Below, piece by piece: positions 1 through 39,087 of a stretch of 39,087 nt of DNA. Positions within the stretch are counted from its first letter, which is position 1. Each line of letters starts with the position of its first letter. The notes below the pieces were generated by a model. It saw only the letters and a program-made list of their open reading frames with translations, searched no databases and was not told where the DNA came from. The DNA is from a virus, in the IMG/VR virus record IMGVR_UViG_3300017782_000062, positions 1-39,087 of that record, one strand, 5' to 3'. The translations under genes were made by a program, and so were the position numbers.

Positions 1-4
1 AAGT

Positions 5-151
5 ATGGTTATTAAGCTTATTAACCGCTGGAATAAAAGTGACGACAAACTTGACAGAAAGTTTGATTCACTTACGAAGGAAATTAATGATTTGGACAAT
101 CAAGTTTCGGAAATAAAAGGAAGCTTGTCTAGAGTGAACGGAAAACATTAG
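5..151 (+). CDS. Short charged coiled-coil protein (possibly 3' end of a longer gene)
   Basis: A 48-codon frame opens with ATG at 5 and ends with TAG at 149-151. The product is rich in Lys, Asp and Glu, with a heptad-like C-terminal half (LTKEINDLDNQVSEIKGSL) that should form a coiled coil. No in-frame stop lies between the window edge and the ATG, so this may be the tail of a gene that starts outside. The next gene follows after 8 nt with a GGAG ribosome-binding site (151-154). A small coiled-coil protein beside lysis genes could be a spanin or lysis accessory protein, but nothing proves this. Confidence 0.5.
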   Translation: MVIKLINRWNKSDDKLDRKFDSLTKEINDLDNQVSEIKGSLSRVNGKH

Positions 152-159
152 GAGTAATT

Positions 160-426
160 ATGGCATCTAAAAAAGATTCAAGATTAACTAGAGCAGGGGT
201 GAGTGGTTATAACAAACCTAAAAGAACTAAAGGACATAAAACTAAATCACATGTTGTTGTAGCTAAAGTTGGCAGTAAAGTTAAGACAATTAGATTTGGA
301 CAGCAGGGTAAAACAGGTGATAAAACTAACACACCAAGAGCAAAATCATTTAAAGCAAGGCATGCTAAAAACATTGCTAAAGGAAAAATGAGTGCTGCTT
401 ATTGGGCAAATAAGGTAAAATGGTAA
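160..426 (+). CDS. Small very basic protein, DUF6321-like
   Basis: This 88-residue, strongly basic protein has the blocks NKPKRTKGHKTKSHVVVAK, IRFGQQG, KSFKARHAKNIAKGKMSAAYWANKVKW (given here as separate blocks of one C-terminal run). I recognise this arrangement from a family of unknown function common in marine phages (DUF6321 as I recall it). The charge suggests nucleic-acid binding, which is inference only. Its stop TAA overlaps the ATG of the next micro-gene (TAATG), so the two are translationally coupled. GGAG precedes the start at good spacing. Confidence 0.75.
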   Translation: MASKKDSRLTRAGVSGYNKPKRTKGHKTKSHVVVAKVGSKVKTIRFGQQGKTGDKTNTPRAKSFKARHAKNIAKGKMSAAYWANKVKW

Positions 427-548
427 TGGCTAAAAAAGTAAGTTGGATGTGGGGTGGTAAACGTTATTCAGGTACACTAATAAGAGAAACTAAAACACAT
501 AAGTTTGCTAGAACACATAATGGCAAAACTAAAAAAATTAAAAAGTAA
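426..548 (+). CDS. 40-residue basic micro-protein
   Basis: This frame starts at the ATG that overlaps the previous stop and ends at TAA 546-548. The product is 40 residues, Lys/Arg/Trp-rich, and ends in KTKKIKK. Support comes from the chained one-base overlaps (TAATG) on both sides, which continue the packing of the neighbouring genes. I do not recognise a family. It is too short to give a function. Confidence 0.5.
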   Translation: MAKKVSWMWGGKRYSGTLIRETKTHKFARTHNGKTKKIKK

Positions 549-694
549 TGGATAGTTTAAAAGTAGCATCAGCAAGTATTTTTAATTATAGTTTGTCTTT
601 AGCGCATGCTAGTTTGTTTTTACAATGCATAGTTGCAATAATGACTATAATCTATTTAAGTTATAAAATAAAAATGATAAGGAAAATAAAATGA
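548..694 (+). CDS. Small membrane protein, holin candidate
   Basis: ATG at 548 overlaps the previous stop and TGA at 692-694 overlaps the next ATG (ATGA). The 48-residue product has one clear hydrophobic segment, about residues 18-41 (LAHASLFLQCIVAIMTIIYL), followed by a basic tail ending KMIRKIK. One or two membrane passes with a positively charged C-terminus, just upstream of the endolysin, is what small class II/III holins look like. Only topology and position support this, not a sequence match. Confidence 0.5.
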   Translation: MDSLKVASASIFNYSLSLAHASLFLQCIVAIMTIIYLSYKIKMIRKIK

Positions 695-924
695 GTAAAA
701 TGATATTAGCAGGTATTATAGATAAGGCTAAAGACCATATTGTAAAAGAATACGCAGATGGTATGATTGACCATGTGCAATCTGATGATTTTAAAGAATC
801 TTTAGCAACAAGAATTAATAAAAAAATTGATATACCTTTTGTAAGTGAGGCAAAAGAACAAATCTTTTTTGAAAAAGTTGTTGATTTAGTTACTGATATA
901 ATTGAAGGTATAGTAAAAAAGTAA
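691..924 (+). CDS. Hypothetical 77-residue protein in lysis cassette
   Basis: The protein is amphipathic and probably helical, with no clear transmembrane segment. An N-terminal hydrophobic stretch (MILAGIID) and a C-terminal helix (VVDLVTDIIEGIVKK) could be peripheral membrane contacts. GGAAAAT precedes the start. Its TAA shares a base with the ATG of the endolysin gene (TAATG), so it is co-translated with it. I do not recognise a family. Confidence 0.6.
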   Translation: MSKMILAGIIDKAKDHIVKEYADGMIDHVQSDDFKESLATRINKKIDIPFVSEAKEQIFFEKVVDLVTDIIEGIVKK

Positions 925-1322
925 TGCCAAAGTTTGGAAAAAGGTCTCGTAAAAGACTTAAAGGGGTAGACCCCAAGTTAGTAGAAGTATTAAATGAAGT
1001 ATGTAAATATTTTGATATAACTGTAATAGAGGGTTTAAGAAGTCAAGAAAGACAAAATGAGTTAGTAGCACAAGGTAAAAGTAAAACTAAATTTGGTAAG
1101 CACGTTCAAGGAAAGGCTGTAGACATAGCACCTTATCCAATTGATTGGAACGCTAGAGATGATTTTCATTACCTTGGTGGTTTTGTTTTAGGCATAGCAG
1201 CTAGCAAGGGGATTAATGTTCGTTGGGGAGGCGATTGGAGTGATTCAAGTTTGAGTCAAGGTAGGAGAACTACTAAAGACAATAATTTTGACGATTTAGT
1301 TCACTTCGAAATAAAAGAGTAA
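924..1322 (+). CDS. M15-family peptidoglycan peptidase (endolysin)
   Basis: The 132-residue protein carries the M15 (VanY / L-alanyl-D-glutamate peptidase) zinc site. His60 and Asp67 are in KHVQGKAVDIAP, and Asp124 with His127 are in DDLVHFEI. The N-terminal part has the usual IEGLRSQERQNELVAQGKS block (residues 35-53). The family cleaves cell-wall peptides, and phage members of this length are lysis enzymes. There is no signal peptide, so export would need the holin; the small membrane protein at 548-694 is the candidate. The start ATG overlaps the preceding stop. Confidence 0.9.
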   Translation: MPKFGKRSRKRLKGVDPKLVEVLNEVCKYFDITVIEGLRSQERQNELVAQGKSKTKFGKHVQGKAVDIAPYPIDWNARDDFHYLGGFVLGIAASKGINVRWGGDWSDSSLSQGRRTTKDNNFDDLVHFEIKE

Positions 1323-1336
1323 CATGGGAGTTTACT

Positions 1337-2098
1337 GTGAAAATAAAAGACAGAGTGGTTATCTTTCCAGATATACACTTTCCAAACCACGATAAAAAAG
1401 CATTTGCATGTGCATTAAACGTAATAAAAGAAGTAAAACCTTCAGCGTTCTTATTATTAGGCGATGCAATTGATGGTGAAAGCGTTAGTCATTGGCAATG
1501 GTCAAAAAAGAAAAGACCACCAGTTGAATATCAATTACCAGCAATAGATAAAGAAATAGCAGATGGAAATAAAGGATTGGACGAGATTGATGAAGTTTTA
1601 CAATTGGTACAATGCAAGAAAAAAATCTTTGCACAAGGAAACCACGAGCTCTGGTTTGACCACTTTGTCCAAGAAAACCCCTACTTAGACCAGTATGGGT
1701 CAAGAAAAGCATTTAAGTTTGATGAAAGAGGATACGAATGGCATAAATATGGAAAAGTATTTAAAGTGCTTGGAAGCAAACTCTACGCATATCATGGAGG
1801 ACATTATATGGGAATCTCCCATGCAAGAACTCATGCCTTACAATTGGGATGTAACATTATCTATGGGCATACTCACGACTGCCAAAAAGCAACCATCCAA
1901 CACATTAATGGAGCGCACATGGCACATTCAATGGGATGTTTAACTGACATGACTAAAAGTTATCTAAAAGGAAGACCAACTAATTGGAGTCACAATGTAG
2001 GTATATGTGATATAATGAATAACGGTAATTTTAATTTAGTAGTTTTAACAATAAACAATGGCTACACAACATATAATGGAAAAATAATAAGTGCCTAA
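1337..2098 (+). CDS. Calcineurin-like metallophosphoesterase
   Basis: All metal-binding blocks of the calcineurin-like family are present in 253 residues: Asp12-x-His14 (FPDIHFP), GDAIDG around Asp43, GNHE at 101-104, HGGH near His153, and GHTH at 177-180. The enzyme should hydrolyse phosphoesters with two bound metals; the substrate is unknown. The start is GTG at 1337, chosen because GGGAG lies at 1326-1330 and the competing ATG at 1324 is in another frame. Its end overlaps the next gene by 8 nt. Its position between lysis and tail genes is odd for a nucleic-acid enzyme. Confidence 0.88.
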   Translation: MKIKDRVVIFPDIHFPNHDKKAFACALNVIKEVKPSAFLLLGDAIDGESVSHWQWSKKKRPPVEYQLPAIDKEIADGNKGLDEIDEVLQLVQCKKKIFAQGNHELWFDHFVQENPYLDQYGSRKAFKFDERGYEWHKYGKVFKVLGSKLYAYHGGHYMGISHARTHALQLGCNIIYGHTHDCQKATIQHINGAHMAHSMGCLTDMTKSYLKGRPTNWSHNVGICDIMNNGNFNLVVLTINNGYTTYNGKIISA

Positions 2099-5000
2099 AG
2101 ACGTATTAGAAATAAAAACATTTGAATCTGGAAATATTTATAATGCAGATGATAGAGATATTCCAGATGATGCTGCAGTTTATAGTGAAAATATAGACCC
2201 TTATGGACAAGGTGGTTCATTAATGGCTATACAAGCTGATGCTGCTACTATTAAAACAGATGTAGATACTACTAGAATGAAACTTATAAATGATAACGGT
2301 ACTTATAGGTTGGTCTATGTAGATAAATCTGATTATGATATTAAAAAAGTAGATGATGTATATGGTAGCCCTAGTTCTCCAACTGTTTTAGAAGCTGGTA
2401 CATTTGGAACAAGCACAAGCATTGCTGCTTTGCAAACAAATAACAAAGAAGTTCATATGGGTCTAGGTAGTACAAGAGATGCTAAATGGGTTGGTACAAT
2501 ACCACATGGACAATTTGGAGGTTCTGCTCCAAGTGGGTTGCAATGTGTTAAAGCTGAATTAACAAGTCCCACTTCTTTCCCAAATATGCATAAGGTAGTT
2601 AGTGATGGTACGCATGCATATGGAATAGAATTTGGTGGATTTAGATTGTATAAATTTAAATTAAGTGACCATTCTTTTGTGGAATCAAAAATTATTGAAT
2701 CAGGTACATTGCCAGAATTAAGTGCTATAGCATTAGCTAGTGATAATAATTTATGGGTTTTTGATGTTGCAAGTAAAAATTATGTTGGCTCTGCACCCTC
2801 TACGCTTGGTTCTTGGATGAAAGTAAATGCATCTACATTAGATGTTATTTCTAGTGGTACTCTTAATATTGCAAAAACTACTAGTGATATGGTAGGCTAT
2901 GGTTATAAAGGAGTTGGAGTAACTACTACAGCGAGTGATAAACCAATTGTAACAGATATTATTGAAATAGGTAATTATTTATGGTTTGGATTAGGATGTG
3001 GCATTACAGGGCAAGCTCAAGACCTTAGAGCAAAAGTACATTTATGTAATCAAGAAACTTCTCATTTTATTACTGGAGCAACAGTAATAGCAGGTATGAG
3101 GCATTTTACAATGCAAGATGGTGGAACAGATAATGCAGGAGAATGGGAACTAGGTGGTTCTGGTAATGTTACTGCTATTATACCTCCAATATGTTTAATA
3201 GACCCTAAACATGGTAGCAATGAATATTGCGGTATTGTTATGGAATGGTACAAGCAAGATGGTAGTACTAGTATGCATAACGCATCAGGATTAGGATTAA
3301 GAGATACAAGTAATGCAAGTTCTATAAGTCAATTAGGATTAGCTATTATGAGTATGAAAATTGATGATAATGGTGGTAATGATTATCCAGATAATTGGGC
3401 ATCTTATTTTGCAGGTGGTGATATAGAAACAAGTAATGGTAGAGTATTCGGAATATTTCAAAGTAGTAATAAATCTAAAATGATGTTTGGTTTAAGAAAT
3501 AATTCTACTTCAACATTGTCAGATTATGAATTTATGGATTCATATGACCATGATACTACATATACAGACCATCAATTAGGTAATAGAACAACTAATACTG
3601 GTGAAGATATAAATAATGGTGTTGTTTATTTTAAAAACAATAGTAGTAATTATGATTATTACATATGGTCTGGTGATGGTGTAGGTCGTTTAATGTCTTT
3701 AATTAATGCTAGTAATCACTCTACTTCTAATTTTACTCCTAGATTAGAAAATGCAGTTGAGTTAGTTTTATTAGAAAACACTTTAACTAGTGCAATCCAC
3801 ACTAATAATAAAAAATATTATTATAAAGTTTCTTTTTTATATGATGGTTATCAAGAATCTCCATTAAGTGATTTTACTTCTATAGTATCAACAGGTAAAC
3901 AAATTGCAATTAATATAAATGTACATAGCGTTGTGTCAGTTAATGCAAGAGTAAGTCACGTTAATATTTATATGGCTGAAGGAGAAAATAATTCTTTATC
4001 TCCAACTGGTTTTTATAGACATGTTACGTCAGTAAAGTTAGATGCTGATTGGACTAGTGTGTCAGATAATGCTGCAAATCCTGATTGGGGAAGCTACTAT
4101 ACTAGGTTATATACCCACGCTACTGGGCTAAGTGCAAGTTATGAAGCTAGAACTGGAATATCAGAAGTATTAAAAAACACTATTCCTAAATACGGATTAA
4201 GCGCACAATTAAATAATTTTTTATATGTAGCAGATTGCAGTCATCCAGAGATAGATGATGCTTCTAATTATATATTTAAATCTAGACCATTTAATTATAA
4301 TCAGTTTAATTATATAATAGATTTTATGATATTGCCTGACAAGCCTGTTGCATTAGAAGTTTTTAATGGCAGACTATATGCATTTACTACTAATAAAACA
4401 TATGTAATAAATCCAGATGGATTGTATATAGAAGATACTTTAGAGGGTATAGGATGTAGAAATCAAAATGGAGTAGTAGTATCTGAAATTGGAATGTGCT
4501 GGATAGATTTTAATAGTATTTATTTACATGATGGTAAGGTTGTACGTGATATTGGTTCTAAAATAAAAAAAGCTCATCAAATAGATGATACTTATAATGT
4601 GTATTCTACTTTAGAAAAGTTATGTGCTTTTTCTAGTAGTGATTATGAAGGAGATATTGTGATTGCGTATGACTCATATCGCAAAGCATTCTGTTTTTTT
4701 TATACATATTATTATAATACTGTAACTACTTTTGACCAAACTGGGTGCAGTTTTGATACTACAACTGAATCAATAAACCACCCAGTAAATGCTAATATAG
4801 TTTTAGGGCTTGCAGTTTCTGGTACAGGCATGCCTAGTAATGCTGTTATTTCAGATATTGTAGAAGGTAATAATACTAGGTTTGAAATAACTCCATTTCC
4901 AACTGCTGAAGGTACAAATGTTACTCTTACTTTTACATCTACAATTCCAACATACGTACCTCAATGTTTAGTGTATACTGTACCTAAAAATAGATGGGAT

Positions 5001-5408
5001 GTTTGGAACAGAACTAATAGTAATACTACAACAACTTTTAATACTCATAGTGCTTTAAATGGTAAAAATGGTGAACTGTTAGTTTCAGATACTACAGGAT
5101 TATTAAAACCATTTGACCCTTTAAACTCTACTAGGTTAGATAATTTTAAATGGTATAGTAAAAAGTTTACAATGGGTGAATCAACATCAGATAAAAAAAT
5201 ATATAAAGTTGAAATATTATCTGAAGATAGTTCACCTACTATAACAGTTAATACAGCAGAAAATAGCAATGTTTATTCTGCTTTATCAATAAAAAGAACT
5301 GCTAGACATGCACAAATAAAACTTGAAGTTGCAGGAGATGCTACTGCAACAATAGATGCATTGCGATTAGTGTTTAGAAGGTTAAAAAGAACAAAGGCAA
5401 TGTCGTGA
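2091..5408 (+). CDS. Large tail protein, nozzle / P22-stabilisation-like
   Basis: 1105 residues starting with GTG inside the end of the phosphoesterase gene. The N-terminus (FESGNIYNADDRDIPDDAA) is typical of beta-propeller portal-closure or nozzle proteins (T7 gp12-like / P22 gp10-like). The region around residues 700-830 shows the usual propeller signature, with FKSRPFNY, LEVFNGRLYAFT and a late 'iyLhDG' repeat. Residues about 880-950 hold a beta-rich insert containing GLAVSGTGMPSNAV, a domain seen inside many phage structural proteins. The protein probably forms the tail tip below the portal. Family assignment is by pattern; position in the tail module supports it. Confidence 0.65.
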   Translation: MPKDVLEIKTFESGNIYNADDRDIPDDAAVYSENIDPYGQGGSLMAIQADAATIKTDVDTTRMKLINDNGTYRLVYVDKSDYDIKKVDDVYGSPSSPTVLEAGTFGTSTSIAALQTNNKEVHMGLGSTRDAKWVGTIPHGQFGGSAPSGLQCVKAELTSPTSFPNMHKVVSDGTHAYGIEFGGFRLYKFKLSDHSFVESKIIESGTLPELSAIALASDNNLWVFDVASKNYVGSAPSTLGSWMKVNASTLDVISSGTLNIAKTTSDMVGYGYKGVGVTTTASDKPIVTDIIEIGNYLWFGLGCGITGQAQDLRAKVHLCNQETSHFITGATVIAGMRHFTMQDGGTDNAGEWELGGSGNVTAIIPPICLIDPKHGSNEYCGIVMEWYKQDGSTSMHNASGLGLRDTSNASSISQLGLAIMSMKIDDNGGNDYPDNWASYFAGGDIETSNGRVFGIFQSSNKSKMMFGLRNNSTSTLSDYEFMDSYDHDTTYTDHQLGNRTTNTGEDINNGVVYFKNNSSNYDYYIWSGDGVGRLMSLINASNHSTSNFTPRLENAVELVLLENTLTSAIHTNNKKYYYKVSFLYDGYQESPLSDFTSIVSTGKQIAININVHSVVSVNARVSHVNIYMAEGENNSLSPTGFYRHVTSVKLDADWTSVSDNAANPDWGSYYTRLYTHATGLSASYEARTGISEVLKNTIPKYGLSAQLNNFLYVADCSHPEIDDASNYIFKSRPFNYNQFNYIIDFMILPDKPVALEVFNGRLYAFTTNKTYVINPDGLYIEDTLEGIGCRNQNGVVVSEIGMCWIDFNSIYLHDGKVVRDIGSKIKKAHQIDDTYNVYSTLEKLCAFSSSDYEGDIVIAYDSYRKAFCFFYTYYYNTVTTFDQTGCSFDTTTESINHPVNANIVLGLAVSGTGMPSNAVISDIVEGNNTRFEITPFPTAEGTNVTLTFTSTIPTYVPQCLVYTVPKNRWDVWNRTNSNTTTTFNTHSALNGKNGELLVSDTTGLLKPFDPLNSTRLDNFKWYSKKFTMGESTSDKKIYKVEILSEDSSPTITVNTAENSNVYSALSIKRTARHAQIKLEVAGDATATIDALRLVFRRLKRTKAMS

Positions 5409-5656
5409 TAAGTCAAAAACGTTCTCAAAAAGTAAGTGAAGATAATTTACAAAGAGTTGTAGATAAAATTTATGATGACATAAATGAAATTATTAATTCA
5501 GTAAATCAAGGAGATACATCTGAATTAAAAAACACATTTAAAGGTAAGTCAGGCGATATACGTTTAGCTAAAATAAATGATGGAAGTTATGAAATACAGG
5601 GAAGAACTGATGAAGGCTGGGTTAAAAGAGCTATGACTTTTAAGGATGTAGAATGA
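5405..5656 (+). CDS. Hypothetical 83-residue tail-module protein
   Basis: The start is GTG in a GTGA overlap with the previous stop; the end overlaps the next ATG (ATGA). The N-terminal half looks helical (VDKIYDDINEIINSVNQ). The C-terminal half (GKSGDIRLAKINDGSYEIQG) looks like a beta-hairpin. This arrangement recurs in small phage tail accessory proteins, but I do not recognise a named family. Confidence 0.6.
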   Translation: MISQKRSQKVSEDNLQRVVDKIYDDINEIINSVNQGDTSELKNTFKGKSGDIRLAKINDGSYEIQGRTDEGWVKRAMTFKDVE

Positions 5657-6519
5657 GTACACAATTAGATATTAGAAGAAATCAGGGTTCTATGTTAAGT
5701 GTTCCTAATCCAATTACAGGTACAGGAAATGTAATGCGTGGAACATTTAACAATCCAATTCAAATGAATGCAGTTAACTCTGTAGCAAATAATAACAAAG
5801 GAGTAAATATGTTACCATTAATAGGTGGTGTAGCAGCAGGAGCTGGTTTATTAACAAGTCTTTATAATAGACCTAAAAACATGAATTATAATTTTAATTT
5901 TGATTTAGCAACACCAGAATATCAAACTAATGAAAGTATGTTAAATTCAATTGGTAATTTAAATCAACAAGGTTCTATGTTAAGAGGTATGGGTGAAAAT
6001 TATCAGCAAACGTCTGCAGATTTTTTAAATCCTGATAGTGATTTTATGACAAGTCAAAGAAGAAATTTATCTCAAGATATTGCAGATAATACATATAGTC
6101 AACAAAATATGTTAAATGCAGCATTAGCACAAAGAGGAGCTGGAAATAGTTTTTCTAGTTTATTAAATGCATCTACATCAAATAGAAGTGCAGAACAAAT
6201 GCGCAAAGGATTTGCTGATATAATGAATAGAGGAGTAGGCTATTCTACTCAATTTGCTAATCTTGGTTTAGGTGCTATGCAAGGAGCAACAAGTGCTTAT
6301 GGAGCAGGAGGTCAGTTATCTTCAGCTATGGATGCAAGGTCATTGCAAAATCAACAATTTAACGCACAGCAAAGTAATGATTATAATCAATATTTAAAAA
6401 TGGCTAGATACAATCAACAAGTGCAAAATCAAAACGCTAAAGCTTCTTACAGAAATAATATTAGTAACAATTTATTTGGATTAGCTGGCGGATTTCTTGG
6501 AATGGGGAAAACAACATGA
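5653..6519 (+). CDS. Probable internal virion / DNA-ejection protein
   Basis: 288 residues, rich in Asn, Gln, Ala and Gly. A glycine-rich hydrophobic segment lies at about residues 54-68 (LPLIGGVAAGAGLLTSLY) and a second at the C-terminus (NNLFGLAGGFLGMG). Between them are long low-complexity helices. Composition, length and place among tail genes resemble the ejection proteins of T7 (gp14) and P22 (gp7), which leave the capsid and form a channel through the envelope. There is no sequence signature, so this is a composition and context call. Start and stop both sit in ATGA overlaps. Confidence 0.55.
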   Translation: MSTQLDIRRNQGSMLSVPNPITGTGNVMRGTFNNPIQMNAVNSVANNNKGVNMLPLIGGVAAGAGLLTSLYNRPKNMNYNFNFDLATPEYQTNESMLNSIGNLNQQGSMLRGMGENYQQTSADFLNPDSDFMTSQRRNLSQDIADNTYSQQNMLNAALAQRGAGNSFSSLLNASTSNRSAEQMRKGFADIMNRGVGYSTQFANLGLGAMQGATSAYGAGGQLSSAMDARSLQNQQFNAQQSNDYNQYLKMARYNQQVQNQNAKASYRNNISNNLFGLAGGFLGMGKTT

Positions 6520-7037
6520 TAATACCACAAATGCAACAACGTTACACAGGGTACAGTTCTGAAGGAGCTAATAATCTTTTAAATGCTGTAATGGGTGCTA
6601 GAAGAGCATCAGTTATGGAAAGACAACAAGCTGTAAATGAAGAAATAGAAAGAAGAAATAGAGAAGATTATAATAGAAGAGTAGAAGCTGGTAAACAAGC
6701 AGGTGCTTATAGAAAAGCTCAAACAACAGCGATGGAAGAACAAACTAAAATTAAAGAAGATAGAACTCAAGCAGGAGCATATAATGCACCTAGTAAATTA
6801 TATAATGCAGCTCAATGGTTTAATGACAATCTTAACCCTTTTGCACCAAGTCAAAGTTCTAGAGCTAGGCAAGAAAGTAACTCTATAGAGCGAACAAGAA
6901 ATAATCCTATGCCAACACAAAGTGATTATTTAGGTGATGAGTATTATCAAAACTTACCTGCTTTAAGTCCAGAGCAATACAATACTTTTTATCCTCAACC
7001 TCAGTCTTTGTTAATGAATTTAAATTTAAATAAGTAA
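6516..7037 (+). CDS. Coiled-coil ejection-type protein
   Basis: 173 residues. The first 100 are a charged Gln/Glu/Arg-rich coiled coil (AVNEEIERRNREDYNRRVEA and following). The rest is Pro/Asn/Gln-rich and probably disordered. It is coupled to the preceding gene by an ATGA overlap. A minor internal virion protein is the likeliest role from context; no family is recognised. Confidence 0.5.
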   Translation: MIIPQMQQRYTGYSSEGANNLLNAVMGARRASVMERQQAVNEEIERRNREDYNRRVEAGKQAGAYRKAQTTAMEEQTKIKEDRTQAGAYNAPSKLYNAAQWFNDNLNPFAPSQSSRARQESNSIERTRNNPMPTQSDYLGDEYYQNLPALSPEQYNTFYPQPQSLLMNLNLNK

Positions 7038-7048
7038 AGGAAAATAAA

Positions 7049-7669
7049 ATGGACCCGAGAAGAATAATGATGTTAGTTGAAGACTACAACGCAACTCCTG
7101 ATAAATACACAGATAAGGAAGCTGAAATGATTGCTGCTTTAGCTCAACAATCAGGTCAAGAATTTAGACAAGAATCAAAACCATTACGTAAATTAGCTTT
7201 TAATTTAGCTGATACTGCTAGTTTTGGTTTATTACCAGACAGTATATTTAAACCTGAGTCAAGAGGTGAATCTGTTTATGGACAAACTATGATTGATTCT
7301 ATTGCTAGTGGAGTTGGCGCACTTGGTGGTTTAGCTACTGGTGCTGGTGCTTTATATAAAGGTGGTATGGGTGCTTCTAAGTATTTATCTAAACCTGTAA
7401 TGGGTACTACAAACGTAACTAGAGGACAACAAATGGTAAGACAAGCTAGAGATTATGCTGCTAAATCACCATTGCTACATTCTATGAGAGCGTATGGTCA
7501 ACAAGGAACTAGTGCTATAAAAGGAACAACTGCTGGTCAAGGAGTTTCTAAAGGTTTTAATAAGTTAGTAAAAAACATGTCTGAAAAACTTTTAATATCT
7601 GAAGATGTTGCTAGAAATATTTTAATGGGTAGTGGAGCTTTAGCAGGAGCTGGTTTATACTTTGAGTAA
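7049..7669 (+). CDS. Gly/Ala-rich virion protein, paralogous to the N-terminus of the giant protein
   Basis: 206 residues. Residues 13-40 and 59-81 line up with residues 17-44 and 70-89 of the downstream 2859-residue protein. Shared features are Y-x(2,3)-PD, LA-x2-S-x3-F, an FG/FD-L-x-P block, and GE-x3-x-Q. Then comes a glycine-zipper-like hydrophobic segment (SGVGALGGLATGAGAL, about 87-102) and another at the C-terminus (MGSGALAGAGLYF). Such segments are common in proteins that insert into the envelope during ejection. AAAGGAAAAT precedes the ATG. The gene overlaps the next start by 8 nt. Confidence 0.6.
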   Translation: MDPRRIMMLVEDYNATPDKYTDKEAEMIAALAQQSGQEFRQESKPLRKLAFNLADTASFGLLPDSIFKPESRGESVYGQTMIDSIASGVGALGGLATGAGALYKGGMGASKYLSKPVMGTTNVTRGQQMVRQARDYAAKSPLLHSMRAYGQQGTSAIKGTTAGQGVSKGFNKLVKNMSEKLLISEDVARNILMGSGALAGAGLYFE

Positions 7670-10600
7670 CCCTTACGAAGGCTATAAAGTACAAAGCCTT
7701 ATAAATACATACAGGTCTAATCCTGATATGTTTAATGACGACCAGCTTGATGAGCTGGAACGTTTAGCAGAAGACAGTCAAGTAAGTTTTAAAAGATTAG
7801 AAGATAATTTTAGTCTTACAAGGGCTGTGCAACAAGCGCAGTCTGGGTTTATAGAAGGACTTACTACCTTTGATTTAGTACCTAAAGAACCACGCAATAC
7901 AGGTGAGGCTATTTTTAGGCAACTAGGTCACCTTGCAGGGTTTGCTCCTGGGATTTTAAAAGCTCCATTATCTTTATTTAGACGTAACGCTGCTTTAAGA
8001 AAAATTAAAGGTGACAGCAAGTTATATAAAACTATTGAAAATGGTATAAATACTTTAGATGCTATGTCTGTACCTATGATGTTTCAAAGAGGTACAAAGA
8101 ATCTTATAGATAGTCAATTATCTAAAAGAGGTTTAGAAACAATAGATTATTTAAAAAAAGGAGCAGTGCCTAGAGCTATAGGAACAGAAGCATTAGGTCT
8201 TGGTGTTGCTAGTGCTATAAGTAATATATGGAAAGGTTCAGATGTTATAGCTGATTCTTTTATAGGTGGTGCTATAGCAGGGGGTGCATTTGGTGGTATT
8301 GGTAATTTTGTATCTGTTGGTAATTTATATAAAGGCACACCACAACAAGTAAATCAAGCAAATAAAATATTAAGAGGTAGCGTAGCATCTGCGTTTATGG
8401 GATTACCTAGTACATTTAGGGGTGACCCTACAGAGATGCAATTGTATGAGTATTTGTTAGGTGGGTTTTTTGGATACAATACAAGACCAGCTAGAGAAGC
8501 AGCTGCTGGTGAATGGATAATGGGTTCTAAAAAGAATGGCTTTACAAGAGACATTAGAGATATAGTAGACCCAGAGCAATCTAAAGATTGGAATACTATA
8601 GATAAAAAAGCTCAAGATTATATTTTAAATGAGCATCCTGCTCCTTCATTTAAAAACTCTGAAAGATTAGAAGGTGCAACTGGTAGCGCATTAGGATGGT
8701 TACAACACAATTATAAAAACTTTAATTGGAGAAATGCTGCAATTAAACATTATGAAGCAATAGACTCTAATTGGAATACGTACAGTGACAAAGGTAAGAA
8801 TACAAAGATAGCTGAATACTATAGATGGAAAGCTAGAGAAGGTATGACTGTTGATGCTTTTGGTAAAATAGCTAATGCTGTAAGTACTTCTGAGCAATTA
8901 TATGCAGAAATGCAAAGTGATTTTATGGACCCGTTTACTAAAGAAAAAGATTCTATATCTAAGATTACTGAAGAGGTCTATAAAGATGTAAAAAAGAATG
9001 AAAAAGATTCTGTTGTATACAAAGATTTTGATTCTTTTGAAAAAGTAATTATTGACGCTACTAATAAAAGCATGGGAGAAAATGGTTCTAATAGAAGATT
9101 AGAATCTTATATAGAAGATGTAAAATCTAATTTAGACTCAGAAACATTTAAAAAGCATGAAAGAAATCTTCGTAAAAAATGGTGGACTGAAACAGAACCC
9201 GCACAAGAAGTTGCATTTTTTATAGAAGGTACAGGTAAAAATATATCTGTTGATTTTACAAAGAATGAACAAATTAATAATGTATCTATTGGTGAGAAAT
9301 ATGATAAGATGCCATTAGATTATTTAGGATACTCTAAAGGGTTTAGATTTTTAACACATGGTGTAGATAAAAACGGTGAGCCATATAAAGTATTGTCACA
9401 TAGAATGGATGGAGATGGAATTTCATTTAATGTTGGTAGAGATAAATTAATTAAAATAGAAGAAGCGTTAGCTGAAAAGAATAAATATATATTTAGCGGA
9501 GTAAAAGATAAAGACTTTTTATTAACAGCAGATTTTGTAGATAATTTACAAAGCGTAATTGTTACAAAAGATATGATTAAAAATGCTATGGCTAATGACC
9601 CTTTAGAAGCTAAGGGTATAGAAAGAGCATTTAAAGATGGGCAAGCTTCTGAACGCAATGTATTTGGTAGTGATAAAAATTACGAAAGAAAATGGGTAAG
9701 TAATATTTTACATCACGCTATGTTAAATGGATTAGTAAACAGTCAAACTAATGTAAGGAATTTAAATTTAAAAAACATGTTAATGCATGAAGGCTATGGT
9801 AAATCAGTAGCTGATTTAAATAAAAGAATGACATTGCTTACTAATAGAATGGCACCAATGCAAAAAGCTAGTTATAATGAAACTAATCCTGATGGACAAA
9901 TGAGAGGTATAATAGTTAATGATATAAACACTACAGGTAATAGTGATACAGATGGTGGTTTAATTATAGCACATAAATTCTTTGACAAAACATTAAACGT
10001 TTTAGGATTTGACCCTAGAGCAGGGCATATAAAGCCTGTAATAGGTGGGCAAACAGGATTATCAGCTTTGTTTACTAAGTCCAACGGACAAAGAGCTTCT
10101 ACAGAATGGAATAAGTTTATGGAAAGCAGAGGCTTAGATTTTGTTGTATTTAATTCTGGAGCTAAACTTAGAGGAGATTTAAAATCATCTCAATTATCTA
10201 TTGATGCTACTACTGGTAATTTATCTTCTAGTGGTACAATTGTTCACACATTACCTATAGAGCATTTACAAGTAAGTACAGGTACATATGAAAATCCTAT
10301 TAAGTCTATAAAAGGAGATGAACTTCCTTTACAAGCTTATGGTCAAAGTAATAATATACAAGCTAAAGGGTTTGCTAAAGAATACATAAGTGACGTTTTA
10401 GACAGGTCTTTAGCTGGTAGTAGAGCTGGTCAAGAATTAGTAAAACAATATGACCCTAAAAAAATAGAAAAATTTATAAAGTTATTTGAAACAAATGAAT
10501 TAGGTGTTATGGAATTACCTATGGATTTTGTAACTAAAATATTATTAAAAGACCCTAGTACGCCATTAGCTAAAAAGTTTATGGATAAATTAATGAAATT

Positions 10601-13600
10601 AGAAACAGATGGATTTTTGGATTTGGATTTTGAATTTGATTCTAACAGTAATTATAGAGAGTTTCATGCAAGTAATAAAATATTAGCTGAAGCTATGGCT
10701 GGTACTTACGCAGTTAGAAATGTTTTATTTAGAGATAACTATCATAACGCATTAAAAAAATATTTAGTAAAGAGATATGCTAATCCATTTATTGAGACTG
10801 CTGGTAAGTCTTGGTTAAAAGCTTATACTCCTGACCAATTAATTAATAAGATTGTTGACCCTGCATTAACAAAAGAACAAAAGAAGGGATTAAATGAAGG
10901 AGATTTATATTTAGATAATATGTTTAAACGTATGCTTGTAGAGCATAAACATATACCTAAAGAAGATTTAGAATCTATATACCAAAGGAAACTAAAGAAT
11001 GCACAGAAAACTGATAGCAAAGCTATTATGGAAACTATCGACAAGCGAATCACATTGGGCGAAGCTTGGGAGCAATATCTTGGGAACTACTCCAGAAAGA
11101 ACCTTAAAGCGTGGAATGAAACATTTGACCTCATCGTTATTCGCACTCCTGCTGATAGTATGTCTGGCACGAGGCAGTTACGCTTTAGGGGTTTTACAGG
11201 GCAAAGAGGCTCAGGTTCGTTCACACACCACAAGGATAATATATACCTTGGAGGTGCAGACAAAGATGCAGACAGCATCAAAATATTCCAAGGGTTCAAT
11301 AAAAATTTAAGAGATTATTATACTAAAGTAAAAGATGAAAGAAGTCACTGGAAAAAAGGAAACTCTTACGATAAGTTTATAAATGATTTATTTAGAAAAG
11401 AAGGGATGACAGATAAAGAAAGAGAACGTTTTACAGGCTACAGCAAAAGTCCAAAAGACAAAGGCTATAATAGAGAAGAGGATGTCTATAATAGAATGTT
11501 TATGTTTAGCCCTGCATATAGACATAAAGTAGCTCAGAATAGTATAGCTGGTAAAGGTGGTCTTGGTTATGGTTTAAGTGCTAAAATAGTAATGCAAAAT
11601 TGGAGAGACTTTATAGCTAACAATAAAGGCAGCATTGAATTTCCTTATCAAGATTTAGAAAAAGGGTCCTTAACTGATTACATTGCTAAAGTATCTTTAA
11701 AAAAAGGCACAGTAGAAGGTCAAAGTAGAGATCAATTTTTTAGAGATTTAGGTACAGCTATTGTTAATAAATCAGCTGATGCAAGTACAGACCCTACTGT
11801 AAGAGCTTACCCTATTTTTAGGCAAATGTTATTTGATTCTTTGTTTAAAGTAGAAAGTTTTAATGCTAAAACAGGTAAGAAAAAAGAAACTATAGATACA
11901 AAGACTGGTGAAGTAACTCAAGATTACATAGGATATAAAGGCATATTAGAACTAGCACCTTTTGGTGATTTAGCAGCAATAAAAGATGCTGTTAATATTG
12001 CTAAACCTGCTTCTCAAGTTAAAAATGTATCCTATAGGTTGATTAAAGATATTGCTTTGAATAATGTATCTTCAGAAATATCTAAAAGTCTTGGATTAAC
12101 TGTAGGTGAAAGAGCTAATTATGTTAAAAACAATAAAACATATTCTTTAATTAGATTGGAAAATGTTAGCAGAAGAATGATTGAACAAGATAAAAAAAGC
12201 AAAAATCCTAAAGGTTTAGTTTTAGGTAATGCTAGGTATCAATCAACTCCTGTAGCAAAAAGTGCTATGAGTTTATATGATGTTGGACATGGTATAAATA
12301 ATGTACAAGCTAAATTATTTGCTAAAGGAGCAGATACTGTTATACCTCAAATAGTAAAAAAAATGTATGATGCTGGCATTCAATACAATTTTTTAAATTT
12401 TCCAACAATACAAAACAATTACAAAAAATTATATTCTAATGCTGACATAAAATCAGAAGGTTTTACAGGATTGACTAGATATAGTACAAAAGAAATGTCA
12501 AAGTTTATAGAGCAACATCTTGGTTTATTGTTATCTGATTTAAGTATTGCAGCTCCTGCTCAAATAAGTTATGCTATACAGCAACAAAGAAACATAGGTA
12601 GAGCTTTAGATTACATAGGTAAATCATTAGGTAATTTTGCTACAATAGAATTATTAAATAAAAATTTTATTGATATACATAAAGCATTTAGTAATAAAGG
12701 TATAAAAGCAAATGTAATAGAAAAAGTAATACCTGCTATAGTAAAAGAAGTAAAAGATTTAAAGTCTAGATTAAGTATTGATAATAGACATAAGTTAGAC
12801 AAAGATGGAATACAATTAGATGTAGAAGCAGATATAAATGCATTTAATAAGCGTTTAATAAAAAATGCAGATGCTTTTGGTGTGAGTCCTAAATTGTTTC
12901 TTGATTATTATCACAATTTATTATTAAGTCCTATAACAGGTCAAAAAACATATGCAGGTTCTAAGTTTGCTAAGAATACATTCTATAAAGATATACATAG
13001 TTCATTAGCTATTCCATTTGTTACAAAGAAAAATTTTTATCAAAAAATGGAATCAATGCATGAACGTTCTGCAGAAACTGACACTGCATTATTAAATAAT
13101 AAACCTTTAAGTATTAAACCTAGTAGTAAGGTTACTTTAGAAGGTGTTGGTGTTGAACGTAAAAAACCTATTAAAAAAGAGTCTGCAGCAGAGAAGCAGC
13201 CAGTTAAAAAAGATTTTTTAACTATTAATGAAATGATAGGTAGTGATGTTATAGAAAAACTAGCTATAAATGATAAACAGGTAGAACAAGTAAACCAATT
13301 TAGAAAGAATCTTAATGAACATAGAGTCGTTAAAAATAATTTTGAACAATGGTTTGAATATTTTACATCAATTATTAAAGGTGGTATTGTTCCAAGGGAA
13401 GCAACAACATTTAATATGAATGATGTTATTGCAGTTAATAGATATTTTAAAGGCTTGCAAGACCCTTATAATTTAGAGTTTAAATTAAAGTATTGGTTTC
13501 TTGACCCTAGGTTTGTTGATGAAAAGCTATCTACTAAAGGATTAATTAATAAATACTTTTCTTATTTTGGTAAAGTACAAACAGCAAATAATAAACAAAC

Positions 13601-16241
13601 GTTTAAAACAAAACCTATATTTAGTTTTACTAGTCCTATTGGAGAAATAGCAAAATACTTACAAGCTTCTGAAAGATATGTAAGTAAAGATTTAAAATTT
13701 GCAGAAACAAAATTGTTTAAGCCTTTTGAAAGAATATTAAAAAACTTTAATGTTAGTGAGCAAGGTAAACTAATGGAAGAGTTGTTTAAATACGTAGAAG
13801 AAAGTTACAGACCTACTGATGTTAAGACATTAAGAACATTAGAAAAATTAGATACAGCTAGAAAAGATTTATTTGAAGGTATGCAAAAATGGATATACAC
13901 TTACGACTCTAAAGGAATTAAAGCTACTAATAATCAAGGTGAGTGGATTTTAGATAAAGATTTTTTAGGGTGGTATAAATCTACAGGTGGTGTTTTAAAT
14001 AAATATATGAGGTGGGATAAATCAGGGAGGATGGATTTAGAGCATTTTAGAAAAAGCGTTATTGAAAGTGGTAACATAAATAAAAAAGAAGTTATTGATG
14101 TAATTGGTACTGATGGAATTAAAAGGTATCAAAAAGAACACAAGCTTGAAAGACTTATATTAAATAAGCCAGAAAATAATAATCTTACTTATAGAAATAG
14201 TATAAGAAAAAAATATAAAGGCATTGGTGAAATTAATTTAGATAAATATATGCCTCATTTAAATTTTGGATATAATGAATTTTCTAGAAAAGAAATAGCA
14301 TTATATTTAGAGCAAAAAACAAATGATATATATGACACTACTTATAAAAAAGCTAAGGGAGCTGGTCTTTCTGATAAAGAAGCTGGTAAAAGAGCTGAAA
14401 AAGTATCAAAAGAGTTTGTTAGAGCTAATGAAAATAAGTTAATGCAAGCGGGAGAGTTTTTTAGTTATTCTGAATTAATAGAACCTGCTATATTAACAGA
14501 AGCAGATTTAAAATCATCTTTAACAGAGCAAGGTAGTTTAGCTAGTGTGTTAAAAGCTAGAGATGCTAATGCTCCAGGTTTTGATAAAAGACCAGAAGTT
14601 ATTTTAGATTATATTAATAAAGTTATTAGAGGTTATTATAAAAATGCTGTAGCTATTAAAGGTCAGTATGAAATAGATAACATGTTAAATAAAAATAGAA
14701 AATATAAACCTAGTAAAGCAGAATCTAAAAGATTACAAGATAGCATATATAAAAATGATGTTCAAGTATGGGGAGACTACATAAAATTATATTTACAAAG
14801 TATTTTAGGACATCAGTCTTATTTTCAATCTGGTATGTTAAGTGGTAGAGACCCATTAAAATTAAAAGATAAAAGAAATTTGTTTTATTTAACATCAGAC
14901 GAAAATGTTATAGGGATATTTGAAAAGTTTTATCAAAAGAAAAACATGTCAGCTCCTTTTTTTACTCATGCTCCTAAAGGAAAAGAAGCAAGAAAGGAGT
15001 ACTTTAGTCGTAAACTACATGAATTAGGTAGGATGGAAGCCCAGTACCAATTGATGAGTTTACTGGCTAATACTGGCACATGGGCTACTAATGTACTTAG
15101 TGGGAATGCTATGACTGCAGGTAGTGCAGGTTTAAATAATTTGTTTAGTAGTTATAATAATAAGCAAGTATATGATTTGTTATTAACAAGCAATGGTAAG
15201 GATGTAGTTAAATTAAATAATGGTAAGTTTGCTAAGAATAGAAAAGATTTATTAAAACATTTAGAAGAAGTAGGTGTTATAGATGCTTTTATACAAAATG
15301 AATTTGAAATAAATACTCAAATGACTAATGGATTAAAAAAAGCAGGAATAAACGTAGCTAATTTTAAACGTGATTTAATATTATCAATAAAAGACAAAGC
15401 TAATCGCAAAGAAACACCAATAGAAGTTATTAATCGGTACGGTGTAAAAGATTTAATGGTTAAGTATGGCTCGTTTTTTATGCAGAACTCTGAACGCATA
15501 AACAGATTAAATGCGTTTACTGCTCATGCATTGCAAACAGTTAAAAGGTTTGGAGTTGAGGGTAAGGAGCTATCAATAGCAGACCCATTTGTTTTTGACA
15601 TGGCTATGAAAGGTATTGAAAATACTCAATTTCTTTATCAAAACTCTGCAAGACCAGCATTTATGAGAACTGCTGTTGGTAAAGTATTAGGCAGATTTAA
15701 ATTGTTTGTTTGGAATTCGATACGAACAAGAAAAGAATATTACAGACAAGCTAAATTATATGGGTTTAAAAAAAATACACCAGAATATGAAAGATTTAAA
15801 AATACATATATGATAGACATGTTTATGTTTGCATTAGCTAACGCATTTATGTTTAGCATATTTGATACAGCTTTAGCTCCACCATTAGATACTGTTCAAT
15901 CTATAGCAGATAGTTTATATGGTGATAAGCGTGAAAAAGAAATGGCATTTTTTGGTAGCAAATTAGGAGCATTAAATTTATTAAAACCTCCTGTTGCTAG
16001 AATACCTGATGCAGCGTGGGAGCTGCTAACTGGCGACTGGGAAAAGTTTAGTAGTTATACTGCTTACACTATGTTTCCATTTGGTAGAGGTATAAGACAA
16101 CTTGTTCAGTTTGCAGATAAACCAGAACGAGCAGGGGAAATATTTTTAAGATTACCTGTTAATCAAATTCAATCTAAAATTGACAGAGTAAAACGTAGAA
16201 CAGAACAATTTGAAGACATTCAAGAAGTATTAGGAGATTAA
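7662..16241 (+). CDS. Giant virion-type protein with RNA-polymerase-like double-psi barrel motifs
   Basis: 2859 residues, starting with TTG inside the end of the previous gene. Seen: R1161-T-P1163, then GADKDADS with Asp1200, Asp1202 and Asp1204. This matches the R-x-P ... NADFDGD arrangement of the RNA polymerase beta-prime active site; the spacing is 39 residues here and 35 in E. coli as I recall. Upstream, D762-T-D764-GG, Lys791 (HIKPVIGG) and Lys806 (FTKSNG) fit the beta-like barrel with its two conserved lysines, in the YonO / QDE-1 / crAss gp66 order. AGKGGLGYG follows at about 1296-1304. The C-terminus has a hydrophobic stretch (about 2715-2735) and a basic end, like other giant injected proteins. 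Inference: an RNA polymerase packaged in the virion and injected with the DNA. The third Gly of DFDGD is Ala here, and activity is unproven. Alternative: a large ejection protein with an inactive barrel. Confidence 0.65.
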   Translation: MSNPYEGYKVQSLINTYRSNPDMFNDDQLDELERLAEDSQVSFKRLEDNFSLTRAVQQAQSGFIEGLTTFDLVPKEPRNTGEAIFRQLGHLAGFAPGILKAPLSLFRRNAALRKIKGDSKLYKTIENGINTLDAMSVPMMFQRGTKNLIDSQLSKRGLETIDYLKKGAVPRAIGTEALGLGVASAISNIWKGSDVIADSFIGGAIAGGAFGGIGNFVSVGNLYKGTPQQVNQANKILRGSVASAFMGLPSTFRGDPTEMQLYEYLLGGFFGYNTRPAREAAAGEWIMGSKKNGFTRDIRDIVDPEQSKDWNTIDKKAQDYILNEHPAPSFKNSERLEGATGSALGWLQHNYKNFNWRNAAIKHYEAIDSNWNTYSDKGKNTKIAEYYRWKAREGMTVDAFGKIANAVSTSEQLYAEMQSDFMDPFTKEKDSISKITEEVYKDVKKNEKDSVVYKDFDSFEKVIIDATNKSMGENGSNRRLESYIEDVKSNLDSETFKKHERNLRKKWWTETEPAQEVAFFIEGTGKNISVDFTKNEQINNVSIGEKYDKMPLDYLGYSKGFRFLTHGVDKNGEPYKVLSHRMDGDGISFNVGRDKLIKIEEALAEKNKYIFSGVKDKDFLLTADFVDNLQSVIVTKDMIKNAMANDPLEAKGIERAFKDGQASERNVFGSDKNYERKWVSNILHHAMLNGLVNSQTNVRNLNLKNMLMHEGYGKSVADLNKRMTLLTNRMAPMQKASYNETNPDGQMRGIIVNDINTTGNSDTDGGLIIAHKFFDKTLNVLGFDPRAGHIKPVIGGQTGLSALFTKSNGQRASTEWNKFMESRGLDFVVFNSGAKLRGDLKSSQLSIDATTGNLSSSGTIVHTLPIEHLQVSTGTYENPIKSIKGDELPLQAYGQSNNIQAKGFAKEYISDVLDRSLAGSRAGQELVKQYDPKKIEKFIKLFETNELGVMELPMDFVTKILLKDPSTPLAKKFMDKLMKLETDGFLDLDFEFDSNSNYREFHASNKILAEAMAGTYAVRNVLFRDNYHNALKKYLVKRYANPFIETAGKSWLKAYTPDQLINKIVDPALTKEQKKGLNEGDLYLDNMFKRMLVEHKHIPKEDLESIYQRKLKNAQKTDSKAIMETIDKRITLGEAWEQYLGNYSRKNLKAWNETFDLIVIRTPADSMSGTRQLRFRGFTGQRGSGSFTHHKDNIYLGGADKDADSIKIFQGFNKNLRDYYTKVKDERSHWKKGNSYDKFINDLFRKEGMTDKERERFTGYSKSPKDKGYNREEDVYNRMFMFSPAYRHKVAQNSIAGKGGLGYGLSAKIVMQNWRDFIANNKGSIEFPYQDLEKGSLTDYIAKVSLKKGTVEGQSRDQFFRDLGTAIVNKSADASTDPTVRAYPIFRQMLFDSLFKVESFNAKTGKKKETIDTKTGEVTQDYIGYKGILELAPFGDLAAIKDAVNIAKPASQVKNVSYRLIKDIALNNVSSEISKSLGLTVGERANYVKNNKTYSLIRLENVSRRMIEQDKKSKNPKGLVLGNARYQSTPVAKSAMSLYDVGHGINNVQAKLFAKGADTVIPQIVKKMYDAGIQYNFLNFPTIQNNYKKLYSNADIKSEGFTGLTRYSTKEMSKFIEQHLGLLLSDLSIAAPAQISYAIQQQRNIGRALDYIGKSLGNFATIELLNKNFIDIHKAFSNKGIKANVIEKVIPAIVKEVKDLKSRLSIDNRHKLDKDGIQLDVEADINAFNKRLIKNADAFGVSPKLFLDYYHNLLLSPITGQKTYAGSKFAKNTFYKDIHSSLAIPFVTKKNFYQKMESMHERSAETDTALLNNKPLSIKPSSKVTLEGVGVERKKPIKKESAAEKQPVKKDFLTINEMIGSDVIEKLAINDKQVEQVNQFRKNLNEHRVVKNNFEQWFEYFTSIIKGGIVPREATTFNMNDVIAVNRYFKGLQDPYNLEFKLKYWFLDPRFVDEKLSTKGLINKYFSYFGKVQTANNKQTFKTKPIFSFTSPIGEIAKYLQASERYVSKDLKFAETKLFKPFERILKNFNVSEQGKLMEELFKYVEESYRPTDVKTLRTLEKLDTARKDLFEGMQKWIYTYDSKGIKATNNQGEWILDKDFLGWYKSTGGVLNKYMRWDKSGRMDLEHFRKSVIESGNINKKEVIDVIGTDGIKRYQKEHKLERLILNKPENNNLTYRNSIRKKYKGIGEINLDKYMPHLNFGYNEFSRKEIALYLEQKTNDIYDTTYKKAKGAGLSDKEAGKRAEKVSKEFVRANENKLMQAGEFFSYSELIEPAILTEADLKSSLTEQGSLASVLKARDANAPGFDKRPEVILDYINKVIRGYYKNAVAIKGQYEIDNMLNKNRKYKPSKAESKRLQDSIYKNDVQVWGDYIKLYLQSILGHQSYFQSGMLSGRDPLKLKDKRNLFYLTSDENVIGIFEKFYQKKNMSAPFFTHAPKGKEARKEYFSRKLHELGRMEAQYQLMSLLANTGTWATNVLSGNAMTAGSAGLNNLFSSYNNKQVYDLLLTSNGKDVVKLNNGKFAKNRKDLLKHLEEVGVIDAFIQNEFEINTQMTNGLKKAGINVANFKRDLILSIKDKANRKETPIEVINRYGVKDLMVKYGSFFMQNSERINRLNAFTAHALQTVKRFGVEGKELSIADPFVFDMAMKGIENTQFLYQNSARPAFMRTAVGKVLGRFKLFVWNSIRTRKEYYRQAKLYGFKKNTPEYERFKNTYMIDMFMFALANAFMFSIFDTALAPPLDTVQSIADSLYGDKREKEMAFFGSKLGALNLLKPPVARIPDAAWELLTGDWEKFSSYTAYTMFPFGRGIRQLVQFADKPERAGEIFLRLPVNQIQSKIDRVKRRTEQFEDIQEVLGD

Positions 16242-16242
16242 C

Positions 16243-16989
16243 ATGAGTAATGGATTAACAGATATAGAAAAACAAGCACATTTGCTTGACCAAGAGTTTG
16301 TAAAAAGAGCATTTAATTCTTGGAATCCAAATATGTACAATGCACAACAATTTAGGTCAGGTAGAAAAACTTACTCTGGTGACATAAAAGAGGCTATTGA
16401 CGATAGAATGATTTCTGTATATGGTGGTATAAGACCAGAATTATATAATAAAATACAAGGTTCTGAAAATACCAAAGGCTTGTTTGCTGCTGAAACTGGT
16501 GAAGCGTATCTTAAACGTGGTTCAGGAGCAGGAACTTTAAATCATGAACTTGCGCATTATGGTAGACAACATAAAAATATTGACCCCAATCATTATTTAG
16601 CAGATAAATTTAATCCTAAACTAAATTTATGGGATAAACTAGACAAAAATATATTTAATGGTTACTTGCCATTTACTCCTTATGAAACAAGACGTCAAAA
16701 TATTAAAAGATATGGAGAAAAAAATGGAGCTATACAACATGAACAAACTTATAGAGATGAAAATCCTATTCATCCTTATGACACACAATTTAACTTTGAT
16801 AGAGTAGCTGAAAATACTGATTATTATAATCCTGCTGCTGATAGTGTAAATCAAGATTTATATAAATATTCTTTTTATGATTATGATTCTAGAGTTGCTA
16901 GAGGTGAAATACAGCCTGATTCTCCACAGCAAGAACCATTAGGTAGAAGAGCTATTAAAAGCGTTAGAGGCTGGATGGGTTTAGATTAG
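16243..16989 (+). CDS. Small HExxH putative metallopeptidase, last gene of tail module
   Basis: 248 residues starting 1 nt after the giant gene. LNHELAHYGRQH at residues 99-110 holds a HExxH zinc motif (His101, Glu102, His105) with another histidine at 110. That resembles a metzincin HExxHxxGxxH shortened by one residue. The rest is polar, Tyr/Asn-rich and not recognised; the C-terminus is basic (RRAIKSVRGWMGLD). A virion protease that processes ejected proteins or cuts the cell wall is possible. No other peptidase block was seen, so the motif alone carries the call. Confidence 0.5.
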   Translation: MSNGLTDIEKQAHLLDQEFVKRAFNSWNPNMYNAQQFRSGRKTYSGDIKEAIDDRMISVYGGIRPELYNKIQGSENTKGLFAAETGEAYLKRGSGAGTLNHELAHYGRQHKNIDPNHYLADKFNPKLNLWDKLDKNIFNGYLPFTPYETRRQNIKRYGEKNGAIQHEQTYRDENPIHPYDTQFNFDRVAENTDYYNPAADSVNQDLYKYSFYDYDSRVARGEIQPDSPQQEPLGRRAIKSVRGWMGLD

Positions 16990-17095
16990 TCAATAGTGTA
17001 AAAAAACAGCATATTGAATATTTAAAGTAAGTAAACAGAAGCGACTATGGGCTTGTTTTTAGTCACTAGGGAGCGTTATATCGACAGATTATTAG

Positions 17096-17128
17096 TCTAG
17101 TCAATACAACACTCACCTAGAGTTTTTT
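17096..17128 (+). terminator. Possible terminator between convergent operons
   Basis: The 147-nt gap 16990-17136 separates the plus-strand tail operon from the end of the minus-strand operon. TCTAG (17096-17100) can pair with CTAGA (17117-17121), and the second arm is followed by GTTTTTT. A second weak stem is GACTA (17043-17047) with TAGTC (17060-17064). The stems are short, so this is a modest call supported mainly by the convergent arrangement. Confidence 0.35.
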
Positions 17129-17136
17129 ACAGTTAT

Positions 17137-17514
17137 TTAAGGGCGTTTTGTTTTATCCCATTTAATGTTAGCTTCTACTGCTAGTGTTGACATTACATAT
17201 ATGTCATGGTCTGTTGAATTTCCATAATTAGTATGATGCGCTCCATCTTCTCCTAAGCATGTTAAGAATCTATTATTATCAGCTAGTATAAATTTTTCAA
17301 ATTTATCTACTTCATCATAACTATTATACCATTTCCAGTAATCTGCTTGCATATAAAAGTATGGAAGAGGTTTCTTTATAGTTCCATCTGGGTTTTTATC
17401 CCAGAATCTATCAAGCATACCTGTACCTACAGCATCCCATTCTTTTATTATAGCTAATGCTTTTTTTTTATCTTTTAGTAGTACACCAGCTACTACTTCT
17501 GACCTATACCCCAT
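17137..17514 (-). CDS. Conserved phage protein of unknown function (MGYRSEV type)
   Basis: 125 residues starting MGYRSEVVAGVLL. It has an aromatic block WKWYNSYDEVDKFEKFI, then a GEDG segment and a final beta-like block (DHDIYVMSTLAVEA). I recognise the MGYRSxV start and the WY-x-S/D-x3-V-x-x-F layout from small phage proteins of unknown role. It is the last gene of the minus-strand replication operon and overlaps the preceding gene by 11 nt. Confidence 0.65.
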   Translation of the reverse strand: MGYRSEVVAGVLLKDKKKALAIIKEWDAVGTGMLDRFWDKNPDGTIKKPLPYFYMQADYWKWYNSYDEVDKFEKFILADNNRFLTCLGEDGAHHTNYGNSTDHDIYVMSTLAVEANIKWDKTKRP

Positions 17515-17767
17515 GTTTATATCCTTCTGGTAAACTAGTTACAAATGGTTCTCTTGCTGCTTCTAAAGCTAATTCATAAAACCATTCATCGTTTTCTTCT
17601 TGTAACGATTCACAGTCTTCTGCGGTAAGAGACTCATTTTTATGGGTAATGTTTGCGATATAAGCGTCAGATAGGTCTGGATAATCAGCCATAGCAGCAC
17701 CATATATATTAATGTCTGTAATGTCTTCACTATCTATTTGTTTTTTAACATAGTATGTTAGTTTCAT
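17504..17767 (-). CDS. Hypothetical acidic 87-residue protein
   Basis: The start is placed at the ATG at 17767 (MKLTYYVKKQ). It has AAGGGAA upstream and shares an ATGA overlap with the preceding gene's stop; the longer frame that begins upstream has no such support. The product is acidic (ESLTAEDCESLQEENDEWF), which fits a small inhibitor or DNA-mimic-like protein, though this is only composition. No family is recognised. Confidence 0.6.
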   Translation of the reverse strand: MKLTYYVKKQIDSEDITDINIYGAAMADYPDLSDAYIANITHKNESLTAEDCESLQEENDEWFYELALEAAREPFVTSLPEGYKHGV

Positions 17768-17955
17768 TTTATTCCCTTTTTTATTTGTATAAGAAAACAT
17801 GCAAGGTATATAGCATTATCTAATGCTTCCTCTATTGATTCTTGCAAGAAATCTCTTTTATCAGTTAAAGGTATGTCACGCCCATACTTTTCTGCACCTT
17901 TATCAAGGCGTTTTTGTATGAGCGTAGCAACCTCATCGTTTATACTATAACTCAT
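17764..17955 (-). CDS. MazG-like NTP pyrophosphohydrolase fragment
   Basis: 63 residues. The block RLDKGAEKYGRD (17-28) followed by LQESIEEALDNAIYLACFL (37-55) gives the E-x2-EE-x3-D helix of the all-alpha MazG/dUTPase-like pyrophosphohydrolases. These are small phage proteins that cleave nucleoside triphosphates or related nucleotides. It is shorter than most members, so it may be a reduced or single-helix-pair form. It overlaps both neighbours. Confidence 0.55.
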   Translation of the reverse strand: MSYSINDEVATLIQKRLDKGAEKYGRDIPLTDKRDFLQESIEEALDNAIYLACFLIQIKKGIK

Positions 17956-18151
17956 CTGTTTTTATTACAACATCTCTACCTAAAGCTACCCACATAAATT
18001 CTGGGGTAAGTCTTTTTAAGTGTTCATTGTTACAATTAATAGCCATTGTTCTTACATAACGGTTTAACTCGTTTTCAACAGCGGCTAAAGTCCCAGCACC
18101 TAGCTGTACTTTATAAGTTTTAAAAGTTTCTTTTATTTGTTTTTTGTTCAT
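17945..18151 (-). CDS. Histone-fold-like small protein (tentative)
   Basis: 68 residues, the size of an archaeal histone. Predicted layout: short helix (residues 3-14), loop with GAG (18-20), long helix (21-44, TLAAVENELNRYVRTMAI then NCNNEH), a KRLTP turn (46-50) and a final helix (EFMWVALGRDV). The long helix lines up by eye with the TLAKILEEMGRDIASEAI stretch of archaeal histones (T, L, A, E, R, A, I shared), and KRLTPEF resembles the loop before the third helix. Inference: a DNA-binding histone-like dimer. Chance similarity in a short helical protein is a real alternative. Its last bases overlap the MazG-like gene. Confidence 0.4.
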   Translation of the reverse strand: MNKKQIKETFKTYKVQLGAGTLAAVENELNRYVRTMAINCNNEHLKRLTPEFMWVALGRDVVIKTDEL

Positions 18152-18160
18152 TATTTACTC

Positions 18161-18307
18161 CTATTGTTTATTCCATATTATTTTATCTAAATGTTCTTGA
18201 GCAATGCGTTTAAGTGTACCACTATCTGCGTTTGTTGTTAATATTTTATCGTATCCATCAATTGCTTTAGATAACATTTCTTCTAGTGTTTTGTATTGTT
18301 TAGACAT
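18161..18307 (-). CDS. 48-residue helical micro-protein
   Basis: The ATG is at 18307 and the stop TAG at 18161-18163. The product starts MSKQYKTLEEMLSKAIDGYD and is predicted to be all helix. Support comes from packing: its start lies inside the end of the upstream zinc-finger-like gene, and TAGGAGTAA after its stop gives the next gene its ribosome-binding site. Function unknown. Confidence 0.5.
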   Translation of the reverse strand: MSKQYKTLEEMLSKAIDGYDKILTTNADSGTLKRIAQEHLDKIIWNKQ

Positions 18308-18537
18308 GTTGGACATGTTTGTGTTCCTTTTCCATATGCAGGAAAGTTTTCATACCATAAAAATTGTTTTTTAGAATTATTAGGTTTACATATTGGTTCC
18401 CAACACCTATTGCATTCTTTACAATGTTTAATGTATTTATCTGCTTTTTTTTCTAATCCACATCCTTGATGTCCTTTTGTTTTTGTTACTTCGTTTCTAG
18501 TAGTCTTTGCCAAAAAGCTTTCTATGATATGAGTCAT
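18283..18537 (-). CDS. Cys-rich probable zinc-binding protein
   Basis: 84 residues with cysteines at 26, 39, 42, 45, 50, 75 and 78. The CKECNRC cluster and the CPTC knuckle near the C-terminus are typical of zinc ribbons. The N-terminal 20 residues are not zinc-like. A nucleic-acid or protein-binding accessory role in early infection is possible. It overlaps the genes on both sides. Confidence 0.6.
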   Translation of the reverse strand: MTHIIESFLAKTTRNEVTKTKGHQGCGLEKKADKYIKHCKECNRCWEPICKPNNSKKQFLWYENFPAYGKGTQTCPTCLNNTKH

Positions 18538-18676
18538 TTATATATTCCTTTACACGATTGTATTTTATTTTAAGTAGTGGAACTGCATCTTTAACGTGAG
18601 GACATGATGTAAAACTTTCCACATGGTTTAAGATACTAGTTATATCATCTATTTCTGTTTGGATTAGTTTATTCAT
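18497..18676 (-). CDS. Hypothetical 59-residue protein
   Basis: The start was moved from a longer frame to the ATG at 18676 (MNKLIQTEIDDITS), because AAAGGAAATAAA stands just upstream. The longer version would read through the hairpin at 18696-18727. The protein is small and helical with one Cys-Pro-His. It overlaps the next gene by 41 nt. No family recognised. Confidence 0.5.
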   Translation of the reverse strand: MNKLIQTEIDDITSILNHVESFTSCPHVKDAVPLLKIKYNRVKEYINDSYHRKLFGKDY

Positions 18677-18695
18677 TTTATTTCCTTTTGTTTTT

Positions 18696-18727
18696 GAGGT
18701 GGCACTAACGCCAATCAGTACCACCTC
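18696..18727 (-). other. Leader hairpin ahead of the 18676 gene
   Basis: GAGGTGG (18696-18702) plus ACT (18704-18706) pair with AGT (18717-18719) plus CCACCTC (18721-18727), with one mismatch on each arm. The hairpin is followed on the minus strand by AAAAACAAAAGGAA, which contains the ribosome-binding site. It lies in the 159-nt gap between the resolvase-like gene and the 18676 gene. The rest of the gap holds an AACTAA-TAA-TTAGTT inverted repeat (18814-18828) just after the upstream stop. It could be an RNA processing, stability or translation-control element. Confidence 0.45.
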
Positions 18728-18835
18728 TACTTTCATTAGCAACTAATTTATTTATTAACACACACATACAAATAGAATCCTTTCAAGTTTGTTTAAGATT
18801 AATTTGTATTGCTAACTAATAATTAGTTATTTCTT

Positions 18836-19165
18836 CTACCCTGTTATTGTTTTTAACAGGATTAAGAAGTCTTTGTAACGTATTGTTACTAATGGTTCTC
18901 CTCTATCTTCTTTTATGATTTGTCCATAAACATCATCACAAGGTTTATAGAGGTCACCAATTTTTTTACGAGCTTTTATTTGAAATTTATATGGTATAGC
19001 ATCACCTTGTTTATCTATAGTCATATCTACTTCTTCGTGCCATCCAAGTGACCTACCATCAGACCCCCAAGCTCTGCGTGAATTAAAACCAAATTCTTTA
19101 GCTAAATTAACACATTCTCGTTCTACTCGATTGCCTTTTTGTTTTGCTGCTCTGCCGCCACTCAT
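18836..19165 (-). CDS. Hjc-like Holliday-junction resolvase / PD-(D/E)XK nuclease
   Basis: 109 residues. The order is AAKQKGNRVERE (Glu15/Glu17), then RRAWGSDGRS (30-39), EEVDMTI with Asp47, and QIKARKK with Gln62-x-Lys64. This is the E...D...(E/Q)xK active site with the arginine/serine DNA-contact region of archaeal Hjc-type resolvases. Such enzymes cut four-way junctions produced by recombination-dependent replication, and the operon also encodes an ERF annealing protein. Start ATG with an overlap to the preceding gene. Possible alternative: another small restriction-like nuclease. Confidence 0.7.
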   Translation of the reverse strand: MSGGRAAKQKGNRVERECVNLAKEFGFNSRRAWGSDGRSLGWHEEVDMTIDKQGDAIPYKFQIKARKKIGDLYKPCDDVYGQIIKEDRGEPLVTIRYKDFLILLKTITG

Positions 19166-19491
19166 GATGTTTTGTTTGCTGGATGTTTGTTATCTAACAT
19201 TAAATCAAACATGTCATTTACTCCGTTTTTCATTTCTTCTTTTGTTTCTTCGACATATGAATGTCTTATTAATGGAAAACGTTCTTCGTTTAACAAACAG
19301 AATTTTAAAGTGTTAATTACATCTTTGTAGTTGTTTAATTTTGCACCAAGGTCTGTTTGCACAACTCCAAATTCTGCACCATCTGGATGATTTAATAATA
19401 TATGGTCTACTGGGATATTAATAGAAGCTTCTATTATATAGTCTTCGTATGCATCTATTAATTTTTTTATTAACTTTTCTTTATTTATCAT
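19162..19491 (-). CDS. Hypothetical 109-residue protein
   Basis: A mostly helical, charged protein (MINKEKLIKKLIDAYEDY at the N-terminus) with a mid-region segment LLNHPDGAEFGVVQTDLG. I do not recognise it. It overlaps the resolvase-like gene by 4 nt (ATGA) and the upstream gene by 11 nt, so it is part of the same transcript. Confidence 0.6.
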   Translation of the reverse strand: MINKEKLIKKLIDAYEDYIIEASINIPVDHILLNHPDGAEFGVVQTDLGAKLNNYKDVINTLKFCLLNEERFPLIRHSYVEETKEEMKNGVNDMFDLMLDNKHPANKTS

Positions 19492-19669
19492 ATGGATTAT
19501 CCTTATTTAATGCGTTTTTACAAATATGTGCAATAAGAACTGTTTTTCTAACTCGTTCTTGAGTGGTGTTAGAATAGTTTTCACCTATATAAATTTGTTC
19601 ATAAGCGTTGCTTACCCATATTTCAGAACCAGCTTTTTGTTTTGTTACATTCCATTCATGTTTAGCCAT
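19481..19669 (-). CDS. Hypothetical 62-residue protein
   Basis: MAKHEWNVTKQKAGSEIWV suggests a short beta-rich protein. It is packed between overlapping neighbours and starts at the base where the upstream gene ends (TAATG). No family recognised. Confidence 0.55.
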   Translation of the reverse strand: MAKHEWNVTKQKAGSEIWVSNAYEQIYIGENYSNTTQERVRKTVLIAHICKNALNKDNPYDK

Positions 19670-19854
19670 TATTCTTCCTCCTCATTTTTTCTAATAACAT
19701 CAGCATGTTTAGGCATACCTAATAATTCAAATATATTATCAAGTATTTCTTGACCATCGCTAGACATACGTTGTCTATCTATATGTTCTAAATCTGCTAG
19801 TAATGATATTAGTTGTTGCATTTTTGTTGATTTTAAGTTAGGGTATATTTTCAT
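19669..19854 (-). CDS. Hypothetical 61-residue acidic protein
   Basis: The start is assigned to ATG 19854 (MKIYPNLKSTKMQQ): AAGGTGG lies at good spacing, and the ATG overlaps the preceding TGA. A longer frame exists but would run far into the upstream gene. The C-terminus is acidic (IRKNEEEE). Helical, function unknown. Confidence 0.55.
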   Translation of the reverse strand: MKIYPNLKSTKMQQLISLLADLEHIDRQRMSSDGQEILDNIFELLGMPKHADVIRKNEEEE

Positions 19855-20087
19855 AATAACCACCTTTTTCTTATACAGAAACTCCAAAGCATTTCAAACT
19901 TTGTAATTCCTATGTTAAAATGTATATGTTCACTTTCTTTTTGTGATGCATATCCTGCACCAAATAAAAACAAATTAAACAATATTATTCTATTACTATG
20001 ATATGTGTTATCACCTTTTCCATCTATTCGTTTTACGACTCTGACTATTGGTACACCTAATATAGTAAAATGTACTGCCTCTTTCAT
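19851..20087 (-). CDS. Hypothetical 78-residue protein with hydrophobic core segment
   Basis: Starts MKEAVHFTILGVPIVRVVKR. Residues about 34-46 are hydrophobic (IILFNLFLFGAGY) and could be a membrane segment. It ends in an ATGA overlap with the next gene. AAAAGGAATACT precedes the start, directly after the hairpin at 20106-20139. Function unknown. Confidence 0.5.
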   Translation of the reverse strand: MKEAVHFTILGVPIVRVVKRIDGKGDNTYHSNRIILFNLFLFGAGYASQKESEHIHFNIGITKFEMLWSFCIRKRWLL

Positions 20088-20105
20088 AGTATTCCTTTTG
20101 TTTTG

Positions 20106-20139
20106 TAAGTAAGGGAAGCTAATAAACTTCCCCTACTTA
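20106..20139 (-). other. Strong intergenic hairpin downstream of the primase-helicase gene
   Basis: TAAGTA (20106-20111) and GGGAAG (20113-20118) pair with CTTCCC (20127-20132) and TACTTA (20134-20139), with one mismatch and an 8-nt loop. On the minus strand it follows the primase-helicase stop and is itself followed by AAAACAAAAGGAA, the ribosome-binding region of the next gene. There is no U-run on that strand, so it is more likely a processing or stability hairpin than a terminator. On the plus strand the T-rich sequence after it could stop antisense transcription. Confidence 0.5.
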
Positions 20140-20150
20140 TGTTTCTTTTG

Positions 20151-21992
20151 TTAAGCATATTTAGAAAAACTAAACGTTTTCCAGTCAAATGCCGTAACTA
20201 TTTCGAAATCAGATTCGTCACGAGACGCAAGAGATTTAATCTTACGTTTTTTGCTTTGTTTGTTACCCATAAAAGCAATGATTTTATCTGATTTTTGTGC
20301 TACATCGCTTGCACCTTTTGCACTATATACATCTAACTCTTCACCTTCTTTATGTCTGTAGCTTGCACTTTTTGATAAGTGATTAACTGCAAGTACAATA
20401 ATGTCTTTTTCGACAGCAAGGTTTTTTAAAGCGTTAATTATATATATTTGTTGTTGCAATGGTTCTTTTTTAGCAAACTTAGCTTGTACAACGTCTAAAG
20501 TATCTACAACGATAATTTTAACATCATGTTTATCTATCATTTCAGCATATTGACTTATATCAGGAGCAGTACTAGCATCTATAATTTCTAGATGTTCTAG
20601 TCTATTAACTGCTTCTTCTATTTTGTCATTATTTCCAGCAATAAACATATTTTCAATTTGTTCTTTGCTTTTATTTAATGCTATTTGATAGAAACGTCTA
20701 GCCATTAGTTTAGCTTGCACTTCTAATGATAAAAATAAAGTAGGTATAGTTACATTAGCAATAATATATTGCCAAAATGCAGTTTTACCTAATTTAGTAT
20801 CACCTGTAAGTACTACTAATTCGCCACATTTAATTACATAATCTTGTGCCATAAATGGAAATATTTCCTTTATGTTAAAAGACCTATTTGTAAAGTCTTC
20901 TGTGTAAGATTCTAGTAATATTTGTGCCATTTGACTAGAGTTAAATGCTGCTACATTATCGTCTAGGTCTTTGTATCTATACAAAGTACATTTACTATCA
21001 CAATACCTTGAAAGCACTTCATCTCTACAACTGTAATTGTACCCATCTTTAGTAGTAATACTCCTTAGTACAGTACTGACTTCTTCGTTAGGTAATGGTT
21101 GTGTTAATGAATTGTTCCAAGTCCTAGCCATGCTCATAACTGCTTCTTTAGGAAACCCAAACTTAGTAATCCACAAACTAGCGAGACGTAACAAATGCTT
21201 ATGTCTATAGCCATGTACATATCCAGCATTATACATATGTTGTATACATGTAATATGTTTAGTAGGCTTGTATTTTACGTTAGTAAATATAGCTTTAGTT
21301 ACTTTTTCATTTTTCTCACTAGGTATATGAGGAATTAAGTTAGGGTAAAGCTCACTTACCTCATCAGGCAACTTTTTATGGGCGTACATTTTAGAATTGG
21401 ATTTAGCGAAGTCCAATACATATGTGTATTCCCACACATTAGAAGTTACAGCTGATAAAGGTAAGGGAACTTTATATCTGTTTGATTTTTTGTTAAGAGA
21501 ATAACTAGCACGAATAAGTCTAGTATTATCGTAGATATTATCTATGTACTTTGCAAAATCTCTTTGCATTGTAGCTTTAACTTGTGCAGCAATACTGCTG
21601 CTTGGTTTAAAACCATAGATGTCTGGTAGATGTAAATGAAATCCTCTACCAGAAAACCATACGTTAATATGTTCATGTTTTACACCTAGTTCTAGAATAT
21701 CATTAACAAGCATGCCAACTTTATTTATAGTTACGTCACCTTGTTTTTGACCTTCTAAATCAATGTCAATGTACAACTTATCTATTGCTTGCTTACCATT
21801 GTATCTGGCTACACTGTTGTTTTCTTCTACGTGTTTTGTTATTTCATCAGGGTCGTAAAGAAACATACTTCTATATATTTCTCTGCCTTTGTTTTTGTTT
21901 AACACGTTTTTAAAATCAGCAAGTGTGCAGAACTTTTTGCGATTTGCAACTGTATTAATTGCGTATTCTATTAGATAGTTATTAATTCCCAT
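20151..21992 (-). CDS. Bifunctional PrimPol-type primase and RecA/DnaB-like helicase
   Basis: 613 residues. The N-terminal archaeo-eukaryotic primase domain has DxD at Asp76/Asp78 (LYIDIDLE), SGRGFH at 114-119 and the TRLIRASYSLNKKSNRYKVP region (157-176), the three AEP motifs. A Cys cluster (C322, C331, C335) in the linker may bind zinc. The C-terminal ATPase has Walker A GDTKLGKT (397-404) and Walker B IIVVD ending at Asp497, then a VNHLS block as in DnaB/RadA-like helicases. It should unwind and prime phage DNA at the fork. No polymerase gene was seen, so host polymerase would extend the primers. The start overlaps the upstream gene by 22 nt. Confidence 0.88.
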   Translation of the reverse strand: MGINNYLIEYAINTVANRKKFCTLADFKNVLNKNKGREIYRSMFLYDPDEITKHVEENNSVARYNGKQAIDKLYIDIDLEGQKQGDVTINKVGMLVNDILELGVKHEHINVWFSGRGFHLHLPDIYGFKPSSSIAAQVKATMQRDFAKYIDNIYDNTRLIRASYSLNKKSNRYKVPLPLSAVTSNVWEYTYVLDFAKSNSKMYAHKKLPDEVSELYPNLIPHIPSEKNEKVTKAIFTNVKYKPTKHITCIQHMYNAGYVHGYRHKHLLRLASLWITKFGFPKEAVMSMARTWNNSLTQPLPNEEVSTVLRSITTKDGYNYSCRDEVLSRYCDSKCTLYRYKDLDDNVAAFNSSQMAQILLESYTEDFTNRSFNIKEIFPFMAQDYVIKCGELVVLTGDTKLGKTAFWQYIIANVTIPTLFLSLEVQAKLMARRFYQIALNKSKEQIENMFIAGNNDKIEEAVNRLEHLEIIDASTAPDISQYAEMIDKHDVKIIVVDTLDVVQAKFAKKEPLQQQIYIINALKNLAVEKDIIVLAVNHLSKSASYRHKEGEELDVYSAKGASDVAQKSDKIIAFMGNKQSKKRKIKSLASRDESDFEIVTAFDWKTFSFSKYA

Positions 21993-22243
21993 GTGTGTTC
22001 TGTGCTTTTTGTTTGTACTTGTTTAACTTCCTTTACATCAATAGCTTTCATTAACTCAGGAGTACGTTTAAATTCACGCCACTGTCTTCCTGCAGTCCCT
22101 GCATTAAACATTGTGTCGTAAAATAATAAAGCATAATCTCTTAAGTCTTGCTCAATCTCGTGGCTGGCAACTTGAAAGTTACCAGCATCTATACGAGATT
22201 TAAGCCATTGCAGTAATATTCCTTTTACTGTAGGCTTAGACAT
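21971..22243 (-). CDS. Hypothetical 90-residue replication-operon protein
   Basis: A basic/aromatic helical protein (TVKGILLQWLKSRIDAGNF at residues 4-22). It could form a winged-helix-like domain, but no signature is visible. Its position between the putative ssDNA-binding protein and the primase-helicase suggests a helicase loader or replication accessory role. This is inference from context. It shares one base with the upstream gene. Confidence 0.55.
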   Translation of the reverse strand: MSKPTVKGILLQWLKSRIDAGNFQVASHEIEQDLRDYALLFYDTMFNAGTAGRQWREFKRTPELMKAIDVKEVKQVQTKSTEHTWELITI

Positions 22244-22773
22244 TATAAGTCCATATCGTCATCAACATCAGAACTATCAGCAGATGGTTCTTCAGTTGGT
22301 TCTTGAAAGACTTTTATCCAGCCATCATTTACTTGCTTGTCAAATTCTGCTTTGTGAGCATCTTGACCAGCAGCAGACGACATAACTATATCAAAGTCAT
22401 TCCAGAATGGTTTACCATCGTCTCTTACTCTATCACTAGGATACGTAATGTAAGAAAACTCTTTACCTACTGCTTGGTCAAACCAACCATCAGGTATTAC
22501 CATATCACTGCCAATGTTTTTAGTGTTTACACCAACAGCTTCAAAGAATTTAGCAACTTTAAATGCACTGCCCCATTGATTTTTAGGGTTGTCTTTTTTA
22601 AAGTTACCAGATATTATGAATGTATAATCATACGATTCACCATCTTTACTTTGTTTCTCTATTACAACATCTAAACATATATCATTGTTCCATGACATAT
22701 ATGATTTAGGTGGTTCATTGTATCTTACCGATACTGATTTAGCTTTAACAACTTGTCTGTAACTTCCAGCCAT
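22243..22773 (-). CDS. Probable single-stranded DNA-binding protein
   Basis: 176 residues. The body alternates beta-like segments (ICLDVVIEKQ, YDYTFIISGNF, KEFSYITYP) that would suit an OB fold. The C-terminus is strongly acidic (DSSDVDDDMDL), like the tails phage SSBs use to contact replication partners. It lies directly between the ERF annealing protein and the primase-helicase operon genes, with one-base overlaps. No family motif was recognised, so this rests on layout and tail. Confidence 0.55.
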   Translation of the reverse strand: MAGSYRQVVKAKSVSVRYNEPPKSYMSWNNDICLDVVIEKQSKDGESYDYTFIISGNFKKDNPKNQWGSAFKVAKFFEAVGVNTKNIGSDMVIPDGWFDQAVGKEFSYITYPSDRVRDDGKPFWNDFDIVMSSAAGQDAHKAEFDKQVNDGWIKVFQEPTEEPSADSSDVDDDMDL

Positions 22774-23396
22774 TATTTAGTCTCCTTTGCTTTTTTGATT
22801 GCATTTTGTAATTTAGTTATAGCTTTAGCTGCTCTTTCTTCAGTGGGGTTTTCGTCAATTAATTTCCTAACCTTTGCTGAAGTACCTGAGCCTTTTAAAG
22901 CTGGGTCTCTTGATAATCTATCTAACTTGATGTTTTGCTCTACAGTTATATGACCTTTTGTAGGTTCCTTACCATTAAGCAATGTCTGTTTACGATTATC
23001 CATACTGTCAGAATCTTCTGTATCGTCAATAGCAAACAAACCGTTGCATGCATATTTACGAGCGTACGTTGATGCTGTGCCAGTCATTTGTGGGTCATCC
23101 ATACCTTTTTTACCAACAGATTCTCTAGCAAACGCATCTACAGATATAGAATCATTTCCATCAGATAGTTCAACTGTTGCTTTAATGTATGTACCATTAT
23201 TTCTGTCTACTAAATCGTCAGAAACTGTAATAATACAGCCAGTTTTATTTAGTAATGGTTTTACATTTTCAAAGACATCGTCTAGTGTTCTGTAGTTAAA
23301 TTTAGCAAAATTGTTTACATTAGACTTTTTTACTTTCAACTCATGTTGTATGTAATTTAGTTTTTCTGTAATAGTTGCTGTTTTAAAGTCACTCAT
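22773..23396 (-). CDS. erf: ERF-family single-strand annealing recombinase
   Basis: 207 residues. FAKFNYRTLDDVFENVKPLL (30-49) and the block DPQMTGTASTYARKYACNGL followed by FAIDDTEDSD (101-130) are the hallmark of the Essential Recombination Function family (phage P22 Erf type). These proteins form rings that anneal complementary single strands, and support genome circularisation and recombination-dependent replication. The C-terminal 50 residues are Lys-rich and variable as usual. The resolvase-like protein at 18836-19165 would act on its products. Confidence 0.9.
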   Translation of the reverse strand: MSDFKTATITEKLNYIQHELKVKKSNVNNFAKFNYRTLDDVFENVKPLLNKTGCIITVSDDLVDRNNGTYIKATVELSDGNDSISVDAFARESVGKKGMDDPQMTGTASTYARKYACNGLFAIDDTEDSDSMDNRKQTLLNGKEPTKGHITVEQNIKLDRLSRDPALKGSGTSAKVRKLIDENPTEERAAKAITKLQNAIKKAKETK

Positions 23397-23406
23397 TAAT
23401 TACCTC

Positions 23407-24408
23407 CTAATTTGAACTAATGTGTTGATGATTATTGTAATGTTTAACAAATTTTTGAGCTACTTTAAATGCTTTAACATTATAATCATAACCAGCACCA
23501 AACTGTGTAGTTCTTACCCAGTCTTTGTATTGTTTGTTATGTGTGTAATATTGTGTAACAGCATTATAAGCGTCCCAAAGTGTTTTACCTTTATTACCTA
23601 TTCCATTGTGAAAGTTATCTTTTATCTTATTGTATACAGGTAACGCAGTGTTGCGTACAAATATATCTAATTTTGGATTAGATTCTTTGTTTCTGTCTTT
23701 TAAGAATGGTATAACTGTTTCAAGGTATAAGTCTAGTGAGTCTTCACCTATTTCTATTTCGTTGAAATTGTTCATATCAACAATAGCAGCATTAAAATCA
23801 CCGTTAGATTTTGTTATTATATCTGTAAGGTTTTTTACTCGTTCTTTAATACTACTAGTATGTTTTAATGAATAGTTCCATTTAGCTTGTTTTGACAATG
23901 CTAATTCAATTGTGTTATAACATACAACACGAACACCTGTAGGTCTGAAGACACTACCAGCTGAACCATCGTGTGATGTATATAATAATACATATTGTTC
24001 TATAGCGTCATCGCTTCCAACTGTGTATTTCTCTGGTGATTTAGCAAGCACCCATACTTTTCTTCCATCTTGAACACTACCAGCTGTTTCTAGTTTGAAA
24101 CCCATGTCTAGTAATGGTTCGAATGGAGCAAAAGCTTCATGATTTTGTAAAACACCGTATCTTTCAGATACACCTTTACCTAATACCTGACCAGTATCTG
24201 TTCTGTATGTGCAGTATCCTCCAGTAGGCATTGCTTGAGTGTTTATATTATTATCAAAGTAGTATGTTTTACGTTTATTTACTTGCCAACCTAGTTTAGC
24301 ATGATATAATGCTTCTTCTATTGTTGGTGCTTCTTGTACTTTAGTACCTTGTTTATGCCAAGGTGTTTCTCCAACGTACACCATGTTATCTATAAATGCT
24401 GGACTCAT
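23407..24408 (-). CDS. DUF932 phage/plasmid-like protein
   Basis: 333 residues with the characteristic start MVYVGETPWHKQGTKV (9-24) and the conserved blocks LGWQVNKRKTYY, GVSERYGVLQN and RPTGVRVVCYNT of the DUF932 (phage/plasmid-like TIGR03299) family. Its function is not established; members sit next to recombination genes, as here beside ERF. GGAGG precedes the ERF gene downstream of it. The start overlaps the stop of the small Cys gene upstream (ATGA). Confidence 0.88.
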   Translation of the reverse strand: MSPAFIDNMVYVGETPWHKQGTKVQEAPTIEEALYHAKLGWQVNKRKTYYFDNNINTQAMPTGGYCTYRTDTGQVLGKGVSERYGVLQNHEAFAPFEPLLDMGFKLETAGSVQDGRKVWVLAKSPEKYTVGSDDAIEQYVLLYTSHDGSAGSVFRPTGVRVVCYNTIELALSKQAKWNYSLKHTSSIKERVKNLTDIITKSNGDFNAAIVDMNNFNEIEIGEDSLDLYLETVIPFLKDRNKESNPKLDIFVRNTALPVYNKIKDNFHNGIGNKGKTLWDAYNAVTQYYTHNKQYKDWVRTTQFGAGYDYNVKAFKVAQKFVKHYNNHQHISSN

Positions 24409-24536
24409 ATGTTTTCCCTTTCTAATGGTAAGTTATTGTAACAATCTAAACAAACTAAATTTTCCTGTACATTGTTTTCAAATTCTGCAGGAATATATAC
24501 TTTGTTTACATGGTCACAGTTTTTTTGTTTCTCCAT
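24405..24536 (-). CDS. 43-residue Cys/His micro-protein
   Basis: The ATG is at 24536 and the stop TGA at 24405-24407 overlaps the DUF932 start. Cys7-x-His9 and Cys29-x2-Cys32 could bind one zinc ion. The start lies inside the end of the upstream gene, which fits the overlapping style of this operon. Function unknown. Confidence 0.55.
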   Translation of the reverse strand: MEKQKNCDHVNKVYIPAEFENNVQENLVCLDCYNNLPLERENI

Positions 24537-24711
24537 AGGTTTTTCTCCCTTTGATTGTTGCCTTAGCTTTTAAATGAAATAGTTCTGATTGTAATACATC
24601 AGCTTTTTCCATAGGAACTTGTTCTAGCCCAAGTATTATTGTATCTACTTCGTCTAGTGTTAACAGTATTCCAAACTGCAATCTACCTTTATCATTTAGT
24701 TTAATGTGCAT
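24514..24711 (-). CDS. Hypothetical 65-residue protein
   Basis: MHIKLNDKGRLQFGILLTLD followed by a helical region and a basic C-terminus (KGRKTYGETKKL). It overlaps the small genes on both sides. No family recognised; inclusion rests on packing and reading-frame length. Confidence 0.55.
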   Translation of the reverse strand: MHIKLNDKGRLQFGILLTLDEVDTIILGLEQVPMEKADVLQSELFHLKAKATIKGRKTYGETKKL

Positions 24712-24868
24712 TATCTAAAACTCCCATGTGATAATCAATAGCTTTTGATAATTCTTTAGCTTTAGTTACATACAAAGGTTTTGCTGTACCCAAATCATCT
24801 AAGAATTGTTGTATTTGATGTAGTAATTCTTTAGTTGTAAGAATTTCTTTAACTTTTATTGGATTCAT
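24701..24868 (-). CDS. 55-residue helical micro-protein
   Basis: ATG at 24868, stop TAA at 24701-24703. The protein starts MNPIKVKEILTTKELLHQ and is predicted helical. It fills the gap between two listed genes and overlaps both (11 and 20 nt). AGGAGAAAGAT stands just upstream. Function unknown. Confidence 0.55.
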   Translation of the reverse strand: MNPIKVKEILTTKELLHQIQQFLDDLGTAKPLYVTKAKELSKAIDYHMGVLDNAH

Positions 24869-25151
24869 TATCTTTCTCCTGTTGTTTAATATGTTGTTTA
24901 ATAATTACTTCTGTAACACCAAATCTATCCATACCTTCGAGACAATTACGTAATTGTACTTCTGTTTGGTTTTTATGTGTTATTGTTGTAGCTCCATCAA
25001 CTAGTACTTCTATGTCGTAACGTTGTTTATTACTAACAACATTACCAACTTTACTAGTTGCTGTACCTACAAATCGTAACACATTGTTTAAACCAAAAGC
25101 AAGATAACCTAATGTTTTACTTAGTTGACCAAATAATGCTAATTTGTTCAT
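24849..25151 (-). CDS. Hypothetical 100-residue protein
   Basis: The N-terminal half is mildly hydrophobic (LGYLAFGLNNVLRFVGTATSK region, about 14-34). The middle is beta-like (YDIEVLVDGATTITHK) and the C-terminus charged (KQQEKDNESNKS). It is coupled to the upstream gene by an ATGA overlap. I do not recognise it. Confidence 0.55.
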   Translation of the reverse strand: MNKLALFGQLSKTLGYLAFGLNNVLRFVGTATSKVGNVVSNKQRYDIEVLVDGATTITHKNQTEVQLRNCLEGMDRFGVTEVIIKQHIKQQEKDNESNKS

Positions 25152-25441
25152 TTATGCTCTCCTCCTTCTAACCATCTATCTATATGATTATTTTCTAAGT
25201 CTCTTAGTTTATTTTGTATTTCGATTGTTTTACATTCTTCTTTAGTTAATTCATATCTAAAAGGTGCTGCTTGCATTTGCATACGCATAGTTTTACCTGT
25301 TTTATACGAATCTTCAAAACATTCTGGACAATACAAAACATCGTGACCTTTAGTTATATATTCTTCAGTAATTGAATCTAATTCTACATAACTAGTTTCA
25401 ATCATTTCTGGTTTAACATCTGGATGTATTATACATCTCAT
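25148..25441 (-). CDS. Zinc-ribbon-like 97-residue protein, first gene of the replication operon
   Basis: Cys3-x2-His6 near the start and Cys38-x2-Cys41 (YCPEC) can form one zinc site. The rest is helical and charged. It is the first gene after the promoter-like motif at 25467-25480, with GGAGGTAAAA at good spacing before the ATG. A first-position zinc protein could be a regulator of the operon, but no DNA-binding signature is visible. Confidence 0.55.
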   Translation of the reverse strand: MRCIIHPDVKPEMIETSYVELDSITEEYITKGHDVLYCPECFEDSYKTGKTMRMQMQAAPFRYELTKEECKTIEIQNKLRDLENNHIDRWLEGGEHK

Positions 25442-25466
25442 TTTTACCTCCGTTTGTTTTAATATT

Positions 25467-25480
25467 AGAAATAAAGGAAG
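25467..25480 (-). promoter_or_regulatory. Repeated promoter-like motif, copy 1 (replication operon)
   Basis: On the minus strand this reads CTTCCTTTATTTCT, one of five copies of a T/A-TCCTTTAT-Y-T motif placed shortly upstream of minus-strand units. The core is 30 nt before the 25441 start. It is the only strong candidate site to drive the long operon 25441 to 17137. Confidence 0.5.
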
Positions 25481-25533
25481 CAGTTTGTTTGCAAAAAGGA
25501 AGATGAAACATAATAATAACTTCCCTTATTTCT
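25467..25533. repeat. 14-nt inverted repeat embracing the motif
   Basis: AGAAATAAAGGAAG (25467-25480) faces CTTCCCTTATTTCT (25520-25533), complementary at 13 of 14 positions. Each arm is itself a copy of the promoter-like motif, so the arrangement is either a divergent promoter pair or an operator-like inverted repeat. TATAAT occurs just outside the right arm (25535-25540 region) in plus orientation. Confidence 0.5.
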
Positions 25534-25588
25534 GTTATAATTTAATTTATTTCTAAGAGAATTACTATTAGTTTTATCCCCTTTTTTT

Positions 25589-25606
25589 AGGGATTTATCC
25601 CTTTTT
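25589..25606 (+). terminator. Terminator-like hairpin on the plus strand
   Basis: AGGGA (25589-25593), loop TTTA, TCCCT (25598-25602), then TTTT. ATCCC at 25576-25580 offers an alternative pairing. It faces the plus direction although all nearby genes are on the minus strand. It may stop antisense transcription from the plus-oriented motif copy at 25520-25533, or mark the 3' boundary of the noncoding RNA. Confidence 0.4.
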
Positions 25607-25627
25607 ATGTTGCTTATTTAATTTTTA

Positions 25628-26433
25628 GAGGTTATACACAACCCTAACACGCTTCCCCTACTGACACTTGTTGCAAACTTGTGGTAGGTTTATCGCATGC
25701 TTGTACTCTACTATACTACTATAAGATGTATAGTTTCTTCCAATGGTGGCTATTGTCATGACGTTAACGAATGTTAATGTGCATAACCTCTTATATCTTC
25801 TGGGATGTTCATGGTGAGCTGTGGTATCCATGTTTCAAGGCTCTCGACTTCCTCGCTCCTAGTCCATCCCAGTGTCTGTTATAACGGTTTTATTAGGGAG
25901 CCTCTTACTATTCACTATAAACATGTTTACCAATTACAAACATGAATAACAATAGTTTCATACTTCAGTCAGCTCCCTAATAAGTTTTTGGTGCTAACAT
26001 TAGTGGACGTCTCTGCATACTATTAACCAAGCGGTTAACACCATATATAATTTAAAGCCCTTTTACTTATCAACTTACTAATGTTAAATAATAAACCAAT
26101 AAAAAAGGAGTAGTAAGGATTTGTTTCAAAGGGCTTTAATGTTTTGCTCTGTTTTGTGCCAAGGTACAGAGCAAACCTTGTTTAATCAGACATTTAGTTC
26201 CTCTGATTATGGAACCTATACGCTACCTGACTGGTTAGTTAATTAGTCTAACCCAAGATTGATAATTACGCTTTCGAATGACTCTGCTGTTTCTTTTAGA
26301 TTATACAGATTATGGTACCTAAAACAGGCATGAAAGCAGGGTAATTATGAGAGCTTGCGGTAGTTTATTAACTTAAGACTATAGCTTTCGCTAGTGACAG
26401 GCCTTTACTATCTTACTAACTACCTGTCTTAAG
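25628..26433 (-). ncRNA. Large structured noncoding RNA candidate (about 806 nt)
   Basis: No ORF of note occurs, yet perfect or near-perfect complementary arms are dense. Examples (paired positions): 26426-26433/26372-26379; 26332-26337 with 26341-26348 against 26262-26275 (14 bp, one bulge); 26143-26151/26167-26175; 26053-26063/26128-26138 (11 bp); 25995-26004/26077-26086 (10 bp); 25891-25901/25972-25982 (11 bp) enclosing 25907-25912/25951-25956 and 25922-25928/25938-25944; 25800-25807/25865-25872; 25628-25635/25783-25790 closing three inner hairpins. Read on the minus strand, the hairpin at 26382-26393 is UAGC-GAAA-GCUA, a GNRA tetraloop, which supports that strand. A promoter-like motif lies 8 nt upstream. 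Size and ornateness recall the GOLLD and ROOL RNAs of phages; membership is not shown. Confidence 0.6.
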
Positions 26434-26437
26434 GTTA

Positions 26438-26452
26438 TAAATAAAGGAAACT
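26438..26452 (-). promoter_or_regulatory. Repeated promoter-like motif, copy 2 (before the structured RNA)
   Basis: The minus strand reads AGTTTCCTTTATTTA. The core ends at 26441, 8 nt before the first helix of the ORF-free structured region. No coding start follows for about 1 kb, so this copy would drive a noncoding transcript. Confidence 0.5.
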
Positions 26453-26557
26453 GTAAAATCATGCTTAAAAAGCAGCTTGTTTATTGTGGTTCCGTTTTTT
26501 TGTGAGTTAAATATATAGAGTGACTGAAGAATGAAGGAACACATTTAGCACAATAAT

Positions 26558-26580
26558 GTGGTGCCAACTGCTGACACCAC
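26558..26580 (-). terminator. Hairpin after the 26601 gene
   Basis: GTGGTG (26558-26563) pairs perfectly with CACCAC (26575-26580), with an 11-nt loop, 20 nt past the stop of the minus-strand gene. No clear U-run follows, so it may be a 3' stability hairpin or a weak terminator. The remaining bases of 26453-26557 show nothing else I can name. Confidence 0.4.
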
Positions 26581-26600
26581 ACTATTACTTATAAGGTTAT

Positions 26601-26942
26601 TTACTCTTCAGTAGACACTACCATATATCTTAGAGTATCATTTTTACAATGATGCACTGTACCCTCTGCAAGTATAAACTTAGACTTGCTTAATATATCA
26701 GTAGTTTCTACGAACTCGTCTTCACATGTTTCAATGTCTTTGATGAACATATTTACAATAAATCCCTCATCAATTACATCTCTTATGTCGTCCATTTGTA
26801 TTGCTGTATCTTGCCATACTCCGTTAGTATTGACAGATTTATTAAACCAAATACGTTTACTGGCTCGCTTTTCATTGCGTGTTTCAACGACTTTCTCGAT
26901 TGATTTCCAGTAACTTTCTAGAACTTTTGACAATTTACTCAT
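26601..26942 (-). CDS. Hypothetical 113-residue early protein
   Basis: Basic N-terminal helix (LESYWKSIEKVVETRNEKRA), then a mixed acidic region (IQMDDIRDVIDEGF; DIETCEDEFVETTD). AAGGAAGATACT precedes the ATG. It is a single-gene unit with the promoter-like motif 47 nt upstream and a hairpin downstream. I do not recognise a family. Isolated small early genes like this are often host-takeover factors, which is only a contextual guess. Confidence 0.6.
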   Translation of the reverse strand: MSKLSKVLESYWKSIEKVVETRNEKRASKRIWFNKSVNTNGVWQDTAIQMDDIRDVIDEGFIVNMFIKDIETCEDEFVETTDILSKSKFILAEGTVHHCKNDTLRYMVVSTEE

Positions 26943-26981
26943 AGTATCTTCCTTATTTTGATTATGATGTTTAAAATAAAC

Positions 26982-27000
26982 ACCAGAGATAAAGGATTAA
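26982..27000 (-). promoter_or_regulatory. Repeated promoter-like motif, copy 3
   Basis: The minus strand reads TTAATCCTTTATCTCTGGT. The core is 26989-26996, 47 nt upstream of the 26942 start. It agrees with copy 5 over at least 14 consecutive positions, including the terminal CTCTGG. Confidence 0.55.
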
Positions 27001-27006
27001 TGTTAT

Positions 27007-27156
27007 TTACGTTTCCCTAGATACATTAGAATTACTCAATGTTTTCAAATCACTCATAAGTGCTTTGAAAGTTTCATCATCGTTCAATGATTTATGTTTA
27101 CGAGCTACATATTCTAATCTATTAACATACCATTTAAAGTTTATTTTCTGTTTCAT
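27007..27156 (-). CDS. 49-residue helical micro-protein
   Basis: ATG at 27156 with a strong GGAGGAAC ribosome-binding site; stop TAA at 27007-27009. The product begins MKQKINFKWYVNRLEYVARK and is helical and basic. It ends just upstream of motif copy 3. It has no motif copy of its own; TATAAT in the loop of the upstream hairpin (27178-27227) might serve as a -10 element. Function unknown. Confidence 0.6.
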   Translation of the reverse strand: MKQKINFKWYVNRLEYVARKHKSLNDDETFKALMSDLKTLSNSNVSRET

Positions 27157-27177
27157 TGTTCCTCCGTTGTTAGTATT

Positions 27178-27227
27178 AAAAGTTTGCCCTGCAACCTAAT
27201 TATAGGGAATTTTATGCAGGGACTTTT
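27178..27227 (-). terminator. Rho-independent terminator-like hairpin
   Basis: On the minus strand AAAAGT-CCCTGCA pairs with TGCAGGG-caa-ACTTTT: plus positions 27222-27227 and 27215-27221 against 27187-27193 and 27178-27183, with a 3-nt bulge. It stands 5 nt after the stop of the 27405 gene, and the last arm supplies a short U-run, so it should end that transcript. Confidence 0.55.
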
Positions 27228-27231
27228 GGTA

Positions 27232-27405
27232 TTATTGAGTGAACTCTACAGATTGTATAGCACTATTCTGTGCAAATCTATGAGTTGCCTCATCACGAGC
27301 AAGTTCTTTAGTGTCGAACTTATCTCTGTTTACTAACTCAACGGAGCCTGAGTTTAAATCTTGAAATTTATAGTACAAGCTCCGTTCGCTTATGCATACT
27401 ATCAT
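27232..27405 (-). CDS. Hypothetical 57-residue early protein
   Basis: The start is set at ATG 27405 (MIVCISERSLYYKFQDL), because an upstream in-frame ATG at 27417 is itself part of the GGAGGT ribosome-binding site that serves 27405. The protein looks beta-rich with an RDEATHRF helix near the end; no family recognised. It is flanked by motif copy 4 upstream and a terminator-like hairpin downstream, so it is probably monocistronic. Confidence 0.6.
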   Translation of the reverse strand: MIVCISERSLYYKFQDLNSGSVELVNRDKFDTKELARDEATHRFAQNSAIQSVEFTQ

Positions 27406-27428
27406 GTATACCTCCATGTTTATTTATA

Positions 27429-27441
27429 GATAAAGGATTAA
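27429..27441 (-). promoter_or_regulatory. Repeated promoter-like motif, copy 4
   Basis: The minus strand reads TTAATCCTTTATCTATA. The core is 27432-27439, 27 nt upstream of the 27405 start and directly after the hairpin that closes the previous gene unit. Confidence 0.5.
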
Positions 27442-27445
27442 GTTA

Positions 27446-27472
27446 TAGAGGGGATTTGCACCCCTCTATATG
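27446..27472 (-). terminator. Perfect 10-bp hairpin between early genes
   Basis: TATAGAGGGG (27446-27455) and CCCCTCTATA (27463-27472) pair perfectly around a 7-nt loop, 6 nt after the stop of the 27736 gene. The bases after it on the minus strand (ACTTAATCCTTT) are only moderately U-rich. It is probably a terminator or transcript-end stabiliser, immediately upstream of motif copy 4. Confidence 0.5.
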
Positions 27473-27478
27473 TGTGTA

Positions 27479-27736
27479 TTAACTACACGCTGAACATTCA
27501 TCGCCTAAAATTGCTGGACAATGGTCTCCTGCTGAACACTCACGAAATCCTTGTCTAAGTTGGTCTTCAACTGAACAATTATTAGATGACTCTTTAGTAG
27601 ACATTTCTTTCTTACCAATTTTAACAGCTGTTTCAACTCCAGCTGATGCATAAGTGTAAGCTACTTTTGCACTAGCACATAGTATCACGCTTGTGCCTAC
27701 AAAGAAATACCCAGTATTTTTTATGTATTTATTCAT
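27479..27736 (-). CDS. Small membrane-anchored Cys-rich protein
   Basis: The ATG at 27736 is chosen over a TTG three codons upstream; TAGGAGA lies 10 nt before it. An N-terminal hydrophobic segment (about residues 9-33, YFFVGTSVILCASAKVAYTY) would anchor the protein or act as a signal. The C-terminal 35 residues hold six cysteines (NNCSVEDQ, FRECSAGDHCPAI, DECSACS), suggesting disulphides outside the cytoplasm or metal binding. As an isolated early gene it may act at the envelope, for example in superinfection exclusion, but that is inference. Confidence 0.55.
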   Translation of the reverse strand: MNKYIKNTGYFFVGTSVILCASAKVAYTYASAGVETAVKIGKKEMSTKESSNNCSVEDQLRQGFRECSAGDHCPAILGDECSACS

Positions 27737-27769
27737 TGATTTCAATCTCCTAAGTTAAGTTAACTAAAT

Positions 27770-27788
27770 ACCAGAGATAAAGGATTAC
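27770..27788 (-). promoter_or_regulatory. Repeated promoter-like motif, copy 5
   Basis: The minus strand reads GTAATCCTTTATCTCTGG. The core is 27777-27784, about 40 nt upstream of the 27736 start. Like copy 3 it is followed by TRTTTA, extending the shared block to more than 18 positions. Confidence 0.55.
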
Positions 27789-28111
27789 TCTAACGATACG
27801 TAAGGATTATATATTACTACCACACGTACATATAGGGGAATACCTGTGCGACTGCGGCTGTCTGCACACAGACAGGGGGTCGCCAGATGTATGATAAGGG
27901 AGGGGTTAATAAAGGGTGAGTGTAACGAACTCAACCTAACTCGATGTTTCAACTCAACCTAATTCAACCCCACAACCCCTAATGTAAGGGGGTAGGGTAA
28001 CCTATATACCTCTCACACACATTCTAAAATATATTTCCACAAGAGTATTGGAACATATTACTAAACTTTTAGGTTGAATTAACATAATGTTTAACTTTAA
28101 CTTAAAAGGAC
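27789..28111. promoter_or_regulatory. Divergent control region with repeats, possible operator/origin
   Basis: This 323-nt gene-free stretch separates the minus-strand early genes from the plus-strand late operon. It holds a CTGTCTG-CACA-CAGACAG hairpin (27858-27875) and a CCCCT/AGGGG hairpin (27976-27991). It also holds the 9-bp core TCAACCTAA twice in direct orientation (27931-27939, 27954-27962, within AACTCAACCTAAYTC) and once inverted (28069-28077). A weak sigma-like box TTGAAT (28074-28079) lies before the first late gene. The repeats may bind a regulator or initiator; nothing proves an origin. Confidence 0.45.
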
Positions 28112-28312
28112 ATGAGCAATAAAAAACGAATTTACGAAGTATTTAACACGACTACAGGCAAATGGGAAGAATCTAGTATGTCTGAAGCTAACTATCAGAC
28201 ACTTTTAGATAGAATGAACTCTAGTGCAGAAGAGTTAGAAGCTGAATTTAAGATTATATCTAAAATTATTGAACAGAAGCAAGGATATAAGTCTGATGAG
28301 AGTATGGATTAA
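28112..28312 (+). CDS. Hypothetical 66-residue protein, first late gene
   Basis: MSNKKRIYEVFNTTTGKWEE followed by a helical, acidic coiled-coil-like half. AAAAGGA precedes the ATG with unusually short spacing. It is the first plus-strand gene after the divergent control region, and a regulatory or terminase-accessory role is possible. No family recognised. Confidence 0.55.
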   Translation: MSNKKRIYEVFNTTTGKWEESSMSEANYQTLLDRMNSSAEELEAEFKIISKIIEQKQGYKSDESMD

Positions 28313-28330
28313 AGTATATAGTTATATATA

Positions 28331-28373
28331 AGTTACTTATATAGTAACAGTTACTATATAGTAACAGTTACTA
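28331..28373. repeat. Tandem palindromic repeats ahead of the small terminase gene
   Basis: The unit AGTTACTATATAGTAAC occurs at 28349-28365, with a one-base-longer variant at 28331-28348 and a half copy at 28366-28373. Each full unit contains the palindrome GTTACTATATAGTAAC. They fill most of the 67-nt gap before the 28380 start, up to its ribosome-binding site. A dimeric regulator could bind here, or the RNA could form alternating hairpins. Confidence 0.6.
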
Positions 28374-28379
28374 GGAATT

Positions 28380-29159
28380 ATGATAAAAATAAAACGAAGA
28401 ATTAACCATAAAACTGCTGAATACTCTATATATACAAAAGAGGAAGCAAATAATAAAAAAATAAATTATTTATACTGGAAAGACTGCGATACTGGGGACT
28501 GGGGGCTTACAGATGATGATTATGTTAGCAAATGTGTCTCTAAAAAAGATTATACAGATAAGAATGGTAATATACGAACATTTATTAAGTTAACATGTGG
28601 TGTAGGATGGGGAAGTTCTTTTTCTACAATAAAATTTGAATTGAATCATGCATATGAGTGCTATTCTAAAACAAATCCAGCTAAGGATTGGAAAGAACAA
28701 GAAATAAACACTACAAGAGCAAAGAATACTGTAGGAGCATATGCAAACATGTTATTGTCTGGAGATAAGGTAGATTTTGATAAACTAGGCAACATATATA
28801 GACCTGACCAAGAAATACCTGCAGCAACTGTTCGTAGATTTTTAAAACAAAAGGTTACAAAGAATATGGTAGAAGAAAAATTAAAAGAGTTATTGTCTAA
28901 AAAAAGCGTTAACAAAGAGTTTGCAGTAGATAACCTGCTAAGAGCATTACATATGGCAGAAGGGAAAGGCGATGTAAATAATTTTTTAAAAGCAAATGAT
29001 TCAATAATGGACTTACTAGAAATGAAGCCTAGTAAAAAAGTATTAACAGATACAGTACAGATAGATGTTACAAAACAAATAGCTGATACTATAGCAATGG
29101 AGGAGAACAAGTTAACATTACAAAGAAAAGAGGAAACAAATGAACGACCTGACTCCTGA
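28380..29159 (+). CDS. Probable terminase small subunit
   Basis: 259 residues directly upstream of the large terminase module. The C-terminal half is helical, with KSVNKEFAVDNLLRALHMAE, then NDSIMDLLEMKPSKKV and a TVQIDVTKQI tail. These blocks resemble C-terminal parts of phage small terminase subunits. The N-terminal half has an aromatic, Cys-containing region (WKDCDTGDWGLTDDDYVSKC). It would recognise phage DNA and recruit the motor. The call is from position and partial pattern. TAGGAAT precedes the start. Confidence 0.55.
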   Translation: MIKIKRRINHKTAEYSIYTKEEANNKKINYLYWKDCDTGDWGLTDDDYVSKCVSKKDYTDKNGNIRTFIKLTCGVGWGSSFSTIKFELNHAYECYSKTNPAKDWKEQEINTTRAKNTVGAYANMLLSGDKVDFDKLGNIYRPDQEIPAATVRRFLKQKVTKNMVEEKLKELLSKKSVNKEFAVDNLLRALHMAEGKGDVNNFLKANDSIMDLLEMKPSKKVLTDTVQIDVTKQIADTIAMEENKLTLQRKEETNERPDS

Positions 29160-29340
29160 TGAAGAATACGAGCATATTAATGCTAATATTATAGAAGACC
29201 AACTAGAAGTATCTATTAGAGCATTACATGTTATAGCTGCAATGCCTACTAGTGACCCTGATTTTTTATCTTCCGTAGCACTTGATGCTTTAAAAGAAAT
29301 GGAAACCTATGGGATGCTATGGAGTGACGATATTTATTAA
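29140..29340 (+). CDS. Hypothetical acidic 66-residue protein
   Basis: MNDLTPDEEYEHINANIIED with a helical middle (LEVSIRALHVIAAM). It overlaps the end of the small terminase gene by 20 nt and its stop shares a base with the next ATG. Function unknown; it lies within the packaging module. Confidence 0.55.
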   Translation: MNDLTPDEEYEHINANIIEDQLEVSIRALHVIAAMPTSDPDFLSSVALDALKEMETYGMLWSDDIY

Positions 29341-29501
29341 TGTTTGCATATTGTCCTATTATAGATAGAACTTGTGCTTTTGCTACAGATTGTGGCAATC
29401 ATAAACACTGCGGTGTAAAAACTGGGCATTATGAAGAAACAATGATACATAGTCTCACATTATGCCCTAAACCTAAAAAGAAAAAACGTGGCAGAAGATA
29501 A
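29340..29501 (+). CDS. 53-residue Cys/His-rich basic protein
   Basis: ATG at 29340 (TAATG overlap), TAA at 29499-29501. Cysteines at 5, 12, 18, 24 and 42 plus HKHCG suggest a zinc-binding knuckle, and the end is very basic (KPKKKKRGRR). It overlaps the terminase start by 14 nt. It may be a small DNA-binding packaging accessory, inferred from composition and place. Confidence 0.5.
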   Translation: MFAYCPIIDRTCAFATDCGNHKHCGVKTGHYEETMIHSLTLCPKPKKKKRGRR

Positions 29502-30960
29502 TAAACTAGTTATAAATAAATTAAAGAAGAGCATGATAATGTTTGGTAAAATTATAATGCCAAGTATGTTTACTGTGCCTTCACCAGATTTTCATTATAA
29601 GATTGCTGATGCTTTACTTGATAATGCCTCCAAACAAGTAAACATCATTGCCCCTCGTGGTCATGCTAAATCCTCCATTGTGGGTGGTGTGTACCCTTTA
29701 TACCACCTTATGCATCACGAGGGGAATAAATTAATAGTCTTAGTATCAAGAACTCAAGACCATGCTATAAAATTATTAGGTACAATTAAAGATACGCTTG
29801 ATTATAGTGAAACGTTTAGAGCTATATATGGATACTGGGGACAACATAGCGCAAAGCAATGGGCTAAATCAGAAATAGAGTTAAAAGATGGCTCTATGAT
29901 TATATGCAAAGGTACAGGTCAACAGCTTAGAGGTATTAAGGTAGGTAGTCAAAGACCTACGCTTATTATTGTAGATGACCCTGAAGATGAAAACAATACT
30001 AAGACTGCTGAAGCTATGGAGCAAAACCTTAGATGGTTATTGCAATCAGCAGTTCCTTCGCTAGACCCTAAGAAAGGAAAGATAATTGTTATTGGTACAC
30101 CACAACACCAACGTTGTTTAGTAGAAGTATTAAAAGAAATGAAGGGTTGGAACAATATGCATTTTAGTCCAGACATGGATAAAGAAATAGCTTTATGGGA
30201 AGAATGGCAACCTATAAAAAAATTAAAACAAAAAAAAGAAGAGCTAGAATCAATAGCAAGAGTAAGTGTTTTTTATAGAGAGTATCTATGTCAAATAGTT
30301 GGAGATGAAGACCAGCTGTTTAAAGAAGCTTATATACAATATCATGATTATGAACTAGAAATAGATGAAAATAGTCAACATTATTTAAATACTGGTATTG
30401 ATAAAATACCAGTAAACGTCTTTATGGGGGTTGACCCTGCATCCTCAATACGCAAAACAGCTGACTATAGTGTTATTATGCCTGTAGCAGTTGATAATAA
30501 TAATAATCGGTATATTCTAGAATATTATCGCAAAAGAGCAACCCCTATGAACTTAGCAGAAAGCATTATAGAGTATTTTAAACTATACAAACCTGTAAAA
30601 GTACGTATTGAGTCTGTAGGCTATCAAGAAATGTTACGAGAATATCTAAAGCAAAGGACAGAAGAAGAAAATTTATTTATTAGCGGGTTAGAAATAAAAG
30701 AATCACCACGAACTAGTAAATCATCAAGGCTTGAAACAATGGAGCCATACTTTGCGCAGAAAAAAATGTATATTAAAAAAAGCCAACTATCTTTAAGAGA
30801 CGAATTGCTATTATATCCTAGAGGTAAACATGATGACTTATTAGATGGTTTATATTATGCTATGAAAAAATGTTATACACCTAATCATGTAGTAGAGGAT
30901 AAGAATAATCAATCTAGCAGCAGAGTCGCTGCAAAGAAGTATGATTGGAAAACATCTTAA
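29488..30960 (+). CDS. terL: Terminase large subunit (packaging ATPase/nuclease)
   Basis: 490 residues with a GTG start inside the previous gene. The ATPase domain has a Walker A-like APRGHAKSS (55-63) and Walker B LIIVDDPED (159-167). The coupling motif VIGTP lies at 201-205. The RNase H-like nuclease domain has Asp316 (FMGVDPASS), Glu375 (RIESVGY) and the paired Asp449/Asp450 (KHDDLLDG). It pumps and cuts phage DNA into the prohead. All expected motifs are in order and the length is normal. A conserved-looking stem (29651-29724) lies within the Walker A coding region. Confidence 0.93.
   Translation: MAEDNKLVINKLKKSMIMFGKIIMPSMFTVPSPDFHYKIADALLDNASKQVNIIAPRGHAKSSIVGGVYPLYHLMHHEGNKLIVLVSRTQDHAIKLLGTIKDTLDYSETFRAIYGYWGQHSAKQWAKSEIELKDGSMIICKGTGQQLRGIKVGSQRPTLIIVDDPEDENNTKTAEAMEQNLRWLLQSAVPSLDPKKGKIIVIGTPQHQRCLVEVLKEMKGWNNMHFSPDMDKEIALWEEWQPIKKLKQKKEELESIARVSVFYREYLCQIVGDEDQLFKEAYIQYHDYELEIDENSQHYLNTGIDKIPVNVFMGVDPASSIRKTADYSVIMPVAVDNNNNRYILEYYRKRATPMNLAESIIEYFKLYKPVKVRIESVGYQEMLREYLKQRTEEENLFISGLEIKESPRTSKSSRLETMEPYFAQKKMYIKKSQLSLRDELLLYPRGKHDDLLDGLYYAMKKCYTPNHVVEDKNNQSSSRVAAKKYDWKTS
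29651..29724 (+). other. Nested RNA/DNA stem inside the terminase gene
   Basis: CCCCTCGTG (29651-29659) pairs perfectly with CACGAGGGG (29716-29724). Inside it ATGC (29663-29666) pairs with GCAT (29712-29715), and GGTGGT (29683-29688) pairs with ACCACC (29702-29707). The stretch is much more GC-rich than the rest of the gene. It overlaps the Walker A codons, so protein constraint may explain part of it. Confidence 0.4.
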
Positions 30961-31014
30961 TTTGGAACTTTTTACTTAACTTTATAGTTTAACTCATTAA
31001 CAAACTCTTTATAC

Positions 31015-33243
31015 ATGCATAACAACTCTAATTCTAAAGACCCAGAAGTACAATTTACCCACGACCTTTTAAGCCAATACAGTTCTTCTAGAGAAAACTG
31101 GGCAAAACAAGCTGTCGAGGATAACGAATTTCGTAATGGTAAACAATGGACAAAAGAACAGTCTGATGCATTACGAGGTAAAGCACAAGAACCAATTGTA
31201 GTAAATGTAATTTTTTCTGCAGTAGAGCAAGCAAAAGCATTGCTTACTGCTAATAAGCCACGATTTCAGTCAACTGCCAGAGAAACCAGCGATACAGAAG
31301 TTGGTCGTATTTTTTCTGACTTGATGTCCTACGTCTGGGATAATTCCAATGGCAACGTAGAACTCAAGCAAGCTATTGATGACTACTATGTTAAAGGCAT
31401 GGGAGTTATGATGGCATATACAGACCCAGATAAAGACTTTGGTCGTGGTGAAGTTTGTCTTAAATCACTAGACCCACTTGAAGTTTATTTTGACCCTAGC
31501 AGTAAAGACCCTTTTTGCAGAGACTCTGGGCATATTTTAGTAGCAAAATTAATGAGTGAAAATCAATTAATTCAATTTTATCCAGAGTACGAAGAGCAAA
31601 TAAAAAATTCTCAAGAAACTAGTCATATAAATATTACTTCAGAAAGCAGACATAGTTTAAAATCAGAAGACGTTACTTTAAAAAGTAGAATTGCTGGAGA
31701 AGAATTATCAGGAGATAGAGAGCTAGAAATGTTTACAAGGTATACAAAAATACGTATGCCTTATTATAAAATATACGACCCTTATTCAAATCAAGAAAAA
31801 GTATTAAACGAAGAAGAGTATAAAGATTATCAAAATGAACAGATAATTATTTTAACTAACTCTAACGGTGAGCAACAAATATTTACAGATGAAAAAGAAG
31901 TACGAGGTTATGCTCAACTGCACGATAGTGTAGGAGATACATTTCATTTAATGCAAGACCCTGCATCAGGACAAACAGTTCCTATGGCAGGAGAAGAGCA
32001 TCAGGGTTCTATTCCAAACTCTACCAGCCATATAGATATTGCTAGTAAGATGCATTTAATAGAAGAAGAAAAAATATTAGTTAATCAAATTGAAATAACA
32101 AATATTAAACAATGTGTTTCTGTAGGTGATGTAATGTTATATCAATCAGTACTGCCTATAGAAGAGTATCCTATAGTACCAATTATGAATGGGTTTAATC
32201 GTAACCCTTACCCAATGTCAGATGTTAGACTTGTAAAAGGATTGCAAGAGTACATTAATAAAATACGCTCATTAATAATTGCACACGCATCTAGTAGTAC
32301 AAACGTAAAATTATTAATTCCTCGTGGTGCAGTAAACAAGCAGCAAGTAGAACAAGATTGGGGTAGGGCTGGAACAGCGGTTATAGAGTTTGACCCAGAG
32401 TTAGGCAGTCCTGTAGTAGCATCCCCAATTCCTTTGCCAAATGAGTTATATAAAAATGAGGCAGATGCTAAAGCTGATATTGAAAAAATACTTGGTATAT
32501 ACGCTTTAATGCAGGGCGATATGAGTGCTGCACCACAAACTTTTAAAGGAACTGTAGCTTTAGATGAATATGGTCAAAGAAGAATTAAATCTAAAAGAGA
32601 TGATATAGAAGAAGGGTTAAATCAATTAGGTAAAGTAGTATTAGGTTTAATTCAATATGTATATACAGACCAAAAAGTTTTAAGACTAATGCAACCAAAT
32701 AATAAACCTAAAGAAGTTGTAGTAAATAGTCCGCTGTATGATGATATAGGTAATGTAGTAGGCAAGTTAAATGATATTACTGTAGGTAAGTATGATATTA
32801 TCGTAGCATCTGGTTCAACACTACCTAGTAATCGTTGGGCAAGATTTGAGTACTACATGCAATTATACCAAGCTGGTTTAATTGACCAAATAGAATTGTT
32901 AAAACAAACTGATGTTGCAGACATGGAAGGTGTCCTTGAAAGAAATGGACAAATGCAACAGATGCAACAACAAGTACAATCACAATCTGAAGAGATTAAA
33001 AAGCTTAAAGGTGATTTGCAAACTGCACAAAGAGAATCATTACATGATAGAAAACGTGTAGAGGTAAAAGAATTTGAAAAGAAACTTGCTAAAGCAGAAG
33101 CTAAGATAGAAATGGCACAACAATTATATAAGGCTAGATTAGGTGATGAACTTAAATTAGCTAGAAATGATTTATCAAATGCAAGTGAATCTAATCCACA
33201 GCGTAACATGAATGAACGCATATTAAGTTTAGATGAAACATAA
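31015..33243 (+). CDS. Portal protein (P22-like size)
   Basis: 742 residues, close to the P22 portal. The N-terminal block NEFRNGKQWTKEQSDALRG (38-56), a VNVIFSAVEQAKALL helix and LDPLEVYFDP are typical of this portal group. The C-terminal 100 residues form a Gln/Lys/Glu coiled coil (from about 640), the barrel/crown region. Twelve copies should form the DNA entry ring. It follows terL and precedes the scaffold, the standard order. No Shine-Dalgarno sequence is visible before ATG 31015, so the exact start is less certain. Confidence 0.85.
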   Translation: MHNNSNSKDPEVQFTHDLLSQYSSSRENWAKQAVEDNEFRNGKQWTKEQSDALRGKAQEPIVVNVIFSAVEQAKALLTANKPRFQSTARETSDTEVGRIFSDLMSYVWDNSNGNVELKQAIDDYYVKGMGVMMAYTDPDKDFGRGEVCLKSLDPLEVYFDPSSKDPFCRDSGHILVAKLMSENQLIQFYPEYEEQIKNSQETSHINITSESRHSLKSEDVTLKSRIAGEELSGDRELEMFTRYTKIRMPYYKIYDPYSNQEKVLNEEEYKDYQNEQIIILTNSNGEQQIFTDEKEVRGYAQLHDSVGDTFHLMQDPASGQTVPMAGEEHQGSIPNSTSHIDIASKMHLIEEEKILVNQIEITNIKQCVSVGDVMLYQSVLPIEEYPIVPIMNGFNRNPYPMSDVRLVKGLQEYINKIRSLIIAHASSSTNVKLLIPRGAVNKQQVEQDWGRAGTAVIEFDPELGSPVVASPIPLPNELYKNEADAKADIEKILGIYALMQGDMSAAPQTFKGTVALDEYGQRRIKSKRDDIEEGLNQLGKVVLGLIQYVYTDQKVLRLMQPNNKPKEVVVNSPLYDDIGNVVGKLNDITVGKYDIIVASGSTLPSNRWARFEYYMQLYQAGLIDQIELLKQTDVADMEGVLERNGQMQQMQQQVQSQSEEIKKLKGDLQTAQRESLHDRKRVEVKEFEKKLAKAEAKIEMAQQLYKARLGDELKLARNDLSNASESNPQRNMNERILSLDET

Positions 33244-33316
33244 AGAATTGAGGAAGCGGTTGCTGGAATTAACCAAATCGCAAAAAAGGAAAAGAGTATG
33301 GAAAATTTGGAAGTAG
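33233..33316 (+). CDS. 27-residue highly basic peptide between portal and scaffold
   Basis: An ATG at 33233 opens a frame that spans the 54-nt gap and ends at TAG 33314-33316, overlapping both neighbours. The product (MKHKELRKRLLELTKSQKRK and following) is almost entirely Lys/Arg/Leu. It might only be a coupling ORF that leads ribosomes to the scaffold start. Low certainty because of its size. Confidence 0.3.
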   Translation: MKHKELRKRLLELTKSQKRKRVWKIWK

Positions 33317-34200
33317 TTGATGCTGGTACTGCACCCGCAGGTAACGTAGAAATGTTTCAAGGAGAGTTGTCTGCAGAGGCACCTCAAGTTGAATCAGTTC
33401 CTAACGTTGACCTAAACCCTGTTACAGGGCAAGAGGTTGCAGAACCAATTAGCCAAACCACAGAAAACAGTGTTGACCAAAAAGGAGACACTGATAGGTA
33501 TGAGTACTGGCAGTCACAGGCTGATAAAGCCAAGAGTGAGTTGTCTGGGCTTAGAGAAGAACTGGAGTATTATAAAAATGGTCTACAACCTGTAGAACAA
33601 ATGATACGTCAAAATCCAGAGGTTCTCCAAAGTTTAGAAACCAAGCTCTCCAACGGACAACCTGTAGGACAAACCCAAATGGGAGTTCAACAGCCTTCGT
33701 TGAAGGAGCCAACAGAACCTGAAAAACCAGTTAATTACAATGAAGTCGATGCTTATAACGACCCAGAATCAAAGTCGTTTCAGTATCGAATGGCTAAAGA
33801 AAGCTATAGAGATGACTATCTTGGTTATCTAAAAGGTGTTGATTCACAGCGTCAATCTGATATGCAAGCAGCGTATCAAAGACAAGCTGCTGCTCAACAA
33901 GAAGAGTCTATGAGGCAACAAGCATATAGTCATGCTGTTAATTCATATGGCTGGGATAATCAAAAAGCAGGTCAGTTCATTCAATGGGCTTCTGCTCCTG
34001 ATAATCTATCTATGGATAATTTAGCTAAGTTATTTGAATTAAGAACAAATGCGAACCCAGTAGTGCAACAAAAAACACAAGAAATGCAAAATCAAGCTCA
34101 AAGGTTATCGGTACCTAAAGACCCTTCTGTAATTACAGGAAAGTCTGAACAGCCAAGAACTGAAGAGCAGTCATTTAGTGATGCATTACTAGGACGCTAA
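33298..34200 (+). CDS. Capsid scaffold protein
   Basis: 300 residues, acidic N-terminus and a long Gln/Ala-rich helical body (DRYEYWQSQADKAKSELSGL; MQAAYQRQAAAQQEESMRQQ). There is no globular domain. This composition, the size and the position between portal and major capsid protein identify a scaffold that directs prohead assembly and then leaves. AAGGAAAAGAGT precedes the ATG. Confidence 0.8.
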   Translation: MENLEVVDAGTAPAGNVEMFQGELSAEAPQVESVPNVDLNPVTGQEVAEPISQTTENSVDQKGDTDRYEYWQSQADKAKSELSGLREELEYYKNGLQPVEQMIRQNPEVLQSLETKLSNGQPVGQTQMGVQQPSLKEPTEPEKPVNYNEVDAYNDPESKSFQYRMAKESYRDDYLGYLKGVDSQRQSDMQAAYQRQAAAQQEESMRQQAYSHAVNSYGWDNQKAGQFIQWASAPDNLSMDNLAKLFELRTNANPVVQQKTQEMQNQAQRLSVPKDPSVITGKSEQPRTEEQSFSDALLGR

Positions 34201-34215
34201 TAAAAGGAGTCATAA

Positions 34216-35526
34216 ATGGCTGCAACAACAAAAAGCCTTGGTGCTAGTGGAGTTATCTTTGATGAAAGACGAGATTTTCATGTAGACCCACAAGTTACTA
34301 AGGAATTATGGACTGATGTTGCTCCTTTTACTACAATGGTTAGTAATCAGGAAATGCGTTCAGTACCAGACCCTATATTCAAAATGTTTGAACATAGGAA
34401 CCCTTGGGTAAAGCAAGAGTTTCAAGCTGCAGAAGGAGCTACATTAGATAATAATGATGCTGGAGATTCTTTAGAAGTTGATGGTATTTATAATCTATCA
34501 TCTTCACCAGATTCTTCTTGGATTGGGTTAACTTGTGAAATATGGGATGTAACTAAAACAACTAACAGGGGTATTGCAATTATTACAGCTATACCAGAAG
34601 CTAATCACATTACTGTAAAAGCATTAAGTGCTATTTCAGTTTCTAATGATGACTATTTTTGTGTAGTTGGTAATGCACATGGTGAAGGTAGTTCTGCGCC
34701 AGATGCTTGGGCTGATGAACTTTCAGTTGTTCACAATTCTACTCAGATTTTTAAAACTCCCCTACAAGTAACAGGTACGCTTCAAGCTGCTGTTTTAAAA
34801 GGTGAGTCATCTGAGTTAGCAAGATTGCGTAGGCAGAAAGCACAAGAACACAAAATGCAAAAAGAAAAAGCTTTTCTTTTTGGTAAAAGAATGGGTGGTA
34901 CAGATTTAGCTGATGCTAGAGATGGTGCTACTGGAGAATCTTTTACAGATAGTGGAAGGACAGATACAGCTGGAAATCTTATAAGAACTACTTATGGGAT
35001 TGTAAGTGCTATAGAAAATTACGGTTCTTCAGATGCGACTAAAGATTATGAAAATATCTTTACTGTTTCTGAAGCTAGTTATTCTTATGGTAACTTTGTA
35101 GATGATATGGAAAAAGTATTTCAGTATGTACCAGAAGCAGGTGTTAAACGTGCTTTTGTAGGTGCTGGTGCTTTAGGATACTGGTCTAAAATGGCTGGTG
35201 ATTCTGGATTGTCTGGAAATTCTGGATGGAGTGTTAACCTTGGTGACATGAAGCGTGATTCATTAGGCTTTAACTATAGAGTACTTGAAACACCTCATGG
35301 CATGTTACAGTTAATTCCAACTCCAGCATTGCGTAATCAGTATAATAAGTACATGGTTGTAGTCTCTGATGAGAATCTATTCCATGCACAATACAGACCA
35401 GCAATGTATCAGGCTAATATTAAAACTGACAATGCCTTTGATGGTGTTAAAGACCAATATATGTCTGATGAAGGACTTGGTATACAGCTAATTGAGAGTC
35501 ATTCTCTGTTTAAAATCACAGCGTAA
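34216..35526 (+). CDS. Major capsid protein
   Basis: 436 residues following the scaffold, with a strong AAAAGGAGT ribosome-binding site. The N-terminus (DPQVTKELWTDVAPFTTMVS) and a central LKGESSELARLRRQKAQEHK helix fit HK97-fold capsid proteins of the SU10-like type. Residues about 85-150 look like an inserted beta domain (IWDVTKTTNRGIAIITAIPE). It forms the icosahedral shell. The call rests on gene order, length and general pattern rather than a diagnostic motif. Confidence 0.85.
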   Translation: MAATTKSLGASGVIFDERRDFHVDPQVTKELWTDVAPFTTMVSNQEMRSVPDPIFKMFEHRNPWVKQEFQAAEGATLDNNDAGDSLEVDGIYNLSSSPDSSWIGLTCEIWDVTKTTNRGIAIITAIPEANHITVKALSAISVSNDDYFCVVGNAHGEGSSAPDAWADELSVVHNSTQIFKTPLQVTGTLQAAVLKGESSELARLRRQKAQEHKMQKEKAFLFGKRMGGTDLADARDGATGESFTDSGRTDTAGNLIRTTYGIVSAIENYGSSDATKDYENIFTVSEASYSYGNFVDDMEKVFQYVPEAGVKRAFVGAGALGYWSKMAGDSGLSGNSGWSVNLGDMKRDSLGFNYRVLETPHGMLQLIPTPALRNQYNKYMVVVSDENLFHAQYRPAMYQANIKTDNAFDGVKDQYMSDEGLGIQLIESHSLFKITA

Positions 35527-35537
35527 GGAGGCTAATT

Positions 35538-35951
35538 ATGGCTAGACCTTATTTAGGTGGTTCAACAGCAGGAATAAAAGCTGTAAGTGCTAACGTTACA
35601 TTAGCTCCTGCAGATTCTGGTAAAAAAATAGTAGTTAATGCAAGTTCCGCAGGGAACTTCACAATTACTTTACCAGCAACAGCATCTAGCAAAGGATATG
35701 AATATGATATAGTTGTTGGAGTAGCAAGTAACGCTGCTTCAGAGGTATTGATTACTTCAGATTCAAATATTGTTGGTGGTGTAATATTAAATGGTTCAGG
35801 AGTAGTTACCGCAATAACATCTGGTGCAAGCAGAGGATTTGGTGATGCTTCAGATGCTGGTTCACGTATGCATATAGTATGTGATGGTTCAAAGTGGATT
35901 ATCTTAAATGCAAATAGTGACGTAGCGTTTGTTACTGCTTTTACTAGTTAA
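35538..35951 (+). CDS. Capsid decoration or head-fibre-like protein
   Basis: 137 residues, Ala/Ser/Gly/Val-rich and beta-structured. The pattern LAPADSGKKIVVNASSAG-NFTITLPA is one I recognise from phage decoration and fibre domains. AAGGAGG precedes the ATG 12 nt after the capsid gene, so high expression is expected. It probably binds the capsid surface; a minor tail role is the alternative. Confidence 0.6.
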   Translation: MARPYLGGSTAGIKAVSANVTLAPADSGKKIVVNASSAGNFTITLPATASSKGYEYDIVVGVASNAASEVLITSDSNIVGGVILNGSGVVTAITSGASRGFGDASDAGSRMHIVCDGSKWIILNANSDVAFVTAFTS

Positions 35952-35965
35952 TAGAAAATAAAAGA

Positions 35966-35988
35966 AGGAGGGGCATAAAGCCCCTCCT
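35966..35988 (+). terminator. Strong GC-rich hairpin after the decoration gene
   Basis: AGGAGGGGC (35966-35974) and GCCCCTCCT (35980-35988) pair perfectly around ATAAA, 15 nt past the stop. The U-run is poor (CTATGG follows), so it may be a partial terminator or a transcript-stabilising end that sets high capsid expression relative to downstream genes. Confidence 0.6.
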
Positions 35989-36001
35989 CTATGGAAAAAT
36001 T

Positions 36002-36100
36002 ATGAAAAAAAAGAAAATGGTAAAAAAGAAAGCGGTCAAACCGAGTAAAAAAAAAGACCCAATTATGGACGCTCTAAAAAAGCCTATTAAAATTTTATAA
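36002..36100 (+). CDS. 32-residue Lys-rich micro-protein
   Basis: ATG at 36002 with GGAAAAATT upstream; TAA at 36098-36100. About half the residues are lysine (MKKKKMVKKKAVKPSKKK). It could bind DNA inside the capsid. It might also be a chance frame in an A-rich stretch. The 75 nt after it hold a GGGGG/CCCCC pairing (36107-36111 region with 36155-36160 region) and no further gene. Confidence 0.4.
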   Translation: MKKKKMVKKKAVKPSKKKDPIMDALKKPIKIL

Positions 36101-36175
36101 AAAAATGGGGGTCTAAGACAAGCGGAAGTTCGTGAAACTAAAGTGTATCAAGGTCCCCCTAAACTTTAAATAAAT

Positions 36176-37285
36176 ATGTATCAAACATTTGCAACAAGAA
36201 TAGTATCATTAGTAGGAGACGCAATTACTGCTGATTCAATAGACCAAAACGCATTTACTGAATGGCTAACTGAAGAAGCTATGAATGCTATTGACATTAT
36301 GAATCCAGAAATGCTTATATCAGCATCTTCTACACATAGATTAACAGAGTCAGAACACTTTAATGATGTTGGTAAAGATGTAAATGCTACTGTTGATAAT
36401 GAAGCAACTGTTTTTGTTTTAACTGGTTCTGCTAATAGTTTTTTAAAAGTAGGTTCTATTGTTGCATTTAAAAACGGTGTTGTTTTACAACCTGAAAGAG
36501 TTAAAGTTGTTTCTGTTTCTAGTAATACTATTACAATCATAAGAGGCGTAAATGGAACAACTGCATCTCAAATATCAAGCGGATGGAATGTTTTTGTTGT
36601 TCATGAGAAAAAATTTGACACTAGAAAATTTAAATTATTAGAAGTTAATCGAGATGGATACAATGCTAAAATTATTCCAAGTGGTTTAGTTCAGCAATCT
36701 AATGACCCAAATTCTATTCATTTTGCTACAAAAAGAAGCCCTTCATATTTTATAAAAAGCGGAAATATACATATTAGGCCTTTAATAAATGGATATGAGC
36801 AAGGTGAAATAATAGGATTGACTTATCCTGTAGTTAAACACAATATGAAATCAACTACTGACCTTCCTATTCAAGCTGAGGACTTTATTGTTACAGGTGC
36901 TGCAAGAAAATATTTAGTTAGGTCTATGTATGAAGAGTTTGCTCAATTACCTGCTGGTATTACAAAACCTACAATAGCGGGTACAGCAGAAGAACTTACA
37001 AATACTTTAAGTACAGGTAATTCTAAAACAGATTTTAGTGATTGGTTTGAAGTTGCGGGTGATATGATACAGACAGATGAAGATGTTGAATTAGCGTCTG
37101 CTCAATTGCAAAAAATTGGTACGTACATACAAACTCATCAAGAAGAATTGTCTGCAAAAAACACAGTGTTTTCAAGTGCATTGCAACGAGCATCTACTAA
37201 ATACAATTGGTTTATAGCACAGTATGATAAACTTACTCAAATGTATAATGAAAAAGCACAAATACTGAGAGGTGTACAAGCATGA
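36176..37285 (+). CDS. Structural protein, head-tail module
   Basis: 369 residues. Residues about 70-130 form a beta-rich segment (FKNGVVLQPERVKVVSVSSN, then IIRGVNGTTASQISSGW) like the inserted domains of phage capsid and tail proteins. The C-terminal 80 residues are helical. Its place between decoration and connector genes suggests a minor capsid or connector protein. No Shine-Dalgarno sequence is visible before the ATG. It ends in an ATGA overlap with the next gene. Confidence 0.55.
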   Translation: MYQTFATRIVSLVGDAITADSIDQNAFTEWLTEEAMNAIDIMNPEMLISASSTHRLTESEHFNDVGKDVNATVDNEATVFVLTGSANSFLKVGSIVAFKNGVVLQPERVKVVSVSSNTITIIRGVNGTTASQISSGWNVFVVHEKKFDTRKFKLLEVNRDGYNAKIIPSGLVQQSNDPNSIHFATKRSPSYFIKSGNIHIRPLINGYEQGEIIGLTYPVVKHNMKSTTDLPIQAEDFIVTGAARKYLVRSMYEEFAQLPAGITKPTIAGTAEELTNTLSTGNSKTDFSDWFEVAGDMIQTDEDVELASAQLQKIGTYIQTHQEELSAKNTVFSSALQRASTKYNWFIAQYDKLTQMYNEKAQILRGVQA

Positions 37286-37545
37286 CACAAGCACAAATGA
37301 TTGAAATTATACGCATGCATCATCCAGATATGGGAGAAACTGAAGCAAGACTATATTTAAATAAAGCATTAAAAGAATTTTGTAGAGAAACAGAAATATT
37401 ATCAGGTACTACAACATTTAATACAGTTGTAGACACACGTTATTATAGTATCGATTCTAATGTTATTAAAATAAACAGAGTTGATATAAATGATTATGAA
37501 ATAAGTAGATTATCAGGATTACCAGAGAAAACAGATGGCAGTTAA
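37282..37545 (+). CDS. Head-tail connector/adaptor-like protein
   Basis: 87 residues. A helical N-terminus (ARLYLNKALKEFCRETEILS) followed by beta strands (DTRYYSIDSNVIKINRVDI) is the pattern of small phage adaptors that dock under the portal. It overlaps both neighbours. The assignment is by pattern and position. Confidence 0.55.
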   Translation: MTQAQMIEIIRMHHPDMGETEARLYLNKALKEFCRETEILSGTTTFNTVVDTRYYSIDSNVIKINRVDINDYEISRLSGLPEKTDGS

Positions 37546-37927
37546 AACAGCAGCACAAAACCATGCGTGGTTTATAAAAGATAATAAAATAGGCATAGTA
37601 AAAACTTCTAGTACAACTAATACTAGCGTTACTTCTCCTTCTACTGTAGATACAGTAACATTGCATTTTACTAAACGAGATGAAGATTTTATTTCTAGTG
37701 ATACAGGAACAGGCATTGGAATGAAAGAAAGTCCAGCAATACCAGCAGAGTTTCATGAAACATTAACACATTATGCCGTAGCAAGAGGTTATGAAAAAAG
37801 ACCTGATATGATAAACAATGCTATATATTTTAGAAATTTATGGCAACAAGAATTAAATAAAGCAAAAAAAGAATCTGATATAAATAAAGATGGTACTTCT
37901 TATTTTATTAGAGGATATGATTTTTAA
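37535..37927 (+). CDS. Head-tail connector-like protein, second part of module
   Basis: 130 residues with beta strands first (IGIVKTSSTT, TVTLHFTKRD), then AIPAEFHETLTHYAVARGYE and a charged helix. This second half resembles the C-terminal part of phage adaptor proteins. It overlaps the preceding gene by 11 nt in a different frame, so the two may be one ancestral adaptor split in two. Confidence 0.5.
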   Translation: MAVKTAAQNHAWFIKDNKIGIVKTSSTTNTSVTSPSTVDTVTLHFTKRDEDFISSDTGTGIGMKESPAIPAEFHETLTHYAVARGYEKRPDMINNAIYFRNLWQQELNKAKKESDINKDGTSYFIRGYDF

Positions 37928-37983
37928 CCAATATGACCATGAGACAAGTCACGCTCGGTAAGTCATAAGCAAGGAGAAACAAG

Positions 37984-38283
37984 ATGGCATTACATAAATA
38001 TTCAGTCAATGAATCAAACAACATTGGATTAGGACAAGCAGGTTCTATATTAGAAACAGGAGTTACTGCTGTATCAGGAAAAGAAATAGTAGCTATTACA
38101 TTTCTAGAAGATGCAGTATTTAGTCTTCTTACGCCTGAGAGTGGGACTAGTTTATACATAGGAAACTCTAACAATAATGGAGATAGTACAGCTAGTGTTA
38201 CGTTTCCACAAGGAGTTACAATTTTTGGTCGTTGGTCTGCTTTTACTTTAGCAAGCGGTTCAGTAGTAGCATACTTAGGCTAG
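37984..38283 (+). CDS. Small beta-rich virion protein
   Basis: 99 residues of alternating Gly/Ser/Thr and hydrophobics (TGVTAVSGKEIVAITFLEDA; VTIFGRWSAFTLASGSVVAY). This is typical of phage decoration or fibre-associated proteins. AAGGAGAAACAAG precedes the ATG. Role not proven. Confidence 0.55.
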   Translation: MALHKYSVNESNNIGLGQAGSILETGVTAVSGKEIVAITFLEDAVFSLLTPESGTSLYIGNSNNNGDSTASVTFPQGVTIFGRWSAFTLASGSVVAYLG

Positions 38284-38287
38284 ATTA

Positions 38288-39087
38288 ATGCTTGGATTAG
38301 CAGCAAGCCTAGCTAAAGGGGGTGCATCCCTTTTAACATTCGTCAAGGACAACCTTAAATTATACCTCGATTTCAAATCAAGTAGGTCAGACACACTTGC
38401 ATTCCCATCAGAGGGTTCGACAGAGTTTGGTGGTGTTGACAGCAATTATATAACAACTTCAGATAGTGTTGATTTTGATTTTAGCACAGGAGATTTTTCT
38501 GTTTCATTTTGGTTTAATGTAGATGAAAATAATAATTGGAATTGGGCAATAAGTAGACAAAATAGTAGTGCTAATGAAGATGTGTGGAGAGCTGGAATTA
38601 ATAATAGTGGTAAAATTATATGCAGAGACATAGCTGGAAGCGATGATGCTGTTGGTGCAACAACTGTGTCTATCGGAACTTGGTATCACTACACAGCAGT
38701 AAGAAACAATGGAACTTTAAAAGTTTACCTTAATGGTTCAGAAGATGGTACTGTTGCATCGAGTGGTGACCTTGATAGTGATAAAGGAATTAAAATAGGA
38801 GGTTGGCACGGTTCTGGAGACTATTGGGATGGGCAACTTGCTAATGTAGCAGTTTGGTCAAGAGCCTTATCCCCCGAAGAAGTACAATCCGTTATGAACA
38901 AGTCTTACAGTCAGTTAGGCTCTGTAGAAAAAACAAGTTTAGTTAGTTGGTGGGCATTAGATAATGCAGTATTAGGAAGCGAATTAATTACGGATGGCGA
39001 TTTTTCAAGTTCAGATAATTGGGCAGATATAACTGGATGGACTATTGATACAGCACAACAAAAAGCAATATATGTTCCCCCTGAAGG
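38288..39087 (+). CDS. LamG/concanavalin-like domain protein (3' end outside window)
   Basis: The frame opens at ATG 38288 and stays open to the window edge (266 codons). After a short N-terminus, residues about 40-220 form a LamG-like jelly roll: FSTGDFSVSFWFNVDE, then GTWYHYTAVRNNGTLKVYLN, and DGQLANVAVWSRALSPEEV. This family binds glycans. In a phage structural operon it suggests a receptor-binding or capsid-surface adhesin. A second region begins near residue 235 (LGSELITDGDFSSSDNW), typical of repeat carbohydrate-binding modules. Confidence 0.8.
   Translation, partial: MLGLAASLAKGGASLLTFVKDNLKLYLDFKSSRSDTLAFPSEGSTEFGGVDSNYITTSDSVDFDFSTGDFSVSFWFNVDENNNWNWAISRQNSSANEDVWRAGINNSGKIICRDIAGSDDAVGATTVSIGTWYHYTAVRNNGTLKVYLNGSEDGTVASSGDLDSDKGIKIGGWHGSGDYWDGQLANVAVWSRALSPEEVQSVMNKSYSQLGSVEKTSLVSWWALDNAVLGSELITDGDFSSSDNWADITGWTIDTAQQKAIYVPPE

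Follow-up and report, generated by a model that had tools for sequence, protein, structure and literature searches.

We report that residues ~520-1420 of a giant protein encoded by an uncultured virus very probably constitute a single-chain DNA-dependent RNA polymerase built on two double-psi beta-barrels (DPBBs), which would be packaged in the virion, ejected into the host cell and used there to transcribe the early gene block. The window, i.e. the whole stretch of DNA that was analysed, is an IMG/VR record of an uncultured virus with 39,087 bases, and the source phage is small, uncultured and probably of marine origin. The protein is the product of an open reading frame (ORF) at positions 7662..16241 of the plus strand, which opens with a TTG start codon, runs through 2859 amino acids (aa) without a stop and takes up about one fifth of the genome sequence; the embedded polymerase was assigned from this ORF, AlphaFold modelling and fold searches. 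It is preceded by an N-terminal region (~1-520) and followed by a large C-terminal region (~1600-2859). Packaged two-barrel RNA polymerases have been reported earlier from crAss-like phages, jumbo phages and one Thermus phage group; thus, two-barrel virion polymerases are already known as such. What is new here, as judged by the open-licence literature, is a deeply diverged family, its ~45-kb genomes, a correspondence of three lysines, domain insertions and a candidate promoter. Our best call is that the giant protein belongs to a new family of virion RNA polymerases, giant enzymes with two barrels in a single chain that have diverged deeply, and that the phage probably injects a polymerase of its own, with which its genes are started independently of the host. 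This would extend packaged two-barrel polymerases to small, apparently podovirus-like genomes, and the single-chain two-barrel enzymes would gain a deeply diverged branch.

The fold of the polymerase was predicted by modelling residues 520-1600 in AlphaFold2 with 21 family sequences (a modest alignment), which yielded a core model with a pLDDT of 79.3 and a pTM of 0.83. When this core was searched against the PDB with Foldseek, the best match was gp66 of phage phi14:2 (6VR4; E 1.5e-9), followed by QDE-1 (1.3e-5). VIA-align likewise placed gp66 first (Z 11.3, 707 residues, 4.4 A), with P74 gp62 (10.6), RDR2 (10.6) and QDE-1 (about 9) below it; since the Z-score of gp66 lies within 1 of those of P74 gp62 and RDR2, its closeness rests mainly on Foldseek and on the profile comparison described below. 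The other VIA-align matches listed were the largest subunits of cellular RNA polymerases (Z < 8), and all the fold matches listed for the core are two-barrel or multisubunit enzymes; the absence of a structural family from these lists was given no weight against any reading. Among viral predicted structures, the best matches of the core were large phage proteins and then crAss proteins.

Both barrels are present in the predicted structure. The first one (DPBB-B, beta-subunit type; residues ~720-877, 9819..10292, plus strand) was also modelled alone, with a pLDDT of 69 that is weaker than that of the core model, and this isolated barrel matched gp66 (Z 12.0, 142 residues, 3.2 A), then RDR2 and QDE-1 (Z 6-7); lower matches were p97 N-domains, formate dehydrogenases and a designed double-psi barrel, all of which we take to be further double-psi barrels. 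The core of the second barrel (DPBB-A, beta-prime type; residues ~1155-1227, 11124..11342, plus strand) was located by HHalign to the crAss polymerases and by a match to Rpb1, in which the barrel (within residues 1040-1227, i.e. model residues 521-708) superposed on Rpb1 341-513 over 137 residues at 3.6 A (Z 7.5). The preliminary description had proposed, from motifs, two barrels of the QDE-1/crAss gp66 type, and the models agree with it, as both the core and the isolated first barrel match gp66 best, with RDR2 and QDE-1 below. Two double-psi barrels in the core, as predicted, would leave no place for a T7-like single-subunit fold. Behind the second barrel follow a bridge-helix-like segment (FSPAYR...GKGGLGYGLSAK, residues 1280-1322, 11499..11627, plus strand) and a trigger-loop-like segment (IVNKSADASTDPT, residues 1356-1392, 11727..11837, plus strand), which HHalign places weakly but colinearly on the GGKSGVGITAN region and the FVDNAKDP segment of gp66, respectively; these alignments are in the correct order but weak (P 0.06-0.5), and the model has helices there. 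In the proposed order of parts, the lysine-bearing first barrel is followed by a connector, then by the second barrel, which carries RxP...DxDxD, and last by the putative bridge helix and trigger loop.

The residues of the putative active site are highly conserved among relatives. Scans of IMG/VR first returned close relatives at 93%, 54% and 50% identity, and the active-site block alone as a query recovered 29 loci, the most remote of which had 36-39% identity. When 16 diverged members (33-94% identity) were aligned, D764, G765, K791, K806, K835, R1161, P1163, D1200, D1202 and D1204 proved invariant in 16/16. On the plus strand, these include K791 (in KPV; 10032..10034), K806 (10077..10079), K835 (in AKLRG; 10164..10166), the R-x-P motif R1161/P1163 (11142..11150) and the metal-binding triad D1200-K-D1202-A-D1204 (11259..11273). 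The positions given earlier for K791, K806, R1161, P1163 and the three aspartates are correct, the string around the latter being GGADKDADS. As for the D-x-DGG element proposed upstream, its D764 and G765 are invariant, but D762 is not; similarly, both lysines named there hold, but the invariant lysines of the first barrel are three in number, K835 having gone unnamed. Within the 40 residues that begin at 1161, 21 are invariant, which only the N-terminal region around 201-240 equals, and the DxDxD block is conserved above nearly all other parts of the giant protein. The three aspartates would hold Mg, and the first-barrel lysines would contact nucleotide or RNA phosphates, as in gp66 and QDE-1. 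Closeness of these aspartates to the lysines, as a common active site would require, has indirect support from the superposition of the whole core on gp66 (707 residues, 4.4 A). Taken together, the motifs, their invariance and the predicted fold suggest that the protein is catalytic.

In the comparison with crAss-like phages, we used a set consisting of phi14:2 gp66 and nine relatives, which share the motif R-x-P ... DFD[VI]D or one near it. The profile of the giant protein aligned to these polymerases with an HHalign score of 41.0 (P 0.0018), RxP falling on RxP and DxDxD on DxDxD, whereas the best of 100 column-shuffled profiles scored 26.0 and the reversed profile 20.5; the HHalign probabilities are low (15-22%), though P is ~0.001-0.002. 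Furthermore, K1012, K1027 and K1065 of gp66, which do not vary among the crAss enzymes, show together with M1050 local spacings equal to those of K791, K806, K835 and M820, with 15 residues from the first lysine to the second and 15 from the Met to the third in both proteins. K791 and K806 are thus the spacing equivalents of K1012 and K1027, HHalign pairs K835 with VKVG of gp66 (K1065), and R1161/P1163 correspond to R1322/P1324. The alanine between the second and third aspartates had been pointed out in the preliminary description as a departure from the usual Gly, but the comparison shows that it is no objection: gp66 has DFDID and the other crAss enzymes DFD[VI]D, so Gly is not required there either, and within the new family this residue is A, S, I or G. 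The Gly of DxDGD is evidently free to vary in families of this kind.

The giant protein thus resembles gp66 and the other crAss virion polymerases in having both double-psi barrels on one chain and in like order, in an RxP ~40 residues ahead of DxDxD, in three invariant lysines with matching spacing, in a non-Gly residue within DxDxD (I/V in crAss enzymes), in putative bridge-helix (GK-G-G) and trigger-loop (DP) segments, and in its place in a tail/cargo gene block near endolysin and metallophosphoesterase genes; the gene order of phi14:2 (endolysin, metallophosphoesterase, tail proteins, then gp66) is comparable. On the other hand, identity to gp66 in the structural alignment is only ~11%, with no tblastn match; the phages of the family have ~40-50 kb rather than the ~100 kb of crAss-like phages; the polymerase is fused to different end regions; some family members carry AlkB or DUF4326 insertions; and the trigger-loop lysine is not conserved. 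The gp66 lysine concerned, K1615, has been named as a functional equivalent (PMC8713982) and is present in RDR2 as well, and its position holds T/N/S in the window lineage and K in L030, L037, L038, L040 and L042. A separate subunit like gp49/gp65 was not recognised in the window phage. As the single-phage contigs of the family are 36-50 kb and the portal is P22-like and podoviral, unlike the ~100-kb genomes with the crAss structural gene set that typify Crassvirales, we do not assign the giant protein to the Crassvirales enzymes, although it appears to work in their manner.

The gene context points to a virion protein. The window encodes a P22-type portal, which matches P22-like podoviral portals, as well as a terminase, a capsid protein, an endolysin, a metallophosphoesterase, a DnaB-type primase-helicase (DnaB and PriCT domains), an ERF recombinase and a DUF932 protein; it is near-complete, but cut within a tail gene. 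The giant gene stands at the end of the rightward, late tail block, after the endolysin, the metallophosphoesterase and a 1,105-aa protein, and apart from the leftward early block. Directly upstream lies a 206-aa gene (7049..7669, plus strand) with an N-terminus like that of the giant protein, whose product is a candidate co-ejected protein; its orthologue in the related contig G002 matches giant residues 9-98. The giant protein itself contains a hydrophobic Gly/Ala-rich segment at residues ~195-220 (8244..8321, plus strand) within a strongly conserved region, and a second hydrophobic segment at residues ~2715-2740 (15804..15881, plus strand), both detected by a hydropathy scan. Residues ~81-110 and 165-275 (7902-8486) are Gly/Ala-rich and conserved like the active site, with 15-21 invariant residues per 40, and this conservation suggests a constrained membrane or channel function. 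From the gene position, the hydrophobic segments and the precedents of gp66, N4 and P23-45, we infer that the protein is packaged and injected: it would be made late, packaged alongside ejection proteins and threaded into the host together with the DNA. Its hydrophobic end regions may serve as anchors, and the polymerase would then transcribe the leftward early block.

Three known systems are relevant to this proposal. First, phi14:2 gp66 and the polymerase of crAss001 are precedents for virion cargo polymerases (PMC7886860, PMC10172136), the crAss001 polymerase proteins being carried as virion cargo (PMC10172136). Second, gp96 of phage P23-45 is a virion RNA polymerase (vRNAP) fused to the tail tape measure protein (PMC10770324), and, as is proposed here for the window, a two-barrel polymerase forms one part of a giant virion/tail protein; however, that polymerase is N-terminal and clampless and belongs to a long-tailed phage, whereas the one described here is central and its phage podovirus-looking, and HHalign of the window profile against gp96 gave no registered match. 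A non-virion counterpart (nvRNAP), P74 gp62, which goes with P23-45 gp64, has the Z of 10.6 against the window core given above. Third, N4 gp50 (~3,500 aa) has a membrane-like N-terminus, a central polymerase and a large C-terminal domain, and is ejected with the DNA (PMC12633501); the giant protein has the same succession of parts, but the N4 polymerase has the T7-type single-subunit fold, which is unrelated to the two-barrel fold, and the likeness in layout would be due to convergence. The parallel suggests convergence on a 'membrane entry module + polymerase + large C-terminus'. A working mode outside the virion, in which an active two-barrel polymerase fused to a structural protein acts after its synthesis in the cell, is in our judgement unlikely. 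Non-virion two-barrel polymerases do exist, such as P23-45 gp64 (PMC10770324), but the gene belongs to the late tail block and is separated from the early genes, the large non-polymerase regions are conserved and carry hydrophobic segments at both ends, and gp66 and P23-45 gp96, the giant fused two-barrel enzymes for which virion data exist, are packaged.

A motif scan of the early block points to a candidate promoter. The sequence TCCTTTATNTNTRR occurs at five sites between 25465 and 27784, all on the early (minus) strand and none elsewhere in the window, with 0.08 sites expected and none in 100 shuffles. These candidate early promoters are TCCTTTATTTCTAA (25465..25478), TCCTTTATTTATAA (26435..26448), TCCTTTATCTCTGG (26983..26996 and again 27771..27784) and TCCTTTATCTATAA (27424..27437), all on the minus strand. 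The 8-mer has 52 early-strand copies in 11 genomes; most of these lie no further than 110 nt from a start codon that has a ribosome site, and conservation extends beyond the seed to T at +9 and +11 and to R at +12. A scan of the early block for sigma-70 promoters found 45 against 55 expected by chance, i.e. chance level. The motif is absent from the distant phage. We consider TCCTTTATNTNTRR, a non-sigma70 motif, to be a candidate cognate promoter of the giant polymerase, lying ~20-50 nt upstream of early genes, from which early transcription would probably start. P23-45 likewise has an AT-rich early promoter motif (PMC10770324). Such a candidate makes promoter recognition by two-barrel virion polymerases directly testable in vitro.

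It is quite improbable that the polymerase mainly makes another product, as a replicative primase, an RNA-dependent polymerase or a DNA polymerase would. The RNA interference enzymes QDE-1 and RDR2, which are RNA-dependent and rank just under gp66, share with the window protein two barrels in one chain and, putatively, a bridge helix and a trigger loop (core Z 8.4-10.6; first barrel ~6-7), and no DNA polymerase was recognised in the window; more generally, no RNA or DNA polymerase besides the giant protein was recognised among the window proteins scanned, and no further polymerase in the family phages of ~40-50 kb. These RNA interference enzymes are eukaryotic and not found in virions, RDR2 having the motif DLDGD. 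Against another main product, gp66, which is the best match, is a virion RNA polymerase that depends on DNA, a separate primase-helicase with DnaB and PriCT domains is encoded, and a promoter-like motif is present on the early strand.

That the barrels are a dead relic retained for a structural role is still less credible, even though the trigger-loop lysine has been lost in the window lineage and the residue between the second and third aspartates is not Gly. The triad, the RxP motif and the lysines do not vary among members as distant as 33% identity, a homologue at ~23% retains them too, and the DxDxD block exceeds nearly all other parts in conservation. This distant homologue (L059:1313-10546 on contig G011; 23% identity, HHalign E 1e-26) has a classical MDVDGD together with RVP and the lysine positions. 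That the motifs arose by chance in an unrelated tail protein can practically be dismissed, since, despite the lack of any relation in Pfam, PHROGs and PDB sequence searches, the whole core and the isolated first barrel independently match two-barrel polymerases and the profile match scores above all shuffles. These searches, with the giant protein or its profile, returned nothing relevant, but PHROGs gave no match for gp66 or crAss001 gp50 either, and its silence on the giant protein is therefore uninformative. With tblastn against GenBank phages, neither the window protein nor the distant homologue found a match, and with L044 as the query the AlkB insert alone did.

The reading of the giant protein as a packaged and ejected polymerase can be widened to the ~45-kb phages as a group, although we regard this wider picture as evenly poised between right and wrong. 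Their early programme would be run by the ejected two-barrel polymerase and its cognate TCCTTTATNTNTRR before individual early genes, often directly behind a hairpin; the giant protein would be the convergent equivalent of the N4 polymerase, and in some relatives an AlkB-type repair domain would travel in the same ejected chain. As to the hairpins, a strong one lies upstream of 52% of the early-motif sites against 10% of the background, and we considered whether the element requires it, as N4 promoters do. Since a strong hairpin stands at only 52% of sites, many of these hairpins are more likely terminators of the preceding gene. The element recurs before early genes in L057, L062, L065 and L074-L079, often just behind a GC-rich hairpin, and near the start of the late block of relatives some TCCTTTATNTNTRR copies form part of a hairpin loop (GGGCACA...TGTGCCC). 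The L018-L025 clade has an altered element, which is CTTTATCTTTGA-like at the corresponding genes.

Genome size was estimated from the relatives. Their single-phage contigs span 36-50 kb, with a unit of about 44-45 kb, which puts the genome at ~40-50 kb, as the one of 89 kb appears to be two joined phages. The contigs of 73 kb and 89 kb were considered as a sign of larger genomes and rejected as such: G011 (88,986 bp) seems to combine two related phages, whose terminases are separated by 44.7 kb, and G004 (73,241 bp) has an apparently second, unrelated set of structural genes. Both apparent joins are either assembly chimeras or real concatenation. In bacterial genomes the sole match was L056 (DIAL01000052.1), a 5.3-kb contig in a Flavobacteriaceae metagenome-assembled genome, which is a weak hint of a Flavobacteriaceae host; the phage contig is possibly mis-binned.

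Directly downstream of the giant gene lies a 248-aa gene (16243..16989, plus strand) with a zinc-protease-like HExxH motif (HELAH), for which Pfam and PHROGs gave no match; its equivalents also follow the giant gene in L003, L014 and L015. A metallopeptidase is likewise included in the tape measure protein of P23-45 (PMC10770324). The giant proteins of some relatives contain inserted domains. An AlkB-like 2OG-Fe(II) oxygenase domain (~200 aa, PF13532), which the window protein does not have, is inserted at window residue ~1818 in L003, L014 and L015, and after residue 1230 in L044 and possibly L043; a repair or demethylase domain ejected on a virion polymerase would be unusual. In addition, the giant proteins of L033 and L043 have ~114 aa, likely a DUF4326 domain, inserted at window residue ~1074, in the connector between the two barrels.

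Follow-up and report, generated by a model that had tools for sequence, protein, structure and literature searches.

A candidate family of large structured phage RNAs with conserved ends and exchangeable middle modules

Introduction

GOLLD is an RNA of phages and prophages, in many cases longer than 800 nt, in which the 3' region is universally conserved and the 5' region less so (PMC12286853). ROOL is also phage-borne, about 660 nt long in the solved example, contains multiple pseudoknots and has no known protein partner, and OLE is a large ornate RNA that dimerises partly via a palindromic loop (PMC12286853). In a 2025 cryo-EM study of these three RNAs, palindrome switching was taken as evidence for symmetric kissing contacts (PMC12286853, section 8). 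Compact H-type pseudoknots form the fold class of ToxI, the type III antitoxin, which is mimicked by phage pseudo-ToxI (PMC3475682).

Here, we describe a noncoding stretch of about 800 bases in a 39,087-bp linear IMG/VR virus record, the whole of which is referred to as the window. An initial annotation had described this stretch as free of open reading frames (ORFs) and covered by long-range helices, and had proposed a giant noncoding RNA that is either GOLLD- or ROOL-like or of a new class. The features discussed below are collected in Table 1.

Table 1. Coordinates of the RNA modules, promoter-like motifs and flanking genes (positions in the window unless a contig is named)
Feature	Position	Strand	Basis or remark
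5'-most hairpin region, CTTAAGAC/GTCTTAAG stem and GAAA hairpin	26372..26433	-	weakest-supported part
Module A, conserved 5' domain, five counted helices	26218..26369	-	alignment A5
PK1, H-type pseudoknot GTTCC-A-TAATCAGA-GGAAC-TAAATG-TCTGATTA	26183..26215	-	compensatory change
PK2, H-type pseudoknot CAAGGT/ACCTTG with TTGCTCTGT/ACAGAGCAA	26144..26180	-	alignment A6
Module B, TTAAAGCCCTTT.../AAAGGGCTTTAA	26052..26139	-	common to L003, L007, L013
Hairpin domain GGTGTTAAC/GTTAGCACC	25990..26042	-	L003, L007 with other inner hairpin
Module C, 12-bp helix TTATTAGGGAGC/GCTCCCTAATAA (25972-25983 with 25890-25901)	25890..25983	-	also L002
Module F, hairpin domain CACTGGGATG/CATCCCAG	25800..25874	-	comparison with L004, L009-L012
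Module D, conserved 3' domain	25627..25795	-	alignment A7
D, closing helix P1	25778-25791/25627-25640	-	14 bp
D, hairpin P2	25764-25777	-	
D, invariant linker with palindrome GTCATGAC	25755-25762	-	
D, helices P4 and P5	within 25627..25795	-	
TCCTTTATYT copies before leftward units	25469, 26439, 26987, 27428, 27775	-	motif count
Flanking gene	26601-26942	-	113 aa
Flanking gene	25148-25441	-	97 aa
Module M, stand-alone sites	L046 56-135; L047 1163-1242; L048 3709-3788; L049 408-487		
Module M, stand-alone sites	L050 313-392; L051 56-135; L052 6979-7058; L053 288-367		

Results

Between 17 and 28 kb the window is transcribed leftward and encodes a primase-helicase, an Erf-like annealing protein and a protein of the phrog_1221 family; the left and right parts are transcribed rightward, and the terminase, portal and major head protein are encoded on the right. 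The RNA stretch lies inside the leftward block, flanked by two small genes, and no family matches were found for its neighbouring genes. Comparison with isolate phages gave distant matches only, none of which assigns a host. The phages are presumably marine, as suggested in the initial annotation and by some of the sample numbers. Elsewhere in the window, a hairpin-bearing intergenic stretch at 27810-28060, where the leftward and rightward gene blocks diverge, is a candidate origin or bidirectional promoter region, and two long proteins are encoded, one of 2859 aa without a Pfam match (7662-16241) and one of 1105 aa without a Pfam or PHROG match (2091-5408).

Relatives were found by means of the 97-aa neighbour together with an 18-mer of the 3' domain (D), which yielded the IMG/VR contigs L002-L013 and L027; L039 (the same contig as L043) was found later through a 470-aa gene, and L044 is a truncated copy. 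A complete 3' domain is present in 13 other IMG/VR phage contigs, 12 of which, like the window, also have the 5' domain (A) and have homologues of the two small genes on either side of the stretch. The homologous noncoding stretch is located upstream of the 97-aa homologue throughout L002-L013 (L005 and L006 are near-identical to L004), the RNA measures 512-870 nt between the outer ends of A and D, and no second strong copy was found in contigs that were searched whole. In a blastn search of 50,697 phage records, the region had no match. Matches to the D pattern in genome collections, i.e., L029 (a Thermotoga MAG) and L030 (Nitrosopumilaceae), have the 18-mer alone in common, look like chance and were rejected. 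Contigs L031-L037 keep relatives of the flanking genes with no D-domain match in these loci or records, which points to a presence/absence cassette. In the same contigs, TCCTTTATYT is found upstream of leftward units.

The gene that follows D varies among the relatives; it encodes 56, 119, 45 or 113 aa, or is absent, and in L027 and L039 it is convergent. In these two contigs, which may be temperate, the convergent gene just past D appears to be regulator-like, with a helix-turn-helix-like segment (ISRATLYNWINGGE). A 470-aa protein, for which there is a weak PHROG match only, is encoded directly before D in L027 (1480-2892, minus strand) and before the RNA in L039, and it is found without the RNA in L040 and L041. 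This ORF was considered as a partner protein of the RNA or as an intron ORF and rejected, as L040 and L041 carry it and have no D in their records; its position upstream of the RNA in L039 was taken as further evidence against either reading.

The promoter-like motif that had been noted upstream of the stretch is indeed present, as TCCTTTATTT at 26439-26448 on the minus strand, 5 nt upstream of position 26433. The 10-mer TCCTTTATYT has six exact copies in the window, where 0.65 are expected, five directly upstream of minus-strand units and one within a gene, and motifs resembling it, such as TTCCTTTATCTATG, are found in the relatives too. It is probably the phage's own promoter consensus. Within the window, the RNA stretch has one such motif and none internally, and the next gene after the RNA has a motif of its own.

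The stretch at 25628-26433 contains no ORF longer than 57 aa on either strand. No reading frame is conserved across the relatives, and insertions and deletions fall between helices. The longest stop-free runs, of 93-100 codons in L009, L011 and L012, are broken in the window and missing in the others; they fall on PK2 through module F and D. A short ORF (...HHEHPRRYK...) before D was rejected as a gene because the window interrupts its frame and other relatives lack it; the compensatory change in the hairpin formed by this segment was also counted against it. The fold is more stable than those of dinucleotide shuffles: the minus strand at 25620-26470 folds at -217 kcal/mol, lower than all 20 shuffled sequences (-188.6 ± 7.8 kcal/mol; z = -3.66), and for the plus strand z is -3.06.

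Support for the pairing is provided by comparison among the phages, which had been proposed as a check. In three alignments, 42 compensated cells in 14 pairs were found, well above the 6.6 ± 3.4 cells and 3.8 ± 1.6 pairs obtained when substitutions were re-placed randomly on the tree (0 of 1000). Most of this covariation is supplied by about 11 related phages, and the counted helices were chosen with the alignment in view, an effect that is limited in part by the slid-partner and tree-null controls. When read on the minus strand, the alignments contain 36 G·U cells and 2 A·C cells, which indicates that the molecule is an RNA transcribed from this strand; with the D model, the score is 192 bits for the minus and 16 bits for the plus strand.

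In the 3' domain D, 99.7% of the aligned cells are paired, and changes on both sides are seen in 7 pairs and 19 cells, compared to 3.7 and 5.9, respectively, after shuffling; slid partners gave no more than 2 pairs and 5 cells. The 14-bp helix of the initial annotation is the closing helix P1. Its GGTT/AACC in the window is replaced by GCCT/AGGC in L008-L012 with pairing kept, and P1 is rebuilt with other letters in L027 (ATAAACTATACACA/TGTGTATAGTTTAT) and L039 (TTAGCATCATGCTGC/GCAGTGTGATGCTAA), the two contigs in which D is found without a detectable A. In most relatives, D ends shortly before a ribosome-binding site.

The 5' domain A has 18 cells changed on both sides, compared to 6.2 after shuffling and none when slid, and is detected by covariance model R2 in 10 of the 27 sources searched. 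Both A and D have closing helices of their own, and their order and ends are constant in the 12 alignable relatives. Upstream of A, the 5'-most hairpin region is present in the window, has a varied form in L002 and is replaced in the other relatives; the GAAA-capped hairpin described earlier is found here (CTAGCGAAAGCTA, 26382-26394) and is not kept in every relative.

A loop in A contains the palindrome GGTACC (within 26313-26320 in the window); eight of the distinct sequences have this hexamer, two have AGTACT and one has GATATC, so that all 11 are palindromic. Random re-placement of the observed substitutions gives this retention a P value of 0.001-0.008, before allowing for the five conserved palindromes examined. 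In L007 the inner G-C around the two-base centre has become A-T, which is impossible as a pair within one molecule; the outer change of L011 and L012 could be such a pair. The palindrome GTCATGAC in D is invariant except in L039, where it is replaced by GTACGTAC, which is still palindromic (about 1 in 16 by chance). The conserved palindromic hexamers, five in number, are about as many as expected by chance and are unusual only in their covariation, which comes down to two changes in A (one of them possibly intramolecular) and one in D. Palindrome switching in both domains, together with the precedent of GOLLD, ROOL and OLE (PMC12286853), favours homo-oligomerisation, which on this analysis is a quite possible property of A and D, if short of an even chance.

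The segment between A and D is composed of modules that differ among the relatives. In PK1, TAATCAGA/TCTGATTA of the window is matched by TAATTAGA/TCTAATTA in L003 and L007, a compensatory change, and the pseudoknot is also found in L050, beside module M. PK2, with 7 compensated cells compared to 1.4 after shuffling, has a second helix that changes from GCTCTGT/ACAGAGC to CCCCTGC/GCAGGGG in L008; it is present in every A-bearing relative and in L046, where it lies beside M and no A or D was found. The stem of module B is GCCC/GGGC in three sequences and CCCC/GGGG in L013, and in L002 the outer helix of module C is retained with the inner hairpin exchanged. Module F has CTGGGATG/CATCCCAG in the window and L004, and CTAGGATG/CATCCTAG in L009-L012; in each of modules B, E and F there are changes on both sides of a helix. 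Module M, a small structured RNA motif of 60 nt (GTCTAGCATAAAAAAACTATGTGAGTGAAGATAGACCGARAAACCACACA), has a closing stem that covaries (9 compensated cells, 3.0 after shuffling); it is found in eight further contigs upstream of different genes, usually just before the ribosome-binding site. Its relatives in L003 and L013 matched no Rfam family, and a blastn search with M gave no match. Module E is located at about 4780-4870 in L002, 5032-5131 in L008 and about 5690-5790 in L039; it has conserved ATATYYCCTGCGA ... CGTAYACAGTTARRATTAA with covarying helices between these strands, and by its appearance may be an internal-loop binding motif.

The order of the modules, as read from the alignment, is A-PK1-PK2-B-hairpin-C-F-D in the window, A-PK1-PK2-M-B-...-D in L003 and L007, A-PK2-M-B-...-D in L013, A-E-PK2-F-D in L004 and L011, A-E-PK2-D in L008, A-PK2-F-D in L009 and M-E-D in L039. 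As judged from these sequences, the content from A to D is gained, lost and swapped among close relatives.

The helices named in the initial annotation are present, but several very long-range inverted repeats, e.g., 25957-25971 with 26521-26535, are without comparative support. When the minimum-energy fold of the whole stretch was mapped on the relatives, 73% of the cells were paired, which is weakly above the null of 66.8 ± 1.1%, and a single global fold was not adopted. The helices with good support are local, inside modules of about 40-170 nt, and with the whole-length fold weakly supported, the RNA is therefore described as a chain of domains rather than as a proven single giant fold. In other words, the covariation strongly supports the structured minus-strand part of the original proposal, while the relatives show, rather than one integrated giant fold, separable modules arranged around the conserved D.

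The GOLLD, ROOL and OLE covariance models of Rfam did not match the RNA. At the gathering score nothing was found in the window and six relatives, permissive searches gave no relevant match in the region (E ≤ 10) and none in four relatives (E ≤ 1), and no family of Rfam 15 matches. No description of the RNA was found in a limited search of the open-access literature, which is weak evidence. Of the two classes originally suggested, the new one survives, and the best reading of the sequence is that of an uncatalogued family of large ornate phage RNAs that is not a member of GOLLD or ROOL.

Discussion

From the above results, we infer with moderate confidence that the stretch encodes a member of a new phage RNA family, large (about 0.5-0.9 kb), structured and acting in trans, and the unit would then be a gene with an RNA product. 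This RNA would be transcribed leftward as a unit of its own, within the replication-gene block, from a phage-specific promoter. The domains A and D would form the core of a particle in which RNA copies associate via self-complementary loops (GGUACC in A, GUCAUGAC in D), as has been reported for GOLLD and OLE. The middle modules would be a variable payload for the binding or titration of factors of the host or the phage; such a role would explain both their fast turnover and why they are also seen on their own in other phages. A binding or decoy role of the exchangeable modules is suggested tentatively. The more specific picture, in which A and D self-assemble via the palindromic loops and the modules are drawn from a pool shared among phages, is speculative and rather unlikely to hold in full; if true, it would be a combinatorial RNA counterpart of the mosaicism of phage early genes.

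The alternative that survives best, to which we assign a minor yet appreciable probability, is an RNA island, in which small structured RNAs that are independent of one another form an array that is co-transcribed or processed. Each would have a target of its own and could, like phage pseudo-ToxI or Racr RNAs, be a decoy for host defence factors. The modules close locally and are gained and lost independently, M, PK1 and PK2 are found also outside this locus, PK1 and PK2 belong to the compact H-type fold class of ToxI (PMC3475682), and Racr RNAs are a precedent for counter-defence by phage RNA (PMC10651486). However, the constant order and ends of A and D in the 12 alignable relatives and the single promoter motif in the window, with none internal, argue against such an array, and the window has no tandem repeats of PK1 or PK2, no adjacent toxin gene and no ToxI-type Rfam match.

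A long cis-acting leader, for example a riboswitch, a ribosomal-protein-type leader or an antiterminator controlling the next gene, would fit the position of D and of stand-alone M, which mostly lie shortly before ribosome-binding sites. It is nevertheless improbable, because the downstream gene is different, missing or convergent while D is retained; in the window, moreover, this gene has its own promoter motif. The intergenic position in a replication-gene block and the many inverted repeats could also reflect a DNA-level element, such as a replication or packaging signal that folds as a single strand, but the tolerance of G·U over A·C, the presence/absence pattern and the recurrence of some modules in other phages make this very unlikely. 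Finally, a divergent member of GOLLD, ROOL or OLE, or a group I/II intron that has decayed, which could be suspected from the size, the phage setting and, as for GOLLD (PMC12286853), a conserved 3' and a variable 5' part, can hardly be upheld given that there is no Rfam match at gathering or permissive scores, the flanking genes are complete rather than exon halves, and the 470-aa ORF of L027 is a separate phage gene that elsewhere occurs without the RNA.

Very large phage RNAs make up only a few known classes, to which the trans-acting RNA family favoured here would add one that is absent from Rfam 15 and whose structure is backed by compensatory changes. Because modules are exchanged among close relatives, it can be asked which parts of such an RNA assemble and which carry function. 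The palindrome covariation makes a directly testable prediction of oligomerisation, with GAUAUC in A and GUACGUAC in D as the natural alternative palindromes.

Comparison with known RNA classes

The H-type pseudoknots recall ToxI, which however consists of tandem repeats of about 36 nt before a toxin gene, whereas PK1 and PK2 are single copies in a mosaic. With OLE the RNA shares a palindromic loop, and with ROOL its large size, phage-borne nature and pseudoknots; neither covariance model matches it. The covariance model of GOLLD does not match either, and the likeness is one of architecture, not of sequence: the RNA is large and encoded by a phage (with terminase, portal and head genes in the window), has a conserved 3' part (D, in the window and 13 contigs), a 5' domain present in the window and 12 of these 13 contigs and a variable middle, and contains self-complementary loops with palindrome switching (PMC12286853), the multimer here being a prediction from sequence. 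GOLLD is often found near tRNA genes, of which the 39-kb window has none, and the present RNA also differs from it in its middle part, which is composed of swappable modules that are also found elsewhere.
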